From: Vibrio coralliirubri
GTDB lineage: Bacteria > Pseudomonadota > Gammaproteobacteria > Enterobacterales > Vibrionaceae
Direction of reading: 5' to 3'
NCBI RefSeq assembly: GCF_024347375.1
Contig: NZ_AP025470.1
Location: 2,480,001 to 2,544,000, forward strand
Length of the DNA: 64,000 nt
Shown here: one piece after another, positions 1 to 64,000 of the stretch
How the letters are laid out: the number at the start of each line of letters is the position of its first letter
How positions within the stretch are numbered: the stretch's first letter is position 1
The notes under the pieces: generated by a model
Databases searched by the model: none
What the model was told of the DNA's origin: nothing
Seen by the model: the letters and a program-made list of their open reading frames with translations, nothing else
Translations under genes and position numbers: made by a program

Positions 1-2789
1 CCTGCAATCCCGAGCATCGCGATAATCACCGTAAAGCCAAACGGATAACCGAAAATCCACACCGACAACAACCCTAGCCCACCCGCCAATCCTGCTACCA
101 TGAAGATGATGCTGCTCATTCGGAACGAGTTAAACGACATCACCACCACCAACACCATCAATACCACCACGACTGCGACGTTCGAGATCAGGCTGTTGAC
201 TGAATTATCTCGTTCAGCAGATTCACCACCAAAACCAATCGTATAGCCCGATGGCATCTGATAGCTTTCTAGGCGTTTTTGGAATTCATTGAGCACGGTT
301 TGAGGCAAGACTCCCGCTTCAATATAACCCTCAATGGTATTCACTCGTTGCCCATTTCTGCGCGTAATCGCACCACGACTGGTGGTCAGTTCAAGCTCAG
401 CCAAGGTAGACACATTGATACCCGTAGAATAGACATCAGAGCTTATCGGCAAGCGAATATTACTCAGGTGAGCCAAGTTTTCACGCGCATCATCCGCAAC
501 ACGAACACGGATTGGCACAGACTCACTGCCCTCAATCACAGAGCCACTTTCACGACCTGTCAGCGTGGTTTGCAACATGCCAGCAAACTGGTTCAATGAA
601 ATACCATTCAGCTTTGCGGTGTCTTCATCGACTTTCAACCACACCTTAGGCGTACCCGGTTGCAGCGTTTCCCTTGTGTGCGTGACATGAGGAACACCCG
701 CCAGAATCAAGCGTACATCTTCACCAATAGCTTTTAGGGTATCGAGGTTTTCACCGTAAACTCGCAGTTCAACGGGCGCAGTAAATGGAGGCCCTTGGTT
801 GAGCTTACGTACCAAGATTTGTGCTTCCGGCACTTCTTCATCCAACACCTTTTGCAACTGTGGAATTAGCGCATTAGCTTGGTCAAAGTTCTCTGTTTTC
901 ACCATCGCTTGCGAGAAGTATGGCGCGTTGTTTTGCCTTGCTTGCAGGTTGTAATAGAAGGATGGGAAGTTTGCGCCCACTAGCCAATCAATACGTTCCA
1001 CTTCAGGGTAACGATGAATGATGTCGTCTATTTTTTCAGAGGTGTTTTTGGTGGCGTAAATGCTCGCTTGAGGTGGCATGTAAACCTGAATCTCAAACAT
1101 GTCTCGGTCTGATGGCGGGAAGAATTGCTCAGTCAGCTGAGACATACTCCAGTAGCCAGTAAACGGAACCAACAGCACCAAAGCAATCGTGATGATTGGA
1201 TGCGTGACGCCAAAGCGGACAGAAGATGAGAACCAGCGCGTCAAAGCCGGGATTCTCAAACCAGTCATGTACCAATGGTGCTGGCCTTTCTTGTCGACAT
1301 CACTGAGTTGCTTAGGCAGTAGTTTGGTCGCTAAACCCGCAATTAAGGTGTGCGAGATAATGTAAGAGCCGATCAACGAGAAAGAAACGGTAATCGCAAT
1401 ACCACCGACAAATTCACCCGATGCACCCGGCATCAAAATAATCGGGGCAAACGCCAACACGGTAGTTAAGGTTGAGCCTAATAGCGGCACCCATAAATGC
1501 TTCAATGCATTCATGGTCGCTTCAGCTCGTTGTTGCCCTTTCAAACGATACGCTTGAATGGTATCAACCATCACCACCGCGTTATCGACCATGATCCCGA
1601 GCGCCACAATTAGACCGGTCACCGACATTTGGTTAATCGGCACACCGGTCATTTTCATGATCGACAGGGTCAATAATGAGGTTAACGGCAAAGAAATGGC
1701 GACTAAGATCGCGGCACGTACGCCTAAAGTGACAAACAGCACAATCAAAATCAGACCGAAACCGATCATCAAGCTCTTGCCTAAATCGTCTAAGCGAGTT
1801 TCGGTATAACCTTGCTGATTAAATAATACCGTCACCTTAACGTTACTTGGTAACTCTTGCTCAAACTTGCCAATCAGAGCGTTCGCTCGCGACGTCCAAT
1901 TATCAACTCGCAGATCAGGATGCATTCTTGCCGCGACAATCACACCCGGCTCACCATCAATAATCGCAATCTGATCTTGTGGGGTTTTCTCACCACGTTT
2001 CACAGACGCAATGTCTTCCATGCGGATGATGTGACCATTGCTGTCAGTGGCAATTGGCACTTGCTTGATACGTTCAATGGAGTCCAGTTCAGACTCAATT
2101 CCCAAACCAAAACGGGAATAGGCACTGACCAGTTCACCCGCCGAGTTCTTGGCGTCTGCCCCTTCGAGCGATTCAGCGATATTGGCACTCGAACGCCCTA
2201 GAGCAGCGGCATCGGCCGTACGTAAACTGATTTGAATCTCTTCTTGCGGCATCCCGTATTCATCAACGAATTCGGTACCCGACAAGGTTCGTAACCGCTT
2301 GGCGAGCTCTTTGGCATAACGGCCCAGCGTTAACCTGTCTGGTTCACCCGCACCAGACCACGTTAGAGATGCGATGGTCGTAAAAGCATAGGTATGGTCG
2401 CTATCGAGATCGGGAGATTGAGCACCCGCAGGCAAAATGGATTCGATGTCAGATAACTTGTCGCGAGCTTGGGACCAGACGGGTTCTGGCTCGGTGATGG
2501 TGTCGTTAAGTTCTAGCGTAACAATTGATACGCTCGGCCTAGAGGTTGAGCTCACGAGTTTAACTTCACTCAGTTCACGCAGCTTATTCTCGATAACCTC
2601 AGTAACCAAGGTTTCAACACGCTCGGCACTGGCGCCGGGGAAACTGGTTGTGATGTTCGCATAACGGTTGATGATTACTGGGTCTTCTGCACGTGGCAAG
2701 GTCATGAACGCCGAAATACCACTCACCATCAGCAGCGCTGTCATCAAGATAAGCAGTCGAGTGTTGGAAATAGTCTCTATAATTTTCAT
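1..2789 (-). CDS. RND-family multidrug efflux permease (C-terminus beyond window)
   Basis: Inner-membrane proton-driven efflux pump subunit of the AcrB/HAE1 superfamily. Seen: the reverse frame is open from ATG at 2789 to the window edge, about 929 codons of a family length near 1030, so about 100 C-terminal residues are missing. The N-terminus has TM1 followed by the LPRAEDP stretch; residues about 390-410 carry the TM4 motif GIMVDNAVVMVDT, holding one of the proton-relay aspartates and Asn at the second position. The gene starts 8 bp after the adaptor gene stop, so the two form an operon. Substrate cannot be told. No outer membrane factor gene is visible, so a TolC-type partner is presumably encoded elsewhere. 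Confidence 0.93.
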   Translation of the reverse strand, partial: MKIIETISNTRLLILMTALLMVSGISAFMTLPRAEDPVIINRYANITTSFPGASAERVETLVTEVIENKLRELSEVKLVSSTSRPSVSIVTLELNDTITEPEPVWSQARDKLSDIESILPAGAQSPDLDSDHTYAFTTIASLTWSGAGEPDRLTLGRYAKELAKRLRTLSGTEFVDEYGMPQEEIQISLRTADAAALGRSSANIAESLEGADAKNSAGELVSAYSRFGLGIESELDSIERIKQVPIATDSNGHIIRMEDIASVKRGEKTPQDQIAIIDGEPGVIVAARMHPDLRVDNWTSRANALIGKFEQELPSNVKVTVLFNQQGYTETRLDDLGKSLMIGFGLILIVLFVTLGVRAAILVAISLPLTSLLTLSIMKMTGVPINQMSVTGLIVALGIMVDNAVVMVDTIQAYRLKGQQRAEATMNALKHLWVPLLGSTLTTVLAFAPIILMPGASGEFVGGIAITVSFSLIGSYIISHTLIAGLATKLLPKQLSDVDKKGQHHWYMTGLRIPALTRWFSSSVRFGVTHPIITIALVLLVPFTGYWSMSQLTEQFFPPSDRDMFEIQVYMPPQASIYATKNTSEKIDDIIHRYPEVERIDWLVGANFPSFYYNLQARQNNAPYFSQAMVKTENFDQANALIPQLQKVLDEEVPEAQILVRKLNQGPPFTAPVELRVYGENLDTLKAIGEDVRLILAGVPHVTHTRETLQPGTPKVWLKVDEDTAKLNGISLNQFAGMLQTTLTGRESGSVIEGSESVPIRVRVADDARENLAHLSNIRLPISSDVYSTGINVSTLAELELTTSRGAITRRNGQRVNTIEGYIEAGVLPQTVLNEFQKRLESYQMPSGYTIGFGGESAERDNSVNSLISNVAVVVVLMVLVVVMSFNSFRMSSIIFMVAGLAGGLGLLSVWIFGYPFGFTVIIAMLGIA

Positions 2790-2797
2790 ACTATTAC

Positions 2798-3919
2798 CTA
2801 CTCAGCCGCGCTTGCTGGCTTCACGGTTTGTCCGGGAACTAAACGATGTAAGCCACTGGCAATCACCTGTTCACCGTCTTCAATCGCCCCACTCACGTAT
2901 GCTTGTTGATTATTGGCAAACAACACCTGAACACTTCTACGTTCAACCTTGTTATCTTCACCAATCACAAAGATGTTCCACACACCGCGTAAACCATCAA
3001 TCAAACCGGTTAATGGCACCCAGTAACCTTGCTCTTCAATCTGTTCATCAAATTTAAGGTAGGCAAGTTGCCCTTCTAATACCGACGACTTTTCAGGGAA
3101 TAGGTAACGCAAGCCGACACTACGAGATTGGGTATCCACCATTGCGCCGGGATTCAATAGCTCCACGGCATAATCTGTTCTCCCAACTCGGATGTTAGGC
3201 GAAGAAAGTGAGGTGACTTTTTGCATTTGGTGAGCAGGAATACCGATGAAGGCTTCTTTTCCCTCAGAAGCGAGCAGTGTAAGAGTTGGATTACCGACAT
3301 TCACCACATCTCCGAGCGAAACAAAGCGCGTCGCGATGGTTCCAGAATAAGGCGCAAGCACTGTCGACTTCACCAATTTCAGTTCGTTGCCTTTCACTGA
3401 TGCATCGATACGTAGCAAGTTCGCCTGCAATACCCGTTGCTCACTGGTGAGAGAATCAATCTCCGCTTCCGCACTGAAGCCTTTCGCTTTCAATGAACGT
3501 TGACGCTTTAAGTTAGCAGCAACAAGACTCAACTGAGCTTTCACCTCTTCAGCCTGCGCTTTCAGTTGGCTAGACTCAGTTTCCAATAGCTGAGTGTCCA
3601 ATCGAATCAACGGCTGACCCGTTGTGACTGTGTCACCGACATCCACCAGAATCTCGTTTACCTTGCCTGCCAATTCAAAACCAAGATTCGCCTGCTGCCC
3701 CGCCTTTACTACACCGACATATTCACGTTGTACCGCATACGATCGAGAGCGTTCCAAAGCGACAGTTTCCACTGTTAAGACTGTCGACGCTGCACTATTC
3801 GATTCCACTGCAGCATTATCAGCATCGGATGCTGTCTCGGCTTGTGTATTTTCACCACACCCGACAAGAAGAGTCGACAACGCCACTGCTACTGCGCTTC
3901 CCTTCATCAATTTATACAT
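2798..3919 (-). CDS. RND efflux periplasmic adaptor lipoprotein (membrane fusion protein)
   Basis: AcrA/HlyD-type adaptor that bridges the RND pump and the outer membrane channel. The chosen start (3919) follows an AGGAAG Shine-Dalgarno and gives a lipoprotein signal peptide with lipobox LVGC (Cys21); an upstream in-frame start adds 17 polar residues that would spoil it. About 373 aa, usual for the family. Two half-lipoyl motifs (around GKVNEILVDVGDTV and APYSGTIATRFVSLGDVV) flank an alpha-hairpin rich in Q/E/K. First gene of the adaptor-pump operon, divergent from the TetR gene. Confidence 0.93.
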   Translation of the reverse strand: MYKLMKGSAVAVALSTLLVGCGENTQAETASDADNAAVESNSAASTVLTVETVALERSRSYAVQREYVGVVKAGQQANLGFELAGKVNEILVDVGDTVTTGQPLIRLDTQLLETESSQLKAQAEEVKAQLSLVAANLKRQRSLKAKGFSAEAEIDSLTSEQRVLQANLLRIDASVKGNELKLVKSTVLAPYSGTIATRFVSLGDVVNVGNPTLTLLASEGKEAFIGIPAHQMQKVTSLSSPNIRVGRTDYAVELLNPGAMVDTQSRSVGLRYLFPEKSSVLEGQLAYLKFDEQIEEQGYWVPLTGLIDGLRGVWNIFVIGEDNKVERRSVQVLFANNQQAYVSGAIEDGEQVIASGLHRLVPGQTVKPASAAE

Positions 3920-3972
3920 ACTTCCTGTTCCTATGCGGTACTCATCACGTTCTTTTTTTAGACTAACCAAAC

Positions 3973-3993
3973 CAAACTAGACTGTCTAGTTTG
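3973..3993. promoter_or_regulatory. Probable TetR operator between efflux operon and tetR
   Basis: Perfect palindrome with 10-bp arms around one central base; the inner 19 bases read AAACTAGACTGTCTAGTTT. It lies 54 bp before the adaptor ATG and 160 bp before the divergent TetR gene. Position and TAGAC/GTCTA halves fit a TetR-family operator controlling the pump; binding is inferred. Confidence 0.7.
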
Positions 3994-4153
3994 ATTGTGT
4001 TAAAAATAAGTTTCATGGTTAATGATTGATAAAACCATCACAAAAAGCATAATGCTTAGCGCAAACGAGACACCTATTACTGAGTATCAATAGGCACTAA
4101 GCAAAGAGACAAGCTAGGTAACGCCCCAACACCAAGTAACGAGAAGCAAGCAC

Positions 4154-4768
4154 GTGACAAAAATCATCAAGAGTGAACAGAAGAGATCGCAGATCTTAAC
4201 CGCAGCAAGTAAACTTTTCTCTGAACATGGCTTCAAGATCAATATGGATCAGATAGCCAAAGCAGCGAACGTTTCCAAGCAAACGGTCTACTCTCACTTT
4301 AAAAACAAAGACGAGCTTTTCGAAACCTGCATGCAAACTAAGTGTGCCGAGCGTGAACTCAGCCCTTCTGCTTTTGATATGAATGCCACTTTGGAAGAAG
4401 AATTGGTGAAGTTTGGTGTGAAGTTTCAAGATTTGTTACTTGATGAGCAGTCCAGACAGACCTTTCAAAATGCGGTGAGCCAATCCAACACGCACCCAGA
4501 GATCGCTTCAATCTACTTAGAAACAGGGCCGCAAAAAACCACCCTTTTACTCGCAGATTATCTACAAAGCAAAGTGGAATCGGGTGATTTGATCTTATCG
4601 ACATCAAGCTCGCCGATCATCGCAGCAAGACAACTGCTGCTTATGTTTCATGGTAAGTCGGCATATTGGGGATTCTTCGGGCATGAAAGTGGCGAGTCTG
4701 AGCAAGAGAGACTCCTATACACCAAAGAGTGTGTCGCGCTGTTCTTAAACGGCAATCAACCTCGTTAA
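4154..4768 (+). CDS. TetR/AcrR-family transcriptional regulator
   Basis: Probable local repressor of the divergent RND operon. 204 aa with GTG start; a GAGAAG ribosome site lies upstream. Residues about 10-55 form the TetR helix-turn-helix (RSQILTAASKLFSEHGF, then MDQIAKAANVSKQTVYSHF). The C-terminal ligand domain is not informative; it resembles the AcrR/YfiR-type regulators that sense hydrophobic compounds. The palindrome at 3973-3993 is the likely binding site. Confidence 0.9.
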   Translation: MTKIIKSEQKRSQILTAASKLFSEHGFKINMDQIAKAANVSKQTVYSHFKNKDELFETCMQTKCAERELSPSAFDMNATLEEELVKFGVKFQDLLLDEQSRQTFQNAVSQSNTHPEIASIYLETGPQKTTLLLADYLQSKVESGDLILSTSSSPIIAARQLLLMFHGKSAYWGFFGHESGESEQERLLYTKECVALFLNGNQPR

Positions 4769-4786
4769 TCTTAAAATATTTATCCG

Positions 4787-5698
4787 TTAGCCACCCATAG
4801 AAGCTGACTCAAGAAGCAGTTCATAGAAACGTTTTGCGGCAGGGCCTGTCTTGGCCCCTTTTGGCAGAGTCAGATGCAGCGGAACGTGATAGCCACTGCC
4901 ATTTTCGACATTGAGCACCGTCAGCTTATCGCTACCTCGACTTTCCACAATGTGTTTTGGTAATCGGCAGTAACCCACACCCTGCTCTACCGCGCCAAAT
5001 GCATGGTCGAAATTATCCACCGTAATACGCTGACTCGACTTCAACCACCCCACATCCTGTTTATTCCCTTGTTTTTTAGTGTCTTGACTGGATCGTGCAC
5101 CTAAATCCCTCACCACAATTTGTGGCAAAGACGACAGTTGATTCAACGACACAGAAGCAGCACTTGCTAACGGATGTGAACTCGCAACAACAGGCTCCAT
5201 CATAGTAAAGCCAAAAGCCTCAGCAGAATGATTAGTGACAGGCAGATTGATGATGGCAACATCAGCGAGCTCTTGAGTGACCATTTCAGTCGTCTTAGAC
5301 AACGATGTTTCCATCACTTGAATCGATGTTGTGCTGTTCTCAGCCATAAATTGCGCCATCGGTTTGTATAGACGTTCAAGACAACACAGATGATCCACGG
5401 CGACCACGATTTCAGATTCGACGCCTTTCGCCAGCTGTTCACTAATGAGTTCCAACTCTCTCGCCTGTTCCAACATGCTGCTTGCACGGCGCAACAGTGA
5501 TTTACCATCTTCCGACAGCACCGCCCTGCGTCCTTCAACTTGCACCAAAGACACACCCAATTGATCCTCCAATTTTCTCAAAGCATAAATCAACGTGGTA
5601 TGGCTCTTATTCAATTGCACGGCCGCCGCCTGAATGCTGCCTGCGCGGTCAATTTCGTAAAGCGTTTGCCATTGGTCTAGGGTGGTCTTTAATCTCAT
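4787..5698 (-). CDS. LysR-family transcriptional regulator
   Basis: 303 aa; N-terminal winged helix (residues about 8-65, including SIQAAAVQLNKSHTTLIYALRKLEDQLGV) followed by a LysR substrate-binding domain. Converges on the TetR gene and is divergent from the YdhR-like gene at 5847, which is therefore its most likely target. The effector is not predictable from sequence. Confidence 0.9.
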   Translation of the reverse strand: MRLKTTLDQWQTLYEIDRAGSIQAAAVQLNKSHTTLIYALRKLEDQLGVSLVQVEGRRAVLSEDGKSLLRRASSMLEQARELELISEQLAKGVESEIVVAVDHLCCLERLYKPMAQFMAENSTTSIQVMETSLSKTTEMVTQELADVAIINLPVTNHSAEAFGFTMMEPVVASSHPLASAASVSLNQLSSLPQIVVRDLGARSSQDTKKQGNKQDVGWLKSSQRITVDNFDHAFGAVEQGVGYCRLPKHIVESRGSDKLTVLNVENGSGYHVPLHLTLPKGAKTGPAAKRFYELLLESASMGG

Positions 5699-5846
5699 CG
5701 GTCTAAAATCCTGACAGTTAATGACAATATTATGAACTTTTCTGTCTGTTTTTTACAGGTAATATGAGTTTCAACAACAAACGAGAATAGCTTGTTTGTC
5801 TTGAACACCTATTTGCTAAACAGAATTTATTAAACGGAGAAACACC

Positions 5847-6152
5847 ATGAAACTACTACAAGTTGATTTTGAATTTTCAGGCCCTTTCGGTGAAGAGATG
5901 TCGAACACACTCGTTGACCTAGCAAAGTCTATTAACAACGAACCGGGCATGATCTGGAAAATCTGGACAGAGAACGAAGCAGAAAAACTGGGGGGCGGCG
6001 TCTACTTATTTGAAGATCAGCTGAGTGCTGAAACCTATCTGGCGATGCACGCTGCTCGCTTAAAAGAGATGGGTGTACAGGAAGTGCGTGGTGTAATTTT
6101 TGACGTAAATCAGCCCTTAACTACCATTAATAAAGGCCCAATCAACGCTTAA
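5847..6152 (+). CDS. ydhR: YdhR-family putative monooxygenase
   Basis: 101 aa, the usual length of the YdhR family (dimeric alpha/beta ferredoxin-like fold, proposed monooxygenase acting on aromatic compounds). Seen: family features near the N-terminus (LLQVDFEF-GPFG) and the GMIWKIWTENE block followed by GGVYLFEDQLSAETYLAMH. A GGAGA ribosome site precedes the ATG. Divergent from the LysR gene and followed by a small membrane-protein gene. The biochemical role is not established for the family. Confidence 0.8.
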   Translation: MKLLQVDFEFSGPFGEEMSNTLVDLAKSINNEPGMIWKIWTENEAEKLGGGVYLFEDQLSAETYLAMHAARLKEMGVQEVRGVIFDVNQPLTTINKGPINA

Positions 6153-6160
6153 CGCATCGC

Positions 6161-6183
6161 TCACTCACTCACTCACTCACTCA
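6161..6183. repeat. TCAC microsatellite
   Basis: Five perfect TCAC units plus TCA, 8 bp after the ydhR-like stop and about 60 bp before the next ATG. Non-coding; slippage here could change spacing to any promoter for the 6242 gene. Confidence 0.9.
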
Positions 6184-6241
6184 AGTATTGAGCAAAGAGA
6201 CAGATTAGCGATATCACCAAGTTGAAAAAGAGAGCGACACA

Positions 6242-6616
6242 ATGAACAACAAAACATTCTTGAGCCTACACGGCATCATTTACGCAGGGGTTGCCTTCGC
6301 GCTGTTTTTCCTACCCACCGTTATGTGGCCAATGTACGGCGTAGAGATCAATGATAAGTACGCGTACTTTCTCTCTCAACACACCAGTATATTTTTGGGT
6401 GGTATCGCTGCAATAAGCTGGCTGCTTAGAGACATTGAACCTGGCGTGTCCGCTAAAAAGCTCATCCAAGGATTGGTGGTTACAAATATGCTTGGCGCCA
6501 TCATCACATTGTATGCGGCGTTTACAGGAATATTTGTTGGCTTCGGCTGGAGTGATCCGGCGTTCTTCCTGTTTCTATCAATACTGAGCGTGTTGCAGGT
6601 TCGCAAGCAAGCTTAA
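6242..6616 (+). CDS. Small four-helix membrane protein, unknown function
   Basis: 124 aa with four hydrophobic segments (around residues 7-27, 45-62, 75-102 and 105-120) and short polar loops. A GAGAGCGACACA stretch upstream provides a plausible ribosome site. I do not recognise a characterised family; layout resembles short DUF-type inner membrane proteins. It lies on the same strand as the ydhR-like gene, separated by 89 bp with a microsatellite, so co-transcription is possible. Confidence 0.7.
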   Translation: MNNKTFLSLHGIIYAGVAFALFFLPTVMWPMYGVEINDKYAYFLSQHTSIFLGGIAAISWLLRDIEPGVSAKKLIQGLVVTNMLGAIITLYAAFTGIFVGFGWSDPAFFLFLSILSVLQVRKQA

Positions 6617-6647
6617 CCAACCAATGAATTCAGATAGCACAAACAAA

Positions 6648-6675
6648 AAAACACTCGGTATATGCCGAGTGTTTT
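6648..6675. terminator. Bidirectional rho-independent terminator
   Basis: Stem AAACACTCGG / CCGAGTGTTT with loop TATATG, flanked by A-run and T-run, placed between convergent genes ending at 6616 and 6705. Confidence 0.85.
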
Positions 6676-6704
6676 CGTATTAAATCGTTAACTTTAACGT
6701 CAGG

Positions 6705-7232
6705 CTATGAGCGACCAAGCATACGACTTAGCGTGCCATCTTTATCGACAAACTGATGCTTCAATGCGCCTAATACATGCAGAGCAAGTGCCACCATGAT
6801 CAAGTTCACTGAATTGACATGAACGAAAGAAGCCGCAGACTGTAACCATTCGGTTTTTTCACCAGCAGCGATAAGCTCGAACCCGAACACGTCTAATGCA
6901 CGTCCACCAGCAACACTCATCACCGCACCAGAAATTGGCATCGCCAACGTCACCAACAATAAGAAATGGTGAACGCTTTTCGCTGCGATTTCTTGTGCTC
7001 TCGTCAATACGGCAACACTCTCAATTGCGCCCTCTTTAAAACGCCATACCAAGCGTGAAAGTGCGACAACTAAAACAATCAAACCCAACGATTTGTGCAG
7101 CCCCATTAACTCGCCTTTTTCGGGGCCACGCGGCATGCCTTCAAATTGAAGTCCAATAACAAACACGACAAGGAACAAAATACCGGTAAGCCAATGGAAA
7201 ACAACAGTCTTTTTCGATAACGATTTACTCAT
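6705..7232 (-). CDS. Cytochrome b561-type membrane protein
   Basis: Di-heme, four-helix inner membrane electron carrier of the bacterial b561 (YodB/CybB) family. About 175 aa from ATG 7232; an alternative GTG lies 9 bases upstream. Seen: paired histidines on helices (FHWLTG, GLHKSLG, HHFLLL and the last helix ALALHVLGALKHQFVDKDG), which provide heme ligands in the family. Works with quinone pools; the physiological partner is not indicated by neighbours. Convergent with the 6242 gene. Confidence 0.9.
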   Translation of the reverse strand: MSKSLSKKTVVFHWLTGILFLVVFVIGLQFEGMPRGPEKGELMGLHKSLGLIVLVVALSRLVWRFKEGAIESVAVLTRAQEIAAKSVHHFLLLVTLAMPISGAVMSVAGGRALDVFGFELIAAGEKTEWLQSAASFVHVNSVNLIMVALALHVLGALKHQFVDKDGTLSRMLGRS

Positions 7233-7340
7233 GATGACCACTTTATGTCTCTAATAATGACGCTATTTTCGCCTAATATCATTACACTTTATAGGGTAAA
7301 TAAGTAAAGTTAGGTAAAGACCAAAAGAAGCCCAAAATCG

Positions 7341-7859
7341 TTACTTTGTGTGCTCGACAAAAATCAACTCGTCAGTGTTGAAACCACGCTCTTTAGACAT
7401 GCTTTTGAACTTCTCCATCACCTCTGGCGCAACCTCTGGCGTTCTTGAAAGCAGCCATAAGTAATCAGTATCTGGACCTGAAACAAACGCGTATTGGTAA
7501 CCCTCTTTGTCCAATTCAAACACCACATAAGCGCCGTAGAAAGGGCCAAAGAAAGACACTTTCAAATAGCCTTGTTCGCTGCCTTCAACAAAATACGCTT
7601 TGCCTTCCGCTTCGTTCCATTCACCCTCTTCCGCCGAATAGCCTCGGTTAATCACCTTCACGCCGCCATCATCACGCAGACTATACTCAGCACTGATGTT
7701 GTCTAAGCCACGCTCAAACGAGTGATCCAAACGAGCCACTTCGTACCATTTCCCTAAGTATCGATCCAACTCGAACTGTTGAACGGGCTTAACCGTTTCG
7801 GGCATGCCGACACAACCACCCAATAAGATCACGCTAAGCAGCAATAATATTTTTTTCAT
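7341..7859 (-). CDS. blc: Outer membrane lipocalin (Blc family)
   Basis: 172 aa. Signal peptide with lipobox LGGC (Cys16) predicts lipid anchoring, probably at the outer membrane. Lipocalin signature YLGKWYEVARLDHSFERG follows at about residue 34; the motif NRGY and C-terminal LLSRTP block match bacterial lipocalins that bind fatty acids or lysophospholipids. Monocistronic by spacing. Confidence 0.93.
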   Translation of the reverse strand: MKKILLLLSVILLGGCVGMPETVKPVQQFELDRYLGKWYEVARLDHSFERGLDNISAEYSLRDDGGVKVINRGYSAEEGEWNEAEGKAYFVEGSEQGYLKVSFFGPFYGAYVVFELDKEGYQYAFVSGPDTDYLWLLSRTPEVAPEVMEKFKSMSKERGFNTDELIFVEHTK

Positions 7860-8009
7860 CCTAACCTCGACTTGTTTTTATTAGTAATGCGAGTAAGTCT
7901 CGTGAAAACATAAACTTACATCCTTGGTAATACGTTAAATCCATTTTTATAGTTCACTTAACTGTAATTTATTCAGAATCTTATGTGAATCGTTTAGTCT
8001 GCGAATGAA

Positions 8010-8882
8010 TCAATGACGTTTCATTGCTATTCGATATTGAGTCGGCGTCACCTGTTTATAGGATTTAAACTGACGATTGAAGTTGGCTTGGTTGTCGTAT
8101 CCCACTTTCTCCAAGATCAAACTGACAGGCAATGAGGTATTAATCAGCAAGTCGCACGCAACATTCAATCGGATCTTTTTAAGCCGTTGACTGAAGCTCT
8201 CTTTATAGTGCTTTTGAAATAAACGCCTAACACTGCTCTCACTGATGTATAGGTGACTGGCTAAATCGTTAATCGAGATATCTTGAATAAAGTGATTCAT
8301 TAAGAAGGCTTCGACCTTATCTAGCTTATCGCTGATCTCATCACCTTCATTGTCCTTAAAGATCGGGTTGATCAACTGCACCACCTCTTCGTCATCAAGT
8401 AATACCGAAAACAACGAGAATAAAGTGAGTAACTGTTGGTGTGGCGGTTTCTCCATCACCCTGTCTAGCAATTCAGTCGCCTTCTCTGCCGAACTAGGAG
8501 AGAACTGCAATCCTTTCTTTGAGCCTTCCAGCAGTGCACGCAACGGTTCAAGCTCTCGACAACTGGCTATCAATGGCTCTATCCAGTCTTTACGAAACCA
8601 AATCACATGCGTTTCACATACTCGTTGGTCATCCGTGCTGTCGTCCGAATAAATAGCGTGGGGCAAGTCCGGCCCAACCAAAATCATATGATTATGGAAC
8701 ACATCGCTTTGGTGATGCCCAATAAAACCATGACCAGTAAAGTGACGATGAATCGCTATCTCATACTCTTCGTGTCGGTGCCAACCATAGCTTTTACTGT
8801 TCTCGACAATTTTCTTATAGCGCCAAGACATGCCAACTCGTTGTGGCACTTTTTCCAAGTAACCTTTCATTACGATACTCAA
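8010..8882 (-). CDS. AraC-family transcriptional regulator
   Basis: 290 aa. N-terminal cupin-like sensing domain rich in histidines (YGWHRHEEYEIAIHRHFTGHG), C-terminal double helix-turn-helix from about residue 190 (DISINDLASHLYISESSVRRLF ... LEKVGYDNQANFNRQF). An alternative in-frame ATG four codons in is equally plausible. Divergent from the 58-aa orphan at 9025. Target not evident. Confidence 0.9.
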   Translation of the reverse strand: MSIVMKGYLEKVPQRVGMSWRYKKIVENSKSYGWHRHEEYEIAIHRHFTGHGFIGHHQSDVFHNHMILVGPDLPHAIYSDDSTDDQRVCETHVIWFRKDWIEPLIASCRELEPLRALLEGSKKGLQFSPSSAEKATELLDRVMEKPPHQQLLTLFSLFSVLLDDEEVVQLINPIFKDNEGDEISDKLDKVEAFLMNHFIQDISINDLASHLYISESSVRRLFQKHYKESFSQRLKKIRLNVACDLLINTSLPVSLILEKVGYDNQANFNRQFKSYKQVTPTQYRIAMKRH

Positions 8883-9024
8883 TGACCTTTTAATATTGAA
8901 AGTATACGTAACAAACCACCCAAATCAGCACATTGACTGAAAAGTATTGAACATTGCACTGACGGTACTCTTCTCTTCGTCTCCGATAAATATACTGCAA
9001 GTGAACTTAATCAGGAGAGCAACT

Positions 9025-9201
9025 ATGGACACTTTATTATTAAAAATTCGCGATATGATTCTTGCCACACGTCAGCAGTGGATCGGCGAGATCACCTACA
9101 GCCACAATATTAAAGGTGATCACACCTGGAAATTCTATGGCTATAACTCTTATGACGAATATAAGAAAGATCTGCGTAATAGCTTAAGACAAGAGTCGTA
9201 A
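9025..9201 (+). CDS. Small conserved-looking protein, 58 aa
   Basis: Short gene with a strong CAGGAGAG ribosome site five bases before ATG 9025. The product is charged and aromatic (motif KGDHTWKFYGYNSYDEYKKDLR) with no signal peptide or membrane segment, so probably cytosolic. I do not recognise it. It sits divergent from the AraC gene and may be its target. Confidence 0.6.
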   Translation: MDTLLLKIRDMILATRQQWIGEITYSHNIKGDHTWKFYGYNSYDEYKKDLRNSLRQES

Positions 9202-9326
9202 TGAAAGGCTTATTCAAACCACAATTCATTGATTAATCGCGGTTTTTATTTGTCATTCATGTAGAGTTTCACACTTGCCACTCGCTTTCTATACTTACTA
9301 AACAGTGGAACATGGAACACATAATA

Positions 9327-11090
9327 ATGAATAACAAACTCACTCTGCCACGCACTGCATGGATAGCATTACTTGCAAGCTTAACGGCCGTCGCGCCGGT
9401 GCTTGCGCAAGCCAACACTATTGTTCAAACACAAACAGCAGTTCAAGCGCAAACAGCCGTTAAAAGCCAAAGTGCTGACCAGATATTTACCAATGCAGAT
9501 ATATACGGGCATCGCGAGTCGGACTCGATCGTTACCCACAAAGGCAAGATCATCTTCATTGGTAACCAATCACAGGCGCAAACTTTTCAAGGGCAAAGTA
9601 CTGATGTCATTGATCTAGACAATGCCTTTGTGCTGCCGGGGTTCATTGACAACCATAACCATGTGTTTGAAGCCGCCTCAGAGCTGGGTGGCAATTGTGA
9701 ACTCGACTCTGAAGCGACGTTAGAAGAGCAAATCCCTTACTTAGAAGCGTGTAAGATCAATGCTGATACCGATGGCAGAGGTTGGCCAATGGGTTATGGT
9801 TTTTCTTTGGAAGCGACGCTCGATAGCGATTCTGACTATACACCGCTAGAGATCATCGACAGTATCTTCCCGGATCGCCCAGTGGTGATCATGGAGCAAA
9901 CTTCACACTCGATGTGGGTCAACTCAAAAGCACTAAAAATCGCTCGAATCAGCCAACAATCTCCAGACCCACAAGGCGGTGTTTATTTAAAAGACCAAGA
10001 CAGTGGCAAGCTCAATGGCATCTTGCTAGACAATGCTGGCGATCAATTGATGGAGATGGCGTGGAACAGCCAAAGCGAACTGTTTGAGCAAAGCTACCAA
10101 GGGTTAATGTTCGGACTTGAGGAAGCGGCAGCCCACGGCATCACCACCATTGGCGACGGTCGCATGTATTGGAAACGAGGTTGGTATGACGTTTGGCTAG
10201 AGGCCGAGAAAAATCAAGACTTAACGGCGCGTGTCTCGCTACGCCCTTGGGTGTATCCATCGATGGCAATACCTTCTCAATTAGAAGTCTTTGAGAAGAT
10301 GTATTCCGACGATAAAAGCCGTCTGTTACTTGTCGATCAGGTGAAAATGTACAGTGATGGTATCTTCATCAACGGCACCGCCAAAACGCTCGCGCCCTAC
10401 TTAGATACTTATCTGCCCCAGTCTCCTAATGGCTTGAACTATATTCCGCCAGAACAAATGAAAGAGTGGTTAACTGCGCTCGAAAAAATCGGTTTTAGCG
10501 CCCACATTCATGCCATTGGTGATGGAGCGGTTCGTGAATCGCTTGATGCGATAGAAAGTATTCGCAAGCAAGGTTCAACCAAACCCTACACCCTAACCCA
10601 TGTCGAATTAATCAATGATGAAGATGTGCCACGCTTTCGCCAATTAGACGTGACTGCAGATTTCCAAGTCGGCTCTGATTACGTTGCAAGGCATCAACAC
10701 CAATGGGCCGAAGCTTTTCTTGGTGCTCGCCGTGCCAAAGCCATGATGAACCTCGATGCAATCCTCAGAACCGACGCCAATATCACATTAAGCAGTGATT
10801 GGAACGTACACGACATCAACCCTTTGGTCGGCATCGCGAACAGCTTAATCATGGGCAAAACCGGCCTAACTGATATCTATACCGCCATCGACGCTTACAC
10901 GCTCAATGCAGCCAAAAGTCTTGGAATTGAAGATGTAACAGGCTCTATTGAGGTAGGGAAATCCGCTGACTTCGCCATTCTCGACCGCGACATCACCACA
11001 GTGTCAGCAAGACAAATAGCCAAAACTCAGGTGTTGATGACGGTGTTACGCGGGGATGTGGTTTACGAGCGTATAACCAAAGGTAAGTAA
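9327..11090 (+). CDS. Exported amidohydrolase (YtcJ/Amidohydro_3 type)
   Basis: Metal-dependent amidohydrolase, 587 aa from ATG 9327. This start has GGA ten bases upstream; an ATG at 9312 adds five residues but has poorer spacing. N-terminal signal peptide ends near APVLAQA, so the enzyme is likely periplasmic. Metal-binding HxH lies in VLPGFIDNHNHVFEA; later THVELI, SAHIHAIGDGAVRE and the aspartate region LSSDWNVHDINPL match the YtcJ group. Substrate (N-substituted amide or amino-acid derivative) is unknown. Stands alone, followed by an IS element. Confidence 0.88.
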   Translation: MNNKLTLPRTAWIALLASLTAVAPVLAQANTIVQTQTAVQAQTAVKSQSADQIFTNADIYGHRESDSIVTHKGKIIFIGNQSQAQTFQGQSTDVIDLDNAFVLPGFIDNHNHVFEAASELGGNCELDSEATLEEQIPYLEACKINADTDGRGWPMGYGFSLEATLDSDSDYTPLEIIDSIFPDRPVVIMEQTSHSMWVNSKALKIARISQQSPDPQGGVYLKDQDSGKLNGILLDNAGDQLMEMAWNSQSELFEQSYQGLMFGLEEAAAHGITTIGDGRMYWKRGWYDVWLEAEKNQDLTARVSLRPWVYPSMAIPSQLEVFEKMYSDDKSRLLLVDQVKMYSDGIFINGTAKTLAPYLDTYLPQSPNGLNYIPPEQMKEWLTALEKIGFSAHIHAIGDGAVRESLDAIESIRKQGSTKPYTLTHVELINDEDVPRFRQLDVTADFQVGSDYVARHQHQWAEAFLGARRAKAMMNLDAILRTDANITLSSDWNVHDINPLVGIANSLIMGKTGLTDIYTAIDAYTLNAAKSLGIEDVTGSIEVGKSADFAILDRDITTVSARQIAKTQVLMTVLRGDVVYERITKGK

Positions 11091-11241
11091 AAAATAGCTA
11101 AGAATCACTGAACATTATCTTTTCCAAGACAACCAAAAAACACAAACATAAAAAAGCATCAATAATATTAAAACATAAAGGTAACAAGTGAATGTAATTA
11201 TAAGATCAATATCTGTAGGCGTTATATTTGTCCAAATACGT

Positions 11242-12295
11242 GGCTTTGTTGCGTAATTAAATTTAGAGATAGAGCCAACCCGTTTCGCTTGTTTCTTAGT
11301 CAATACGACAAGTTTCAGGCATACCTAACCCAGTAAGCTTGTTCAACGCTTTTATCATCGCGTAAGTTTCACCCACCTGGGCATTGTAATTTCTTAAGCT
11401 CAGTTTCCCTCCTAGCAACTGTTTAACTCGATACATCGCTGTTTCTGAGAGTGAACGTTTGTGGTATCCATACCGCTCTTTCCAATACTTATTTGAGTCG
11501 TATAATTTCTGGCAACCCACGGCGAAATTTCGAGGGTGACCACGCTCCCAGAAGGCAGCCCCTTCTCTTGGGGGAATAAGCGCAATAGCTCCCTTAATCT
11601 TAATAGCAGCGTGACACGCTCTCGTGTCGTAAGCGCCATCACCAGACACCTCAAGGATACTTCGGCGTGTTTGTTTCAGTAAGTTCGGGAGTACTTCTCC
11701 ATCTGTAACCGTCGATAAACTTAGCTCGGCGGCAATGATCTCATGAGTGTTGGTATCGACTGCAATATGCAGCTTTCGCCAGACTCTACGCTTGCCATCC
11801 GTCCCATGTTTTTTGACTTTCCATTCACCTTCGCCATAAACCTTAAGGCCAGTAGCATCAATGGCTAGGTGCTGTATCGCTCCTCTCGTTTTAGTCTTAA
11901 ATGAAACCTCAACTTGCTTGGCTCTACGACTGATGCAGGTGTAATGCGGACAACTTAACGGTACATGGGCTAACCTAAATATCGAGTCGATAAATCCTTG
12001 CAGCGCTCTCAATGGCATAGAAAAAACTCGTTTGACCATGAGTGCTGTCGTGATAGCTAAATCACTGAACCGACGCGGCCTACCGCGCTTATTCTGTTTG
12101 CTTTGCGCCCATCCGCTTATTGCTTCTTCATCAATCCAAAAAGTCAGAGAACCACGGTTAATGAGTGATCGGTTGTATTGCTTCCAGTTGGTTGTTTTAT
12201 AACGAGGCTTAGGCATAGGACTACGAGATAGAGTGGAGGTAGCTGATCAGATCGTAGGTTCTTGATTTAGTTCCATTGAATTACGCAACAAAGCC
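11242..12295 (-). mobile_element. IS5-family insertion sequence, copy 1, with target duplication
   Basis: 1054 bp bounded by perfect 17-bp inverted repeats GGCTTTGTTGCGTAATT, containing one transposase gene. The 9-bp direct repeat CAAATACGT abuts both ends (11233-11241 and 12296-12304), which indicates an intact simple insertion. Nine-base duplications and a single ORF fit the IS903 subgroup of IS5. It landed between the amidohydrolase gene and the ClpP-like lipoprotein gene. Confidence 0.95.
11296..12216 (-). CDS. IS5-family transposase, copy 1
   Basis: 306 aa DDE transposase. Seen: N-terminal KPRYKTTNWKQYNRSLINRGSL typical of the IS903 group (cited as positions 3-24), catalytic Asp in LAIDATGLKVYGEGEW, second Asp in VSGDGAYDTRACH, and the Glu region YGYHKRSLSETAMYRVKQLLG. 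Identical protein to copy 2 at 13661, so both insertions are recent or homogenised. Complete, presumably active. Confidence 0.95.
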   Translation of the reverse strand: MPKPRYKTTNWKQYNRSLINRGSLTFWIDEEAISGWAQSKQNKRGRPRRFSDLAITTALMVKRVFSMPLRALQGFIDSIFRLAHVPLSCPHYTCISRRAKQVEVSFKTKTRGAIQHLAIDATGLKVYGEGEWKVKKHGTDGKRRVWRKLHIAVDTNTHEIIAAELSLSTVTDGEVLPNLLKQTRRSILEVSGDGAYDTRACHAAIKIKGAIALIPPREGAAFWERGHPRNFAVGCQKLYDSNKYWKERYGYHKRSLSETAMYRVKQLLGGKLSLRNYNAQVGETYAMIKALNKLTGLGMPETCRID

Positions 12296-12372
12296 CAAAT
12301 ACGTTATTGATATTGCATACGCTACACCGTATAGTGCGCGCAATAATTAACCTCCACTGAGATTTACTTGAC

Positions 12373-13350
12373 ATGAGAATACTGATTGGCGCAATAGTCA
12401 TTGTGCTGAGCATTTTGTTATCCGCATGCACAGATAAAGCTATTACTTCTAGTAGCGAAAAATCACACGATGTTACGAACATAAAAGACACGACGCCTAA
12501 CAATACGTATATACAGGCTCCCACAGCGGAAAGTACGACTTCTCAAGGTTTACAAGAGTCACATGAAAAAGAGCAGGACAATCTGCAGACTCAGTCGATT
12601 CCCAAACCTTCGCAGAAACAGAAGGCCTCTACAACAGAAGCTCCAAAAGAAACTAAAAAACAGAAAGATGCTATAAAAAAAGAGCCCAAATTAGCAAATG
12701 AAAAACCATTAGAGCAGAAACAAAAGACACCAAAGAAGTTACAAGTAGAAAAAGAAAACAATAACTCTAGCCACCAGCCTTTAGTTTTTCCTGAGTTTTA
12801 TGCGCCTGAAAAGTATAAACACCCACTACGTCACTCAAAGAAACTCAACTTCATGATTGGCGAAGATAGTAAGGGTTCTTACTTGTATGGTGAAGGTCCT
12901 ATCGTGCCTGGCGCTTTCAAAAAATTCATTGCTTATGTCGATCATTATAAAAGCCAAGGCGTTGATTTAAGAAGGTTTATGCTTCATAGCCCTGGTGGTG
13001 TACTAGATGAAGGCTTAAAAATTGGAGAATATATACTCCAAAATAACTGGAATACTGATGCTGATAAATATATGCGCTGTTATTCAACTTGCGGTTTCAT
13101 TTATGCAGCTGGTTCTACAAAGTACATTCAAACAGGTGCCGAAGTTGGATTTCACCGTCCATACATTCCAGGAGTTGCGGACACTCCTGAGTTTATTGAT
13201 GAGGTTTATAAAAAATACCAAGCTTATTGGGCAGCTGTAGATGGTAACAAAAGCTTGTATGACAAATTTATGTCTGAGTACGGTCGAGATGAAATGCTGA
13301 TACTCAAAACCAACAATATCGACAATTATATTCCTGTAGAGAAATATTGA
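12373..13350 (+). CDS. Lipoprotein with periplasmic ClpP-like (COG3904-type) domain
   Basis: 325 aa. Lipobox LSAC (Cys19), then a long low-complexity Lys/Gln/Glu/Thr linker (about residues 20-130), then a ClpP/crotonase-like domain (about 150-300). Visible family motifs: LHSPGG at 204-209, CYSTCGF with candidate nucleophile Ser238, and GFH with candidate His261. The paired cysteines 236 and 240 are typical of the periplasmic COG3904 group. Whether it is a protease is inferred. Its stop overlaps the next start (TGATG), so it is translationally coupled to the membrane-protein gene at 13350. The stretch between the two IS copies may be an acquired island fragment. Confidence 0.75.
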   Translation: MRILIGAIVIVLSILLSACTDKAITSSSEKSHDVTNIKDTTPNNTYIQAPTAESTTSQGLQESHEKEQDNLQTQSIPKPSQKQKASTTEAPKETKKQKDAIKKEPKLANEKPLEQKQKTPKKLQVEKENNNSSHQPLVFPEFYAPEKYKHPLRHSKKLNFMIGEDSKGSYLYGEGPIVPGAFKKFIAYVDHYKSQGVDLRRFMLHSPGGVLDEGLKIGEYILQNNWNTDADKYMRCYSTCGFIYAAGSTKYIQTGAEVGFHRPYIPGVADTPEFIDEVYKKYQAYWAAVDGNKSLYDKFMSEYGRDEMLILKTNNIDNYIPVEKY

Positions 13351-13606
13351 TGCCCATTAACACAATAAAATTACCTGAACATATATGGCTTAGAGTTATG
13401 CTCTTCGTCATGGGAGCAATGATTATTCTTTTTAACGTTAAAGGTTATGAAGTATTATTTCATGCAGAGCCACTGATTCCATTCATCCCAATTTCTCCTT
13501 TTGGAATCTTACTTGGTTGTGCAGAAATTGCAGTGCTAGCTTGGACATCAGCGGTAATCAGAGAGTGGAGCGTATCAAGTCGGGTTCTAAAAATATCTAT
13601 GTTTGC
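13350..13606 (+). pseudogene. 5' part of membrane-protein gene interrupted by IS copy 2
   Basis: Starts at ATG 13350, overlapping the upstream stop (TGATG). Encodes about 85 residues with two hydrophobic segments (around LRVMLFVMGAMIILF and FGILLGCAEIAVLAW) and then meets the insertion sequence at 13607, which supplies only a few codons before a stop. The product may still be made as a two-helix fragment. The phase across the IS agrees with the 3' fragment at 14661: two bases of a codon remain on this side and one on the other. Unrecognised; resembles small membrane proteins of mobile islands. Confidence 0.7.
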
Positions 13607-14660
13607 GGCTTTGTTGCGTAATTAAATTTAGAGATAGAGCCAACCCGTTTCGCTTGTTTCTTAGTCAATACGACAAGTTTCAGGCATACCTAACCCAGTA
13701 AGCTTGTTCAACGCTTTTATCATCGCGTAAGTTTCACCCACCTGGGCATTGTAATTTCTTAAGCTCAGTTTCCCTCCTAGCAACTGTTTAACTCGATACA
13801 TCGCTGTTTCTGAGAGTGAACGTTTGTGGTATCCATACCGCTCTTTCCAATACTTATTTGAGTCGTATAATTTCTGGCAACCCACGGCGAAATTTCGAGG
13901 GTGACCACGCTCCCAGAAGGCAGCCCCTTCTCTTGGGGGAATAAGCGCAATAGCTCCCTTAATCTTAATAGCAGCGTGACACGCTCTCGTGTCGTAAGCG
14001 CCATCACCAGACACCTCAAGGATACTTCGGCGTGTTTGTTTCAGTAAGTTCGGGAGTACTTCTCCATCTGTAACCGTCGATAAACTTAGCTCGGCGGCAA
14101 TGATCTCATGAGTGTTGGTATCGACTGCAATATGCAGCTTTCGCCAGACTCTACGCTTGCCATCCGTCCCATGTTTTTTGACTTTCCATTCACCTTCGCC
14201 ATAAACCTTAAGGCCAGTAGCATCAATGGCTAGGTGCTGTATCGCTCCTCTCGTTTTAGTCTTAAATGAAACCTCAACTTGCTTGGCTCTACGACTGATG
14301 CAGGTGTAATGCGGACAACTTAACGGTACATGGGCTAACCTAAATATCGAGTCGATAAATCCTTGCAGCGCTCTCAATGGCATAGAAAAAACTCGTTTGA
14401 CCATGAGTGCTGTCGTGATAGCTAAATCACTGAACCGACGCGGCCTACCGCGCTTATTCTGTTTGCTTTGCGCCCATCCGCTTATTGCTTCTTCATCAAT
14501 CCAAAAAGTCAGAGAACCACGGTTAATGAGTGATCGGTTGTATTGCTTCCAGTTGGTTGTTTTATAACGAGGCTTAGGCATAGGACTACGAGATAGAGTG
14601 GAGGTAGCTGATCAGATCGTAGGTTCTTGATTTAGTTCCATTGAATTACGCAACAAAGCC
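13607..14660 (-). mobile_element. IS5-family insertion sequence, copy 2, without target duplication
   Basis: Same 1054-bp element and orientation as copy 1, with the same perfect terminal repeats. The adjoining 9 bases differ: TATGTTTGC on the left and TCAAATTGC on the right, so no direct repeat. This suggests an IS-associated deletion or recombination between IS copies after insertion, possibly removing part of the interrupted gene. Confidence 0.93.
13661..14581 (-). CDS. IS5-family transposase, copy 2
   Basis: 306 aa, residue-for-residue identical to the copy at 11296. DDE catalytic residues are intact, so this copy could also supply transposase. Confidence 0.95.
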   Translation of the reverse strand: MPKPRYKTTNWKQYNRSLINRGSLTFWIDEEAISGWAQSKQNKRGRPRRFSDLAITTALMVKRVFSMPLRALQGFIDSIFRLAHVPLSCPHYTCISRRAKQVEVSFKTKTRGAIQHLAIDATGLKVYGEGEWKVKKHGTDGKRRVWRKLHIAVDTNTHEIIAAELSLSTVTDGEVLPNLLKQTRRSILEVSGDGAYDTRACHAAIKIKGAIALIPPREGAAFWERGHPRNFAVGCQKLYDSNKYWKERYGYHKRSLSETAMYRVKQLLGGKLSLRNYNAQVGETYAMIKALNKLTGLGMPETCRID

Positions 14661-15087
14661 TCAAATTGCTAACGAAAAAAGAAAGGCAGCTGAAGCTAAC
14701 AACCGAGCAGCTCAAGCAAATGCAAAAGCAATAGCTGCCGAATCGAAAGCGCAACAAGATAGTAACGACAATAGTTGGAATAGTAGAATAGACAAAGCCC
14801 TACGTTGGTTAAAAGTAGCTTTTCTAATCATTTTGCTTTTGACAACTCTTGTGGCTGCTAGCTTGGGACTATATTATTTATTTAGATTAGTTACTGAAGA
14901 GCCAATTATTAAAACTGTAACCGAGACAGTTACAGAAACGGTTGAAAAGGAAATAATTCCGGAAGAATGTACTCAAGTAAGGCGAAATGGAAAAGTTTAC
15001 GTGAGTTGCGATGGTGTGACTGTTCAGGGCTCTCCAACGATAGCAGAAAGTGGGGTTGATGAGATCCCCGAACTTATTGCAGAGTAG
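14661..15087 (+). pseudogene. 3' part of interrupted membrane-protein gene
   Basis: Open frame entering from the IS end, about 142 codons. It begins with an Ala/Glu/Lys/Asn-rich coiled-coil-like segment (EKRKAAEANNRAAQANAK), followed by one transmembrane helix (around KVAFLIILLLTTLVAASLG) and a Thr/Glu-rich tail with a cysteine pair (EECTQVRRNG ... VSCDG). No proper start of its own; the IS end would supply TTG at 14641 only. Most simply the C-terminal portion of the gene starting at 13350, perhaps with internal sequence lost. Confidence 0.6.
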
Positions 15088-15106
15088 TACTTGATACAAC
15101 GAAAGC

Positions 15107-15129
15107 GAGCCAGCTTATTCAGCTGGCTC
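15107..15129. terminator. Hairpin terminator between convergent genes
   Basis: GAGCCAGCT / AGCTGGCTC stem with TATTC loop, between the interrupted gene (ends 15087) and the convergent gene ending at 15162. T-run is weak. Confidence 0.65.
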
Positions 15130-15161
15130 GTCTGTTATTCACATCTGTATTTTATGTTGTG

Positions 15162-15650
15162 TTACGCGTTGGTATCTTTAAGCGCTTTCACATTTGAATC
15201 TTGTTTGTCATCCAGAGCAAAGTAGATCTTCGATACAATCACTTCAGCAACCAAAATTGTAAATACCACCGCGAAGAACGCTACCACACCGCCCCAAGGG
15301 CCTGTGAAGCTCACCTTATCTCCGAACAGAAGGTTAATCGCTTCTAGCATCACAAATTTTGAACCCACCAAGATAATGTAAGTGGTGATTGCTCGGTACA
15401 CCTTAGGCGCAGTGCCCGGCTTGCTTTTGAAGTGCTCGGCAATCTTGTGCTCTAAACCAATAGAGAGCTTCAATAATAGCTGCAACAACAATGCCGCAAT
15501 CAAAGAAATAGTGAAAGACTCAATGTTAACGAAGTCCCAGTACTCATCGAAGAAGTTAAGCACTACTAAGTCCACCAGCACGGCTAACGTGTAACCGACG
15601 AATAGACGTTGTGGTGTGTTGAACCCGTAAACTTTGTCTGATTTAGTCAT
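15162..15650 (-). CDS. Four-helix membrane protein, unknown function
   Basis: 162 aa, with hydrophobic segments around residues 15-33, 44-64, 86-107 and 119-141, and a charged C-terminal tail (LDDKQDSNVKALKD). No recognised enzymatic motif. An AGAGAGA stretch precedes the ATG. Looks like a conserved Vibrio inner membrane protein of unknown role. Monocistronic. Confidence 0.7.
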   Translation of the reverse strand: MTKSDKVYGFNTPQRLFVGYTLAVLVDLVVLNFFDEYWDFVNIESFTISLIAALLLQLLLKLSIGLEHKIAEHFKSKPGTAPKVYRAITTYIILVGSKFVMLEAINLLFGDKVSFTGPWGGVVAFFAVVFTILVAEVIVSKIYFALDDKQDSNVKALKDTNA

Positions 15651-15917
15651 TCTGTCTCTCTCTAATCTAATTTGATAAGTCGCCTTGATTTGAAATACAT
15701 CTTAGCGTTCGAATCGAAGCAAAACTTACCATTTCATGACACCGCCAACATTCATTTATCAAATTAATGATTCGACAGAAATCCCCCTTTCCTCTCTTAT
15801 AGCAATAGCAAAAACACACCCAATTCATCACTGTCACCAAATGGCCATTCTTCAAATGCTGCGCCCCATAAGATGACTCCATCAGCGACACACACTCATT
15901 TCCAAAAGGTGCAGACT

Positions 15918-17180
15918 ATGAAAAAGCTAATCACTAACGCGAACGTATTTAACGGTGTTGATAACAACTTAATCGATAACGTATCAATCCTCATCGAAGA
16001 TAACTTGATCACTCAGATTGGAGAGATTGACCCAACGATTGCCGATGAAACGATTGATGCTCAAGGCGGTACAGTCATGCCAGGCCTGATTGATGCGCAC
16101 GTTCATATCACTTTATCTGCACCATTCAATATCATTGATACCATGACGCGTGAAGAAGTGGCGATTCGCTCAGCAAAGATTTCAGAAGAGATGCTGATGC
16201 GTGGCTTTACTACCATTCGCGATGTGGCGGGTAATACGCTTGGCCTTAAAAACAGTATCGACAACGGCTATGCCACTGGCCCACGCATTCTTCCTTCGAT
16301 GGCGGCTATCTCGCAAACCTGTGGTCATTCCGATTACCGTCAAAACCAAGCGCAAGAGCGTTTAGCTAACGGGCATGAAGATTCACCAATGATGAAGCTT
16401 GGTGCAATGAAAGTGGCAGATGGTCGTTCAGAAGTCTTAAAAGCGGTTCGCGAACAGCTGTTTATGGGCGCTTCTCAAATCAAGATCATGGCGGGTGGTG
16501 GCGCTTCTTCAACGTTTGATCCGCTAGACACATTGCAATTCACATCTGAAGAGATGAAAGCGGCGGTTGATGCCGCTTCCGATTACGGTACTTATGTTGC
16601 TGCGCACATCCACACTTCAGATGCGATGCGTCGAGCAGCTGAAGCGGGCGTGATGTCATTCGAACACGCGACCATCATGGACGACGACATTGCCGAGATA
16701 ATTAAAGACAAAGGCATTTGGGTTATTCCTTCTTACTTTACCTCTTCATTGATTGCAGAGCGTAAGATCCCACTGCCAAACGAAGAGACATACCGCAAAA
16801 CAGAACGCGTAGGTAAAGCGATGTTCAAGTCAGCAGAACTGATTAAGAAATACGACATTCAGAACATTGCTTTTGGTACTGACTGTGTGGGTGAAACCAA
16901 CGTTCATGCGACACAATTGAATGAACTTGGTGCGATTGAGCAAGTATTCGATACCATCACCGCACTTCGCATGGCGACATCAAACTGTGGACGCTTGTTC
17001 GAGATGTCGACCTATCAACACCCATACCAAGAAGGCAAGTTAGGTCAGATCGTTGAAGGCGCGTATGCCGACCTATTGATCATCGATGGCAACCCACTGG
17101 AAAGTGTTGCGTGTGTGGCGAACACAGAGACACAAAAACTGATCATGAAAGACGGTAAGGTGTATAAAAACACGCTTTAG
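15918..17180 (+). CDS. Cytoplasmic amidohydrolase / Xaa-Pro dipeptidase-like
   Basis: 420 aa. Start at ATG 15918 has AAAAGGTG upstream and gives the family N-terminus KLITNANVFNGV; an in-frame ATG 45 bases earlier lacks a ribosome site. Metal ligands H61 and H63 in PGLIDAHVHIT; further ligands likely in VAAHIHTSDA, SFEHATIMDDD and the aspartate of FGTDCVG. KIMAGGGASS holds the candidate carboxylated lysine. Resembles imidazolonepropionase-like and prolidase-like amidohydrolases. No signal peptide. Substrate unknown. Confidence 0.87.
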   Translation: MKKLITNANVFNGVDNNLIDNVSILIEDNLITQIGEIDPTIADETIDAQGGTVMPGLIDAHVHITLSAPFNIIDTMTREEVAIRSAKISEEMLMRGFTTIRDVAGNTLGLKNSIDNGYATGPRILPSMAAISQTCGHSDYRQNQAQERLANGHEDSPMMKLGAMKVADGRSEVLKAVREQLFMGASQIKIMAGGGASSTFDPLDTLQFTSEEMKAAVDAASDYGTYVAAHIHTSDAMRRAAEAGVMSFEHATIMDDDIAEIIKDKGIWVIPSYFTSSLIAERKIPLPNEETYRKTERVGKAMFKSAELIKKYDIQNIAFGTDCVGETNVHATQLNELGAIEQVFDTITALRMATSNCGRLFEMSTYQHPYQEGKLGQIVEGAYADLLIIDGNPLESVACVANTETQKLIMKDGKVYKNTL

Positions 17181-17213
17181 TGCTCAAATTACTCACTGAG
17201 TAACTAAACCTCC

Positions 17214-17255
17214 AAGGTAAGCAAGCGACCTTTCTAGTAGCTTGCTTGCCTTTTT
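17214..17255 (+). terminator. Rho-independent terminator after amidohydrolase
   Basis: Long stem AAGGTAAGCAAGC paired with GCTTGCTTGCC, followed by TTTTT. Confidence 0.85.
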
Positions 17256-17337
17256 GTTAAGCGCTGTTTTATTGCTACTATTAAACACAGACTATTGATT
17301 CAATGATGGAACGAGTTGATTTAAGGATGAAATTAGA

Positions 17338-18582
17338 ATGAAGCTATTACTTACTGCACGCCTACTCAGCACAGTGCTATTACTCAGTTCACTGCTGTCA
17401 GGGTGCGGTAACTTTAGAAACCTATCTAATGAGATACAAGCCATCGACTCCATAACCAATCAATACATGGTTATCTTGAATCAACCGGCCTCCCGTTCTG
17501 CCGTGGTGATTGAACAAATCAAAGACATTAACAAAGGCGAGGTTGATGGCTACGATGGCATTATAGACAGTGACAGTATTCACTTACATGTATCGAATAA
17601 CATCCACTACCTACTTATCTTTGAAGATAAGAATCAAGACCTAACCCTACAAGCTGATGAAGCATTCAGTGTGGTTAACCTGCGCGATCACAAAGACAAA
17701 TCGACAATCGAAGTATCACTTACCATTAATGAGAGTGATGCCCCAAGAGCGTTTGTTGATCGTTCATTGTCCTCACTATTGAAAATAGAGTTAGACCTCG
17801 TCGATATAGGCACCGTGGTGAATTTAACAGATTCTCCCTTTGAGAAAAGAAATGCAAAGCTTGGCATGTGGCAGCCGCTGACCTTCTTACTTGAAGATAA
17901 TGCTGGGCTCTATTTTCTATCTGAATATGACCCAAATAAAATCCCAATCCTATTCGTACATGGAATCAATTCAACGGCTTTAGATTTCGCCCCTCTCATT
18001 GAAAAAGTGGACCAATCTAAATACCAAATATGGGTGTTTAACTACCCTTCAGGTCTGTCTCTGTCTTTGAATTCGAAAGGCTTAAATAACCTATTCCATA
18101 CAGTTGTGACTGAATATAAGATCCAACAGTTGCATGTTGTTGCCCACAGTATGGGTGGCTTGATCGTGACTAACAGTATTCGTCAGTGTCGCATTGGGCA
18201 GTTATGTGATTTTATTAGCAGCGTAACCACCATCTCTTCGCCGTTTGGTGGTGTCGAGTCAGCTAAGCAAGGGGTGGAATACTCTCCCGTGGTAATGCCT
18301 GCTTGGGTTGACTTAAACCCAGACGGCCAATTTATTAGCGACTTATTTGTTGAAAACAATCAAATCCACATTCCCCACTTTTTAGCCTTTGGTTATAACT
18401 CGGGTGATCTGTTTAATACCAACAGTAACGATGGCGTCATCAATTTATCAAGCCAGTTATCACGCCCCGCTCAATTGAACGCCGACCAAATTCGTGGTTA
18501 CAACGAAAACCATCTCAGTATTTTAGATAATGATGATCTGTTTGAAGACCTGTCGAGCTTTTGGCTAGCAGCAGAGCAATAA
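17338..18582 (+). CDS. Alpha/beta-hydrolase lipoprotein (lipase/esterase-like)
   Basis: 414 aa. Signal peptide with lipobox LSGC (Cys23). N-terminal half has a beta-rich domain with Asp/Gln-rich stretches (FEDKNQDLTLQADEAF). C-terminal half is an alpha/beta hydrolase: oxyanion loop PILFVHGINS near residue 205, nucleophile elbow VVAHSMGGL with Ser271, and later Asp (SNDGVINLSSQL) and His (NENHLSIL) candidates. Likely membrane-anchored and facing the periplasm. Substrate unknown; PGAP1/lipase-like fold by motif. Monocistronic. Confidence 0.83.
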   Translation: MKLLLTARLLSTVLLLSSLLSGCGNFRNLSNEIQAIDSITNQYMVILNQPASRSAVVIEQIKDINKGEVDGYDGIIDSDSIHLHVSNNIHYLLIFEDKNQDLTLQADEAFSVVNLRDHKDKSTIEVSLTINESDAPRAFVDRSLSSLLKIELDLVDIGTVVNLTDSPFEKRNAKLGMWQPLTFLLEDNAGLYFLSEYDPNKIPILFVHGINSTALDFAPLIEKVDQSKYQIWVFNYPSGLSLSLNSKGLNNLFHTVVTEYKIQQLHVVAHSMGGLIVTNSIRQCRIGQLCDFISSVTTISSPFGGVESAKQGVEYSPVVMPAWVDLNPDGQFISDLFVENNQIHIPHFLAFGYNSGDLFNTNSNDGVINLSSQLSRPAQLNADQIRGYNENHLSILDNDDLFEDLSSFWLAAEQ

Positions 18583-18768
18583 CCCCTCCCTATACATAAC
18601 CCGACAAACCAGTTGGCGTGAATGGTATGAACATTGGCGGTATTTGCACTGCACGCCAACACGCCAATCTTTATTCTACTCCCATAAATCAGCACACGGA
18701 GTGACGCTAAGCCTAGCGAGCTAGGTTTCGAAACAAGGATAGTGACTTTCTAACTTGGGATAGAAACG

Positions 18769-20340
18769 ATGACTATCAATGAATTAAAACGCAGAGATTT
18801 TTTCAAAGTTATGGGGAAAGGTGCAGTTTCTGCTGCGGCTATCTCTCTGCCTACCTTAGCGAATGCAACACCAACTTCGCCAACCAATTTGCCTTCAGAT
18901 CACCAAACCGTTGACTCGCCACTGGATGCGACTGAGATGGCGAATCTGATAAGAGACAAAAAAGCCTCGCCAAAAGAGTTCGTGCAAGAAGCTATCTATA
19001 AAATTCGCCAGACCAACGATCAAGTTAATGCGGTTGTTTCTGAGTGCTTTGACTTAGCGCTAGAGCGAGCAAACTCATTTAACCCGAACTCACCCTTTGC
19101 TGGCGTGCCTTTCTTGGTGAAAGACTGCGTTGATGTTGTTGGGCTTGAATGCACCCTGGGTTCGAAGCTAAACCAAGGCAGAAAACCTAATGCGACCTCT
19201 TGGTTTATTCGTGCGACTCAAAATGCAGGGCTGAACACCATTGGCATGACGAACATCCCTGAGATGATGACACTAGGCTGCACCCAGAACCCCCTTTATG
19301 GCGCGACGCGCAACCCATGGGATCTAAGCCGAGGTGTTCACTCATCAACTGGCGGTGGCGCAGCGGCGATTGCAGCTGGCTATGTACCCTTAGTGCACTC
19401 TACTGATGGCGGCGGTTCTTCTCGCATGCCTGCTTCAGCAACTGGTATTTTTGGCTTTAAACCAAGTCGAGAATCTTTGATCTCAGGGCTAACTGACGGC
19501 TCAACAAACGAAGGTTTTACCCATCAATCGTTTATGTCGAGAACCGTTCGTGACGCGGCTTTGGCAGTTTCAGTCACAGAGCATCATACAAAAAATAACT
19601 TTGAGACGCCTTTTCCTCGAACCCCAATAGGAATGGTTAATGCTTCTCTTAACCGTCAGATAAAGATTGGCGTCACCCTCAAAGATATCCACGGCAGGCT
19701 TCCTGATGAAGATACGCTCGCAGCCATTCGTTCTACGGTCTCTTTGCTCGAAAGCCTTGGGCATATCGTTATCGAAGTTGAACAACCAATCAAAAATGGC
19801 GATGTGTTCATGCGTAACTACATGGGCGTATTTGGCAACAAGATGGCAAGCTTTGCTGAGCAATTCGACCGCTTGGGGATGCCGCTAGAATCGATGCCAG
19901 ACAAAGTGAGCGACAACGTCGTCTATTTAGCTCGTACGATGCAAGCACGCTTAAAAGCCACTCCTAGCTTGTATATCGACTCTCAAGAGCGATGCCAAAA
20001 CTTCGCAACCAGTCATAACCGAGAGTTCTTTAAAAACATCGATATATGGCTCACCCCTTGTGCAAACCATGTTCCTTTGGACATCGCATATTTCGACCAG
20101 AAAGCGCACTCCGGCAAAGAGATATGGGCACGTTCAGAAAAATTGATGTCCTACACGCCAATCGAAAACGTGGCTGGCAATCCGGCGATGTCGGTTCCCT
20201 TGTATTGGAACAAGCAGAACCTTCCTGTTGGTAGCCACTTTTCCGCAGCAAGAGGCAACGACCGCCTGCTATTTGAATTGGCCTATCAACTAGAACACGC
20301 CAAGCCTTGGGCAAACAGAAAAGCCCCGATTGCGCTTTAA
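18769..20340 (+). CDS. Tat-exported amidase (amidase signature family)
   Basis: 523 aa. N-terminal twin-arginine signal (ELKRRDFFKVMGKGAVSAAA) predicts folded export to the periplasm. Amidase signature elements: catalytic Lys in VPFLVKDCVD, the cis-Ser region HSSTGGGAAAIAAGY and nucleophile Ser in STDGGGSSRMPAS. The usual GGSSGGS cis-Ser block is altered here but a serine pair is retained. Hydrolyses an amide; substrate unknown. Followed 59 bp later by a DUF2860-type outer membrane protein on the same strand, so co-expression is possible. Confidence 0.9.
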   Translation: MTINELKRRDFFKVMGKGAVSAAAISLPTLANATPTSPTNLPSDHQTVDSPLDATEMANLIRDKKASPKEFVQEAIYKIRQTNDQVNAVVSECFDLALERANSFNPNSPFAGVPFLVKDCVDVVGLECTLGSKLNQGRKPNATSWFIRATQNAGLNTIGMTNIPEMMTLGCTQNPLYGATRNPWDLSRGVHSSTGGGAAAIAAGYVPLVHSTDGGGSSRMPASATGIFGFKPSRESLISGLTDGSTNEGFTHQSFMSRTVRDAALAVSVTEHHTKNNFETPFPRTPIGMVNASLNRQIKIGVTLKDIHGRLPDEDTLAAIRSTVSLLESLGHIVIEVEQPIKNGDVFMRNYMGVFGNKMASFAEQFDRLGMPLESMPDKVSDNVVYLARTMQARLKATPSLYIDSQERCQNFATSHNREFFKNIDIWLTPCANHVPLDIAYFDQKAHSGKEIWARSEKLMSYTPIENVAGNPAMSVPLYWNKQNLPVGSHFSAARGNDRLLFELAYQLEHAKPWANRKAPIAL

Positions 20341-20399
20341 AAAGCAATTCACTTTCAAAACAGTTCAATTTAGAAAACCATTTAAGTACGAGTCTTTTG

Positions 20400-21398
20400 A
20401 TGAAACATATTATTTTCCTATTCTTGGCAAGCCTGACGCTTGCGCCACACTCATTCGCAGCTCTAGCACCAAGCGAAGGCTTCAGTGGCAACATGACCTT
20501 CCTAACTGGCTTCACCGCAAACTCAAGTAACCTCGATGTTGGTCAAAGCAACCATCAATCTCAAGCTGATTTAACGTCGTCGGGTAACACGGAAGCCGAG
20601 GGAATGGTCGCGGTTTTGGGTTCGGTGCAATACACCTTTGGCGCTTTGAATCACAAACAGTTTTTCTTAGGTACCTCAAGAGACGACATCATCACTGGTA
20701 CGCTGGCATTTGAAGTTGGATATAGGCAGCAAGTGGAAAGCGGCATGGTGGTCGATTTTTCTATCTTGCCGACTCTGATATCTGGCGAAGTGTGGGATGA
20801 CCCTTATGCTATTGACTCAAATAGGAAAGAAACCGACCTCACTGGCACTGTGGTTCGAATGCAGCTTTCAAGAATAATGGGTTCAAACTTCAATCTCGAT
20901 GTTGCTTCTGGTGAGTCAGACGTTAAAAAAGAAAACACCGGCCTTAAAGGGCTTGGTTTAACCGAAGAAGAGCGCGCATTGATGATTCGAGAACGAAAGT
21001 ACTTTTATCTCAAGTCTGGTTACCAGTACTTCTTGAAAGACGGGTCAGGCATTCTCACACCTTCAATGAATGTTTTCTCTTCAGATTCTGAGGGTGATGC
21101 ACTGTCGTTCTTGAGCCTTGGCGCGGAAATTAACCTAGCGAAAAGATACGGAAATCATGGTCTTGCTTTAACACTCAATGCAGCAAAACGCAGCTATGAT
21201 AAAGAGAATCCAATCTTTAATAAGACACGTGAAGACAAAGACTTTGGCGCCTTCGTTGCTTATGAATATGCCAATATCTTTGAGGCTAAAAACTGGTCTC
21301 TGGTGTCACTACTCGGCGCGAAGACAACGAATTCAAACATTGAGTATTACCAATCATCACAATATGTGGTTTCAGTCGGTGTTGATTACAAATTCTAA
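20400..21398 (+). CDS. DUF2860-type outer membrane protein
   Basis: 332 aa from ATG 20400, chosen because it gives a clean signal peptide ending near PHSFA. Mature start LAPSEGFSGNMTFLTGFTAN and alternating hydrophobic/polar strands ending in aromatic Phe (VVSVGVDYKF) predict an outer membrane beta-barrel. The GFSG start is typical of DUF2860 proteins in Vibrio. Downstream of the amidase and upstream of an AraC gene; substrate unknown. Confidence 0.75.
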   Translation: MKHIIFLFLASLTLAPHSFAALAPSEGFSGNMTFLTGFTANSSNLDVGQSNHQSQADLTSSGNTEAEGMVAVLGSVQYTFGALNHKQFFLGTSRDDIITGTLAFEVGYRQQVESGMVVDFSILPTLISGEVWDDPYAIDSNRKETDLTGTVVRMQLSRIMGSNFNLDVASGESDVKKENTGLKGLGLTEEERALMIRERKYFYLKSGYQYFLKDGSGILTPSMNVFSSDSEGDALSFLSLGAEINLAKRYGNHGLALTLNAAKRSYDKENPIFNKTREDKDFGAFVAYEYANIFEAKNWSLVSLLGAKTTNSNIEYYQSSQYVVSVGVDYKF

Positions 21399-21502
21399 GG
21401 TTGAACTGAGATTTTCATTACTTGTAACCCGTAAACAAATCCTTTAATTTGGACATATTACCGAGAAGAACACTCTTCAATCGCCAGCAATAACAGGGAG
21501 TT

Positions 21503-22522
21503 ATGGTGGAAAGTTTTAGTACTCAATTACCCATATTTTGGTTTAAAACTTTAGATTCTGCTATTCAGGCTAGAATTGGAGACAGCAGCGATATCTGGTC
21601 GGGAGCAGAGGTCTATAAACAACTTTGCTCCGCCGAATCGATCTCGGCTTATCAGCTTCAAACCGCCATCACCAATATCTACCAACGCTTTGATCATGAA
21701 CTGATCGACCTATTTGATGAATCTGCTCGCTACTTCGATGAGCTTGAAATGGGCGCGCCGGTAATGGCCATGCTCACCGCGCCAGATCTCGCCAGCTTTT
21801 GCCAACTGCTGAGTCGATACTCCATTCATATACATCCATTACTGAAAATTTTCAGCCGTGAAACAGAAAATGGTGAAGTTGAGCTTTGGGGCGTCACACC
21901 CGAGTACATTGACGAAACCACACTGATGACACACATCAGCTTGGGGCTCTATTTCAGTATTATGATCAAGCTCGTTCGCAGGTACCTTAATGCGCCGAAT
22001 CAAAAGCTCGCCATTCACATCCACAAGAACACCATCGGTGATGAGTTCTTGAGCATCTATGAGCGTGTCTTTAATGTTGAAATGAAGGAGGGCTTCCCCG
22101 CCCGCTACCTCCTATTTCCTAACGATCTTGTCCAAGCGAAACCTCGCCAATTCCAAGCTGGCTTTCATGAAGAGTTAGTACGAATCGCCGATCAACAGAT
22201 GGAAAAAACATTAAAAACTAACCTAATCTACAAAGTGAATGAAACGTTCAAGGTGCTCGAGGTGAAAGACACCAACCTAGATAGCGTGGCGAACAATCTT
22301 CACATCAGCCCTCGAACCCTGAATCGTAAACTTAAACAACAAGGTGTGAGTTTTCGTCGTTTGTTCGATAAATACCGACTTGAGCTGAGCATGACGCTAC
22401 TGAATCAGAACGACGGCAATATTACCTATGTAGCTTACGAACTTGGCTTCTCCGACTCGAGCGCATTCAGTCGAGCATTCAAAAACTGGACTGGGCACTC
22501 TCCTACTGAACTCAGGTCGTAA
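21503..22522 (+). CDS. AraC-family regulator (Arabinose_bd-type sensor domain)
   Basis: 339 aa with an AGGGAG ribosome site. Long N-terminal domain of the kind found in OruR/ArgR-like AraC regulators, C-terminal helix-turn-helix pair from about residue 235 (NLDSVANNLHISPRTLNRKLKQ; VAYELGFSDSSAFSRAFKNW). Follows the amidase and barrel genes on the same strand and may control them; that is inference from position. Confidence 0.88.
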   Translation: MVESFSTQLPIFWFKTLDSAIQARIGDSSDIWSGAEVYKQLCSAESISAYQLQTAITNIYQRFDHELIDLFDESARYFDELEMGAPVMAMLTAPDLASFCQLLSRYSIHIHPLLKIFSRETENGEVELWGVTPEYIDETTLMTHISLGLYFSIMIKLVRRYLNAPNQKLAIHIHKNTIGDEFLSIYERVFNVEMKEGFPARYLLFPNDLVQAKPRQFQAGFHEELVRIADQQMEKTLKTNLIYKVNETFKVLEVKDTNLDSVANNLHISPRTLNRKLKQQGVSFRRLFDKYRLELSMTLLNQNDGNITYVAYELGFSDSSAFSRAFKNWTGHSPTELRS

Positions 22523-22658
22523 TAGCAGATCTCGCACCCCATATCACTAAGCATCGAACGACATTGTTCTTACTTGGTTTTTTGTTCTTACATATTTTCG
22601 ATTCTCATGTATTATGTGCGCCCATAATTGTATGACAAATATGTAGCACCGTTTCTGT

Positions 22659-23552
22659 ATGACCAAAGCCACCAACCACGCGATTTTGCTCTTAGTATTC
22701 GCAAACCTGCTCGCCTCCTTTTCAGACGTCTCACTCAAAGTGCTGAACGGTGAAGTGCCCACGTTCCAATATGTGTTTATCCGTCAGCTATTGAGCGTGA
22801 TGTTGCTGCTTCCTTTTTGGCTAAAGCTCCCCAAAGAGACGCGCATGCAAGGTGGTTGTCGCATCAACTTCTTGCGGGCCCAATTCATCCTGGTGGGCAG
22901 CGGCTGCGCAATGATTGCCATCACACACCTCACCTTGGCGACCGCAAACGCGATGTTCTATGTTGGGCCCATTCTCATGCTCCCGCTTTCTATTGTTTTA
23001 TTGAAAGAGAAACCGACGTCATCAAAAGTGGTCGCGACATTGATTGGCTTCGTGGGTGTGTTAATCGTGTTGCGTCCAGAGCAATTTCACTGGGCCGCTA
23101 TTGCAGGCTTAGGCAGTGCGCTCGCGATGGGCGTCGGCAACATTTTGATTAAACGTCTTCACGCAGAACAACACATTATCTCGACACTATTTTGGACCAG
23201 TGTGATGACTCTGCCGCTGGCATTGGCTCTTGCTCTGCCTGCATGGGCGGCGATTGAATGGCGTCATGTTGGATGGATTATGGCAATCAACCTATTCGTT
23301 CTGGGATACCATGCCCTTGTGGTGGTGGCTTATAAAAAAGCGCCAGCAAACCAAATTGCTCTCGCGGAATACTCGGGGTTGGTGTTTGTGACCCTATTTG
23401 GCGTGATGTGGTTTGACGAGATTCCAGACATGTTGACCCTTGTCGGCATCAGCCTGATCGTCATTCCTATGATGCCAATAAAATGGAAGAAGTACTTCAG
23501 CAGGCCAAATCAATCGGCCCTAGATATAGAAGCCAATCAGCCTAAGCCTTAA
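22659..23552 (+). CDS. DMT-superfamily (EamA) transporter
   Basis: 297 aa with about ten hydrophobic helices in two EamA repeats (first repeat ends near VGVLIVLRPE; the second near ISLIVIPMMP). Inner membrane exporter or importer of small metabolites, substrate unknown. Ends at a palindromic terminator shared with the convergent SMP-30 gene. Confidence 0.9.
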   Translation: MTKATNHAILLLVFANLLASFSDVSLKVLNGEVPTFQYVFIRQLLSVMLLLPFWLKLPKETRMQGGCRINFLRAQFILVGSGCAMIAITHLTLATANAMFYVGPILMLPLSIVLLKEKPTSSKVVATLIGFVGVLIVLRPEQFHWAAIAGLGSALAMGVGNILIKRLHAEQHIISTLFWTSVMTLPLALALALPAWAAIEWRHVGWIMAINLFVLGYHALVVVAYKKAPANQIALAEYSGLVFVTLFGVMWFDEIPDMLTLVGISLIVIPMMPIKWKKYFSRPNQSALDIEANQPKP

Positions 23553-23611
23553 TCATCGGCTACATCATTACAGCGCATCGAGCTAACCCACTTTCGACAT
23601 ATTCAAATGAG

Positions 23612-23644
23612 AAAAGGGACTGGTATTTCTACCCGTCCCTTTTT
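23612..23644. terminator. Palindromic terminator repeat, divergent copy A
   Basis: Arms AAAAGGGAC-T-GGT and ACC-C-GTCCCTTTTT around ATTTCT, between convergent genes ending at 23552 and 23665. Same layout as four better-conserved copies at 28829, 31043, 33437 and 36438. Confidence 0.85.
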
Positions 23645-23664
23645 CTTTTCGTTTGTGTAAGGTG

Positions 23665-24549
23665 TTACTTAAGCTTGAACACCAACACTTTGTTGTATGC
23701 CGTTACCATCAGTAACTCTTGCTGTTTCCCGCCAATTTCTAGGTTGCTGATATGGCCCGCATCAATAGCAATGAAGTCAATCTGCTTACCGTCTTTATCG
23801 AACACACCCACGCCACCGTGCGCTGCAACAAATAGGTTGTCATCGGCATCAACAGCGACACCATCAACCATAGGTTCAGAGCCAGACTCCGCCTTCACCT
23901 GGGCAAACTGCGTCTTATTGCTGAGTGACTGTCCATCAACATCAAATCGGTATACCCAGCCATCAGATGTGTCGGCAACGTATAACGAAGATTCATCAGA
24001 AGAAAAAGCGATGCCGTTTGGTAACTTGAACTCTCCCGTGATCAGCTTTAGGTCACCATCTAGGTAACGATAAACGCCATTAACCGGTTGCTCTGGTTCT
24101 GCCTTTGCTGGGCCGTAACCTTGGATACCAAACGGAGGATCGGTAAACCACACGCTGCCATCGCTGTTAACGGTTAAATCGTTAGGGCTATTAAGCAGTT
24201 TGCCGTTATACGTTGCAGCGACAATCACTTTCTCTCCGTTGCCCTCACGGTACGACAGCTTTCTATCATGGCGGGCAGCCCACAGGTTGCCTTTGGCATC
24301 AATATCGAGACCATTGGCATAGCCAGAATTGTCATCAAAAACGCTCAACTTGCCGTTAAGATCGTAAGAATAGGTTGTGTTATTTGGAATATCGCTAAAC
24401 AAGAAACGTTGATGTTCCACATCCCATGTTGGGCCTTCAACAAAGCCGAATGAGTCTCCAACCAATGTTGGGTTGCTTTCTACAACAGAGGCAGCTGAAA
24501 CATTCATAGAGGCAGCCATTGCAGCGGTAATAAGTAGTAATTTGTTCAT
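23665..24549 (-). CDS. Exported SMP-30/gluconolactonase-like beta-propeller protein
   Basis: 294 aa. Signal peptide MNKLLLITAAMAASMNVSA predicts periplasmic location. SMP-30 motifs: FVEGPTWD near residue 37, SDIPNN, NGLDIDAKGNLWAARH, SPNDLTVNSDGSVWFTDPPFG (metal-site Asn/Asp) and NGIAFSSDESSLYVADTSDG. Likely a lactonase or esterase that uses a divalent metal. Divergent from the LysR gene at 24649, its probable regulator. Confidence 0.9.
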   Translation of the reverse strand: MNKLLLITAAMAASMNVSAASVVESNPTLVGDSFGFVEGPTWDVEHQRFLFSDIPNNTTYSYDLNGKLSVFDDNSGYANGLDIDAKGNLWAARHDRKLSYREGNGEKVIVAATYNGKLLNSPNDLTVNSDGSVWFTDPPFGIQGYGPAKAEPEQPVNGVYRYLDGDLKLITGEFKLPNGIAFSSDESSLYVADTSDGWVYRFDVDGQSLSNKTQFAQVKAESGSEPMVDGVAVDADDNLFVAAHGGVGVFDKDGKQIDFIAIDAGHISNLEIGGKQQELLMVTAYNKVLVFKLK

Positions 24550-24648
24550 TGTTCTTCTCCTTTTTGTTTACGTTTTGAATCTTAGTTTCTTGAAGGAGTG
24601 AGAAAAACAGTACAAAATGACTTCACTGTTTACTAAATAGTGTTAATG

Positions 24649-25545
24649 ATGAATTTGATTTATATGCAGACCTTCTTGACTGTCGCCGAAGAGCAAAGCT
24701 TCACCAAGGCCGCTGAAGTATTGGATGTGTCAAAAGGTTTGGTGTCTCGGCATGTACAACGACTCGAAGAAACATTGAATTCTAAGCTGTTTCACAGAAC
24801 GACTCGTTCTATCAGCCTCACGGAAGTGGGCGAAGAGTTGTATTCGAAAGCGAAGCAAATTCAACTATTAGCAATCGAAGCGGAAATGCGTGTCTTAGAC
24901 ATGACGCAGGAAGTGGCAGGCGATTTAAAAATTACCGCACCGATAGAGTTTGGGCGTGCGCTTTGTCGTCATATCATCCCTACTTTCAAGCAAGAGTACC
25001 CAAAAGTGGATTTGATTCTCGACTTTGGGCCGATGAAAAAGAAGATCGAGTCTGGCGACTTTGACATTGCTTTTCGAGCCTACGATGAACTGCCTAATGA
25101 TGTGATTGCCAACGATCTCGGGCATATCCGCAATGTTCTCGTTTGCAGTGCGGGTTACGCATCGACTAACCCACTTGCCACCACTAAAGACATCCATAAA
25201 TGCAGCTTCATTCTTAACAGTCAAAATGAACGTTGGAATCAGCTGGAGTTGATCAATGGTGAGCAAACCTACCATGTTGAAGTAACCGGAAGCGTTAGCT
25301 CGAATACCTACAGTTCAATTTTAGAGTTAGCGATGCAAGGGATAGGTGTCGCCAGCTTGCCGTTCTATCAAGTTGAAGAGCAGCTCAAACAAGGTGTGCT
25401 TATTCACGTGTTTCCAGAATGGTCGATAAAAGCCCAAAAGCTAAGCCTTATCTATGCTCAAAGAAGGGTAACACCGCAGAAGTTGGTCACTTTTAACCGA
25501 GCGGTAAAAGAGTGGTTGGAATCGAATAACGCTTATACGTTGTGA
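24649..25545 (+). CDS. LysR-family transcriptional regulator
   Basis: About 298 aa; ATG 24646 and 24649 are adjacent candidates. N-terminal helix-turn-helix (YMQTFLTVAEEQSFTKAAEVL, LVSRHVQRLEETL, RTTRSISLTEVG), C-terminal effector domain of the CrgA/AaeR-like group. Divergent from the SMP-30 gene. Confidence 0.9.
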   Translation: MNLIYMQTFLTVAEEQSFTKAAEVLDVSKGLVSRHVQRLEETLNSKLFHRTTRSISLTEVGEELYSKAKQIQLLAIEAEMRVLDMTQEVAGDLKITAPIEFGRALCRHIIPTFKQEYPKVDLILDFGPMKKKIESGDFDIAFRAYDELPNDVIANDLGHIRNVLVCSAGYASTNPLATTKDIHKCSFILNSQNERWNQLELINGEQTYHVEVTGSVSSNTYSSILELAMQGIGVASLPFYQVEEQLKQGVLIHVFPEWSIKAQKLSLIYAQRRVTPQKLVTFNRAVKEWLESNNAYTL

Positions 25546-26061
25546 GTCTTAGAACGGCGAATCTTCAATTTGAATGCATGTACGTTCCATTTATATCAGG
25601 CTCAATCACACTGCTTTCGATAACTGATTGGCTGCCGTGTTTTCGCATGTTTTGAAACACCCTCCCCCTCTAACTCCCCCTCAAGTTGAGTTCATCACCC
25701 CCTCTAGATTGACGATCGAGGGGGAGAATCTTCTTTGGCGCTGAATATATAACTGCGCACGTAACGATCGGTATTCTGTGCCTCCTCTTTCTACAAACCA
25801 CGATGGATCGAAGATGCAGATTAAGGGAGGTTAGGAAAGAGTTTAAGGTTGGACCAACACGGGGTTGCCCCATTGCGTGTTAGATACCCCAATTGACCTA
25901 GATACTATTCCTAATCTGGAATGGCTTTGGGTAATAAGCCTCACAGGATGTCAACTCTAGACAATAAGTACAGATAAGAAAATTTATGGGTTACTCATTC
26001 TGACCGATGGGACTATTATAAGACCTAGCTCAAATTAGCGATATGTCACTTAAAGTACTAT
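25546..26061. other. Gene-poor stretch with hairpin repeats
   Basis: No convincing gene. Contains C-rich sequence with an inverted repeat CCCCCTC / GAGGGGG (25698-25724) and a dispersed repeat at 25781-25840 (listed separately). It separates the LysR gene from the AAA/HNH cassette and looks like the left flank of an acquired segment. Confidence 0.6.
25781..25840. repeat. Dispersed GATGGATCG-type repeat, copy 1
   Basis: Resembles 30292-30353: both begin CCTCC(T/C)CTTT, share ATGGATCG(A/T)AGATG(C/T)A in the middle, and end A(A/G)GGGAGGTTAGGA. The ends are complementary, so each copy can form a hairpin. They bracket the AAA/HNH cassette and the pyrophosphatase gene. Confidence 0.65.
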
Positions 26062-26214
26062 GTGCCACTGGTGGCAAACACTCATGAGCCGCATAGGGAA
26101 GAGATTATTAATACAATGACTAAGCCGCCTATCCTCCTTCACCGCAATATGGTTATTGCACGACTCACTGAGCGTGTTAAAGGCTTCATCAGTACGTTTT
26201 ATGGTGGGATGTGA
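26062..26214 (+). CDS. Possible short gene coupled to the AAA ATPase
   Basis: Open frame with candidate starts GTG 26062, GTG 26071 or ATG 26116, ending TGA at 26212-26214 so that the stop overlaps the next ATG (TGATG). Product 32 to 50 aa, basic C-terminal part (RNMVIARLTERVKGFISTFY). No good ribosome site. It may be a leader peptide, a gene remnant or chance; its last codons contain the GGTGGG ribosome site of the ATPase gene. Confidence 0.25.
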   Translation: MPLVANTHEPHREEIINTMTKPPILLHRNMVIARLTERVKGFISTFYGGM

Positions 26215-27794
26215 TGATTAACTTCGTAGTCTTGGATAGAAATGTACACTTACCTACCACCAGTATAAGCACCGTTTACCTGAAGGTGGATTTTTGGAAT
26301 GATTATTCTTTTGTAACAATGTTTTACATGACGGTGTTTGACCAGAACGGCACGTTACATGACATTGGTAATGTGAAAATCGCCTTTAAGAGCCAAACAA
26401 TAAGTACCAGCACACACTCTACACTAGGGGGGAGTTTCGATCATCTCACTGACAAGTACTTCTCTGTTGGGGAAAATGTTGAATATTATAAGAACCTGAA
26501 CAAGCTAGATGATAGGCTGAAGAAGCATATTTTAAATTCCTTGCAGGATATCGTTTATCTGCCGGCTAGATTGCCTGATATTGAAGATGAAGAAGTGTTA
26601 AACACCTCCTTGTTTCGTGGCGTAACATTGTCAGAAGTTCATGGCCAGTTTGCAAGGGTATTAGAAGGTTTTGCGGAGCTTTCAGATTTCAACTTCAATT
26701 TTATACGTAGTGGCGCGGACGGCTTTTGTGATTTGAGAGTACCTTTTAAGGTGATGGTCAACTCAGTCCCAAGTACAAACATACACGCCTTTATTGGTCG
26801 TAATGGCTGCGGAAAGACAACGATATTAAATGGTATGATAGCTGCCATTGTAAGGCCAGATAACGACAAACTATTTTTTACCGAGAGCAACTACTTCAAT
26901 GAGTCACGGATACCCACTGGGTATTTTCGCTCGTTGGTATCTGTATCATTTAGCGCTTTTGACCCCTTTTCTCCGCCTCAAGAGCAACCTGACCCAGCCA
27001 AAGGTACAAAGTACTTCTATATCGGATTAAGAGATAAACATAATAATCAGGTCTTAAGCTCTCTCGATGATCTGCGCTTGGAGTTTGTATCCGCTTTGAT
27101 TGGTTGCTTGAGAGCAGAAAGCAAAAAAGCGCTGTGGCTTAAAGCGATTGAAAAATTAAGTAGCGATCAGAACTTCTCAAATATGGGGCTTAGTATCCTT
27201 AATACTAGGTATATTGCCCTTAGAGATAAGACAGCCAATACGCAGGTCGATAGCAATGAGTTCAGGGATCTGCTTTATCAGGATATTCACAAGTACCTTT
27301 CTCGGATGAGTTCTGGACACGCCATTGTTTTATTTACTGTAACTAGATTGGTAGATACGGTTGGTGAGAAGTCACTTATTTTGATCGATGAACCAGAAGG
27401 GCATCTGCATCCCCCGTTGTTAGCTGCTTTTTTACGGACTTTGAGCGAATTACTCTATGCGAAAAATGGTGTTGCTATAATAGCTACGCACTCTCCAGTT
27501 GTATTGCAAGAAGTGCCTAAATCTTGTGTATGGAAGGTAAACCGTTCTAGAGAAGCTATAAATGTACAACGGCCAGAAATTGAAACATTTGGAGAAAATC
27601 TTGGAGTGCTCACTCGAGAGGTGTTTTCCTTGGAAGTTGAAAATTCGGGGTATCATTCGTTGTTAGCTACTTCTGTTGAATCGGGCCTTTCTTATGAAGA
27701 TATTTTGGCCCAATACGGCAGTCAGATTGGCTTGGAAGGGAGGACTGTATTGAAAGCTATGGTCCTTAGTAGAGACTCAGGTCAGACTCAATGA
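26214..27794 (+). CDS. AAA-family ATPase of a Septu-like defence cassette (PtuA-like)
   Basis: 526 aa from ATG 26214 (GTG 26211 also possible). An N-terminal domain of about 190 residues precedes Walker A GRNGCGKTT at about 195; an ABC-type signature-like MSSGH lies near 365, Walker B LILIDEPEGHLHP near 390, and the switch histidine in IIATHSP. This RecF/OLD-like arrangement matches ATPases of anti-phage systems. The stop overlaps the HNH gene start by four bases (ATGA), so the two are translationally coupled. Known: in Septu the PtuA ATPase partners the PtuB HNH nuclease. Inferred: defence role here. A related AAA/HNH subtype not called Septu is possible. No reverse transcriptase nearby, which argues against a retron. 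Confidence 0.75.
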   Translation: MINFVVLDRNVHLPTTSISTVYLKVDFWNDYSFVTMFYMTVFDQNGTLHDIGNVKIAFKSQTISTSTHSTLGGSFDHLTDKYFSVGENVEYYKNLNKLDDRLKKHILNSLQDIVYLPARLPDIEDEEVLNTSLFRGVTLSEVHGQFARVLEGFAELSDFNFNFIRSGADGFCDLRVPFKVMVNSVPSTNIHAFIGRNGCGKTTILNGMIAAIVRPDNDKLFFTESNYFNESRIPTGYFRSLVSVSFSAFDPFSPPQEQPDPAKGTKYFYIGLRDKHNNQVLSSLDDLRLEFVSALIGCLRAESKKALWLKAIEKLSSDQNFSNMGLSILNTRYIALRDKTANTQVDSNEFRDLLYQDIHKYLSRMSSGHAIVLFTVTRLVDTVGEKSLILIDEPEGHLHPPLLAAFLRTLSELLYAKNGVAIIATHSPVVLQEVPKSCVWKVNRSREAINVQRPEIETFGENLGVLTREVFSLEVENSGYHSLLATSVESGLSYEDILAQYGSQIGLEGRTVLKAMVLSRDSGQTQ

Positions 27795-28678
27795 AAAAAC
27801 TACAACCCCACGACATAACTTTTGGTGATATGTTGGAGAAATGCTCTGAGGGTATGGACCAGGTCCATGTGAAAGCCAACTTTGTCGCCCACTTACCCAT
27901 ATTTTCATCAAAGGAAACGCAGTATCAGGGTCTGAGTTTGGCTGGCAATTTGTTTCATTATCCTAAGACGACGCCATTGACTAATGATACTCAAGTTGTT
28001 GGGAATTTGACTAAGCGAAAGCTGGTTAACCTATACGAGAACAATCTGAGAAATAAAGAAAAGCCTGCTAGGCGCTTCTATGACGAGCTATTGATATCTT
28101 CAGGGGAAAGGTGTCCGTTTTGTGGTGATATCGGACAAACCAAGAATCTTGATCACTTTTTGCCCAAGGCTCACTTCCCAGAGTTCTCTATTATGCCTCT
28201 CAATCTAGTCCCATCATGCCGCGATTGTAATATGGGGGAGAAGGGGCAGAATTACGCTACTGTCGAAGAAGAACAAGCGATTCATCCATATATTGATAAA
28301 GACATGTTTTTTCAGGAGCAATGGGTATTCGCAGAATACCTTGATGAGGATGAGGGTGCTCTTAGCTACTATGTAAGTTGTCCAGTTACGTGGCGTAAAG
28401 AAGATAAAGCCAGAGCACACAACCATTTTACGAATCTAGATTTAGCTAGTCGCTATCGATTAGAAGCTGGTAAACACCTTAGTGAAGTAATCGATCAGAA
28501 AAATGCTTTCAGAAATATGATTCTAAGGTTTAGCCCCAACGCAATGCCAATCGATATCAAAAATGCTTTTGTCGAGGCAAATCTTCAACCGATGATAGAC
28601 TCGGACCAGTTCAATAACCACTGGAAAAAAGTTATGTACCAGTGTTTAGCTAATTCAAATGAGTTCTTTGGGATTTAG
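27791..28678 (+). CDS. HNH endonuclease of the AAA/HNH cassette (PtuB-like)
   Basis: 295 aa. Zinc-type HNH: C108 and C111 in ERCPFCG, D121-H122 in LDHFLPK, N138 in MPLNLVPSC, C143 and C146 in SCRDCN. All expected metal and catalytic residues appear present, so it is probably an active DNA or RNA nuclease. Regions before (about 1-105) and after (about 155-295) the HNH core are larger than in minimal HNH proteins and probably contact the ATPase. Coupled to the ATPase gene by ATGA overlap. Confidence 0.8.
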   Translation: MKKLQPHDITFGDMLEKCSEGMDQVHVKANFVAHLPIFSSKETQYQGLSLAGNLFHYPKTTPLTNDTQVVGNLTKRKLVNLYENNLRNKEKPARRFYDELLISSGERCPFCGDIGQTKNLDHFLPKAHFPEFSIMPLNLVPSCRDCNMGEKGQNYATVEEEQAIHPYIDKDMFFQEQWVFAEYLDEDEGALSYYVSCPVTWRKEDKARAHNHFTNLDLASRYRLEAGKHLSEVIDQKNAFRNMILRFSPNAMPIDIKNAFVEANLQPMIDSDQFNNHWKKVMYQCLANSNEFFGI

Positions 28679-28828
28679 TTTTTTGCTCATGAAATTTCAC
28701 TTCAGATGGTGAAAAGCAATCCTACTTACCGACTAGTCTCGCATTTTTTTATCGCCACCAAGCCACTCTGTTTTGGCTGGTAAAACTGAATTGTCCAACC
28801 CCAATTCAACACCACCCAAAAACAAAAA

Positions 28829-28852
28829 GGGATTGGTATCTCTACCAATCCC
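28829..28852. terminator. Palindromic terminator repeat, copy B
   Basis: Stem GGGATTGGTA / TACCAATCCC with TCTC loop, preceded by AACAAAAA, between convergent HNH (ends 28678) and pyrophosphatase (ends 28873) genes. Confidence 0.85.
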
Positions 28853-28872
28853 TTCTAAAGCTCTCTTAAAAC

Positions 28873-29886
28873 TTACAAGCTCTCAATTGCCTTTTGTACC
28901 GCAGGGCCAATCTGACGCTTACGCGAAGTGACGCCTTCTAACGTCAACATGTCGCTTGTTGGTTCAGCGTTGAAAGCCGATTTAATCACTTGATAGTCGC
29001 TTTCATCTACCCAAAGTAAGTTTGCTTCTTTATTCTTAGTGTCTGTGATTGAGAAGAACAGATGGTCTAGCCCGTTCTCTTCTTTGTAAGTCTTCATTGC
29101 TGCTAGAAGATCGTCTTTACGGTCAATCAGTTGTTGAGCCGTTAGCGTTTCAGCGACACCAATACCCACCTGTTTGCCACCGTATTTAAAGTTTTTGTAA
29201 TCCAGCGTCAGAATGGTTTCAGAAGAAAGGTGACTGAGATCCGACTTAGCAATCAGCATCTGTTGGCCGAAATCTTCGATATCTGAAATGCCTGCAACTT
29301 TTGCCAGTTTCTCTGCGTACTCACGATCATGCTCAGTCGTGGTTGATGATTGGAATACGACAGTGTCAGAAAGAATCGCGCCTAAGCCGACACAAGCAAG
29401 GTGCTTAGGTAGTGTCACATCCAGCTTTTCAGCGTTATCAGCCAGAATAGTGGCAGCCGATCCCCAACCTCGAATATCCATTTCGACAATTTGTGGTGTG
29501 TTAATCGGTGAGCCACCAATTGCGTGATGATCAACCACAGCAACAATCGATGATTGGTCAATGGTTGGCGCTAGCTGAGTGACTTGGTTGAAATCCACCA
29601 GCCCCACGCGGTATGAAGAGTAATCTGTCTCTACGCGTGGCGATTCTGCATTACAGTAGTTCAAAATGAAGGTGGATTCTGGATTAATCGGCTCTGGCAC
29701 TGTCGCTGTACCACCATAGATATGAGCCGCGAGCATCGCAGACATTACCGTGTCGCTGTCTGGGCTTAGATGCCCTGTCCATACGAGATCTTCACTGTTT
29801 TCATTAGCAGATTGTTGCAAGCTAAAAGCAAAACTTGCTGAACTGAAAGACATAATTACGGCTGCAACGACAGGGGTTAGCTTCAC
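28873..29886 (-). CDS. ppaC: Exported manganese-dependent (family II) inorganic pyrophosphatase
   Basis: 337 aa from GTG 29886, which has AAGGAA six bases upstream; upstream in-frame codons lack this. DHH-superfamily motifs: GHLSPDSDTVMSA, FILNYC, VDFN, VVDHHAIGG, then the C-terminal DHHA2 part ending in SRKRQIGPAV, the substrate-binding SRK motif. Hydrolyses pyrophosphate to phosphate using Mn2+ in the family. Unusual: residues 1-24 look like a Sec signal peptide (KLTPVVAAVIMSFSSASFA), so the enzyme is probably periplasmic; most family II enzymes are cytosolic. Monocistronic. Confidence 0.88.
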   Translation of the reverse strand: MKLTPVVAAVIMSFSSASFAFSLQQSANENSEDLVWTGHLSPDSDTVMSAMLAAHIYGGTATVPEPINPESTFILNYCNAESPRVETDYSSYRVGLVDFNQVTQLAPTIDQSSIVAVVDHHAIGGSPINTPQIVEMDIRGWGSAATILADNAEKLDVTLPKHLACVGLGAILSDTVVFQSSTTTEHDREYAEKLAKVAGISDIEDFGQQMLIAKSDLSHLSSETILTLDYKNFKYGGKQVGIGVAETLTAQQLIDRKDDLLAAMKTYKEENGLDHLFFSITDTKNKEANLLWVDESDYQVIKSAFNAEPTSDMLTLEGVTSRKRQIGPAVQKAIESL

Positions 29887-30356
29887 GGGTATTTCCTTAT
29901 TTGAATGCGATATAGAACCCCATAAGCTAAACACCAAAAATTTCAGAACCGTGTCACCAATATTTCAGATTTACTTCAGTGAGTAACGAAATGTAATTTC
30001 CCTCTTCTTCTCCCCGTCAATTTGGACTGAGCCCCCCTTTCTATTACACTCCCGCCACAACCAATTTGGGATTAGTTCAGCTTTTCATTATTTCACAATG
30101 AATTTCAATGAACCCTAATGATAAGAAAGCTAAGACACTGATTTATTGACCACATAACATCATCAACCCGAATACTAGAAATGAGATAATCTTATTAAAA
30201 TTTGATTAGAAGAAGACAAAAAAAGGCTACAAAGCAGCCCTATTGAGTAAGCATAAATGAGCTATTCATTCATCGGTATCGAGGTTTTGTTCCTCCCCTT
30301 TCCCACTACTAGTAATGGATCGTAGATGTAAGCCAAGGGGAGGTTAGGAGGGGATT
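29887..30356. other. Intergenic stretch with repeat, no gene seen
   Basis: Between the pyrophosphatase and RlpA-like genes. No credible coding frame. The right part (30292-30353) is a dispersed repeat; the left part presumably holds the pyrophosphatase promoter. Confidence 0.6.
30292..30353. repeat. Dispersed GATGGATCG-type repeat, copy 2
   Basis: Partner of 25781-25840. CCTCCCCTT at one end pairs with AAGGGGAGG at the other, so a long hairpin is possible. Abuts the stop of the RlpA-like gene. Confidence 0.65.
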
Positions 30357-30782
30357 CTAGTGTTTGTATCGAAAGGTGTTGCTGTCATCAATGATCTCAA
30401 TTTTGACTGTTGCTACGCCTTTCTTGACGTCACCAATTTGAGAAAATGCTTTGTGCGAAAGGTCAATCACTCGGCCTTTTACGTAAGGGCCTCTATCATT
30501 AATTTTCACATCGACTGACTTGTTATTGGCTGTATTGGTCACTCTTACGATAGTCCCAAATGGCAAGGTTTTGTGAGCGGCTGTATAAACATTTTTATTA
30601 TACGTTTCACCACTTGCTGTCAGTTTTCCGTGGAATTTATCGCCATACCAAGAAGCCACTCCCACAAGCGCATGTGAATTGGCATAGCCCTTTGTTTTTG
30701 AAGTATCGACGGCTGCATGTGACGAGCATCCGGCAAGCAAAGTAATAAGAAAAGCGGCAAAGATAAGGTTTAGTTTTTTCAT
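30357..30782 (-). CDS. RlpA-like double-psi beta-barrel lipoprotein
   Basis: 141 aa from ATG 30782, chosen for the lipoprotein signal with lipobox LAGC (Cys19); an in-frame ATG 45 bases upstream would bury it. Mature protein is a short RlpA domain: GVASWYGDKFHGKLTASGE, AAHKTLPFGT, VKINDRGPYVKGRVIDLS. Family members cleave or bind denuded peptidoglycan at septa. No SPOR domain, so it is shorter than canonical RlpA. Conserved Asp in NDRGP present. Confidence 0.88.
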   Translation of the reverse strand: MKKLNLIFAAFLITLLAGCSSHAAVDTSKTKGYANSHALVGVASWYGDKFHGKLTASGETYNKNVYTAAHKTLPFGTIVRVTNTANNKSVDVKINDRGPYVKGRVIDLSHKAFSQIGDVKKGVATVKIEIIDDSNTFRYKH

Positions 30783-31042
30783 GCTATTTGAGTAGATCTT
30801 CTTTATGTAATGTTTATCTATTTTCATTGTAGTGCGGTTCAGCAGTATTAAGCTGAGTATTGTGAGTTCTCAGCGAGGGCTATCTCCAATGTGACTCCGC
30901 AATATTTTCATGAAGCACGCTCGCTTCAGTCATATTCATGAAAGGTTTTATCTTCAAAACGTCAAATTTAACAATGCCTTAAAGCTGTTGCTTTATTAAC
31001 CGCACCATATGATGGAGCACTTAAAAAGCACACAAACAAAAA
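30783..31042. other. Intergenic, promoter side of rlpA-like gene
   Basis: No gene seen. Ends at a palindromic terminator that belongs to the VOC duplication unit. Confidence 0.5.
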
Positions 31043-31066
31043 AGGATTGGTATCTCTACCAATCCT
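31043..31066. terminator. Palindromic terminator repeat, copy C
   Basis: Stem AGGATTGGTA / TACCAATCCT, loop TCTC, with A-run before. Lies 51 bp past the stop of the VOC gene at 31117, so it terminates that gene. Part of the duplicated unit seen again at 36438. Confidence 0.85.
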
Positions 31067-31116
31067 CTTTAGGGGATGTTTCGGTTTTTCTACCTTATGA
31101 CAAGTAGATAACGCGA

Positions 31117-31608
31117 TTACTCGTAGTCAGTCGCGTACGTGTCTTCGTATGTGTGCGAGTAGAATTCGAACAGGTTGCGAAACGGGTCTTCTAGGTAAAC
31201 CATTTGTGCTTGTTTTAGTTCGTCTTCTGGGTGGTAACGCATGATGTCCATACGAACCTTACCGCCAAACTCTTCAACACGCTTAATCGCTGAATGAAAC
31301 TGCTCTTTTGGAAGTTGCAGACAGAAGTGGAAGATACCTAAGCGAGAGAAATCAACTTCGTGACGCTCTTGGCGCTCTTTCATTTCGAACAGCTCAACAC
31401 CAATGCCATCTGAAGTGACTAGATGGGCAATGTTGAAACCTTTGAAGCCTTCACCGAACACAGCGATACACATGCGGCCGATTGCTGATTCGCGCTCTTC
31501 CATCACTTTGGTGTTGTTCATTACGACTCTTAGACCTAAAGCTTTCGTGTAAAACTCGACTGCTTGGTCCATGTCGCCAACCATGATGCCTACGTGATTC
31601 ATTTTCAT
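31117..31608 (-). CDS. VOC-family (glyoxalase-like) protein, paralog 1
   Basis: 163 aa from ATG 31608, which has GGAG six bases upstream. Single vicinal-oxygen-chelate domain: MKMNHVGIMVGDMDQAVEF at the start with metal-ligand His, FCLQLPKEQFHSAI in the middle and YLEDPFRNLFEFYS near the end with a Glu ligand. Product differs from the paralog at 36510 by only a few residues (Val/Ile, Arg/Gly, Thr/Ser). Arg replaces the usual Gly in DPFGN here. Substrate unknown. Promoter contains a paired AAATTATCAT / ATGATAATTT element. Confidence 0.88.
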   Translation of the reverse strand: MKMNHVGIMVGDMDQAVEFYTKALGLRVVMNNTKVMEERESAIGRMCIAVFGEGFKGFNIAHLVTSDGIGVELFEMKERQERHEVDFSRLGIFHFCLQLPKEQFHSAIKRVEEFGGKVRMDIMRYHPEDELKQAQMVYLEDPFRNLFEFYSHTYEDTYATDYE

Positions 31609-31705
31609 AACTTTCTCCAAATTCTCTTTAATTCTGTATTTTTCGAAGACTGCTTCGGTCTTTCGTTTCGATGGAGAGAGTATATGGAGATAGGGTGATT
31701 AACTG

Positions 31706-31736
31706 AAATTATCATAATTTATATTAATGATAATTT
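31706..31736. promoter_or_regulatory. Inverted-repeat operator candidate, VOC paralog 1
   Basis: AAATTATCAT, 11-bp spacer, ATGATAATTT, about 98 bp before the VOC start. The same arrangement occurs before paralog 2 at 37103. GATAAT units recall Fur-type sites, but the regulator is not established. Confidence 0.5.
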
Positions 31737-31794
31737 TATGTTATTTACCAAATTAAGTGAGATGCCAACACGTCACACAATAAGTTAAAGTTCA

Positions 31795-31816
31795 GGGCCA
31801 CATATATCATGTGGCT
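31795..31816 (-). terminator. Hairpin after xanP
   Basis: GGCCACAT / ATGTGG(C) stem about 40 bp past the permease stop; no clear T-run, so termination is uncertain. Confidence 0.4.
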
Positions 31817-31853
31817 CTAGTTAAACATCCTTAGTTCAGCACGAAGAGCCCCG

Positions 31854-33230
31854 TTACGCTTTACTGGTTTGAACTGCATCCGAGATCGGCTTGGCTTTTG
31901 TTTCAGGCACCAATGACATCAACCCGGTAATCACAAGCGCGGCAATACCAGACATGGTTACAGGTGAGCCAAATATGCTTTGCACTAGCTTGGGTGCTTC
32001 TTTCAATAAATCTGGTACCAGCATGACACCAAGCCCTAAGCCTAGTGAGGTGGCTATCGTCATGATTCTGCGGCGATCCAGTTTCTCATTAGCGATGATT
32101 TTGATGCCCGCCGCAGCAACCGTACCGAACATCACTAATGTCGCCCCGCCCAATACTGGCTTTGGAATCGTCATTAATACCGCACCTAAGATGGGAAATA
32201 GCCCTAACAGAAAAAGAATCGCGGCAATGAAGTAGCCGATGTAGCGACTCGCGATCCCCGTAAAATGGATCACACCGTTGTTCTGGCTGAAAGTCGTGTT
32301 CGGAAAAGTATTGAATACCGCAGCGATAAGTGAGTTCACGCCGTCACCCAGCACGCCAGCCTTGAGTCGATTGAGGTATTTAGGCCCTTTAACCGGCTGC
32401 CCTGAAAACATGCTGTTGGCGGTAAGGTCGCCCGTGGTTTCAATAACGGTAATCAAGTAAATAAAAGCGATAGGCAGGAAGGCTTGCCAATCAAAAGCGA
32501 AGCCATATTTAAATGGGACAGGAATACTCAATAGCGGTTGAGAAGCAAAAGAAACCATAGACGCTTTGCCCATCAAAATGGCAACGCCCCAGCCAACTAC
32601 CAACCCAACTAAAATCGACGACAGCCTAACCATATTATTGTTACTCAGGTTAAGCGCAACTATGGTTCCGAGGACGATGGCACCCAGCATCAGATTGCTT
32701 CCAGAGCCAAAATCTTCTGCGCCAACGCCACCAGCAATATCTGTGACGCCAACTTTAATCAAAGAGATGCCAATTGTGGTGATAACGATTCCGGTTACAA
32801 CTGGGGTGATCACCACTTTCAACTTTTCGATAAAACGCGATAGGACAATTTCGACAAACGCACCGAAGAAACAAACGCCAAAAATGGTCGCCAGCATTTC
32901 ATCCGGGCCACCGCCATTCGCTTTAACAAGGAAGCCCGCACCTAATACAGATCCTAAGAATGCAAAGCTGGTCCCTTGGACACAAATCATCCCTGCACCA
33001 ACTGGCCCTATTTTTCTTGCTTGGATAAAGGTACCTACCCCAGACACCATCAGTGCCATGCTAATCAGATAAGGAATGTGTTCACCCAACCCTAAAACGC
33101 CACCGATAATAAGCGTGGGGGTGATAATGCCAACAAAGCTGGCTAATACATGCTGCAGTGCCGCGTAACTGGCTGCTTTAACTGATGGTCGGTCATCCAA
33201 TCCGTAGATCAATTCACTGTTCTGTTCCAT
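31854..33230 (-). CDS. xanP: Nucleobase:cation symporter-2, xanthine permease-like
   Basis: 458 aa, about 12-14 membrane helices. NCS2 signature QNNGVIHFTG is present, and the N-terminal NSELIYGLDDRPSVK and GGATLVMFGTVAAAGIKI blocks closely resemble E. coli XanP (proton-coupled xanthine uptake). Purine specificity is likely, though a close uric acid transporter cannot be excluded. Monocistronic; a palindrome lies just upstream. Confidence 0.85.
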   Translation of the reverse strand: MEQNSELIYGLDDRPSVKAASYAALQHVLASFVGIITPTLIIGGVLGLGEHIPYLISMALMVSGVGTFIQARKIGPVGAGMICVQGTSFAFLGSVLGAGFLVKANGGGPDEMLATIFGVCFFGAFVEIVLSRFIEKLKVVITPVVTGIVITTIGISLIKVGVTDIAGGVGAEDFGSGSNLMLGAIVLGTIVALNLSNNNMVRLSSILVGLVVGWGVAILMGKASMVSFASQPLLSIPVPFKYGFAFDWQAFLPIAFIYLITVIETTGDLTANSMFSGQPVKGPKYLNRLKAGVLGDGVNSLIAAVFNTFPNTTFSQNNGVIHFTGIASRYIGYFIAAILFLLGLFPILGAVLMTIPKPVLGGATLVMFGTVAAAGIKIIANEKLDRRRIMTIATSLGLGLGVMLVPDLLKEAPKLVQSIFGSPVTMSGIAALVITGLMSLVPETKAKPISDAVQTSKA

Positions 33231-33253
33231 GTGACTTCCTTAATGTATTTTTT

Positions 33254-33265
33254 ATTGTATACAAT
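33254..33265. promoter_or_regulatory. Palindrome upstream of xanthine permease
   Basis: Perfect 12-base palindrome ATTGTATACAAT, 24 bp before the permease ATG. TTGTATACAA matches the general shape of GntR-family sites; the regulator is unknown. Confidence 0.4.
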
Positions 33266-33436
33266 TTACATAAAGGGAATAGAGCAACATATATGCCAAT
33301 GGTTTAACATTATATTTATCAATCAGTTAAGTTTTCCATCAAGGATATACTGCACTAAAGAGCAACATTGTCGGCTTGTTTTAGTGCAACCGATGGTTTA
33401 TCCGATGTTCCTAAATTAGGCCCTACAAACACAAAA

Positions 33437-33462
33437 AAGGATTGGTACCTCTACCAATCCTT
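33437..33462. terminator. Palindromic terminator repeat, copy D
   Basis: Stem AAGGATTGGTA / TACCAATCCTT with CCTC loop in the 299-bp gap between xanP and the patatin gene. It would terminate the patatin gene on the minus strand. Confidence 0.8.
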
Positions 33463-33529
33463 TCTAGGACGTCTAAATCTCAGTTAACCAGAGTTTGAGC
33501 CAAACAGTGTTTCAGCAATATCTCCGCCG

Positions 33530-34399
33530 CTAGATGGATAGCATCGCCTTTATCTCAGGCATCGCCTCTTTTGCAGCCAGATAACCCGCTTGTATCGCTT
33601 GTTCTTTTTCATTAAAAGCAGCACTTCCACTCGGCTCATAGTCCGGTCTAATGACCACATCGGCACTGTTTAACTCTTGCTCAGACAGGCGACAGCTTTG
33701 CATGCGAAAAGCCGCAAGCGTAATCTTGCTCGCCGAGACTTCTGGTGTGATTTGATTGTGACAATAGATATCAACGGCTATCACCTTTTTTGCACCCAGA
33801 TCTTTAGCTGCGTAAACAGGCACAACACTAAAAATCCCACCATCGATTAAGATATCACCTTGGTTTTCAACGGGTACAAATGCGCCCGGAATGGTTGATG
33901 AGGTTTGCACTGCGTGCCCCGGGTTACCTGAACGAATAATAACAGTCTCTCTCGATGTCAGATTGGTCGCGGTAAGCGCGACAGGCATTGGCATATCAGA
34001 CAGATCATCATACGTCACTTGGCTGTTTATCCATTCTGACAAGTTCTTGCCATTCACCAAGCCTTTTGAAGAAAAGACAAAATCGGCGATATCAGACATG
34101 CCTACCTTTTCAATCGCGAGTTCCATCTCTTCATAACTCAGCCCTGAAGCATATAGAGTCGCAGCAATCGAACCCGCAGAGGTGCCGCTCACCACATCAG
34201 GGGCAATGCCCTCCTCCGCCAAGGCTTTGATCACGCCTAGGTGCATAAACCCACGAACGCCACCACCGCCAAACGCAATACCGAGTTCATGCTCACCCAT
34301 TTCCGTAGAAGGTATTGCATTGAGATCGTTATAAACATTAGGTGTTGAGCAGGCCATCAAAGACAGCGTAACCAATGTGACAATGAAGCTTTTTAACAT
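33530..34399 (-). CDS. Patatin-like phospholipase lipoprotein (RssA-type)
   Basis: 289 aa from ATG 34399, which gives lipobox LMAC (Cys17). Patatin domain: oxyanion GGGGVRGFMHLG at about residue 40, nucleophile in VSGTSAGSIAA, catalytic Asp in LIDGGIFSVVPV. Complete serine-aspartate dyad, so likely an active lipid acyl hydrolase, anchored in the envelope. Monocistronic. Confidence 0.9.
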   Translation of the reverse strand: MLKSFIVTLVTLSLMACSTPNVYNDLNAIPSTEMGEHELGIAFGGGGVRGFMHLGVIKALAEEGIAPDVVSGTSAGSIAATLYASGLSYEEMELAIEKVGMSDIADFVFSSKGLVNGKNLSEWINSQVTYDDLSDMPMPVALTATNLTSRETVIIRSGNPGHAVQTSSTIPGAFVPVENQGDILIDGGIFSVVPVYAAKDLGAKKVIAVDIYCHNQITPEVSASKITLAAFRMQSCRLSEQELNSADVVIRPDYEPSGSAAFNEKEQAIQAGYLAAKEAMPEIKAMLSI

Positions 34400-34566
34400 A
34401 TTCTTTTTCCAACTCTTTATTTTAAAACTACTTATCTCCACCAAGCCTTTTCGATATAACGACCAGGCCTAGATTGAGCTTTTGATAAAGCACGAAAGCA
34501 GTTTGCATGCGCCTATCAGCGGTAGTATTGTTGTCTGAAGTCACTATAACTCTCACAGAGACTCAT

Positions 34567-34601
34567 AAATAGGCCAATTAATCTCAAAAACATGCCTATT
34601 T
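34567..34601. promoter_or_regulatory. Paired AraC operator, araC promoter
   Basis: AAATAGGC (34567-34574), 19-bp spacer, GCCTATTT (34594-34601), 30 bp before the AraC gene start. The identical arrangement with the identical spacer occurs at 35570-35604. The sequence AAAACATGCCTATTTGT around the right half (34587-34603) is exactly the reverse complement of 35569-35585. Confidence 0.7.
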
Positions 34602-34630
34602 GTATCAGATCGAATTTACGGTGCAGGTTG

Positions 34631-35521
34631 ATGAAACAGAAAATTAAGCAGCTAGTAGAAAGTCGCATAACGGAAGATGGCATGCTCGAAACGGGTATAA
34701 AGGGAGTTCGCCTATTTAAGATGACCCAAGCTATTCCGTGTGCTCCAGCCGTCTATGAACCAACGCTAGTCGTGATTTTAAGCGGCAGTAAAGAAGCAAT
34801 ATTGGATGGCGATAAGTACATCTATGACAGCAGTCAGTACTTGTGCTGCTCAGTCTCCATGCCTGTTGAGGCGGGTACACCAGCAGCAACGCCTGAAAAT
34901 CCATTGTTAGGGGTAGCTATCTCACTCGATACCAAAGTGATGACCGAGTTAGCCATCGCAATGGAGAGTGTCAGCGGTGCGGTCAAGATCCCTAAAGGCA
35001 GCCCACAACCTCAAGGGCTATCACTCGCCAATTGGGACGACACTTTTTCTGATGCTCTACTTCGACTCATTCAGTTAGGAGACGATAAAGCAGGAACCGC
35101 CATTCTCGGCGAGAGTCGTTTAAGAGAACTCTATTATGCTGTCTTACAAGGTGAGGCGGGTCTTTCAGTACGAGGTGCGTTTAGTATTGGTAATGAAATT
35201 GCCCGTTCAATTGAGTATTTATCGTTGAACCTGACAAAGAACGTCACGATTGATGAGCTTGCATCGCATGTCGGGATGAGCCGAGCGGTATTCCACCGAA
35301 AATTCAAACAAGCGACCCGAATGTCACCGATCCAATTTATGAAGTCGATGCGCTTGAATAATGCGGCGATGAAGATAGCTGCAGGTAAGAATGTCAATGA
35401 AGCGGCGATGGCGGTTGGGTACGTCAGCTCTTCTCAATTTAGTCGTGAGTTTAAGCGTGTGTATGGCCAGTCACCTAAGCAGTGGAGCCAATCAAAACAG
35501 CTGATTGAAAACATCGCATAG
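34631..35521 (+). CDS. AraC-family regulator (PF06719-type N-terminus)
   Basis: 296 aa from ATG 34631; the in-frame ATG at 34592 falls inside the operator and is unlikely. N-terminal AraC_N domain (ACLEAR: GVRLFKMTQAIPCAPAVYEP, SGSKEAILDG), C-terminal double helix-turn-helix (NVTIDELASHVGMSRAVFHRKF, VGYVSSSQFSREFKRVYG). Probably autoregulated and controls the downstream FISUMP gene through the repeated operator. Confidence 0.9.
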   Translation: MKQKIKQLVESRITEDGMLETGIKGVRLFKMTQAIPCAPAVYEPTLVVILSGSKEAILDGDKYIYDSSQYLCCSVSMPVEAGTPAATPENPLLGVAISLDTKVMTELAIAMESVSGAVKIPKGSPQPQGLSLANWDDTFSDALLRLIQLGDDKAGTAILGESRLRELYYAVLQGEAGLSVRGAFSIGNEIARSIEYLSLNLTKNVTIDELASHVGMSRAVFHRKFKQATRMSPIQFMKSMRLNNAAMKIAAGKNVNEAAMAVGYVSSSQFSREFKRVYGQSPKQWSQSKQLIENIA

Positions 35522-35569
35522 CAATAAAACAAACTGACTATCAAATCTCTCCACCATACTAAATGAGAC

Positions 35570-35604
35570 AAATAGGCATGTTTTAGAGAGCATATCGCCT
35601 ATTT
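35570..35604. promoter_or_regulatory. Paired AraC operator, FISUMP promoter
   Basis: AAATAGGC (35570-35577), 19-bp spacer, GCCTATTT (35597-35604), 55 bp before the FISUMP start. Mirrors the element upstream of the AraC gene. Confidence 0.7.
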
Positions 35605-35659
35605 TAAGCTCAACATGAGAGTTAAAGTAGCCCCATAAGATTACAACGGGTTATTCATC

Positions 35660-36367
35660 ATGAAAAAGCTAATTTCATCTATAGGAGTCAGTATGGTTAT
35701 TGCTGCCACATCATCGGCTAACGACATCAACAAAGAGTTATACCAACTGACGGATACGGTTCAAGACGCGGAAGGTAACACTTATCGCGCCGTTACTATC
35801 GGGGAACAGGTTTGGTTAGCGGAAAGCCTGAGAAGCACTCAGTTCCAAGATGGTAGCCCGGTAAGATCTGGCGCGATCCCAAAAGATGATCAAGAAAACC
35901 TATTAAAATACGGACGTTTATACAATTGGCATGATGTTTCAGATCAACGAAACCTTTGCCCACCCGGCTGGCGAGTGGCCACCGATAAGGATTGGAAAAA
36001 GTTGGAACTGGCCATCGGTATGCCTGAGGAAGAAGTACACCAAAACGGTTGGCGTGGGGGTGAGCAAAAGTTAGGTTTGCAACTCAAAGAAGCTCAAGCA
36101 GACGGGCTATTTTCCAAAGTCGACCCATCTATTATCAATAAACAGAACTTCTTTGCTAGACCTGCAGGCGTAAAATGGAATGGTTGGTATATCACTGAAG
36201 GTGCTTACACCGAGTTTTGGACTGCGAGCAGCGCATCCGACAAAAAAGGGATTATCCGAACACTTGCTTACGCTTGGTGGAATACGCATAAAGGTGAAAT
36301 ACGCAGAGCAACAAGTTCAAAAGACTATATGTTCTCGGTTCGATGCGTAAAAATCGAAGACCAATAA
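35660..36367 (+). CDS. Exported FISUMP-domain protein
   Basis: 235 aa. Short signal peptide (KKLISSIGVSMVIAATSSA). The remainder is a Fibrobacter succinogenes major paralogous domain: DAEGNTYRAVTIGEQVWLAE, KYGRLYNWHDV, LCPPGWRVATDKDWKKLE, FWTASSA and FSVRCVK. The domain is abundant in Bacteroidota and Fibrobacter, less so in Vibrio, which suggests horizontal origin. Function unknown, probably surface or periplasmic. Located directly behind its likely AraC regulator. Confidence 0.85.
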   Translation: MKKLISSIGVSMVIAATSSANDINKELYQLTDTVQDAEGNTYRAVTIGEQVWLAESLRSTQFQDGSPVRSGAIPKDDQENLLKYGRLYNWHDVSDQRNLCPPGWRVATDKDWKKLELAIGMPEEEVHQNGWRGGEQKLGLQLKEAQADGLFSKVDPSIINKQNFFARPAGVKWNGWYITEGAYTEFWTASSASDKKGIIRTLAYAWWNTHKGEIRRATSSKDYMFSVRCVKIEDQ

Positions 36368-36437
36368 CCCGTCATTGTGGCTGCTGTGGTCCCTGCCAAC
36401 AGCACATCTCCCCTTCCCCAAAAAGCACAAACAAAAA

Positions 36438-36461
36438 AGGATTGGTATCTCTACCAATCCT
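36438..36461. terminator. Palindromic terminator repeat, copy E
   Basis: Stem AGGATTGGTA / TACCAATCCT, loop TCTC; shared end for the FISUMP gene (ends 36367) and the VOC gene (ends 36510). Same flanks as copy C. Confidence 0.85.
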
Positions 36462-36509
36462 CTTTAGGGGTGTTTCGGCTTTTCTACCTTATGGAAGATA
36501 GTAACGCGA

Positions 36510-37001
36510 TTACTCGTAATCAGTCGCGTACGTATCTTCGTATGAGTGCGAGTAGAACTCGAACAGGTTGCCAAACGGGTCTTCTAGGTAAACCATTTGT
36601 GCTTGTTTTAGTTCGTCTTCTGGGTGGTAACGCATGATGTCCATACGGACCTTACCGCCAAACTCTTCAACACGTTTAATCGCTGAGTGAAACTGCTCTT
36701 TTGGAAGCTGCAGACAGAAGTGGAAGATACCTAAGCGAGAGAAATCAACTTCGTGACGCTCTTGGCGCTCTTTCATTTCGAACAGCTCAACACCGATACC
36801 ATCAGATGTTACTAGGTGAGCAATGTTGAAGCCTTTAAAGCCTTCACCGAACACAGCGATACACATACGGCCGATTGCTGATTCGCGCTCTTCCATCACT
36901 TTGGTGTTGTTCATTACGATTCTTAGACCTAGCGCTTTCGTGTAAAACTCGACTGCTTGGTCCATGTCACCCACCATGATGCCTACGTGATTCATTTTCA
37001 T
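36510..37001 (-). CDS. VOC-family (glyoxalase-like) protein, paralog 2
   Basis: 163 aa from ATG 37001 behind a GGAGC ribosome site. Nearly identical to the product at 31117. Here the conserved DPFGN glycine is present. Duplication includes the terminator hairpin on one side and the AT-rich operator candidate on the other, about 720 bp in total. Likely functional and co-regulated with paralog 1. Confidence 0.88.
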   Translation of the reverse strand: MKMNHVGIMVGDMDQAVEFYTKALGLRIVMNNTKVMEERESAIGRMCIAVFGEGFKGFNIAHLVTSDGIGVELFEMKERQERHEVDFSRLGIFHFCLQLPKEQFHSAIKRVEEFGGKVRMDIMRYHPEDELKQAQMVYLEDPFGNLFEFYSHSYEDTYATDYE

Positions 37002-37102
37002 AACTTGCTCCAAATTCGTTTTAAATTCTGTGCTTTTCGAAGACTAGCTTCGGTGTTTCGTTTCGATGAAGAGAGTATAGGCACATGCGTTAATTAACTG
37101 AA

Positions 37103-37129
37103 ATTATCATAATTTATATTAATGATAAT
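37103..37129. promoter_or_regulatory. Inverted-repeat operator candidate, VOC paralog 2
   Basis: ATTATCAT, AATTTATATTA spacer, ATGATAAT; same sequence and spacing as at 31706. Confidence 0.5.
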
Positions 37130-37195
37130 ATTTTGTTATTTACAGTTTGGTATAACAACTCAACTCACGTAAAGAAACCATATCTACCTTTACCT

Positions 37196-37245
37196 ACATA
37201 GACACATAGATACATAGATACATAGATACATAGATACATAGATAC
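37196..37245. repeat. ACATAGAT tandem repeat
   Basis: Five perfect 8-base units (37204-37243) preceded by one imperfect unit, in the 504-bp gap between the VOC gene and ahpC. Non-coding. The rest of the gap holds the two promoters and the OxyR site. Confidence 0.9.
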
Positions 37246-37383
37246 GCACACCAATAGAGATAAGCCCAATATAGAGAACAACCTAAAGAGCATAGCTACT
37301 CAAATTGGGGGTTGCTGATGTTTGATGGCTTTTGTTAGTCGTTTTTGTTGATAGCTTTTACCGATAGCCTTTTCCTTTCGAAG

Positions 37384-37420
37384 ATAGGATTCGCCTATTG
37401 AATCTATAGAAATGTCCGAT
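37384..37420. promoter_or_regulatory. OxyR-binding site upstream of ahpC
   Basis: Four tetranucleotides at exact 7-base spacing: ATAG, CTAT, ATAG, CGAT (last has one mismatch). This is the classical OxyR pattern ATAG-N7-CTAT-N7-ATAG-N7-CTAT. It ends about 86 bp before the ahpC ATG, a suitable place for activation. Confidence 0.8.
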
Positions 37421-37505
37421 TTCACTAATTTTCGGTAGCAATGCAATATATCTACATCGACGCGGGATAGCGTTAAACACTACAAATTAGAAAGAGAGTC
37501 AAATC

Positions 37506-38063
37506 ATGATCAACACAGAAATCAAACCATTCAACGCAACAGCATTCAAAAACGGCGAATTCGTAGAAATCACTGAGCAAGACGTTAAAGGCAAGTGGGC
37601 TGTATTCTTCTTCTACCCAGCAGACTTCACATTTGTATGTCCAACTGAGCTAGTTGACCTGCAAGACAAATACGCAGAGCTTCAATCTCGCGGCGTAGAA
37701 GTTTACTCAGTATCAACTGACACTCACTTCTCTCACAAAGCATGGCACGATACTTCTGACAAAATCGGCACTATCGAATACTTCATGGTAGGTGACCAAA
37801 CGGGCAACATCACAAATAACTTCAACGTTATGCGTGAAGGTCAAGGCCTTGCAGACCGTGCAACGTTCCTAATCGACCCTGAAGGCGTTATCCAAGCAAT
37901 GGAAATCACAGCTGAAGGCATCGGCCGTGACGCTGAAGACCTACTACGCAAGGTTAAAGCAGCACAATACGTTGCCGCTAACCCAGGTGAAGTTTGCCCA
38001 GCTAAATGGAAAGAAGGCGAAGAGACTCTAGCTCCATCTCTAGACCTAGTAGGCAAGATTTAA
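37506..38063 (+). CDS. ahpC: Alkyl hydroperoxide reductase subunit C (peroxiredoxin)
   Basis: 185 aa typical 2-Cys peroxiredoxin that reduces hydrogen peroxide and organic peroxides in the cytosol with electrons from AhpF. Peroxidatic Cys45 in FTFVCPTEL, resolving Cys164 in [16 protein letters not shown] ribosome site. Codon use is biased, as expected for high expression. OxyR site upstream; ahpF follows after 198 bp with a GC-rich hairpin between. Confidence 0.98.
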
Positions 38064-38102
38064 TCTAAGCCTAGCTAACAAGAATAGCTAAACGGTTCTA
38101 CA

Positions 38103-38142
38103 GGCGCGCTTCGGCCCCCCTCCTAAAGGGCAGTCGCGCGCC
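38103..38142 (+). other. GC-rich hairpin between ahpC and ahpF
   Basis: Outer stem GGCGCGC / GCGCGCC enclosing an inner GCCC / GGGC. No T-run directly follows. It may act as a partial terminator or mRNA stabiliser that lowers ahpF relative to ahpC. Confidence 0.5.
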
Positions 38143-38261
38143 ACCCTTTCAAAACATCAACACCACAATATTTGCCGACTTGCGCCCCCTTTTTATTTTC
38201 CTTTTTCAGCAAGAAGGTATTGGTCAATACCAAGACACAGAATTTAAGAGCAGGCACGATT

Positions 38262-39854
38262 ATGTTAGATCAAGCAATGAAGCAGCAGCTAAAAGCATAC
38301 CTAGAAAACCTAAAAACCAATGTTCAATTAGTCCTTAGCCTGGATGGCAGCGACACCGCGAACAAACTTCAAGATCTGGCGAATGACATCGCGTCTTTGA
38401 CCGACAAAATTGAAGTGACTCGCGATGACAGCGCAAGCACTCGCAGTCCTATCATGCAGGTAGTGAACCAAGAGAAAGGCACCGCGATCGGTTTTGCCGG
38501 TTTGCCAATGGGTCACGAATTTACGTCACTGGTTCTAGCACTGCTTCATAGTGGTGGTCACCCTATCAAGCTTGAAGCGGATGTAATCGAGCAAATTAAA
38601 GAATTAGATCAAGAGCTTAATGTAGAAATCTTCATCTCTCTATCGTGCCAAAACTGTCCAGAAGTGGTTCAGGCATTCAACATGATGTCGGCGATTAACC
38701 CTCTGGTTAAGACAACGATGATTGATGGCGCAGCATTCCAAGACGAAGTGAAGTCTCGCGACATCATGGCAGTACCAAGCGTGTTCGTTAATGGTGAGCT
38801 ATTTGGTCAAGGTCGTATGTCACTGGCAGAGATCCTGAACAAGGTTGATTCAGGCGCAGCAGAAAAGAAAGCGGCAAACCTAAACCAACAAGCACCCTTT
38901 GATGTATTGGTTGTCGGCGGCGGCCCTGCAGGTTCTTCAGCGGCAATTTATGCGGCACGTAAAGGCATTCGCACTGGTGTAGTTGCTGACCGATTCGGTG
39001 GTCAAGTAATGGACACCATGGCGATTGAGAACTTTATCTCAGTGAAAGCGACAACTGGCCCTAAATTAGTGGCAAGCCTTGAAGAGCACGTAAAAGAGTA
39101 CGGTGTTGAAGTGATGACTGAGCAGCGCGCTGCAAACATCATTGCAGCAGAAGACACTGAAGACGGCTACATCCACGTTGAGCTAGAGAGCGGCGCAACA
39201 CTACGAGCTCGCACGGTTATCACAAGTACCGGTGCTCGCTGGCGTGAAATTAACGTTCCGGGTGAGCAAGAGTACCGAAATAAAGGCGTCGCTTACTGCC
39301 CACACTGTGACGGTCCTTTATTCAAAGGTAAGAAAACAGCGGTTATTGGTGGTGGTAACTCAGGCATCGAAGCGGCAATTGATTTAGCGGGTATTGTTGA
39401 GCACGTAACCGTACTTGAATTTGCAGACACACTACGTGCCGACCAAGTGCTTATCGACAAAGCGAACGCAACACCAAACATCGAAATCATCAAGATGGCA
39501 CAAACAACGCAAGTGATTGGTGATGGCAACCGTGTAACCGGTCTGGAATACAAAGATCGCAACACCGATGAACTTAAACAGATCGAACTCGCAGGTATCT
39601 TTGTTCAAATCGGCCTGATGCCAAACAGCGAATGGTTGAAGGGTTCGAAAGTTGAGCTCTCACCACGCGGTGAAATTGAAATTAACGCTCATGGCGCAAC
39701 ATCAATGAAAGGTGTCTTCGCAGCGGGTGACGTAACAACCGTACCTTACAAACAGATCATCATTGCGATGGGTGAAGGTGCGAAAGCAAGCTTAGGTGCA
39801 TTTGACCATCTAATCCGTAACTCAGCTCCAGTTAAAGAGGCTGAAACCGCTTAA
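38262..39854 (+). CDS. ahpF: Alkyl hydroperoxide reductase subunit F
   Basis: 530 aa from ATG 38262; an in-frame ATG 90 bases upstream has no family similarity. N-terminal tandem thioredoxin-fold domain with redox pair [11 protein letters not shown]-binding [17 protein letters not shown]; active disulfide CPHCDGP; NAD(P)H motif [16 protein letters not shown]-terminal [13 protein letters not shown]. Transfers electrons from NADH to AhpC. Follows ahpC on the same strand. Confidence 0.98.
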
Positions 39855-39950
39855 CCTTTACACTGAAAAGCTTAAAGCTTTTAACTCAAGTTCCTTAAAT
39901 ATTTGTTAACTTAATTCTTTACTGTTAACGACTTAGTCGACATTTAGACG

Positions 39951-39981
39951 CCACTCCTATGGATTTAGGAGTGGTTTTTTT
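39951..39981. terminator. Rho-independent terminator
   Basis: CCACTCCT / AGGAGTGG stem followed by TTTTTTT, between convergent ahpF and the LysE gene. Confidence 0.85.
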
Positions 39982-39990
39982 CTTTGTGAT

Positions 39991-40590
39991 TTACGCCGGT
40001 TGATAAAGCATAAAGGCAACCACCATCGCTAAGCTTCCGCCCAAGCAACGGTTCACAAACATCATCTGTTTTGGTGATTGCAGTAATTTTTTCAGCATGG
40101 TACCGCAATACGCCCACACCAACATGCACGGCACACCGGTAATCACCATACCCGCTATAATGGTCACGACTTGAATCAAGTAATCTGCCTTCGGAGTAAT
40201 GAACTGTGAAAACACAGTTAACGAAGCAATCCAACCTTTAGGGTTTAACACCTGCACCAGCACACCAGACATGAAACCTGAACGATTGTCGGTGGTGCTT
40301 TCTTCGATTTGCATGTTCGCAATCGACCACGCCATGAACAGTAAATAAGCCGCACCCGCGTATTTCAAAATGTTGTATAGCTCTGGGTAAAGGGTAAATA
40401 AGCTCACCAAACCGACACTAGAACCCGCCAGTACGATGATGATGCCAACAGCGTTCCCAGAGATAAAAGGTAAAGTCGCAGCAAATCCATAACGACTTGA
40501 AATCCCAAGTAATGCGATATTGCCAGCCCCAGGGGTAATTGCAATTGATGTTGAAAATAGCAAGAACGCCAGCATTAATTGAGAGCTCAT
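39991..40590 (-). CDS. LysE-family amino acid exporter
   Basis: 199 aa with about six hydrophobic helices. LysE/RhtB signature near the start: FLLFSTSIAITPGAGNIALLG, then QVLNPKGWIASLTVF. Exports amino acids or derivatives. Divergent from the Lrp-type gene at 40713, a common regulator/exporter pairing. Confidence 0.9.
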   Translation of the reverse strand: MSSQLMLAFLLFSTSIAITPGAGNIALLGISSRYGFAATLPFISGNAVGIIIVLAGSSVGLVSLFTLYPELYNILKYAGAAYLLFMAWSIANMQIEESTTDNRSGFMSGVLVQVLNPKGWIASLTVFSQFITPKADYLIQVVTIIAGMVITGVPCMLVWAYCGTMLKKLLQSPKQMMFVNRCLGGSLAMVVAFMLYQPA

Positions 40591-40712
40591 TTCCTCTCAC
40601 TCCTAATAAGTAAAGTATTGATAGGGAGAGAGTTTACAGATTCGACTAGGAATTAAATTGCTATATAGGCTAATATTAATCCAAATTTGAGCAAGACTTT
40701 TCTAAAATAGCC

Positions 40713-41198
40713 ATGAAACAGAAAGAATCCACCAAAGAAGTGTTAGATGACACAGATATCGCCATCTTAGAGCATATCCAGCAAGACGGACGCATGAGCA
40801 ACAGCAAGCTCGCAGAGAAGGTCAACCTCAGCGAAACCCCATGCTGGCGTCGTTGGAAACGCATGGAAGAAACTGGCTATATCGATGGTTACGCCGCTAA
40901 GCTGAATCGTAAGAAATTAGGCTTTCATGTGGCTGGTTTTACTCTTGTGACCTTGGGTAACCATGAAGTTGAAAACACAGAACCGTTCGAAGAGTTTGTC
41001 GCGGTAACCGATTGGATTCCAATGTGTCACTGCATTGCAGGCGGCGCTGATTACATGGTGCAAGTATTGGCGAAAGATTTGGAAGAGTACTTTGAGCGCA
41101 TTAGCTCGATCAGAAGAGTCAAAGGTGTGAGTGCGATTCAATCGAACATCTCAGTAAAAGAGTTGAAAAACAGCTATCGATTACCGCTTTCAGATTAG
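40713..41198 (+). CDS. Lrp/AsnC-family transcriptional regulator
   Basis: 161 aa. N-terminal helix-turn-helix (ILEHIQQDGRMSNSKLAEKVNLSETPCWRRWKRMEE), C-terminal RAM/AsnC ligand domain (VAVTDWIPMCHCIAGGADYMVQV). Likely senses an amino acid and controls the divergent LysE exporter. Confidence 0.93.
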   Translation: MKQKESTKEVLDDTDIAILEHIQQDGRMSNSKLAEKVNLSETPCWRRWKRMEETGYIDGYAAKLNRKKLGFHVAGFTLVTLGNHEVENTEPFEEFVAVTDWIPMCHCIAGGADYMVQVLAKDLEEYFERISSIRRVKGVSAIQSNISVKELKNSYRLPLSD

Positions 41199-41221
41199 CT
41201 CCCTAAAACACATCAAACAAA

Positions 41222-41265
41222 AAGCCCAGCCGCGATAGATTTCTGAAGTCTAAGGTTCTGGGCTT
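41222..41265. terminator. Terminator between lrp-type gene and sdaA
   Basis: AAGCCCAG paired with CTGGGCTT across a 28-base interior that can fold further; between convergent genes. Confidence 0.65.
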
Positions 41266-41296
41266 AACGTTGTTATTTACTAGGTAACTGGCTTAG

Positions 41297-42667
41297 TTAT
41301 TCACAAGGGTGAGCAAGATGGATCAAGGCTAAACCACCGAGTGACGTTTCACGATATTTCTTGTTCATGTCTTTACCCGTTTGATACATGGTCGCAATAA
41401 CCTTATCTAACGAGATCAAAGATTTACTATTACGCTTCAAAGCCATACGTGATGCGTTGATGGCTTTCATCGCGCCCATCGCATTTCGCTCAATACACGG
41501 CACTTGTACTAAGCCGCCAATTGGGTCACAAGTCATACCCAACGAGTGTTCCATGGCGATTTCTGCAGCAATACAGATCTGCTCATTGCTGCCACCACGA
41601 AGTGCCGTTAATCCAGCCGCCGCCATAGAAGACGACACCCCTACTTCACCTTGGCACCCAACTTCCGCACCAGAAATTGAAGCATTGGTTTTGTACAAAA
41701 TGCCAATCGCGCCCGATACCGCTAAGAAGTCTTTTAACTGCTTGGTATCCAACTCTTTAATGAAGCGATGGTAGTACATCAACACGGCAGGAATCACGCC
41801 CGCTGCACCATTGGTTGGTGATGTTACTACTTGGCCACCAGCCGCATTTTCTTCGCTAACCGCAAACGCAAACAAGTTAATCCAGTCCATGATTTCCATT
41901 GGGTCATTTTCAACCGCCGCATTCGCTTCTAACTTTTTCAGTAGATTAGGCGCACGACGAGTCACGTTCAAACCACCATCAAGAATGCCTTCGGTTTCAA
42001 AGCCGCGTTCCATACAACGACTCATCACTCGCCATATTTGATCCGCTTTATCTGAAATAATGTCGGAGCCTTCAAACTCCGCTTCATTTTTTAGAATCAT
42101 GCCACCGAGGCTCATCCCGCTATTATCGGCTTGTTGCAGCATTTCATCGGCATTTTTGAATGGAAACGGGACTTCTACTGCTTGGGTTTGAGTACCATTT
42201 TGTAGTTCGTCAGCGGTTGCGATAAAACCGCCGCCAATTGAATAATAAGTTTCACCGACAATCACGTTGCCACTCTGGTCGAACGCGGTAATCATCATGC
42301 CATTTTCATGCAGAGGCAGGTTGTCTTTGTGAAACAACATGTCGGTTTCGTAGTTGAAGGCAATGTGCTTGGTGCCCGCTAAATCCATCTCACCACTGTC
42401 TACGGCATGACGCATTGCTTGGTTTGCACTGGTGATTTTGATGGTGTCTGGCTTATTACCGAGTAGCCCCAATATTGTTGCTCTGTCGGTGTGGTGACCT
42501 ATGCCAGTCAATGACAAAGAACCATATAAATCCACCTGAACACGGGTCACTTCTGCGATTTTATCAGCGATTAATTGTGTGAAATGAAAACCCGCAATCA
42601 TTGGGCCGTTGGTGTGAGAGCTCGATGGCCCAACACCAATTTTGTAGATATCAAAGATCGATAACAT
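41297..42667 (-). CDS. sdaA: L-serine ammonia-lyase (L-serine dehydratase), iron-sulfur type
   Basis: 456 aa from ATG 42667 giving the family start MLSIFDIYKIGVGPSSSHT; an upstream in-frame ATG would overlap the symporter gene. Converts L-serine to pyruvate and ammonia. The 4Fe-4S ligands are visible in the C-terminal half (GSNEQICIAAE, GMTCDPIGGLVQVPCIERN). Single-chain type. Preceded by a solute symporter gene 26 bp upstream on the same strand, so an uptake-catabolism operon is likely. Confidence 0.96.
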   Translation of the reverse strand: MLSIFDIYKIGVGPSSSHTNGPMIAGFHFTQLIADKIAEVTRVQVDLYGSLSLTGIGHHTDRATILGLLGNKPDTIKITSANQAMRHAVDSGEMDLAGTKHIAFNYETDMLFHKDNLPLHENGMMITAFDQSGNVIVGETYYSIGGGFIATADELQNGTQTQAVEVPFPFKNADEMLQQADNSGMSLGGMILKNEAEFEGSDIISDKADQIWRVMSRCMERGFETEGILDGGLNVTRRAPNLLKKLEANAAVENDPMEIMDWINLFAFAVSEENAAGGQVVTSPTNGAAGVIPAVLMYYHRFIKELDTKQLKDFLAVSGAIGILYKTNASISGAEVGCQGEVGVSSSMAAAGLTALRGGSNEQICIAAEIAMEHSLGMTCDPIGGLVQVPCIERNAMGAMKAINASRMALKRNSKSLISLDKVIATMYQTGKDMNKKYRETSLGGLALIHLAHPCE

Positions 42668-42693
42668 AGATATACCAGTAAAAAATCGGTCAA

Positions 42694-44235
42694 TTAAGAA
42701 AGAGCGGCATAAAGCCAATTAGGGATAACAGTACAAGCAGCAATCGTCACAACAGCGAACACCAACAAGCCATAATGACTCGCGGTAGGCTTTGCAAACA
42801 AATGCTTTTGCTTGGCTATAAATTCATTTTGTTGCTCGGTTACCTCTCCCCAGAAGCGGCTCACAACAACACCTAACACTAAGAAAACCACAGTGCCAAT
42901 CAAGGCAAACCAAGGCCAAGCTATTCCACTGTATTTGGCGATGAATACGACGGCCACACTGCCAATACTGCCCGCAATCACCCCTTTCTCATTCGCTTGT
43001 TTGAAGAACAAACCCAATATGAAAGAGCCAAGGCGAATACCGACAAAAATGGAGGTTAGGCTCGCAATCGTTTTAAGTACCGATTCATTAGAAACCGCCA
43101 ACAAAGCAGGTACAACAACCGATGCTGCAGCAACCAAGCTCATTTTTCTAGCCACTGATTCATAGTGCGCGTCAGAGGCTTGCTTGCGGAAGAAGCGCTT
43201 ATAGAAATCGAACGTTGCGACCGTCGCCATAGAGTTATAAGTGGAGTCCAGTGTCGACATGGCCGCTGCCGAAAGTGCTGAGATCACCAAACCAACAATG
43301 ATTGGGTTGGTATGGTTAAACACAAAATCGAGAATCACTTCGTTGCTGTTTTCAAAGCTGCTGTCTTGATAAAAGACACTTAACAGCACCCCCATCACGG
43401 CAAAGAACAGATAAACAAAGAACGCGCCGTAGCCACAAAGTAACATCGACTTTTGCGCTGTTTTAACACACTTAGTCGCCAACGTTCTTTGAATAATCAG
43501 TTGGTTAGTACCATACACACTCAGGTGCAAGAAGCTCACAGCCACTACGCCTGCCCACAATGTGGTATCGACGCCTAAGTCAAAATCGAGGTTGATGATA
43601 TTCAAATGTTCAGGAGACAACACCTCGCCCGCATCGATTTTCATCAGCAATAAAACAAAGATCGCAATGCTGCCGATAATCAACACTGCTGACTGAAGCA
43701 TGTAAGTCCATATTACTGTCGAGATACCGCCCGCATAGGTATACAACGCGGTAAATAAGCTGATGTAGATGATCGCCTCAGAGATACTCACCGGCAGCAC
43801 TTGCACTAAAATCAGGGCAACCGCATACAAAATAACCCCTGCCGAAATACACTGAACCACAATGAACACGATGGAATTGATCGTGCGAGCAACAACGCCA
43901 AAGCGGTGCTCTAGGTATTCGTAAATCGAGGTTAGGCCGAGCTTGTAAAACACCGGAACAAAGAAAAGCACAGTGAAAAAGATCACTATTGGATAGTTCA
44001 AATGTACGCTCATCGCTTCCATGCCTGAGCTATAAACCCAGCCCGGCATGCCAACGAACGTCATTGCGCTGATGTAGGTTGCAAGAATCGACACACCTGC
44101 CGTAAACCAACCAAACTGTTTTCCACCAGTCGAAAAGTCGCCACCGACGCTATAGCGCCTATTAACTAAGTAGCTGATAAACAAAGTAGTTAGTACATAA
44201 AGAGCAATAACCACAAAAATTGAGTACGTAACCAT
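42694..44235 (-). CDS. Sodium:solute symporter (SSS family)
   Basis: 513 aa with about 13 membrane helices. SSS elements: N-terminal GGKQFGWFTAGVSILATYISAMTFVGMPG, central LYTYAGGISTVIWTY and Na2-site-like SALSAAAMSTLDSTYNS. Imports a small solute with sodium. Serine or a related amino acid is suggested only by the sdaA neighbour; the fold also serves sugars and sialic acid. A CRP-like site lies upstream. Confidence 0.88.
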   Translation of the reverse strand: MVTYSIFVVIALYVLTTLFISYLVNRRYSVGGDFSTGGKQFGWFTAGVSILATYISAMTFVGMPGWVYSSGMEAMSVHLNYPIVIFFTVLFFVPVFYKLGLTSIYEYLEHRFGVVARTINSIVFIVVQCISAGVILYAVALILVQVLPVSISEAIIYISLFTALYTYAGGISTVIWTYMLQSAVLIIGSIAIFVLLLMKIDAGEVLSPEHLNIINLDFDLGVDTTLWAGVVAVSFLHLSVYGTNQLIIQRTLATKCVKTAQKSMLLCGYGAFFVYLFFAVMGVLLSVFYQDSSFENSNEVILDFVFNHTNPIIVGLVISALSAAAMSTLDSTYNSMATVATFDFYKRFFRKQASDAHYESVARKMSLVAAASVVVPALLAVSNESVLKTIASLTSIFVGIRLGSFILGLFFKQANEKGVIAGSIGSVAVVFIAKYSGIAWPWFALIGTVVFLVLGVVVSRFWGEVTEQQNEFIAKQKHLFAKPTASHYGLLVFAVVTIAACTVIPNWLYAALS

Positions 44236-44323
44236 TTTTAGATTCAGTTTATTGTATGTCGCAAATCATTCGCCGCCAATAGTACTCAAAAATGGATATT
44301 TTCCCTCAAAAACCCACAGTAAG

Positions 44324-44339
44324 TGTGACTATTATCACT
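44324..44339. promoter_or_regulatory. CRP-like binding site
   Basis: TGTGACTATTATCACT matches TGTGA-N6-TCACA with one mismatch. It lies 89 bp before the symporter ATG and 245 bp before the MFS start, so the symporter-sdaA operon is the likelier target. Confidence 0.55.
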
Positions 44340-44422
44340 AAGATAGACGATTAAACACTCAAATCGCCCCACAAAGCACAAAAATGCGATCAAATGAGAT
44401 CCAGGTCACCAAAACACACAAA

Positions 44423-44438
44423 ATGGGTACGCACTCAT
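44423..44438. promoter_or_regulatory. LacI-type operator candidate upstream of MFS gene
   Basis: ATGGGTACGCACTCAT is a near-palindrome with central CG. Its reverse complement matches the element 45 bp before the LacI gene (48571) in 13 of the first 14 bases apart from one transition. Confidence 0.5.
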
Positions 44439-44583
44439 TCTAAAATTGACTTTGATCACGGATCTAATAACCACAAAAATTCTATTATCTCTCCCGAAAT
44501 GAAGACGGTGTGATGAAACTAAATAATCAACACACAATAATTAAAACCAAAGCCACCCTATATAAAATAAAGGTTTATCGGTC

Positions 44584-45888
44584 ATGACCATTAAAAAACA
44601 CATGAGCGAAGTTCCTATGATTCAAAGGGTAGCCGCATATCTAGCAATTCTAGTGGGTTACTTTTTTTATTGTTATAACTTTGTAATTATTGACTACGTA
44701 CGCCCATACATTGTGGAAGAATATGCTGGTATTAGCCTTTCTGATACCGCTCAGTTCTACACTTGGCAGTCGGTTGGTGCTCTGATTGGTGCACTAAGCT
44801 GTGCATGGTTCGCAACCAAGTTCGGCAAGAAGTCCACACTAGTAGCAATTACGGCATTAAACGGTGGTGCAACCATCATCAACATGATGTTTACCGACTA
44901 CGCTACTTGGGCTGCAATGCGTTTCATCATTGGACTGTCTTTAGGTGGTTACTTCACTGTAGCTGTATCTTTGATGATTGGCCTATTTACACCAACGGTT
45001 CGCGGTAAGTTGACTGCTTTTGCTTCTTCAATGTTCTCTGTTGCTTTAGTGGCAATGGGCGCTTACGCAGCCTTCATCACAAGTGTTGATGCACCTTGGC
45101 AGAGCCTAATGTGGGTAGGTGGTATTCCACCGCTTGTAGCAGCAGCGTTAATGATCTTTGTATTACCAAGCGACAAAACAGTGATCGCCTACGGTGAAGA
45201 AGATCAACAAACAACAACCAATGCAGCAGGGGAAGTAACCGAAGCTAAAAAAGGTTCTTGGGGTGAGATGTTAAGCAAGCCTTACCGCAAAATTACGATT
45301 ACTTGTTTACTTCTTTCTGGTCTTAACTTCTACGGATTCCAATTCTTCGGTGGCTTTGTAACTACCTACCTGAAAGATGTTCGTATGTTTGATGGTGCAA
45401 CCATCGGTTTGATCTTCTCTATCTCAGCATTTGGTTCACTCTTCGGTGCATGGTTCTGGGGATGGGCAGCAGATAAGTACGGTCGTAAGATCAACGCGTT
45501 CGGCTTCATCCTCGCAGGTATCATGGTTTCTATCTTCTTTGTCGCACCTGGCGACATGATGATTGGCGGCCTAAACATGCTGGCTCTTCTAGGTCTTATC
45601 TACAACTTCGGCCTGTCTGCTTCTGCAGTATGGGGCGGTTACTTCTCTGAATTGTTCCCAGCACGCTTGCGTAGCTATGGTGCTGCTCTGTTCCATGGCG
45701 GTCGTATTATCGGCATGTGGGCACCAATGGTTCTTATCTTCATCCAAGAGCGTACCGACCTACAAACAGCAATGTGGGGCTCACCAATCGTATGGATTAT
45801 CGCCGGCCTACTATGGCTAACACTGCCTGAAACTCTTAAAGGTGGCGTCTTCGATAAGAGCAAAAAATCAGAAGCAGCAAAAGCTTAA
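44584..45888 (+). CDS. MFS transporter (aromatic acid/sugar acid:H+ symporter-like)
   Basis: 434 aa, about 12 helices. MFS elements: VGALIGALSCAWFATKFGKKS between helices 2 and 3 and FWGWAADKYGRKINAF in the second half. Similar in layout to the AAHS/SP groups that import organic acids. Upstream of the tandem SnoaL gene and a porin, so it probably takes up the substrate of that protein. Identity of the substrate unknown. Confidence 0.88.
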   Translation: MTIKKHMSEVPMIQRVAAYLAILVGYFFYCYNFVIIDYVRPYIVEEYAGISLSDTAQFYTWQSVGALIGALSCAWFATKFGKKSTLVAITALNGGATIINMMFTDYATWAAMRFIIGLSLGGYFTVAVSLMIGLFTPTVRGKLTAFASSMFSVALVAMGAYAAFITSVDAPWQSLMWVGGIPPLVAAALMIFVLPSDKTVIAYGEEDQQTTTNAAGEVTEAKKGSWGEMLSKPYRKITITCLLLSGLNFYGFQFFGGFVTTYLKDVRMFDGATIGLIFSISAFGSLFGAWFWGWAADKYGRKINAFGFILAGIMVSIFFVAPGDMMIGGLNMLALLGLIYNFGLSASAVWGGYFSELFPARLRSYGAALFHGGRIIGMWAPMVLIFIQERTDLQTAMWGSPIVWIIAGLLWLTLPETLKGGVFDKSKKSEAAKA

Positions 45889-45931
45889 TTCGAAACTCAT
45901 ACGCTGAAGTTCAAATACGAAAAATTTAAAG

Positions 45932-45951
45932 CCGGCTGATAAGTCAGCCGG
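45932..45951 (+). other. Intergenic hairpin between MFS and SnoaL genes
   Basis: CCGGCTGA / TCAGCCGG with a four-base loop and no T-run. More likely an mRNA processing or stability element than a terminator. Confidence 0.5.
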
Positions 45952-46013
45952 TAACAAAATCCAAATCGAGTCCTGTTCCGAATGTTGACTCGACAACACA
46001 AAGAGAAATTATT

Positions 46014-47030
46014 ATGTCTAAATATCAAGAAGCTAAACGCATTGTTCGTGATTACTTCGATGCAATGGAAAACGCAACTCACGAGAACGTTGCTGAAGTT
46101 TTAAAAGCACACACTTCTGAAGATTACTTGTGGCGCGGTGTTTACCCATTCCGTGAGCAAGAAGGCGCACAAGCAGCTGCTGACGTATTCTGGGCACCAA
46201 TGATGAAGTCAATGACTCGCATGCAGCGTCGTCAAGACATCTTCATCGGTGGTAACAACGAAGTTAACCCAGATGAGATTTGGGTAATGAGCATGGGTCA
46301 CTTCATGGGTCTATTCGACGCTGAATACCTAGGCATGCGCCCAACTGGCAAGATCATGAACGTTCGCTACGCAGAGTTTAACTGCGTTGTTGATGGCAAA
46401 ATCACTAAGACAGGCCTGTTCCTAGACCTTCTAGGCATGATGGATCAAGCGGGTTGTTACCCACTTCCACCATCAACTGGTAAGCACTTCGTATACCCTG
46501 GCCCACGTAACCACGATGGTCTGCTATTCGAAGACGCGGCTCCAGAAGAAGGTGTTGCGACACTTGCTCTAGTAAACAAAATGGTTGATGACCTGTCTGC
46601 TCTTAACGACAGCGGTGCGATGGGTTGCCCACCAGAAGTACTAGCGAAGAGCTGGTCAAAAGACATGATTTGGTACGGCCCATGTGGTATCGGCGCGTCT
46701 TACACAATTCCTCGCTACCAACAACAGCACCAACTTCCTTTCCGTAACAACCTGAAAGACAAGAAGTTCAACGGTCACGTTTGTCGTTTCGCTGAAGGTA
46801 ACTTCTCTTGTTTCTTCGGTTGGCCAAACCTATCAAACACACCAACAGGTGGCTTCCTAGGTATGACTGGCGGTGAAGTACGTGCAAACATGCAAGTAGT
46901 TGACGTTTACTACCGTGACGGTGACAAGCTGTCTGAGAACTGGGTTCTTATCGACCTTCCTTACTGGCTACAACAGCAAGGTCTAGATGTGTTCGAACGC
47001 ACTTCAACCATCATGAACCCAACGCTGTAA
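46014..47030 (+). CDS. Tandem SnoaL/NTF2-like domain protein
   Basis: 338 aa built of two NTF2-fold SnoaL-like domains: residues about 5-145 (IVRDYFDAMENAT, DIFIGGNNEVNPDEIWVMSM, GKIMNVRYAEFNCVVDGKI) and about 180-330 (HVCRFAEGNFSCFFGWPN, MQVVDVYYRDGDKLSENWVLID). The family includes polyketide cyclases, ester cyclases and dehydratases; residues allow no substrate call. AAAGAGAAATTATT precedes the ATG. Strong codon bias suggests high expression when induced. Sits between MFS and porin genes. Confidence 0.82.
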   Translation: MSKYQEAKRIVRDYFDAMENATHENVAEVLKAHTSEDYLWRGVYPFREQEGAQAAADVFWAPMMKSMTRMQRRQDIFIGGNNEVNPDEIWVMSMGHFMGLFDAEYLGMRPTGKIMNVRYAEFNCVVDGKITKTGLFLDLLGMMDQAGCYPLPPSTGKHFVYPGPRNHDGLLFEDAAPEEGVATLALVNKMVDDLSALNDSGAMGCPPEVLAKSWSKDMIWYGPCGIGASYTIPRYQQQHQLPFRNNLKDKKFNGHVCRFAEGNFSCFFGWPNLSNTPTGGFLGMTGGEVRANMQVVDVYYRDGDKLSENWVLIDLPYWLQQQGLDVFERTSTIMNPTL

Positions 47031-47092
47031 TCAAAACGCTTTAATCCAAACGCTTTAATAGAAACGATAAAGCCAAAGATTGAAACGAAATA

Positions 47093-47129
47093 GTGGCAAC
47101 CTAAATAGACATCTGATTTAGGTTGCCAC
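47093..47129 (+). terminator. Long hairpin after SnoaL gene
   Basis: Perfect 13-bp stem GTGGCAACCTAAA / TTTAGGTTGCCAC with an 11-base loop, between the SnoaL and porin genes. Weak T-run; may separate expression of the two. Confidence 0.6.
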
Positions 47130-47304
47130 GCTTACTGGGGGACCCTTCTCGCTCCTAGTAAGTGCTCCAACCAATTCATTATTGCTCCACTAATAACTGA
47201 ATCTACTAGTGCCTCATGGATGGGGTACACCCTGCCAAACCATTACCAATATAACGGGCTTGAAAGCACGGTGGCTTTCTACGGCCTGAATAAAGAGAAT
47301 TACA

Positions 47305-48381
47305 ATGAAAAAGTCGATTCTTTCAGCAGTGATCCTGACAGCACTTACCTCAGGTTCTGCTTTTGCTGCACACACTTTTACCAATGACGCGGGCGATAGC
47401 CTTACTTTAGACGGTCGTTTTGACGTTCGTTACCAAGATAAGGGCGGCGACCACAACGGTGAGTGGAACAGCGGTAGCTCTCGTTTCGGCCTTAAAGGTC
47501 AAATGGGACTCGATAACGGCTGGACTGGCTTTGGCCATGCTGAATGGGGTTACAACTCAGGTGCTAACGGCGACAATATTTACGACCGACTTCTATACGC
47601 AGGCGTAGAGCACGATAAATACGGCAAGATCGCAGCAGGTACTAAGCAATGGTCCACCTTCTACGATGTGGCTTGGTTTACCGATATGGGTCGAGTGTTC
47701 GGTTCGCGTGGTTCTGGTTACTACAACCTATCTGACTGGGGTATTGCGTCAGGTACAGGTCGTGCCGAGAACTCGATTACTTACCGCAACAGCATTAGCG
47801 ACAACTGGAAATACGGCTTCACTTACCAAACCACTCGCGAAGATGTTGGCCTAGCAGACGGCTTAACAGCAACGCTGAAAAACGGTATGGGCGCGTCAAC
47901 GCTGTACACTGTTATGGATGGCCTAACGATTGGTTTAGCTTACCACCAGAATGAGTTTGATGATGTCGATGCGGGCGTTAAAAACATCAAAGATGGAGAT
48001 ACCCAACGCATTGGTCTATTAGGTGTTAACTATACCAATGACGGTCTATTCGTTGGTTTCACCTACAGCCAAGGTTCAAACTGGGAAACCACCAGTCAAG
48101 CTGAATTCTACGACCACCGTGGTGCGGAATTCTTCACTTACTACCACTTTGAAAACGGTCTGCGTCCAACCTTTAACGTGAACTACTTAACGGATACCGA
48201 CGACAACGCAAACGGCTACGAGCGCCAGCTTATTATTCCTGGCCTTGAGTACCACTTTAAGAAGAATAAGTTCTTAGTTTGGACGGAATACCAGTTTGAT
48301 AATGGTAACGACAAATCTGTTGGTAACCATTACGAAAATAGCGATGACCAATTCGCTGCAGGTATCCGTTACTACTTCTAA
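47305..48381 (+). CDS. Outer membrane porin (Gram-negative general porin type)
   Basis: 358 aa. Signal peptide ends at GSAFA; mature start HTFTNDAGDSLTLDGRFDVRYQ, repeated beta strands and C-terminal FAAGIRYYF ending in Phe are porin features. Trimeric 16-strand fold expected. In a cluster with MFS transporter and LacI regulator, so probably admits the same substrate. Confidence 0.92.
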   Translation: MKKSILSAVILTALTSGSAFAAHTFTNDAGDSLTLDGRFDVRYQDKGGDHNGEWNSGSSRFGLKGQMGLDNGWTGFGHAEWGYNSGANGDNIYDRLLYAGVEHDKYGKIAAGTKQWSTFYDVAWFTDMGRVFGSRGSGYYNLSDWGIASGTGRAENSITYRNSISDNWKYGFTYQTTREDVGLADGLTATLKNGMGASTLYTVMDGLTIGLAYHQNEFDDVDAGVKNIKDGDTQRIGLLGVNYTNDGLFVGFTYSQGSNWETTSQAEFYDHRGAEFFTYYHFENGLRPTFNVNYLTDTDDNANGYERQLIIPGLEYHFKKNKFLVWTEYQFDNGNDKSVGNHYENSDDQFAAGIRYYF

Positions 48382-48426
48382 CGATGTAGCGGCATGTTGC
48401 TCATTTTATGGGTAAATTCGAAATCT

Positions 48427-48455
48427 AAAGCTCTGCTCTTACGCAGAGCTTTTTT
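48427..48455 (+). terminator. Rho-independent terminator after porin
   Basis: AAAGCTCTGC / GCAGAGCTTT stem followed by TTTT. Confidence 0.9.
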
Positions 48456-48570
48456 GTCACTACCTCTGTAATCATACTATTTTCCCAATACAGAGAATGG
48501 GTTATACCCAACATCAAATTCAAAATAATCATTATTCCTTATTTTTCATATCATTCCTTGGTATTACTTT

Positions 48571-48586
48571 ATGAGTACGTACCTAA
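48571..48586. promoter_or_regulatory. LacI-type operator candidate upstream of lacI-family gene
   Basis: ATGAGTACGTACCTAA, core GTACGTAC palindrome, 45 bp before the LacI-family ATG. Fits autoregulation; matches the element at 44423. Confidence 0.5.
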
Positions 48587-48631
48587 ATATGTTACTCTGT
48601 GCGCAGTTAATTTGGTTCAAAAGTATGGTCT

Positions 48632-49657
48632 ATGAGCTCTCCAAAACACTCCACGGCGTCAAAGCCAACCGTCACCTCTAAAGATGTCGCTAAACTTGCT
48701 GGCGTTTCTCAATCAACTGTATCTCGTGTATTTGTGCCGGGCAGTTCAGTGTCTGAAAAGACCAAGCAGAAAGTGTTCGATGCAGCAAAGTCGTTGAATT
48801 ATCGTCCTAATGCCTTTGCCCGCAGTCTGACGACAAATGAGTCCAAATTGATTGGCTTAGTTTTCCCAGATGCCGACTACCCTATCCACATGAAAACTCT
48901 GCAGCTTATCTCTACTGAGCTACAAAAGCAGGGTTACTCTGCGGTATTGATTCCTTGGCAAGTTGATGGAAACGACAACCACTCGATTCCTAATATCTTC
49001 CAATACCGAGTTGATGGCGTGATTGCAGCTTCTGCGACCTTTAATAAGTCGCTTTATGAAGAGTGTGAAGAGTTCGACATCCCTATCGTTCAGTTCGCAC
49101 GTGTTGTTGAAGGGACGAAGAGTAGCCATGTGGTGAGTGACAACTACGCCGCTGGCCAAGTCGCCGCTCAGCATTTACATAGCGTAGGAACAAAATCAGC
49201 GGTTTACCTGACAGGTAACGTACCAACCTACACCAACGGCGAGCGTGAATCGGGCTTTTGCTCAGAATTCGAAGATCTCACTGGCAAGCAAGCTCGTGTT
49301 ATTGAAGCCGACTATGACTACCTTGATGCTCTAGATACCATTCGGACCCTGTTTTCAGAACCCACACATCCTCAAGCGATTTTCTGTGCGACAGATAACC
49401 TCGCGATGGCGGTAATGGATGTGGCGCGCTTAGAGTTTAACCTGCGTATTCCAGAAGATCTTCAAGTGATTGGTTTTGATGATATCCCACAGACTCAATG
49501 GTTGAACTACCAACTCACTACCTTCAAGCAAGATTTCAGACGCCTTGCACGTGAATCAGTGAAAATTGTCGTTAGCCAGATTCAAGAGCAAGACACGAGC
49601 TTAGTTAAGCTGATGGTGCCAGTGAAGTTCATTGAACGAAAAACGACGCTAAAATAG
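48632..49657 (+). CDS. LacI-family transcriptional regulator
   Basis: 341 aa. Helix-turn-helix and hinge at residues about 14-70 (VTSKDVAKLAGVSQSTVSRVF, VFDAAKSLNYRPNAFARSL), then a periplasmic-binding-protein-like effector domain (GLVFPDADYPIHMKTLQLIS, AIFCATDNLAMAVMDVARLE, VIGFDDIPQT). Probable repressor of the MFS-SnoaL-porin cluster; ligand unknown. Confidence 0.93.
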   Translation: MSSPKHSTASKPTVTSKDVAKLAGVSQSTVSRVFVPGSSVSEKTKQKVFDAAKSLNYRPNAFARSLTTNESKLIGLVFPDADYPIHMKTLQLISTELQKQGYSAVLIPWQVDGNDNHSIPNIFQYRVDGVIAASATFNKSLYEECEEFDIPIVQFARVVEGTKSSHVVSDNYAAGQVAAQHLHSVGTKSAVYLTGNVPTYTNGERESGFCSEFEDLTGKQARVIEADYDYLDALDTIRTLFSEPTHPQAIFCATDNLAMAVMDVARLEFNLRIPEDLQVIGFDDIPQTQWLNYQLTTFKQDFRRLARESVKIVVSQIQEQDTSLVKLMVPVKFIERKTTLK

Positions 49658-49682
49658 AACCAACGTTAAGACGCATTCAAAT

Positions 49683-49715
49683 AAAAATCCCGCTCAGTGT
49701 GAGCGGGATTTTTTA
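49683..49715. terminator. Bidirectional terminator
   Basis: AAAATCCCGCTCA / TGAGCGGGATTTT stem with flanking A and T runs, between convergent lacI-type and sulfatase genes. Confidence 0.9.
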
Positions 49716-49725
49716 TGATATTTAA

Positions 49726-51228
49726 CTAGTTACCTACACCACCGGTTTTCTCAGCCGGAGAATCAGGCGTTACTGGAGGCCACTCTTGAAAAGTTGCTAG
49801 ATGTTGTTGGACAGCCGCTTGTGCAGGACCAAATGCCCACATTTTTTGTCCCATCCATTTTAGGTACATGCCCGACTCTTCTGCCGCTCGCTCGTATGGG
49901 TCACGACGTAAGTTAAACAGTAATGGTGCGTTTAGCGCTTCTTTAGGACCACTCCAACCGTGATTTTGCACGATGAAGTGCGCCTTCCAATCACCAACAC
50001 GAACCGCTTGCAGCTGATCTCGTTCGTAGTAGTAGATCTCTTTACGGTTTGACTCGCCTTTCTCAGTCAGCATATCCACTTGGTTGTAACCATCAAGGTG
50101 CGCTTTAAAGCCATCGTGACCTTTCAGCAGTTTCTCTTTTAGATCCGTTGGACCACCAGCCGCAGCAACCAGAGTTGGTAACCAGTCCATACCATCAAAG
50201 ATGCCATTGCCCACTGTACCCGCTGGGATTTTACCCGGCCAGCTGACCAATGCAGGGGCTCTTACGCCACCTTCCCAAGTTGTCCCTTTCTCACCGTGAT
50301 AAGGTGTCATACCGCCATCAGGCCAAGTCATGATCTCCGGGCCGTTATCGGCAGTGAAAATGATGATGGTATTGTCGGCAATACCGAGCTCTTCCATTTT
50401 CGCCATCATCTCACCGACATGATCATCAAGATCTTTCATGACCACTTCTTGAAGCCCCCAACCATTTTGGCCAAGCATCGCTTCGTATTCAGGTGAAAGA
50501 TGCGTCCAAACGTGACCACGTGATGGACAGTACCAAGTGAAGAAGGGCTTATCCGCTTCAACCGCCCTTTCGATGAAGTTGATCGCGTGTTTATTCACTT
50601 CGTCATCGAGGGTACGCATACGCTCGATCGACAATGCACCATCGTCTTCGATCGTTTGACCACCTTTACCGTCTGATCTTGCGTAAATCACATTACGAGG
50701 TGCAAACGCATCCAAAGAGCCATCTTTTGGCCAATCAGGATCTTCTGTGTATTCCATTGCATTCAAGTGATACAACCAACCCCAATACTCATCAAAACCA
50801 TGCATTGTCGGTAGGAATTCATCTCGGTCACCGAGGTGGTTTTTGCCAAACTGACCCGTCACATAACCCATGGTTTTAAGGATTTCAGGAAGCGTTGGTG
50901 TGTCAGCACTTAAACCCACTGGGCCACCTGGCAATCCAACAGAGTGCATGCCGGTTCGCACAGGAAGTTGACCCGTTAAGAATGCAGAGCGACCTGCCGT
51001 ACAAGAAGGCTGAGCGTAATAATCGGTCAGGAGCATGCCCTTTTCAGCAATACTATCGATGTTCGGTGTTTCACTACTCATCACACCATTGTGATAAGCA
51101 CTCAGGTTTGATATCCCAATATCATCCGTGAAGATAACAAAAATATTCGGTTGCTCTTGTGCTGACCATGCCGATAGCGAAAAGCTACTCAACACACTCA
51201 TCACAACAAGGTGGAAAATCCTTTTCAT
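49726..51228 (-). CDS. Exported arylsulfatase-type sulfatase
   Basis: 500 aa. Signal peptide ends near SAWSA. Type I sulfatase: metal-site FTDDIG at about 33-38, formylglycine site CTAGR with Cys76 (fits C-x-P/A-x-R), DNGPEIMTWPDGG and HGEKGTTWEGGVRAPALV further on. Requires Cys-to-formylglycine conversion; no converting enzyme is seen in the window. Removes sulfate from an ester in the periplasm; substrate unknown, no polysaccharide lyase nearby. Downstream of a DUF4345 membrane protein gene (19-bp gap). Confidence 0.93.
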   Translation of the reverse strand: MKRIFHLVVMSVLSSFSLSAWSAQEQPNIFVIFTDDIGISNLSAYHNGVMSSETPNIDSIAEKGMLLTDYYAQPSCTAGRSAFLTGQLPVRTGMHSVGLPGGPVGLSADTPTLPEILKTMGYVTGQFGKNHLGDRDEFLPTMHGFDEYWGWLYHLNAMEYTEDPDWPKDGSLDAFAPRNVIYARSDGKGGQTIEDDGALSIERMRTLDDEVNKHAINFIERAVEADKPFFTWYCPSRGHVWTHLSPEYEAMLGQNGWGLQEVVMKDLDDHVGEMMAKMEELGIADNTIIIFTADNGPEIMTWPDGGMTPYHGEKGTTWEGGVRAPALVSWPGKIPAGTVGNGIFDGMDWLPTLVAAAGGPTDLKEKLLKGHDGFKAHLDGYNQVDMLTEKGESNRKEIYYYERDQLQAVRVGDWKAHFIVQNHGWSGPKEALNAPLLFNLRRDPYERAAEESGMYLKWMGQKMWAFGPAQAAVQQHLATFQEWPPVTPDSPAEKTGGVGN

Positions 51229-51247
51229 AGAATGTCCTTATACTGTT

Positions 51248-51622
51248 TCAGATTGCTCTTTGTGAACCATTTTTATTCCTACCAAAGCCAAGCTCCAATA
51301 GTAGATAGACGACAAGTAGCCAGTGAGGCATGCCATCTATCAACAAGCTAATGACTCGACCGGCAGCCAAACCCAACATGAAAACCACCAAACTGTAGAG
51401 TGCTGGCAGTCGGTATTTCTTTAGTAACGCCCCTGCTATCCAAAACAGAGCCAACGCTAAGTACAACCCCATCACGGCACGAAAGATATGAGTGACATTG
51501 ATAGGGCTAGCATCAATTCCGAAAAGATAATCAAGGGAGACAACGGGGGCATAACCGTACGACAACGCAATCGGTGTTAAACCCAAAACAGCGACGAACA
51601 AAAAAATGCTTTGTGGCTTCAT
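51248..51622 (-). CDS. DUF4345-type small membrane protein
   Basis: 124 aa, four hydrophobic segments; layout and motifs (FLFVAVLGLTPIALSYGYAP, HIFRAVMGLYLALALFWI, GLAAGRVISLLIDG) match DUF4345 proteins. Function unknown. First gene of a likely two-gene unit with the sulfatase. Confidence 0.8.
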   Translation of the reverse strand: MKPQSIFLFVAVLGLTPIALSYGYAPVVSLDYLFGIDASPINVTHIFRAVMGLYLALALFWIAGALLKKYRLPALYSLVVFMLGLAAGRVISLLIDGMPHWLLVVYLLLELGFGRNKNGSQRAI

Positions 51623-51761
51623 ATCCTTACTCTTTTAATTTGGCTCTTTTCAAAAAACATAGTCTACAATCAGCGATATACAAGTTGCATATGTGAAAAA
51701 TGGATAGTTAAAACACACATTCACATTCGTGCTATTTCACATCGAAGATAAGGATATCAAT

Positions 51762-52532
51762 ATGGCTAAATGGCGTTACCTACTCGCATCAGCATTGGCT
51801 GCAAGTTCAACCGTAAATGCTCAGGAAGCAAGTGCACAAGCGGATACAAAAAAGTGGCAACATAGCTTCGAAATTTACGCGCTTGCACTCAACATCCGCG
51901 GAGACAGCACCATTAGTGATTTATCTGCTGATGTCGATGTTGATCCTGCATTCATCATGGATCATCTTGATATGACCGCAATGGTGCGCTTAGAGGGTAT
52001 CTATGACAATCAATGGGGCTATTACATTGACTACAGCTTCATGAAGTTAAGCGGAAAAACAAACTCAGTGTTAGGTAGCAACCTAGAGGTATTAAAAGGC
52101 AATCTTGATATCCGACAAGGTGTTTTAGATGTGAAGGGGTTTAAGCGCTACCAATACGATTTTGGCACGATTGATTATCTGTTTGGGCTTCGTTGGTGGG
52201 ATAACGACATTGATGCCAAGCTTTACGGTTCAGGTGGCAAGCTAAGTACAGACCGATCACTCGATGAAGATTGGATAGATTACCAAATAGGTGTGAGATG
52301 GATAACGCAGATCAATAAGGATTGGAAGTTTCACGCAACCATTGATGCAGGGCTTGGCAGTGACACCAACTTTACTTCATCTCTGTTAACTGGCGTGCGA
52401 TACCAGATAAACAGTTGGTCTGACTTAAATGTTGCCTACAAATCCACTTGGGTTGATTACGAAAACAAGGGCACCTTTGAATACGATACCGCATCGCAAG
52501 GGTTCCTGATTGGTTGGGCTGCTCACTTTTAA
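51762..52532 (+). CDS. Outer membrane beta-barrel protein, 256 aa
   Basis: Start ATG 51762 follows AAGGAT and gives a signal peptide ending near STVNA; an in-frame ATG 33 bases upstream lacks one. Repeated amphipathic strands with Trp/Tyr girdles and terminal FLIGWAAHF indicate an outer membrane barrel. A family name is not recognised. Divergent from the DUF4345-sulfatase unit. Confidence 0.75.
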   Translation: MAKWRYLLASALAASSTVNAQEASAQADTKKWQHSFEIYALALNIRGDSTISDLSADVDVDPAFIMDHLDMTAMVRLEGIYDNQWGYYIDYSFMKLSGKTNSVLGSNLEVLKGNLDIRQGVLDVKGFKRYQYDFGTIDYLFGLRWWDNDIDAKLYGSGGKLSTDRSLDEDWIDYQIGVRWITQINKDWKFHATIDAGLGSDTNFTSSLLTGVRYQINSWSDLNVAYKSTWVDYENKGTFEYDTASQGFLIGWAAHF

Positions 52533-52897
52533 TCCGATTCTCGTAACGTGTTAGAACCTAGGCCAACCCAATATTGCACATTTGGATTTAATTTCTATTA
52601 AAACGTAATCCTCAAATGATTCTGATCTCTGGCGATGACCTCTGTCGCCAGAGGTTTTTCTTCGTGAAACATACACCGCCCTCCCTCAAAGAAAACCCAT
52701 AAAATCATAGAGTAACGCCTGCACATCGTTCATTTCATCTATCTAAAAAATTGTAATTTTAGATCATAGAAATACAGGTTTATATCTTGAGATATTTAAT
52801 CTTCATTTAATCCTTCCCGCCCCATTCGAACAGTGTTTTTTATTTTAAAAATATCGCTAGAATCCTCTCCCGAAATTTACAAACCAGAGTGGAAACA
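52533..52897. other. Intergenic, no gene; terminator inside
   Basis: 365 bp. Holds the terminator at 52627 and an AT-rich promoter region before the next barrel gene. Nothing else seen. Confidence 0.6.
52627..52659 (+). terminator. Rho-independent terminator
   Basis: CTCTGGCGA / TCGCCAGAG stem followed by GTTTTTC. Confidence 0.85.
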
Positions 52898-53458
52898 ATG
52901 AAAAAATTAATCTTAGCGGCTCTTACGATTGCCTCAGTTACCGGCATCGCATCAACTTCAGCTTTTGCATCAAATGAAATGTACGCACTAGGCGGTTTCG
53001 GGATGGATGATGGCGATGTCGGTGGTCAATTCACATTTGGTAGCCAAGTCATGCAAAGCAACTGGTATGTTGAATCAACGTTGCTTGTTATCAGCACTGA
53101 TGAAAAAGATCTTAAAACAGAGCAAGAGTTCGATTCTTTAATGCTTTCATTAACACCTATGTATAAGCACAGCTTCAGCGAAAACTTCGCTGTTTATGGT
53201 AAGGCGGGCGCTTTTTACGCACACTCAGATACCAAATTGGTGTTCCTATCTAGCGATAATAATGAAGTCCACAAAGGGTCCCATGGTGATCTTGGCTTAA
53301 CTTACGGTATCGGCGCAGAATATAAGTCACTAAAACCAGTTTTCGGCCACTCCAAGTTTGTGACTCGAGCTGGATTTGATTGGTATGAGTTCGGAGGAAG
53401 TACTGGTTGGTATACCACTGAGTCGGCACTAAGTATCCAAGCAGGCTTTACCTTTTAA
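52898..53458 (+). CDS. Small outer membrane beta-barrel protein (OmpX/Ail-like size)
   Basis: 186 aa from ATG 52898 with GAGTGGAAACA upstream. Signal peptide ends at TSAFA; mature protein has about eight amphipathic strands and ends AGFTF with terminal Phe. Resembles the outer membrane protein beta-barrel domain group. Function unknown. Confidence 0.8.
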   Translation: MKKLILAALTIASVTGIASTSAFASNEMYALGGFGMDDGDVGGQFTFGSQVMQSNWYVESTLLVISTDEKDLKTEQEFDSLMLSLTPMYKHSFSENFAVYGKAGAFYAHSDTKLVFLSSDNNEVHKGSHGDLGLTYGIGAEYKSLKPVFGHSKFVTRAGFDWYEFGGSTGWYTTESALSIQAGFTF

Positions 53459-53475
53459 TTGAGTAGAAAAAATGA

Positions 53476-53506
53476 GTAAGCCTCTCGTTAGACGAGGCTT
53501 ACTTCG
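53476..53506. terminator. Hairpin terminator between convergent genes
   Basis: GTAAGCCTC / GAGGCTTAC with a nine-base loop, between barrel and globin genes. Confidence 0.75.
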
Positions 53507-53520
53507 TTACACATTTTGAT

Positions 53521-53922
53521 TCAGACTACGCACTCTTTCTTCATGATAGTTAAGCCGGCTTCGAGCGTTTCTGTCCATGCTTGTTCAACGCTTTCATCAT
53601 AGTGAGGATCGTATTTTTTAACCGTATTAAGTAACGAATTGAACCACTCGTTGAGCTCTTGCTCAGAGATATCCATTCCTAAATCTTTATGTCGCTTCCC
53701 AAGCTTTTTCACCGAGTTTCGTACGCTCGGTAGACCAGCAGAGTTATAGATAAGAATGATCGAGGCTTTAAGCATCTTGGTTTGTTGCTCTAACCCTATC
53801 TTTTCAAAACGTTCTGAAAACCTTGGATTATGCTCGCAAAAATCCGCCAAAAACGTTTCGAGAAATTCTTGGTCAATCCGGCAGCGCTCAAAGCTTTCAT
53901 AAAACAGTTCATTCGGTTTCAT
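53521..53922 (-). CDS. Single-domain globin-like protein
   Basis: 133 aa, all-helical. Globin features: FLADFCEHNPRFSERF (CD corner, Phe), QQTKMLKASIILIY (E helix), LGKRHKDLGM with candidate proximal His, and WFNSLLNTVKKYDPHY toward helix G. Could bind heme and oxygen or nitric oxide, or act as a sensor. Family assignment by pattern only. Monocistronic. Confidence 0.75.
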   Translation of the reverse strand: MKPNELFYESFERCRIDQEFLETFLADFCEHNPRFSERFEKIGLEQQTKMLKASIILIYNSAGLPSVRNSVKKLGKRHKDLGMDISEQELNEWFNSLLNTVKKYDPHYDESVEQAWTETLEAGLTIMKKECVV

Positions 53923-54058
53923 CTAGCCAGTCCTTTGCAAAATTTTGAGTCTTCGGGAAGCTAACAAGTTCAGAGCCGCGACTTCGCCAACTCCGAACCA
54001 TCAACATGATCTAAGTATACGCCACTGTGGCATATAATGAACGATAGCATAAGGCGAA

Positions 54059-54439
54059 CTACGGCATAAAGTGAGTTGCGCAGATCTTGTTTCCATCAGG
54101 ATCTCGCAAATAAGCCATGTACAAGCGACGCTCATCAGAACCTCTCGCTCCGGGGCCATTTTCAATGCTGGTACCGCCATTCTCGACGCCAACCCGATGC
54201 CACTCATCTACAACTTCAGGAGAAGACGCAAGAAAACCCACCGTCATGCCGTTGCCGTGAGTCGCAGGCTGACCATCAATCGGCTTTGTTAAGCCCAACA
54301 CGCCCGTTTGGCTAACGTAAACACAGCGCCCTTTAGGATCAACAGAACCTTCGCTATAACCAAGCACTTTCATGATTGGGTCATAAAAAGCCTTCGCGCG
54401 TTCAATATCTTCAGTACCGAGAAAAACATGGCTGAACAT
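54059..54439 (-). CDS. VOC-family protein
   Basis: 126 aa, one vicinal-oxygen-chelate domain: MFSHVFLGTEDIERAKAFY with metal-ligand His at the start and YLRDPDGNKICATHF at the end. Unrelated in detail to the paralogs at 31 and 36 kb. Typical glyoxalase/bleomycin-resistance-type small protein, substrate unknown. Confidence 0.9.
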   Translation of the reverse strand: MFSHVFLGTEDIERAKAFYDPIMKVLGYSEGSVDPKGRCVYVSQTGVLGLTKPIDGQPATHGNGMTVGFLASSPEVVDEWHRVGVENGGTSIENGPGARGSDERRLYMAYLRDPDGNKICATHFMP

Positions 54440-54515
54440 AACTAACCTCTTCTTTTATTGAAAGAACCACCTAAACTAGACCTATAATTCGTGTTTGTCT
54501 AGGCACGCTATTCGT

Positions 54516-55400
54516 TCACAACTGTTGCTTAACCCATTGAGCAAACACCTGAAACTTAGTTCGCTGTTCCATGCCTTTCGGACACACTAAATCATACCCT
54601 TTGCCCGATTCAATGCTCATAAGAGGCGCGACCAATAAGCCTTGTTCAATCTGCGGCGTCATAAACTCTAACCGCCCTAGTGCTAGCCCCATCGATAATA
54701 TCGCCGCATCCATCGCCAAGCGGTTATCGCTGTAATAGTCACACTGAAGTGCGCAGTTGGTATCACTTTGAGCTTCATACAACCAACGTTGCCAGGCAGT
54801 GATATCGCCACTGTGAATGAAACGAACATCGTCTAAGTGTTGAATGCCTAGGTCTAGTTTGAAGCGTTTCGCGTATTCAGGGCTGCACACAGGGGTTCTT
54901 ACTCCACTGAATAATCGCTCACTGTAATGGTTTGGGTAATGGCCTTCGCTATAGAAAATTGCCACGTCATAAGGTTCAAACTGGAAGCCTGACTGGCTCT
55001 GTTTGGTTTGCAGTTTGATGCTTAGATTCGGATACAAGCGTCTAAATTCTGGCAAACGCGGCATTAACCATGATGAAGCGAAATAAGGCGATGTCGCGAT
55101 GTACAGCTCCCCACTTAGCTCACCCGTTTGAATATCCATGAGTTCGGAAAAGATAGACTCAAACGAGACATTCAACATGGATAACACGCGCTGACCTTCT
55201 GGCGTCAGTTCGAGCTTTCTTGTCTTGCGCACAAACAGATTGAACTTCAATTGTTGTTCGAGTTTTTTAATGCGATGGCTAACCCCTCCCTGAGTTAGGA
55301 AGAGCTCGTCGGCGGCAAGTGTAAAACTTAAATGTTTAGCCGCAACACTAAAGGTGTGCAGCAGTGACAGCGTTTGTTGGCGATTTTCGAATAGCCCCAT
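54516..55400 (-). CDS. LysR-family regulator, DsdC/GcvA-like
   Basis: 294 aa. N-terminus LLHTFSVAAKHLSFTLAADELFLTQGGVSHRIKKLEQQL and NLFVRKTRKLELTPEGQRV closely follow the DsdC/GcvA pattern. Effector domain typical. Divergent from the chbF remnant and chbG, which it may control; if so the original role was in chitobiose or sugar use. Confidence 0.9.
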   Translation of the reverse strand: MGLFENRQQTLSLLHTFSVAAKHLSFTLAADELFLTQGGVSHRIKKLEQQLKFNLFVRKTRKLELTPEGQRVLSMLNVSFESIFSELMDIQTGELSGELYIATSPYFASSWLMPRLPEFRRLYPNLSIKLQTKQSQSGFQFEPYDVAIFYSEGHYPNHYSERLFSGVRTPVCSPEYAKRFKLDLGIQHLDDVRFIHSGDITAWQRWLYEAQSDTNCALQCDYYSDNRLAMDAAILSMGLALGRLEFMTPQIEQGLLVAPLMSIESGKGYDLVCPKGMEQRTKFQVFAQWVKQQL

Positions 55401-55504
55401 GCATTAACCCCACTAATTCATAAGTCGTCATAACTGGTTTGTCGGTGTATGTGACCATCATATAAATTAAACCAAGTAATCTACAACATTGAATGGTGAA
55501 CAGC

Positions 55505-55585
55505 ATGCAACAGAATCAAAAACTCAAAGTAACCGTGATTGGTGGTGGCTCAAGTTACACCCCAGAGCTCGGTGATAACAGCTAA
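55505..55585 (+). pseudogene. chbF: Remnant of chbF (GH4 6-phospho-beta-glucosidase)
   Basis: A 26-codon frame begins KLKVTVIGGGSSYTPEL, the NAD-binding start of family 4 glycosidases (E. coli ChbF has KLKVVTIGGGSSYTPEL), and then runs into GDNS and a stop. The other 400-plus residues are gone. It sits just before chbG, as chbF does in the E. coli chb operon, so it is most simply a large internal deletion of chbF. Confidence 0.75.
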
Positions 55586-55646
55586 TAAGCTCAGTGATAG
55601 CAGAGCTCATTCAAGATATTGAATCCAAATCTTTTAATAAGAGGTC

Positions 55647-56414
55647 ATGATGAAATTGATACTCAACGCCGATGATTTCGGCCTCACTGAAAGCGTGAAC
55701 CACGGCATCGTCGACTGCTTTAAGGCGGGTCTGGTTAAGTCGACCACCATCATGATGAATCAACCGGGTACACAGCACGCGATTGAGCTCTATCATCAAG
55801 GTTTAGTCCCTGAAGTTGGCTTGCACTTTACAGTCACCGCAGGCAAACCACTGACGTCACCAGAGTTAGTGCCGAGCTTAGTCGACGAACACGGCCACTT
55901 CTTTAGCAACGTTAATCTGTTCGATAAATCAGATGTGAATGAAGGTGAGGTGATGCTCGAGCTCAACGCGCAATATCAAGCCGCCCTCGATGCAGGCTTA
56001 AAGATTAACCATATCGACAGCCATCACTTTGGTGGTGTATTTAAACCTCTAAAAGCAGCGTTTACCCGCACAGTGAATCGCATTGGTCTGCCTGTTAGAC
56101 GAATCGATAACATCTTGAGTGGCCAAGATGCACTGCGAGTGCCAACGCCAGATGCTTTCGACATGCGTTTCTTTGACGAAGGCGTATCACTGAATGGCCT
56201 GCAAGATTTATTACTGAGCTACCAAACTATGATGCCTGACGGTGTGCTTGAGTTAATGTGCCACCCTTCATCAGTGGCAAGTGAACAGCTTAAGTCCCTA
56301 TCAAGCTACAGCGATAAACGCGTCGAAGAGCATCAACTTCTCACTAGCCCAGAGCTAAAACATTGGCTAGCTGACCATCAGATAGAGTGCATTGGATTCG
56401 ACGATCTCAGATAA
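55647..56414 (+). CDS. chbG: YdjC/ChbG-family chitooligosaccharide deacetylase
   Basis: 255 aa (ATG 55650 is the neighbouring alternative, better spaced from AAGAGG). NADDFGLTESVNHGI carries metal-site Asp, VGLHFTVTAG and HIDSHHFGG carry the histidines, and ELMCHPS is near the C-terminus. In E. coli ChbG removes an acetyl group from chitobiose-type sugars so that they induce the chb genes. Behind the chbF remnant; chbBCA genes are absent here. Confidence 0.88.
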   Translation: MMKLILNADDFGLTESVNHGIVDCFKAGLVKSTTIMMNQPGTQHAIELYHQGLVPEVGLHFTVTAGKPLTSPELVPSLVDEHGHFFSNVNLFDKSDVNEGEVMLELNAQYQAALDAGLKINHIDSHHFGGVFKPLKAAFTRTVNRIGLPVRRIDNILSGQDALRVPTPDAFDMRFFDEGVSLNGLQDLLLSYQTMMPDGVLELMCHPSSVASEQLKSLSSYSDKRVEEHQLLTSPELKHWLADHQIECIGFDDLR

Positions 56415-56431
56415 GATACATTAATTCAGGG

Positions 56432-56872
56432 CTACTCAACGATCCGTTGTGCGCCCTGCCCTTGGTCATGCAGAATATCTTCAGGGTTCAACAAGTGGCA
56501 TTTCTGCATACTCAAACACCCGCAACCGATACAGCCTGTTAAGTTCTCTTGTAGCGATTTAATCTGCGCCATTTTGCTATCGAGTTGCCCCTGCCACTTC
56601 TTAGCAACGCGCTCCCAGTCTCGCTTAGTCGCGGTATGGTTCATCGGCAGTGTCGATAATTCTTCGGTGATCTCTTCCAGCGTGAAGCCTATCGACTGCG
56701 CCACTTGGATCAACGCAATTCGTCTCAACATCGCCGACTGATAACGGCGCTGATTTCCGTTAGTACGAATCGAAGCAATCAACCCCTTGGTTTCGTAAAA
56801 ACGTAAGGCCGAAGGAGCCACGCCACTGCGCTCTGCCAATTGGCCGATGCTGAGGTATACGATGTTTCTCAT
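56432..56872 (-). CDS. soxR: Redox-sensitive regulator SoxR
   Basis: 146 aa MerR-family activator. N-terminal LSIGQLAERSGVAPSALRFYETKGLI; [2Fe-2S] ligands C114, C117, C119 and C125 in GCIGCGCLSMQKC keep the CX2CXCX5C spacing. No soxS gene is near. An exact SoxR promoter occurs 3.6 kb away at 60474, so SoxR probably activates that operon directly. A weaker SoxR-like site lies upstream of its own gene. Confidence 0.95.
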   Translation of the reverse strand: MRNIVYLSIGQLAERSGVAPSALRFYETKGLIASIRTNGNQRRYQSAMLRRIALIQVAQSIGFTLEEITEELSTLPMNHTATKRDWERVAKKWQGQLDSKMAQIKSLQENLTGCIGCGCLSMQKCHLLNPEDILHDQGQGAQRIVE

Positions 56873-56930
56873 GGTCTTTCACTTCCTGTTTGAATAGCCG
56901 TTTCATCCTGATAATGAACAGTATAATAGA

Positions 56931-56948
56931 GTTCACTTTAACTTGAAG
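56931..56948. promoter_or_regulatory. Imperfect SoxR-like site before soxR
   Basis: GTTCACTTTAACTTGAAG matches 13 of 18 bases of the SoxR consensus, including TTAACTTGA. Lies about 60-75 bp before the soxR ATG; autoregulation is possible. Confidence 0.35.
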
Positions 56949-57024
56949 TTTGAGCTCAAATTAAGATTTGGGTTAGGTTACAAAATACGAGCGACAAAGC
57001 AACCTAACGTATTGATTCTCAGAG

Positions 57025-57984
57025 CTATGATTTTTTTCTCTGATTACCATACATGTCATCAAACCCGGGAATGCCTTGCTCCCACACGGGTTTATCTTCA
57101 CCGACAATGGTTTTCAATGTATCAATGAAGAGCTTGGTTTTTATAGGTGCATCTCGATGTGGGTACACCGCATAGAAAGTGCCAAAGTCATCCAAGTTTA
57201 AGTGAGTCATTATAGGCACCAACTCACCACTGAGTACTTCATCTTCAATCATCTGCGCCGTGACAACCGCGAGAGTACTACCAGTTAGCGCGCTCTTGGA
57301 AATCATCTCAACATCATTCACTTTATAAGCGGCATTAAGCTGAAAATGCTGCGCTTGCCCCTCTTGATCGACATAAGAAAACTTATCGATTAACAAACCC
57401 GGAGCGGCATAAATAGTCGCAGGTAATGACTCTAATTTTTCGATGGTGTTGATCTCGCCATGCTGAGCAATGAACTCAGGTGAAGCAACAATCAACAATC
57501 GACTTCTGGCTATCTTACGGCTGATTAAGCTAGAGTTTTTGGGCTTACCAATACGGAAACCAATATCAAACCCTTCTTTAACCATATCGACGATTCGGTC
57601 TTCGAGTCTCAATTCAAAATCAACATCTGGATACTGCTTCTGGAAAACCGCAATCGCCTGCTGAACATATTGTCGACCGAACATGGTAGAGCTGGTGATT
57701 CTTAATAACCCTCTAGGCTCTGCATGGTAGTTTTGCGCCAAACGTCGAGTATCGTTCAACAGCGCACGAAGCTGATGCGCTTGATTGACCATCTCATTGC
57801 CTGCAGCTGTCAGAGATAACGAACGAGTGGTGCGATTGAGTAATCGAACATCCAGCTCTTCTTCAAGACGGCTGATCTGTTTAGAGATAACAGAACGGTC
57901 GACGTTTCTTTGCTCCGCCACTTTGACAAACGAACCCAGCTCAACCACTTCAAGTAACAATAATAAACGACTCGATATATCCAT
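57025..57984 (-). CDS. LysR-family regulator (CrgA/AaeR-type)
   Basis: 319 aa. N-terminus LLLLEVVELGSFVKVAEQRNVDRSVISKQI and RTTRSLSLTAAGNEM; effector domain with FGRQYVQQAIAVFQKQYPDV. Divergent from the crotonase gene at 58115, its probable target. Confidence 0.92.
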   Translation of the reverse strand: MDISSRLLLLLEVVELGSFVKVAEQRNVDRSVISKQISRLEEELDVRLLNRTTRSLSLTAAGNEMVNQAHQLRALLNDTRRLAQNYHAEPRGLLRITSSTMFGRQYVQQAIAVFQKQYPDVDFELRLEDRIVDMVKEGFDIGFRIGKPKNSSLISRKIARSRLLIVASPEFIAQHGEINTIEKLESLPATIYAAPGLLIDKFSYVDQEGQAQHFQLNAAYKVNDVEMISKSALTGSTLAVVTAQMIEDEVLSGELVPIMTHLNLDDFGTFYAVYPHRDAPIKTKLFIDTLKTIVGEDKPVWEQGIPGFDDMYGNQRKKS

Positions 57985-58114
57985 AACGCCCTTTATTGCA
58001 TTTAAAGCACCAATTAAGTGCCAATATGACTATTTTTCTCATCTTATTACAAATCTATAGTAGCTGCACATAACGGAGACAACATTCAGTCCCGACCTAA
58101 TAGAGGAACACCCC

Positions 58115-58927
58115 ATGACACTACTATCTGTGACTAACCAAAATGGCATCGCAACGGTATCAATCAACAACCCACCAGTGAACGTGCTGACTTTCGACTT
58201 GATCAACGAGATCAATGCCTTTGTACTTTCATTGAAAGATGATCGTGATACTAAGGTTGTGGTCTTTAAATCATTACATGAGAGCTTCTTTCTGGCTCAC
58301 CTAGATCTCAATGTGATCAACGGTACACAAGCTGGACAAGCCGGTTCGATTGAATTCAACCATATGATTGAGAACATTAAAGCGATGAAACAAGTCTCTG
58401 TCGCGGTGGTTGATGGCGTAGCTCGTGGGGGCGGTAATGAGTTTGTGATGGCGTGTGACCTTGCTTACGGCACTGAAAACTCAGCGTTCGCACAACCAGA
58501 AATTCATGTAAACATCCCAACGGGTGGCCAAGGCGCTGTGCAATTTGCCAGACGCATGGGCAAAAACAAAGCGCTACAAGCTTTGTTGCTTGGCAACGAC
58601 TTTACGGCTCAACAAGCAGAACACCGTAACATCATTACGCAGTTCGTACCGAAGGCTGAGCTAGAGGATTTCTTAGCAGCGACACTCGGTGTGATCAGTC
58701 AATTAGAAGTACGTGATATCGTGATGTACAAAGAGATCATCGCAGCCTCAATCAAAGATGAACAAGCGGGCGCTGAACTAGAATTGCGTTACTTCTTAGA
58801 GCGCGCAAAAGAGCAAAAAACCGCAGCAATTATCGGTGCGTTTCTAAAACACGGTGGTCAAACTGAGCGTGAAGCGAAAGACATTCAAGGTATCTTCGTT
58901 GACACCGCAGCAGAGTTATCACAATAG
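58115..58927 (+). CDS. Enoyl-CoA hydratase/isomerase-family protein
   Basis: 270 aa crotonase fold: GIATVSINNPPVNVLTFDLINE at the start, oxyanion-hole region SVAVVDGVARGGGNEFVMACDLAYG and AFAQPEIHVNIPTGGQGAVQFA with a candidate acidic catalytic residue. HSFFLAHLD replaces the usual KAFCAGAD block, so the substrate may be unusual. Divergent from the LysR gene. Confidence 0.88.
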   Translation: MTLLSVTNQNGIATVSINNPPVNVLTFDLINEINAFVLSLKDDRDTKVVVFKSLHESFFLAHLDLNVINGTQAGQAGSIEFNHMIENIKAMKQVSVAVVDGVARGGGNEFVMACDLAYGTENSAFAQPEIHVNIPTGGQGAVQFARRMGKNKALQALLLGNDFTAQQAEHRNIITQFVPKAELEDFLAATLGVISQLEVRDIVMYKEIIAASIKDEQAGAELELRYFLERAKEQKTAAIIGAFLKHGGQTEREAKDIQGIFVDTAAELSQ

Positions 58928-58942
58928 ACAATGACGCAATTA

Positions 58943-58966
58943 AATGGCCATCGCTTGATGGCCATT
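58943..58966 (+). terminator. Hairpin after crotonase gene
   Basis: AATGGCCATC / GATGGCCATT with a four-base loop; no T-run. Confidence 0.5.
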
Positions 58967-59037
58967 GATGTATCTAACTATTTATTTATCTATTTATCTG
59001 CGCACCGATGTAGTAATTATCTCACTCACTAAAACAG

Positions 59038-59559
59038 CTAAATCTGACTCATGATCGATTTCAGGCTCTCGGCTATTTCGGCATTGATGATCTCACCCGT
59101 TTCTACATTAAAGTTGTCGTAGAAACTTGGTATCGACATCGAGCCCTTCACATCAGCATCAAAATAAGGTGCCGAATTTACCGCAGACGACAACACAGAG
59201 CTTGCGCCGCCTGGGCCTGGTGATGTGGAGAGCATCACAACAGGTTTGCCTTGATACACTTTCATGTCGATTCGTGATGTCCAATCAAACACATTCTTAA
59301 AGGCTGCGGTGTATGAACCGTTGTACTCTGCAAAAGAGATGACAATAGCATCTGCTTCGCCAATCTTGCTAAAAAAGCGTTGCGCGTGTTGGTGAACACC
59401 GGACTCTTTTTCTCTGTCTTCACTGTAAATGGGCATCTCGAAATCATTAAGATCGAGCACCTCTACTTGTGCGCCCTCAACTAAGCTTGCGGTGTACGCT
59501 GCCAATTGTTGGTTAATCGATGCTTTACTGTTGGTCGCGCCAATTACTAATACTTTCAT
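59038..59559 (-). CDS. NADPH-dependent FMN reductase-like flavoprotein
   Basis: 173 aa flavodoxin-like fold. VIGATNSKASINQQLAAY near the start is the phosphate-binding region; ISFAEYNGSYTAAFKNVFDW and STSPGPGGASSV are typical of the FMN_red family. Reduces flavins, quinones or azo compounds. AGGAT ribosome site. 19 bp after nat, so both come from the SoxR promoter at 60474. Confidence 0.93.
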   Translation of the reverse strand: MKVLVIGATNSKASINQQLAAYTASLVEGAQVEVLDLNDFEMPIYSEDREKESGVHQHAQRFFSKIGEADAIVISFAEYNGSYTAAFKNVFDWTSRIDMKVYQGKPVVMLSTSPGPGGASSVLSSAVNSAPYFDADVKGSMSIPSFYDNFNVETGEIINAEIAESLKSIMSQI

Positions 59560-59578
59560 TGTTGATCCTCGAATATGG

Positions 59579-60370
59579 TTAGAAACATTTCTCTAAAGTT
59601 TGAAAAGGCACATTTGGCGCTAAACCAAAGTACGTTTGTAATGCAGCAAGGTACGTAGGCTCGTCTTCAAGTAGCCATTCCTCTGTTGAGCCATTTTTGC
59701 TAATTTTAATTTTCTGGTTAAGCAGCGTGACAATCCCACCTTCAATCGGCAGTGCCGCAATACAGTTTGATGTGAAAATGGATTTCGGACTGTTTGAAGT
59801 GAAGAAGTTGCTCGACTCTAGGTCGTTGGCACCCACATACGTCATGTCTAGGCTGTACACGCTCATCCACTCTTCACCCTGCTTTATCTGCAGTAAGAAG
59901 CCATATCGTTCATCTTCGATAAAACGAAAAGTTTGTAAGTCATTAGACTGCTCAATATTGGTTTCAATCAGCAATGGAGCACGAGGGGTAAAGGTGCCAA
60001 AGCCCGTATCCACCAGCCACTGTTTGCCTTCAATCGTCACCAATGTCACTCGATGGCTACGCCCTGTAGGCTCTCCTGCTAGGTGTACTCGACCAAGCAA
60101 GGCTCTCGCTTCAAAGCCCATATGGGTTAACACATTCAACAACAACCCATTAAGTTCTTGGCAATAACCACCTCGCTGATTAACCACCAGCTTTTCATGC
60201 AATGCCTCTTGAGACAGTTGAATAGGCAGCCCCTGAACCACATCAAAATTCTCGAACGGAATGGTTCGGTGTTGATGCTTATGGATCGCTATTAGGTTTT
60301 CGATTGTGGTATCGCTTGGTTGAGATAAACCAATTCTTGAAAAATATTCGGTGATTTGACGCTGTTCCAT
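59579..60370 (-). CDS. nat: Arylamine N-acetyltransferase
   Basis: 263 aa from ATG 60370 with AGGGG six bases upstream; an in-frame ATG 27 bases earlier has worse spacing. Catalytic triad: Cys in QRGGYCQELN, His in GRSHRVTLV, Asp in WLVDTGFGTFTPRAPL. Transfers acetyl from acetyl-CoA to arylamines. First gene of a two-gene operon behind an exact SoxR box, so induced by redox-cycling drugs. Confidence 0.94.
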   Translation of the reverse strand: MEQRQITEYFSRIGLSQPSDTTIENLIAIHKHQHRTIPFENFDVVQGLPIQLSQEALHEKLVVNQRGGYCQELNGLLLNVLTHMGFEARALLGRVHLAGEPTGRSHRVTLVTIEGKQWLVDTGFGTFTPRAPLLIETNIEQSNDLQTFRFIEDERYGFLLQIKQGEEWMSVYSLDMTYVGANDLESSNFFTSNSPKSIFTSNCIAALPIEGGIVTLLNQKIKISKNGSTEEWLLEDEPTYLAALQTYFGLAPNVPFQTLEKCF

Positions 60371-60473
60371 ACCTAACCCCTGATTTGTTTTCATCACCTA
60401 ATGACTGACGTCTTCCAAGCTAACAACGCTCAAAAATGACAAGGTGATTGTTTATGTTTTTAGATTGGGGATG

Positions 60474-60504
60474 ATGATAGAACCTCAAGTTAACTTGAGG
60501 TAAA
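60474..60504 (-). promoter_or_regulatory. SoxR-activated promoter of nat operon
   Basis: CCTCAAGTTAACTTGAGG (60483-60500) is the exact E. coli soxS SoxR box. On the minus strand it sits in a 19-bp spacer between -35 TTTACC (60499-60504) and -10 TATCAT (60474-60479), the overlong spacing that MerR-type activators require. Aimed at nat, 104 bp from its ATG. Confidence 0.92.
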
Positions 60505-60593
60505 GCGATATTTTCAAAAAATAGGAAATAATTTAAAAATACTTATAAAGCAGTTGATTACGAAAGGTTAAACATAGACTGGCATTGCACAGA

Positions 60594-60630
60594 TAAAAAT
60601 AAGCACACCCAAAATACAGTGAGTGTGCTT
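60594..60630 (-). terminator. Terminator of the CDGSH-GltS gene
   Basis: AAGCACAC / GTGTGCTT stem, followed on the minus strand by ATTTTTATC. Confidence 0.8.
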
Positions 60631-60644
60631 TATCGAAATACTAT

Positions 60645-62207
60645 TTACTTAAGTTGATTTAGTGAACTGACACCTGAGTAAGCGACTCCAGATAGCTCGG
60701 CCATTTCGCGATTCCACGTTGCCAAATCGTGAGGATTAAACTGATTCAAATGATCATGACCGCACGCTCTCGCCATCACTTGCATCAACTCCGTCGAGGC
60801 TTCGAAAAAGTTCTTTAATTGATTCGATGCCTTCTCGACATTTAACCGTTGGCGTAAATCGGCTTTTTGAGTCGCTATGCCCGCCGGGCAATTATTGGTG
60901 TTACACATACGGGCAGCAACACAACCTATCGACTGCATGGCACTGTTCGAGATAGCGACACCATCTGCACCAAGCGCCATCGCTTTTACGAAGTCCATTG
61001 GAACACGAAGCCCACCGGTAATGATTAAGGTGACTCTGTCACTTACGCCTTGCTTGTCTAGATAGGCTCTGGCACGACCAAGCGCTGGAATGGTCGGCAC
61101 ACTAATATGGTCACGGAACATTTCTGGCGCCGCCCCAGTACCACCGCCTCGACCATCCAAAATGATGTAATCGGCACTGGCATCAAGCGCAAACTGAATA
61201 TCCTCTTCAATATGATTGGCACTCAACTTGAACCCTATTGGGATACCGCCCGTCACTTCTCGAACTCGGTCGGCGAAATTTTTGAAATCCTCGACGGTTT
61301 TTAGATCAACAAAGGTGGGTGGTGAAATCGCGGCGGTACCCGCTTCAATGCCACGCACCTCGGCTATCTTGCCAATGTTCTTCGCACCCGGTAGGTGACC
61401 GCCTGTTCCGGTTTTAGCACCCTGCCCACCTTTAAAATGGAAGGCTTGGACATTTTTGAGCTTAGATTCGTCGTAACCAAATTGTGCGCTAGCTAATTCA
61501 TAAAAGTAACGTGAGTTCGCCGCTTGCTCTTCGGGTAACATTCCGCCCTCACCCGAGCAAATTCCCGTCCCCGCAAGCTCCGCACCTGTCGCTAAAGAGA
61601 TTTTCGCTTCTTCAGATAACGACCCAAAACTCATATCAGACACAAATAAAGAGATGTTCAATTTAAGCGGCTTTTTCGCTTTTGGCCCAATAATAAGCTC
61701 AGTACCGACGGGCACGTTTTCCAATAACGGTTTGGTCGCCATTTGTGCAACCATCACTTGAATATCATCCCAGTGAGGTAATAGATATCTTGGGACACCC
61801 ATTGAAGTCATTGGTCCATGGTGACCCACTTTGGATAAGCCATCTCGTGCTAATTGATGAATGAACTCGACCGTGGGCTCTTCTTTGGTTGCAGAAGCCG
61901 CCGGTGAGAGATCGGGCGTTGCCGCTTGGATATGAACATCGGGGCCTTCTTGACCCACTTGCTCAGCCGTAAACTGTTTATGGGTGCCATCACAAAAAGG
62001 GAGATTATTCGAATACTTACAGCGGCACAGGTAAGCGTCGCGGGTTTCCTCGGCCACGAAACTCTTCGGTTTGAAGCCCGTTCCTGCATGAGAACCATCA
62101 CAAAACGGTTGGTTTTTCGATTTGCCACAGGTACAGAAGTAATACTCCTCGCCTTCGGTTAGCTCGACCTTAACGGGTTTGTTATCCGCTATTACTGGAT
62201 TCTTCAT
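60645..62207 (-). CDS. CDGSH iron-sulfur protein fused to FMN-binding glutamate-synthase domain
   Basis: 520 aa. Residues 1-80 hold two CDGSH modules (CTCGKSKNQPFCDGSH and CRCKYSNNLPFCDGTH), each expected to bind [2Fe-2S]. From about 130 a glutamate synthase FMN domain follows: ISLFVSDMSFGSLSEEAKISL, GEGGMLPEEQ, FHFKGGQGAKTGTGGHLPG, ILDGRGGGTGAAP and the GltB-type cysteines CNTNNCPAGIATQ. No glutaminase domain, so not a classical GltB. Probably a flavin/iron-sulfur oxidoreductase of unknown substrate. Monocistronic. Confidence 0.92.
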   Translation of the reverse strand: MKNPVIADNKPVKVELTEGEEYYFCTCGKSKNQPFCDGSHAGTGFKPKSFVAEETRDAYLCRCKYSNNLPFCDGTHKQFTAEQVGQEGPDVHIQAATPDLSPAASATKEEPTVEFIHQLARDGLSKVGHHGPMTSMGVPRYLLPHWDDIQVMVAQMATKPLLENVPVGTELIIGPKAKKPLKLNISLFVSDMSFGSLSEEAKISLATGAELAGTGICSGEGGMLPEEQAANSRYFYELASAQFGYDESKLKNVQAFHFKGGQGAKTGTGGHLPGAKNIGKIAEVRGIEAGTAAISPPTFVDLKTVEDFKNFADRVREVTGGIPIGFKLSANHIEEDIQFALDASADYIILDGRGGGTGAAPEMFRDHISVPTIPALGRARAYLDKQGVSDRVTLIITGGLRVPMDFVKAMALGADGVAISNSAMQSIGCVAARMCNTNNCPAGIATQKADLRQRLNVEKASNQLKNFFEASTELMQVMARACGHDHLNQFNPHDLATWNREMAELSGVAYSGVSSLNQLK

Positions 62208-62433
62208 AGTTCGTTCACCTTTTCTTTCTTATGATTTGATGACTGAAGCGATGACTTGCTCACAAGAGTAAAGTAAAGGTGAGATACGCGGCTAATTCAA
62301 TAAATGAGCCAGAGAAAACAAGCTTAAAAGACAGCCTAAAAACAGAAGTATTGCTTGTTCAACACAAACAAAAATGGCCACCAAATCGGCAGCCATTGTG
62401 TTTTAAATCTGATTCCAAGCTAAACGGGAAGGG

Positions 62434-62991
62434 TTAATCAAATAACTCGATGACCAGCTTGTTGTCTTTAATCACTAGATTAGGTTCCGATGACTTGATC
62501 AATGACTCTTGAACCTTATTGCTATCCAATTTGTAAACCGGTGACTGAGACAACGCAAAACCAATCATAGAAACGGCAGGCTTAAGTAACTTCTCTATTT
62601 CAGGAGAAAGCTGCTTTCCCTTCTCCTCAAAGCGCTCAAGACGCAGAGATTTTAAGTAGACCTCACCACTCTCTTTGTCGTATTCGGGAATCGCGCTGAA
62701 TTCGATATCCAGATCTAGCCCCATGTTTGGCATGTTAAACACTTGAACCTTTGCATTGGTATTCGCCAAAACAGACACACGCTCGGCATCAGCTCGACCA
62801 ATTTGCACCGCTAAGTCATCAACCGCCACTTGCGCATACATAACGTTTTGTACACCCACTTCTTGCTCTAACATCACCGAATCTTGCAGGTAGTTCGTCA
62901 TTTCTTGCTCAGTCACGCTGTAGCTCACACAACCGCCTAGCATCAGTGCAGAAGCTGCTAAAATGAACTTTTTTGCTACGTTAATTATCAT
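62434..62991 (-). CDS. DUF1439 (YceB-like) lipoprotein
   Basis: 185 aa from ATG 62991, giving lipobox LGGC (Cys21); an in-frame ATG upstream adds 21 charged residues and is rejected. Beta-rich domain with VTEQEMTNYLQDS near the start as in DUF1439 proteins. Related proteins bind lipids in structure studies of the family; function here unknown. Confidence 0.85.
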   Translation of the reverse strand: MIINVAKKFILAASALMLGGCVSYSVTEQEMTNYLQDSVMLEQEVGVQNVMYAQVAVDDLAVQIGRADAERVSVLANTNAKVQVFNMPNMGLDLDIEFSAIPEYDKESGEVYLKSLRLERFEEKGKQLSPEIEKLLKPAVSMIGFALSQSPVYKLDSNKVQESLIKSSEPNLVIKDNKLVIELFD

Positions 62992-63277
62992 CAATATCAG
63001 CTCTTTATCGTTAGTGATTAGCGCGGAGTTTACTGTGTGGTCATCCATAAACAAAACAGTAAAGACACGATATTCGTGAATACCTTTAATTAATAAGCAT
63101 AAATATCAGTAAGTAAAGCACCAGATTAGCTTTCCCGCTTGAGATAATGACACTTGTCAGCCAAACGCCATCAGATTTGTGTGCTCGAATTAATTGAATT
63201 TTGCTTCTAAGCTTATGGATATTTAGGGGGCTTACTGAAGGTTTCATCATGGAGTCGAAACATGAAGAGTGAGCACA

Positions 63278-64000
63278 ATGCCATCAAAAAGAGTATCACC
63301 TGAGCCAATAACTCGTTCTGTGATTCTGTTATGCAACACCGCATGCCTGCACCATAGTCAGTGGGTAGGAGAGCTGCGTCTCCATAACTGGGAAGCTCAA
63401 GTTGCAGAAACGACCGAACAGGCCATTCACTTACTTGATAGACGCGGCGAAAGCTACGCACCAATTGTCGTTTCTTGTCTAACATCATCCTCAATCGACA
63501 AACAGTGTGAGCAAATATCAGCGTTAAAGGTTCACTCTCCAAGTTTAAAAGCAATCGCTATCTGCAACCAACCACCAAGCCGCAACTTATCGCTCATTAA
63601 GCAAACCTTTTGGGATTATTACCACCTACCTATTGATACAGAATGGCTTTGTCGAAATTTAGGGCATGCGTATGGCATGGTCGACACCAAGCAAACTAAA
63701 CCTAAGCTAGCCTCGTGCCATGAATGTCAATTGGTAGGGCAATCCAGAACCATCCAACAACTTAAAAAGAAGATAGCCAAGATCGCTAACAACGATTTTC
63801 CAGTGCTGATTCAAGGGGAAACCGGAACTGGAAAAAGCCTATGCGCGCGTTTAATACATGAGGCCTCAGCCCGCAGTCAAAAACCTTTCATCGCTGTAAA
63901 TTGTGGCGCAATTCCACAATCCCTGATTCACTCAGAGTTATTTGGCTTTGAAAAAGGCTCGTTCACGGGTGCAAACAAACGCTACGTCGGACATGTGGAA
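63278..64000 (+). CDS. Sigma-54-dependent transcriptional activator (C-terminus beyond window)
   Basis: 241 codons are present from ATG 63278. The first 150 residues are a receiver-like or other sensory region of uncertain type. The AAA+ domain begins near 155 (LVGQSRTIQQLKKKIAKIA), with Walker A GETGTGKS near 190 and the sigma-54-contacting loop in LFGFEKGSFTGAN (GAFTGA variant GSFTGA) near 230. The rest of the AAA+ and the Fis-type DNA-binding domain are cut off. Targets unknown. Confidence 0.9.
   Translation, partial: MPSKRVSPEPITRSVILLCNTACLHHSQWVGELRLHNWEAQVAETTEQAIHLLDRRGESYAPIVVSCLTSSSIDKQCEQISALKVHSPSLKAIAICNQPPSRNLSLIKQTFWDYYHLPIDTEWLCRNLGHAYGMVDTKQTKPKLASCHECQLVGQSRTIQQLKKKIAKIANNDFPVLIQGETGTGKSLCARLIHEASARSQKPFIAVNCGAIPQSLIHSELFGFEKGSFTGANKRYVGHVE

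Follow-up and report, generated by a model that had tools for sequence, protein, structure and literature searches.

The window analysed here, 64,000 nucleotides of the Vibrio coralliirubri contig NZ_AP025470.1 (assembly GCF_024347375.1, positions 2,480,001 to 2,544,000), contains an ATPase gene that runs into a gene for an HNH nuclease. The original prediction, made from the sequence alone, read the two as a Septu subtype or an unnamed AAA/HNH defence family. We asked to which family the pair belongs, how it reached its present site and what it is likely to do. Our answer, which we hold with reasonable confidence, is that the two genes form a module of the lambda Ea59-Ea31 (PDC-M01) type that was acquired horizontally and most likely serves in Septu-like defence against phages.

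Two coupled genes that look functional

The reading frames are as originally described (Table 1). The ATPase gene and the CxxC-type HNH gene share a 4-base ATGA overlap (27791-27794), the Walker A, SSGH, Walker B and switch histidine motifs are found at residues 195, 366, 389 and 426 of the ATPase, and the HNH protein has its CxxC motifs at residues 108 (CPFC) and 143 (CRDC). The ATPase could start at a GTG at 26211 or an ATG at 26214; the lambda homologue described below fits the ATG. Conservation was read from alignments of a selected subset of the listed homologues. Besides the motif residues in Table 1, H399 of the ATPase is invariant in 55 relatives, as are W28, D30, Y92, D112 and R135 in its N-terminal part, and the HNH core residues are all invariant in 53 sequences save N147, which is nearly so. 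Comparison of the HNH gene with its 83% relative in genome G083 gave pN 0.08, pS 0.51 and a Jukes-Cantor dN/dS of about 0.10, and in four more distant comparisons the silent sites were saturated (pN 0.16-0.23). This computation shows that the nuclease is under purifying selection. Because the catalytic residues are invariant among relatives and the HNH dN/dS is low, the two genes, both intact, look functional.

Coupling of the genes extends across the family. The ATPase and HNH genes overlap by exactly 4 bases at 10 of 19 family loci, by 1 to 17 bases at six, and are separated by 0-12 bases at three, the start codon being taken as the first in frame. Locus-to-locus identities of the two proteins run in parallel over these loci (mirror-tree, r 0.90; 0 of 2000 permutations as high). 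The spacing counts, the mirror-tree and the HNH tree comprise 19 of the 26 family loci (the window and L022-L046); L026, L028 and L040-L043 were omitted with a gene split, cut, interrupted or uncalled by the ORF rule, and L025 was simply not picked. The ATPase tree comprises the same 19 loci and L040. The GC content of the pair is 41.1% vs 44.7% for the window, in which only about 1% of 2.4-kb stretches are lower. A promoter scan returned five weak sites vs 7.4 expected by chance, none of them upstream of the ATPase gene on its strand.

Table 1. Features of the ATPase-HNH locus, in window coordinates
Feature	Position	Strand	Details
LysR-type regulator	24640..25545	+	left slot flank
Dispersed non-coding element, predicted hairpins	25648..25870	.	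about 220 bases, 3 other genome copies at 74-76%
Inserted module, approximate bounds	25833..28826	.	absent from matching ppaC-LysR region of G087; 41.2% GC vs 44.7% window
Gene scar, last ~48 codons of type I restriction hsdR	26062..26214	+	stop overlaps ATPase start
ABC/AAA-type ATPase gene	26214..27794	+	526 aa, lambda Ea59 / PADLOC PDC-M01A homologue
Walker A GRNGCGKT	26796..26819	+	residues 195-202; G195, N197, G198, G200, K201 invariant in 55 sequences
ABC signature SSGH	27309..27320	+	residues 366-369; G368 invariant in 55 sequences
Walker B ILIDEPE	27378..27398	+	residues 389-395; D392, E393, E395 invariant in 55 sequences
Switch histidine THSP	27486..27497	+	residues 425-428; T425, H426, S427 invariant in 55 sequences
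HNH nuclease gene	27791..28678	+	295 aa, lambda Ea31 / PADLOC PDC-M01B homologue, PtuB-like predicted fold
HNH core	28112..28231	+	C108, C111, D121-H122, N138, C143, C146, N147
Hairpin between nuclease gene and ppaC	28827..28855	.	terminator-like for ppaC
ppaC, manganese-dependent inorganic pyrophosphatase	28873..29937	-	right slot flank

The pair belongs to PDC-M01, as does lambda ea59-ea31

A profile search had been proposed as a way of revealing a known non-defence family; the matches are instead to candidate defence families. The best full-length PADLOC match of the ATPase is PDC-M01A (PDLC04235; E 1.1e-199, residues 3-522 of 526) and that of the HNH protein is PDC-M01B (PDLC04256; E 2e-115, residues 1-293 of 295). 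The best 25 of 56 PADLOC matches include no PtuB model. Judged by these profiles, the pair is a member of the candidate defence family PDC-M01. Of the two alternatives first offered, a separate AAA/HNH family near Septu thus proved the better, but the family is not unnamed: it is already catalogued, and its lambda representative had been overlooked.

Protein searches returned relatives bearing the source names Ea59 and EA31, and tblastn against phage records led to ea59 and ea31 of lambda (NC_001416). The lambda proteins (525 and 296 residues) share 66.5% identity with the ATPase (100% of its length) and 62.5% with the HNH protein (99%). Their genes have the same order and 4-base overlap as the window pair, match the same PADLOC models, including PDLC00282 (PtuA1) on Ea59, and fall with it into one group of four in the trees (100/100). 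The two copies differ in their surroundings. The lambda genes adjoin int and the attachment site and have no significant HsdR tail match upstream, whereas the window copy is chromosomal, lies beside ppaC and carries an HsdR tail. By Pfam, the adjacent long ORFs of the window pair encode the LysR regulator, a gluconolactonase-type protein and ppaC, with no integrase among them. The position of the lambda copy next to an integrase and att site is itself absent from most family members.

In the literature, ea59 and ea31 are described as nonessential (PMC13119297; PMC10695390) and lie inside a region deleted to make room (PMC12318184). That they are unneeded for plaques (PMC10695390) counts against a defence role, as does the inactivity on testing of two other PADLOC candidates, PDC-M63AB and PDC-S04 (PMC12409345). 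The accessible portions of the literature contained no defence phenotype for the window pair, the lambda pair or any PDC-M01, and in a Bacillus cereus survey PDC-M01 counts as a candidate still unpublished, which overlaps in part with Septu (PMC11811056). The matches listed for ea59 concern lambda engineering, essentiality studies and unrelated uses of the string. No paper mentioning both ea59 and Septu was found in a search whose scope left aside bioRxiv-only preprints and most subscription papers, where the link may exist.

The upstream frame is the tail of an hsdR gene

A short frame overlapping the ATPase start had been noted from the sequence, and it exists (26062-26214). We rejected it as a third gene: the 50-aa frame has no Pfam, NCBIfam or PADLOC match, and its homology is to the tail of HsdR. 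Over 48 aa it shows 54% identity (E 7e-16) with the stretch 943-990 of the HsdR of Psychrosphaera sp. B3R10. There the ATPase-HNH pair comes after genes for an N6 methylase and a specificity subunit, one of 144 aa and that of HsdR (990 aa); the HsdR, which is intact and has the R-subunit domains, runs directly into the pair. In the window and in Psychrosphaera alike, the HsdR frame ends in FYGGM and its stop codon (TGA vs TAG) overlaps the ATPase start. Of 25 HsdR loci fetched from the genus, 13 likewise have C-termini that match the scar, none of them as well as that of Psychrosphaera. An HsdR of the scar type is present in 21 of 196 genus genomes and absent, at E 1e-100, from the genome under study.

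Traces of the same arrangement occur at other loci. A decayed HsdR tail stands before the pair in G083 (E 5e-4), and a 12-residue tail, weak alone (E 0.004), in Marinomonas transparens. The pair of the genus genome G050 follows hsdS, hsdR and a YgjP-type gene, and G087 has a divergent, interrupted pair with another hsdR nearby. These similarities suggest that this branch probably used to form the end of a type I restriction operon of the order hsdMSR-ATPase-HNH. The module would then have moved into the slot beside ppaC carrying the end of hsdR, and the scar would be a physical record of the way in which such a module departs from a restriction operon.

The pair occupies a variable slot and is patchily distributed

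Among 38 relatives with a strong ppaC match, 24 were surveyed over about 8-10 kb beside ppaC. The pair is not conserved at the locus: it is absent from the site in all 24, and we rejected a fixed resident locus. In G087 both flanks are kept, the DNA is common up to 25832 and from 28827, and an apparent IS3-type element fills the slot. G018 and G121 have an unassigned 629-aa protein there and G017 three IS66-like genes (by size and order only). The slot beside ppaC is variable. PADLOC searches of slot proteins covered 13 of 23 relatives and gave full-length defence matches in three: HamA-HamB (Hachiman) in G005, a PDC-S06 protein in G006 and a PD-Lambda-1 protein in G011. The other ten had none, which weighs against a defence reading. 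For another nine slot proteins, taken from eight relatives, no defence match was full-length; two had a partial one that was left uncounted, to PDC-S48 (E 2.9e-7) and, in a MerR-type helix-turn-helix, to mad1 (E 1.3e-12). Because 3 of the 13 tested relatives have defence matches, the defence content of the slot is suggestive, not universal.

The flanks had been thought to lack a housekeeping gene, which was wrong, given the LysR regulator and ppaC. The dispersed hairpins reported in them are real: the hairpin on the ppaC side recurs at four further sites (23612, 31034, 33431 and 36429; 87-97% identity), and the element of about 220 bases on the other side, with its three further copies, is also found at other sites in relatives.

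Across genomes the distribution of the pair is patchy. In the genus, an HNH match at E 1e-3 was found in 27 of 196 genomes, our own included, the weakest being possibly other HNH proteins. A DNA match occurs in 187 of 5426 E. coli genomes, with at least 80% of the query covered in 69. At class level the PDC-M01A model matched at E 1e-20 in 2 of 369 genomes, again with our own (3 candidates scored per genome). Among 50,697 phage records, 24 and 19 contain viral copies, most of them lambda-like, and one pattern scan of viral contigs yielded 13 loci. One E. coli copy adjoins intE at icd; others lie in integrase-bearing islands next to tRNA genes, where one strain also has a DUF4297 protein, and a copy with both genes split lies near an ABC-three-component gene. 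Ten neighbours of divergent pairs included Gabija GajA and GajB, QatA, an Orf5/HEC-06-type and a SoFic-type protein and TnsB, and four without match; they were hand-picked and not a random draw, which lowers their weight for a defence role.

Predicted folds and a proposed mode of action

The predicted fold of ATPase residues ~140-526 ranks PtuA as its top structural match, and that of the HNH nuclease ranks PtuB first; both match the Septu structure 8eea. VIA-align 2 served as a second structural comparison of the predicted folds. Two points count against the Septu-like reading: the Z score of the PtuB match is moderate, the comparison tool warning that Z 7-8 often occurs without kinship, and sequence alignment with PtuA/PtuB is limited to the catalytic parts. 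Because the predicted folds rank PtuB and PtuA first, the view that the pair works like PtuAB is supported at the level of these models. ATPase residues 1 to ~150 are an additional N-terminal part relative to PtuA; compared with solved structures, the N-terminal 182 residues gave a flagellin as the sole match (E 0.13).

We propose a PtuAB-like logic for the window pair because fold and gene order agree. The ATPase would oligomerise via its ABC heads and hold the HNH protein in the way that PtuA holds PtuB. Infection by a phage, sensed by the extra N-terminal part, a putative sensor or brake, or by ATP turnover, would release the nuclease, and the freed enzyme may cut host tRNA or DNA and halt phage growth, probably at the cell's cost. 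For retron-Eco7, PtuAB is described as causing growth arrest only as a pair, with depletion of tRNA-Tyr, and as being counteracted by the reverse transcriptase and msDNA (PMC11555353); older work on Septu, as cited there, reported DNA degradation. Anti-phage defence by the window pair is likely; the computed basis comprises the intact and coupled genes, purifying selection on the nuclease, the parallel partner distances, the PtuA/PtuB-like predicted folds, the HsdR scar and the variable slot.

Other explanations

With the lambda copy as guide, the pair might serve a phage or mobile element in recombination, homing or DNA processing and have no immune role. The proximity of ea59-ea31 to int and the attachment site fits this, as do the E. 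coli copies beside intE or in integrase-bearing islands by tRNA genes, but viral copies are few and mostly lambda-like and several chromosomal copies lie near defence genes and restriction-modification operons. Defence systems, too, are commonly carried on mobile elements; we consider a purely mobile function unlikely. It is very improbable, in our judgement, that the pair belongs to type I restriction as an accessory, modulating or completing HsdR, and is now stranded and idle. The hsdMSR genes directly upstream in Psychrosphaera, hsdR nearby in two genus genomes, the scar in the window and the decayed or shorter tails at two other loci would agree with such a role. Against it, the pair is absent within about 1.5 kb downstream of all 25 HsdR loci in 21 genus genomes, lambda and most family loci examined have no hsdR match, and the genes remain intact where such an hsdR was not found. 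Moreover, DarTG2 and TgvAB, systems embedded in type I restriction-modification loci, are described as defences in their own right (PMC12255303, PMC11411939).

A true Septu type I system with enlarged proteins is the reading closest to the prediction of a Septu subtype. The PADLOC PtuA1 model PDLC00282 matches nearly the full ATPase (602.8 bits, residues 4-523), the predicted folds agree, and 41 PADLOC PDC-M01 calls coincide with Septu calls in Bacillus cereus genomes (PMC11811056). Strict membership did not stand, however. The NCBIfam PtuA equivalog NF041760 scores 53.8 bits against a cut-off of 500, TIGR02646 scores 14.7 against 52.15 on the HNH protein, and the ATPase has its extra N-terminal part. 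In the trees each of the two proteins groups separately (100/100) from the 14 PtuA/PtuB loci sampled, of which 5 are Septu-like, 9 retron-type and all from one genus. The window pair is not canonical Septu, and a type I system in the strict sense seems quite unlikely. The Septu-like PDC-M01 module is our preferred reading.

A wider proposal can be advanced only tentatively: lambda ea59-ea31 and its chromosomal kin might be a third PtuAB-type immunity architecture, next to those of Septu and the type I-A retrons. Here the family-specific N-terminal domain of about 150 residues, with its five invariant residues, would replace the retron RT-msDNA as sensor; at least this branch would earlier have resided in a type I restriction operon, at its 3' end, and the family would have jumped into prophages as well as into defence slots on chromosomes. 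Few viruses have been studied as well as lambda, yet the literature that we could consult treats ea59 and ea31 solely as dispensable genes. They are now tied to a scattered bacterial pair that has PtuA/PtuB predicted folds and that lies, in several genomes, in surroundings rich in defence genes. If the Septu-like reading is right, these genes of the lambda b region become a testable Septu-like defence, and lambda lysogens permit a direct test.

Comparison with known systems

From PDC-M01, itself a candidate label, we found no difference in the window pair; a large HNH protein and a long ATPase N-terminus are normal for the Ea59-Ea31/PDC-M01 family. In PARIS, the partner of AriA is AriB, whereas that of the window ATPase is an HNH protein, and the AriA match is weaker than that to PtuA. 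The PtuA/PtuB effectors of Retron Ec78/Eco7 (a type I-A retron, Septu type II in PADLOC) are among the top structural matches, but the P-loop lies at residues 91-110 in nine sampled retron PtuA proteins vs 195 in the window ATPase. By Pfam, no reverse transcriptase is encoded by the long ORFs adjacent to the pair. A structured RNA or retron element upstream was considered and rejected: Rfam gave no credible match, only two below threshold (E 0.21 and 0.39), both to unrelated families. A separate set of the Retron Ec78/Eco7 type is present elsewhere in the same genome (C1, about 2117643-2120897).

In Septu type I, a PtuA hexamer binds two PtuB, and nucleic acid is cleaved upon infection. The window pair resembles it in having an ATPase followed by an HNH protein, in its PtuA-like and PtuB-like predicted folds and in the fit of one PtuA1 model, and differs from it in the separate clades and sub-cut-off NCBIfam scores of both proteins. 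The differences in size that had been noticed from the sequence hold as well. About 190 residues precede the P-loop, since Walker A begins at residue 195, vs 30-36 in four Septu-like PtuA proteins, and the HNH protein, at about 295 aa and with its core later in the chain, exceeds the 213-266 aa of the 14 sampled PtuB proteins.

Gene content of the ppaC slot in relatives

The variable slot between the LysR regulator gene and ppaC (pyrophosphatase), in which the ATPase-HNH nuclease pair of the window sits, is directly occupied in two relatives (genomes G018 and G121) by a gene for a 629-aa protein (see table). The G018 copy had no match in Pfam (E 1e-3) or PADLOC (E 1e-5), and the protein is possibly the product of an unlisted defence gene. 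Because the G018 slot also carries a partial copy of ppaC, repeated recombination at the ppaC end is suggested. A 249-aa protein in the ppaC slot of a further relative resembles a 245-aa protein encoded upstream of an Ea59-Ea31-type pair: the N-termini, compared by eye, are very similar, and neither protein matched in a Pfam search.

Elsewhere in the window, two 306-aa ORFs on the minus strand have internal 80-aa frames at identical places and are probably one duplicated gene, perhaps that of an insertion sequence.

Features in the window, its own genome (G000) and relatives (L numbers mark loci)
Feature	Location	Context	Basis
629-aa protein gene	L080:2928-4817 (G018)	in ppaC slot	
629-aa protein gene	L087:463-2352, reverse reading (G121)	in ppaC slot	
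Partial second ppaC copy	L080:2493-2719 (G018)	residues ~275-354, about 90% identical	
245-aa protein gene	L032:3890-4627	upstream of Ea59-Ea31-type pair	
249-aa protein gene	L094:1200-1949	ppaC slot of another relative	
306-aa ORF	window 11296-12216		ORF scan
306-aa ORF	window 13661-14581		ORF scan
Distant pair copy	L043:7122-10423	TniQ and Csy2-type Cas protein nearby	
Distant pair copy	L045:11072-12955	TnsB nearby	
Retron Ec78-type-like set	G000:C1:2117643-2120897 (= L122:7644-10898), minus strand		gene set and TIGR02646 match

Lambda records and known systems

The ea59 match is limited to residues 1-294 in the DE3 records EU078592/NC_042057 and is likewise partial in BL21(DE3) (NC_012971), and DE3, a laboratory prophage, therefore appears to lack an intact ea59. 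Lambda matches were also found in MW057783, labelled a 'Campylobacter' phage, and in the ~48.5-kb 'plasmids' NZ_CP104294, NZ_CP068597 and NZ_CP082339 (Stenotrophomonas, Paenibacillus and Salmonella); judged from size and identity only, these four are probably lambda DNA from the sequencing run.

Going by their neighbouring genes, the two distant copies of the pair lie close to an apparent CRISPR-associated transposon of type I-F. The window's own genome holds a separate PtuAB-type set, and the dispersed ~220-base element with predicted hairpins occurs twice in its vicinity, at 2114184 and 2116727. This set comprises a 560-aa PtuA, a 213-aa PtuB (TIGR02646, E 5e-44) and, in the RT position, a 313-aa gene, and looks like a retron of Ec78 type in the same genome as the window pair.

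Follow-up and report, generated by a model that had tools for sequence, protein, structure and literature searches.

An ATPase–HNH gene pair of Vibrio coralliirubri is orthologous to lambda ea59–ea31, probably serves in phage defense, and stands behind a remnant of hsdR

A two-gene cassette in the chromosome of Vibrio coralliirubri, lying in the 64-kb stretch of DNA that was analyzed (the window), is orthologous to the genes ea59 and ea31 of phage lambda; by analogy with Septu, this ATPase–nuclease pair is probably an antiphage defense module. We put at roughly three in four the probability that the locus is an Ea59–Ea31 (PDC-M01) module, in which an ATPase-controlled nuclease would stop phage, and that it derives from a type I restriction-modification operon. 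The main interest lies in the chain that connects lambda with the Septu fold, and in the relic of hsdR ahead of the pair. The pair and the relic are arranged as follows:

26068..26214, forward strand: C-terminal remnant of hsdR, 48 codons plus stop, found by tblastn with the HsdR of locus L083; overlaps the ATPase start as TGATG
26214..27794, forward strand: Ea59/PDC-M01A-type ABC ATPase gene, 526 aa; alternative start GTG at 26211
27791..28678, forward strand: Ea31/PDC-M01B-type HNH nuclease gene, 295 aa

Both genes are intact, as first described, and the list of open reading frames (ORFs) gives the two frames at the positions originally read, with the overlap ATGA at 27791–27794. The first start of the ATPase frame in this list is the GTG at 26211; judged by its relatives, the ATG at 26214 is the likelier start. 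The motifs had also been read correctly: Walker A (GRNGCGKT) begins at residue 195 of the ATPase, with 194 residues ahead of the P-loop (about 190 had been estimated), MSSGH at 365, the Walker B stretch LILIDEPEGH at 388, and ATHSP at 424, and the HNH protein, of 295 aa, has CPFC at 108, DH at 121, and NLVPSCRDCN at 138. All 44 aligned ATPases and all 39 aligned HNH proteins keep the key motif residues unchanged, both sets being hand-chosen among the 120 matches listed in the respective search. The conserved ATPase and HNH motifs fit the Septu plan of an ATPase controlling an HNH nuclease.

Over their full length, the ATPase is 66.5% identical to lambda Ea59 and the HNH protein 62.5% identical to Ea31 (NC_001416.1; ea59 at 25396–26973, ea31 at 24509–25399), and gene order and the 4-nt overlap are identical in the two pairs. 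The top PADLOC models of the lambda proteins are also those of the Vibrio proteins, for which PDC-M01A (PDLC04235; 662.8 bits, residues 4–523) and PDC-M01B (PDLC04256; 383.2 bits, residues 1–293) are the best full-length models. Both proteins thus match PDC-M01 over their full length, the ATPase gene lies directly upstream of the HNH gene and overlaps it, and no difference from this family was detected; the lambda pair differs in its setting, in a phage and beside int, whereas the Vibrio pair is chromosomal and follows the hsdR relic. The preliminary description had proposed a Septu subtype or an unnamed AAA/HNH defense family: the pair is indeed Septu-like and probably defensive, but the family already has names, lambda Ea59/Ea31 and PADLOC PDC-M01. 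The module belongs to this known family and, by analogy, most likely works like Septu. It should be noted that PDC-M01 is a candidate defense label: in their accessible parts, the two papers found to name it (PMC11811056 among them) only predict it. A match to a known non-defense family, which would have spoken against defense, is named by the searched libraries for neither protein. By the title of their 1994 paper, Zhou et al. reportedly described a Streptomyces lividans gene that confers phage resistance and resembles lambda ea59, and this title is said to name ea59 as an endonuclease gene; the Streptomyces gene would be ea59-like, as is the Vibrio ATPase. A literature search by title and start of abstract, with preprints and most subscription papers outside its coverage, found no link between lambda and Septu.

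Gene pair, order, and overlap agree with a Septu-like ATPase and HNH protein, as originally noted, and besides PDC-M01A/B one PtuA1 model of PADLOC is matched by the ATPase (PDLC00282; 602.9 bits, full length). With Septu PtuA/PtuB and with the PtuAB of type I-A retrons, the Vibrio pair shares an ABC ATPase plus an HNH protein in the same gene order, a PtuA-like ATPase core, and a PtuB-like fold. In the AlphaFold2 models (pLDDT 84.0 for the ATPase and 85.8 for the HNH protein), the ATPase core takes an ABC fold, with PtuA listed top among the structure matches but tied, and structure comparison finds a PtuB-like fold across the whole modeled HNH protein. The pair differs from these systems in some 143 N-terminal ATPase residues outside the fold match, which should not be taken for a new fold on that account, and in the sequence of the HNH protein, which matches PtuB profiles weakly and falls below the cut-off of the PtuB model TIGR02646 (14.7 vs. 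52.15 bits); a PtuB encoded elsewhere in the same genome, taken as a control, reaches 151.7 bits. At 295 aa, the HNH protein is also longer than seven Vibrio PtuB proteins (213–262 aa). The comparison with PtuA and PtuB models that the preliminary description had called for gave a divided answer: for PtuA, one PADLOC model is matched but an NCBIfam model is far from its cut-off, and PtuB is not matched by sequence.

That the locus is an ordinary, divergent Septu (type I) system is accordingly unlikely in our view, even though the full-length PtuA1 match, the resemblance of the folds to PtuA and PtuB, and 41 PADLOC duplicates labeled both Septu and PDC-M01 (accessible part of PMC11811056) speak in its favor. 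Against it stand the failed PtuB sequence test and the lack of any PtuB model among the best 25 of 56 PADLOC rows for the HNH protein, when the genome's own retron encodes a PtuB that reaches 209.0 bits on the HNH_I-A model and 206.7 bits on the PtuB1 model, and also the 53.8 bits of the ATPase on the NCBIfam model for retron Ec78 PtuA (NF041760), with its cut-off of 500. This retron model and AriA had likewise been put forward for comparison, and neither fits: the AriA score is 61 bits, its best stretch covering 69 of 304 profile positions, and the pair departs from PARIS (AriA/AriB, with a non-HNH AriB) in that its partner is an HNH protein. Unlike the PtuAB of type I-A retrons, the pair has no reverse transcriptase, the ORF list containing no frame of that size in the slot that the pair occupies. 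A type I-A retron (reverse transcriptase, PtuA, PtuB) is present elsewhere in the genome (L118:4644–7898; C1, about 2.118–2.121 Mb).

The short frame at 26062–26214, which overlaps the ATPase start by TGATG as had been noticed at the outset, ends as HsdR does. Residues 943–990 of the HsdR of Psychrosphaera sp. B3R10 (L083) match 26068–26211 with 54% identity, ending on the same last residue (tblastn E 1.3e-14 with composition statistics off, 1.7e-12 at default settings). None of 5000 shuffles gave as good a match, and one of 2,556 fifty-residue six-frame windows scored 122, the next best scoring 36. Of 26 HsdR loci from 22 genomes of the genus, 14 have an HsdR end that the tail matches as well (E up to 0.05); in the V. 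coralliirubri genome itself, a search at E 1e-100 found no HsdR of this family. Compared with the related locus of genome G083, the tail has 12 non-synonymous to 1 synonymous codon differences, and the HNH gene 49 to 74. A third gene or leader peptide was ruled out for the short frame, which is the C-terminal end of an HsdR and, with this 12:1 ratio, shows no purifying selection; it is a decayed hsdR tail and not part of the ATPase–HNH system.

In Psychrosphaera, hsdM, hsdS, a 144-aa frame, and hsdR run directly into the ATPase–HNH pair (PADLOC: MTase_I 551.6, Specificity_I 325.2, and REase_I 983.8 bits, the 144-aa frame being without match). This is the one intact type I operon found to end in the pair; among 26 HsdR loci from 22 of 226 genus genomes, no flank (up to 1.5 kb) contains it. 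Because of the tail match at L083 and the 12:1 codon differences, the pair most likely moved together with the end of hsdR, which would now be decaying; as far as the sequence goes, this scrap suggests that the pair came out of a restriction-modification operon. With composition statistics off, the first 15 matches listed include two remnant-like stretches, one of 37 residues at G083 (E 0.003) and one of 12 residues at Marinomonas L084 (E 0.056); at default settings and E ≤ 0.01, the tail occurs solely in V. coralliirubri among 22 Ea59-type loci, the G083 locus L003 being without it. Separately, another genus (G300; L161:195–401) has an internal HsdR fragment (residues 654–722) that precedes an Ea59-type ATPase by about 1.1 kb.

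Among 50,697 phage records, 19 match the HNH protein and 24 the ATPase; 17 and 22 of these, respectively, do so at identities of 60–80%, and the records in this range are mostly lambda or lambda relatives. Both genes are present in 8 of 11 loci on viral contigs. The lambda pair itself, whole or in part, occurs at no less than 99% in 91 of 5,426 E. coli genomes, with at least 80% of the pair in 68. The Vibrio genes might be a lambda-type phage accessory that acts in phage DNA metabolism and not in host defense, and that arrived with a former prophage: lambda Ea59/Ea31, adjoining int, is the nearest named pair, the viral contigs frequently carry both genes, and the endonuclease label reportedly given to ea59 in 1994 would agree. 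We regard this reading as quite unlikely, since the scrap upstream is from hsdR and not from a phage, the ORF list read by eye between 23 and 32 kb contains no integrase or phage gene, and the pair follows hsdR in Psychrosphaera. A toxin–antitoxin-like or plasmid-exclusion module with no antiphage role is improbable: the Pfam family AAA_21, which the ATPase matches, bears an AbiEii note, and retron-Eco7 PtuAB halts growth without its antitoxin (accessible part of PMC11555353), but no third system gene is seen and the proteins resemble two effector subunits, not a toxin plus an antitoxin.

A search of genome contigs for the HNH family returned 14 loci. Seven contigs filed under unrelated hosts (L088–L094; three of about 48.5 kb and four of 11.7–27.7 kb) contain a pair whose identities equal those of lambda exactly, and the HNH identity of L087 is also that of lambda; L088–L094 are probably lambda DNA contaminating public genomes.

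If the locus is an Ea59–Ea31 defense module, the ATPase would oligomerize, bind the HNH protein, and restrain it in an inactive or poised state. Phage infection would give a signal, possibly sensed through the extra N-terminal region, that shifts the ATP state and frees the nuclease activity; the HNH protein would then cut nucleic acid, either phage DNA or, as with some PtuAB, host tRNA, and this cutting would stop phage growth. For the known systems, the accessible parts of PMC13096335 and PMC11555353 describe cleavage of tRNA-Tyr by Septu and retron PtuAB and cite an E. coli Septu that cuts nicked DNA; Walker A/B and HNH-motif mutants of Septu EcB88 lose immunity (PMC13096335, accessible part). 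Like its Psychrosphaera counterpart, the pair would formerly have closed a type I restriction-modification operon, and it would have taken the final hsdR codons along when it moved. Only tentatively would we go further and regard Ea59–Ea31 as a separate, ancient PtuAB-type branch with its own N-terminal sensing, which in lambda would be a prophage-borne defense, and which would have begun or long traveled as the last two genes of type I operons, with the hsdR tail as a relic; the single tail among the 22 loci at default settings makes this further reading slightly less likely.

The locus links the non-essential lambda genes ea59 and ea31, a PADLOC candidate family, Septu, and the phage-resistance gene reportedly described in 1994. 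Should Ea59–Ea31 of lambda prove to be an active defense of the PtuAB kind, one of the best-studied phages carries a little-recognized immune module, and this question can be tested directly in laboratory E. coli. The hsdR relic would be direct sequence evidence of a defense pair leaving a restriction operon for a new site.

Conservation of the pair at one locus in all relatives, which would have argued against defense, was not found: the ATPase is matched at E 1e-3 in 61 of 196 genus genomes and at E ≤ 1e-40 in 10, V. coralliirubri included, and lies at other sites where this could be checked. An HNH relative stands beside the ATPase in all nine other genomes. Five of the nine have a match to the DHH gene that flanks the pair in V. 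coralliirubri, but their pairs all lie away from it; the remaining four are absent from the DHH-search rows with a match. At the level of the order, the ATPase is matched at E 1e-80 in 8 of 394 genomes. The ATPase of a near pair in G083 is split over two frames (L037:7102–8681), with its HNH gene intact; the G083 HNH protein shares its first residues with a database protein named for Vibrio ishigakensis.

The pair occupies a variable slot, bounded in the window as follows:

24640..25545, forward strand: LysR-family regulator (PF00126/PF03466), left neighbor, outside the exchanged segment
25648..25872, no strand: intergenic repeat of 225 bp, the slot border opposite the DHH gene
25873..28790, no strand: segment absent from the compared slot relatives (blastn against nine slot relatives; DNA alignments)
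28825..28856, reverse strand: terminator-like hairpin, one of five local copies of a palindrome, right slot border, common to slot relatives
28873..29937, reverse strand: DHH/DHHA2 protein gene (PF01368, PF02833), anchor of the slot

Homology by blastn ends on the left at 25832–25882 in eight of the nine slot relatives and at 25541 in G018, and resumes on the right at 28789–28827 in all nine, so that the exchanged piece measures about 2.9 kb. The stretch 25996–28684 is common to V. coralliirubri and the G083 pair (81.7%, blastn), which lies at another site in G083. The earlier remark that the flanks hold no housekeeping gene is roughly right: they comprise the LysR regulator, with a 98% identical protein beside the same slot in G018, and the DHH/DHHA2 protein, which we take to be manganese pyrophosphatase-like. 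Of 227 genus genomes, 48 match the DHH gene at E ≤ 1e-60, and slot contents were read downstream of it in the best 26 of these, V. coralliirubri included. They differ widely, with few shared cases, such as the 737-aa proteins of G006 and G242, which agree in their first 50 residues; in G087, the LysR, repeat, and DHH flanks are the same and transposase-like frames replace the pair. PADLOC, run on one or two hand-picked genes per slot in 15 of the 26, gave strong matches in five (this pair, PDC-S06 in G006, PD-Lambda-1 in G011, HamA/HamB, i.e., Hachiman, in G005, and PDC-S15, with an Mrr_cat neighbor, in G223), one weak match (G139, 27.9 bits), and none in nine; several of the eleven other slots have transposase- or metabolism-like genes by eye. 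The slot is therefore variable, and defense genes turn up in it repeatedly but are not its only content.

The border repeat is shared with slot relatives that hold other genes (82–84% in G193, G139, G151, G005, and G087). In 14 of 26 slots, it is no more than about 10 kb from the DHH gene, with up to three candidates scored per genome. Three further copies exist in the V. coralliirubri genome: two lie downstream of the type I-A retron, at distances of about 0.7 kb (C1 2116727–2116902) and 3.3 kb (C1 2114184–2114312), and the third (C2 1691680) is surrounded by genes that look unrelated to defense. A copy in G005 lies just upstream of the Hachiman gene hamA. A folded RNA was rejected for the repeat (z-score 0.02), as were a tRNA-anchored island (no tRNA in the window) and a sigma-70 promoter of the pair's own (6 promoter-like sites in 25400–29000, vs. 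7.4 in shuffles); an ncRNA component was also rejected, no Rfam family being matched at gathering score in 24500–30000.

The dispersed hairpins of the preliminary description are borne out by the palindrome GGGATTGGTA-NNNN-TACCAATCCC (up to 3 mismatches), which has five copies in the window against 0.01 expected, all within 13 kb (23616, 28829, 31043, 33438, and 36438), and six sites genome-wide, the one beyond the window copies being weak. These repeated terminator hairpins might serve recombination at the locus. A 629-aa protein occupies the same slot in G018 (L032:7150–9039) and G121 (L068), the G018 copy being without Pfam or PADLOC match. The G018 slot also contains a second DHH 3' end with a copy of the terminator (L032:6715–7015; 83% identical), perhaps the trace of an earlier exchange.
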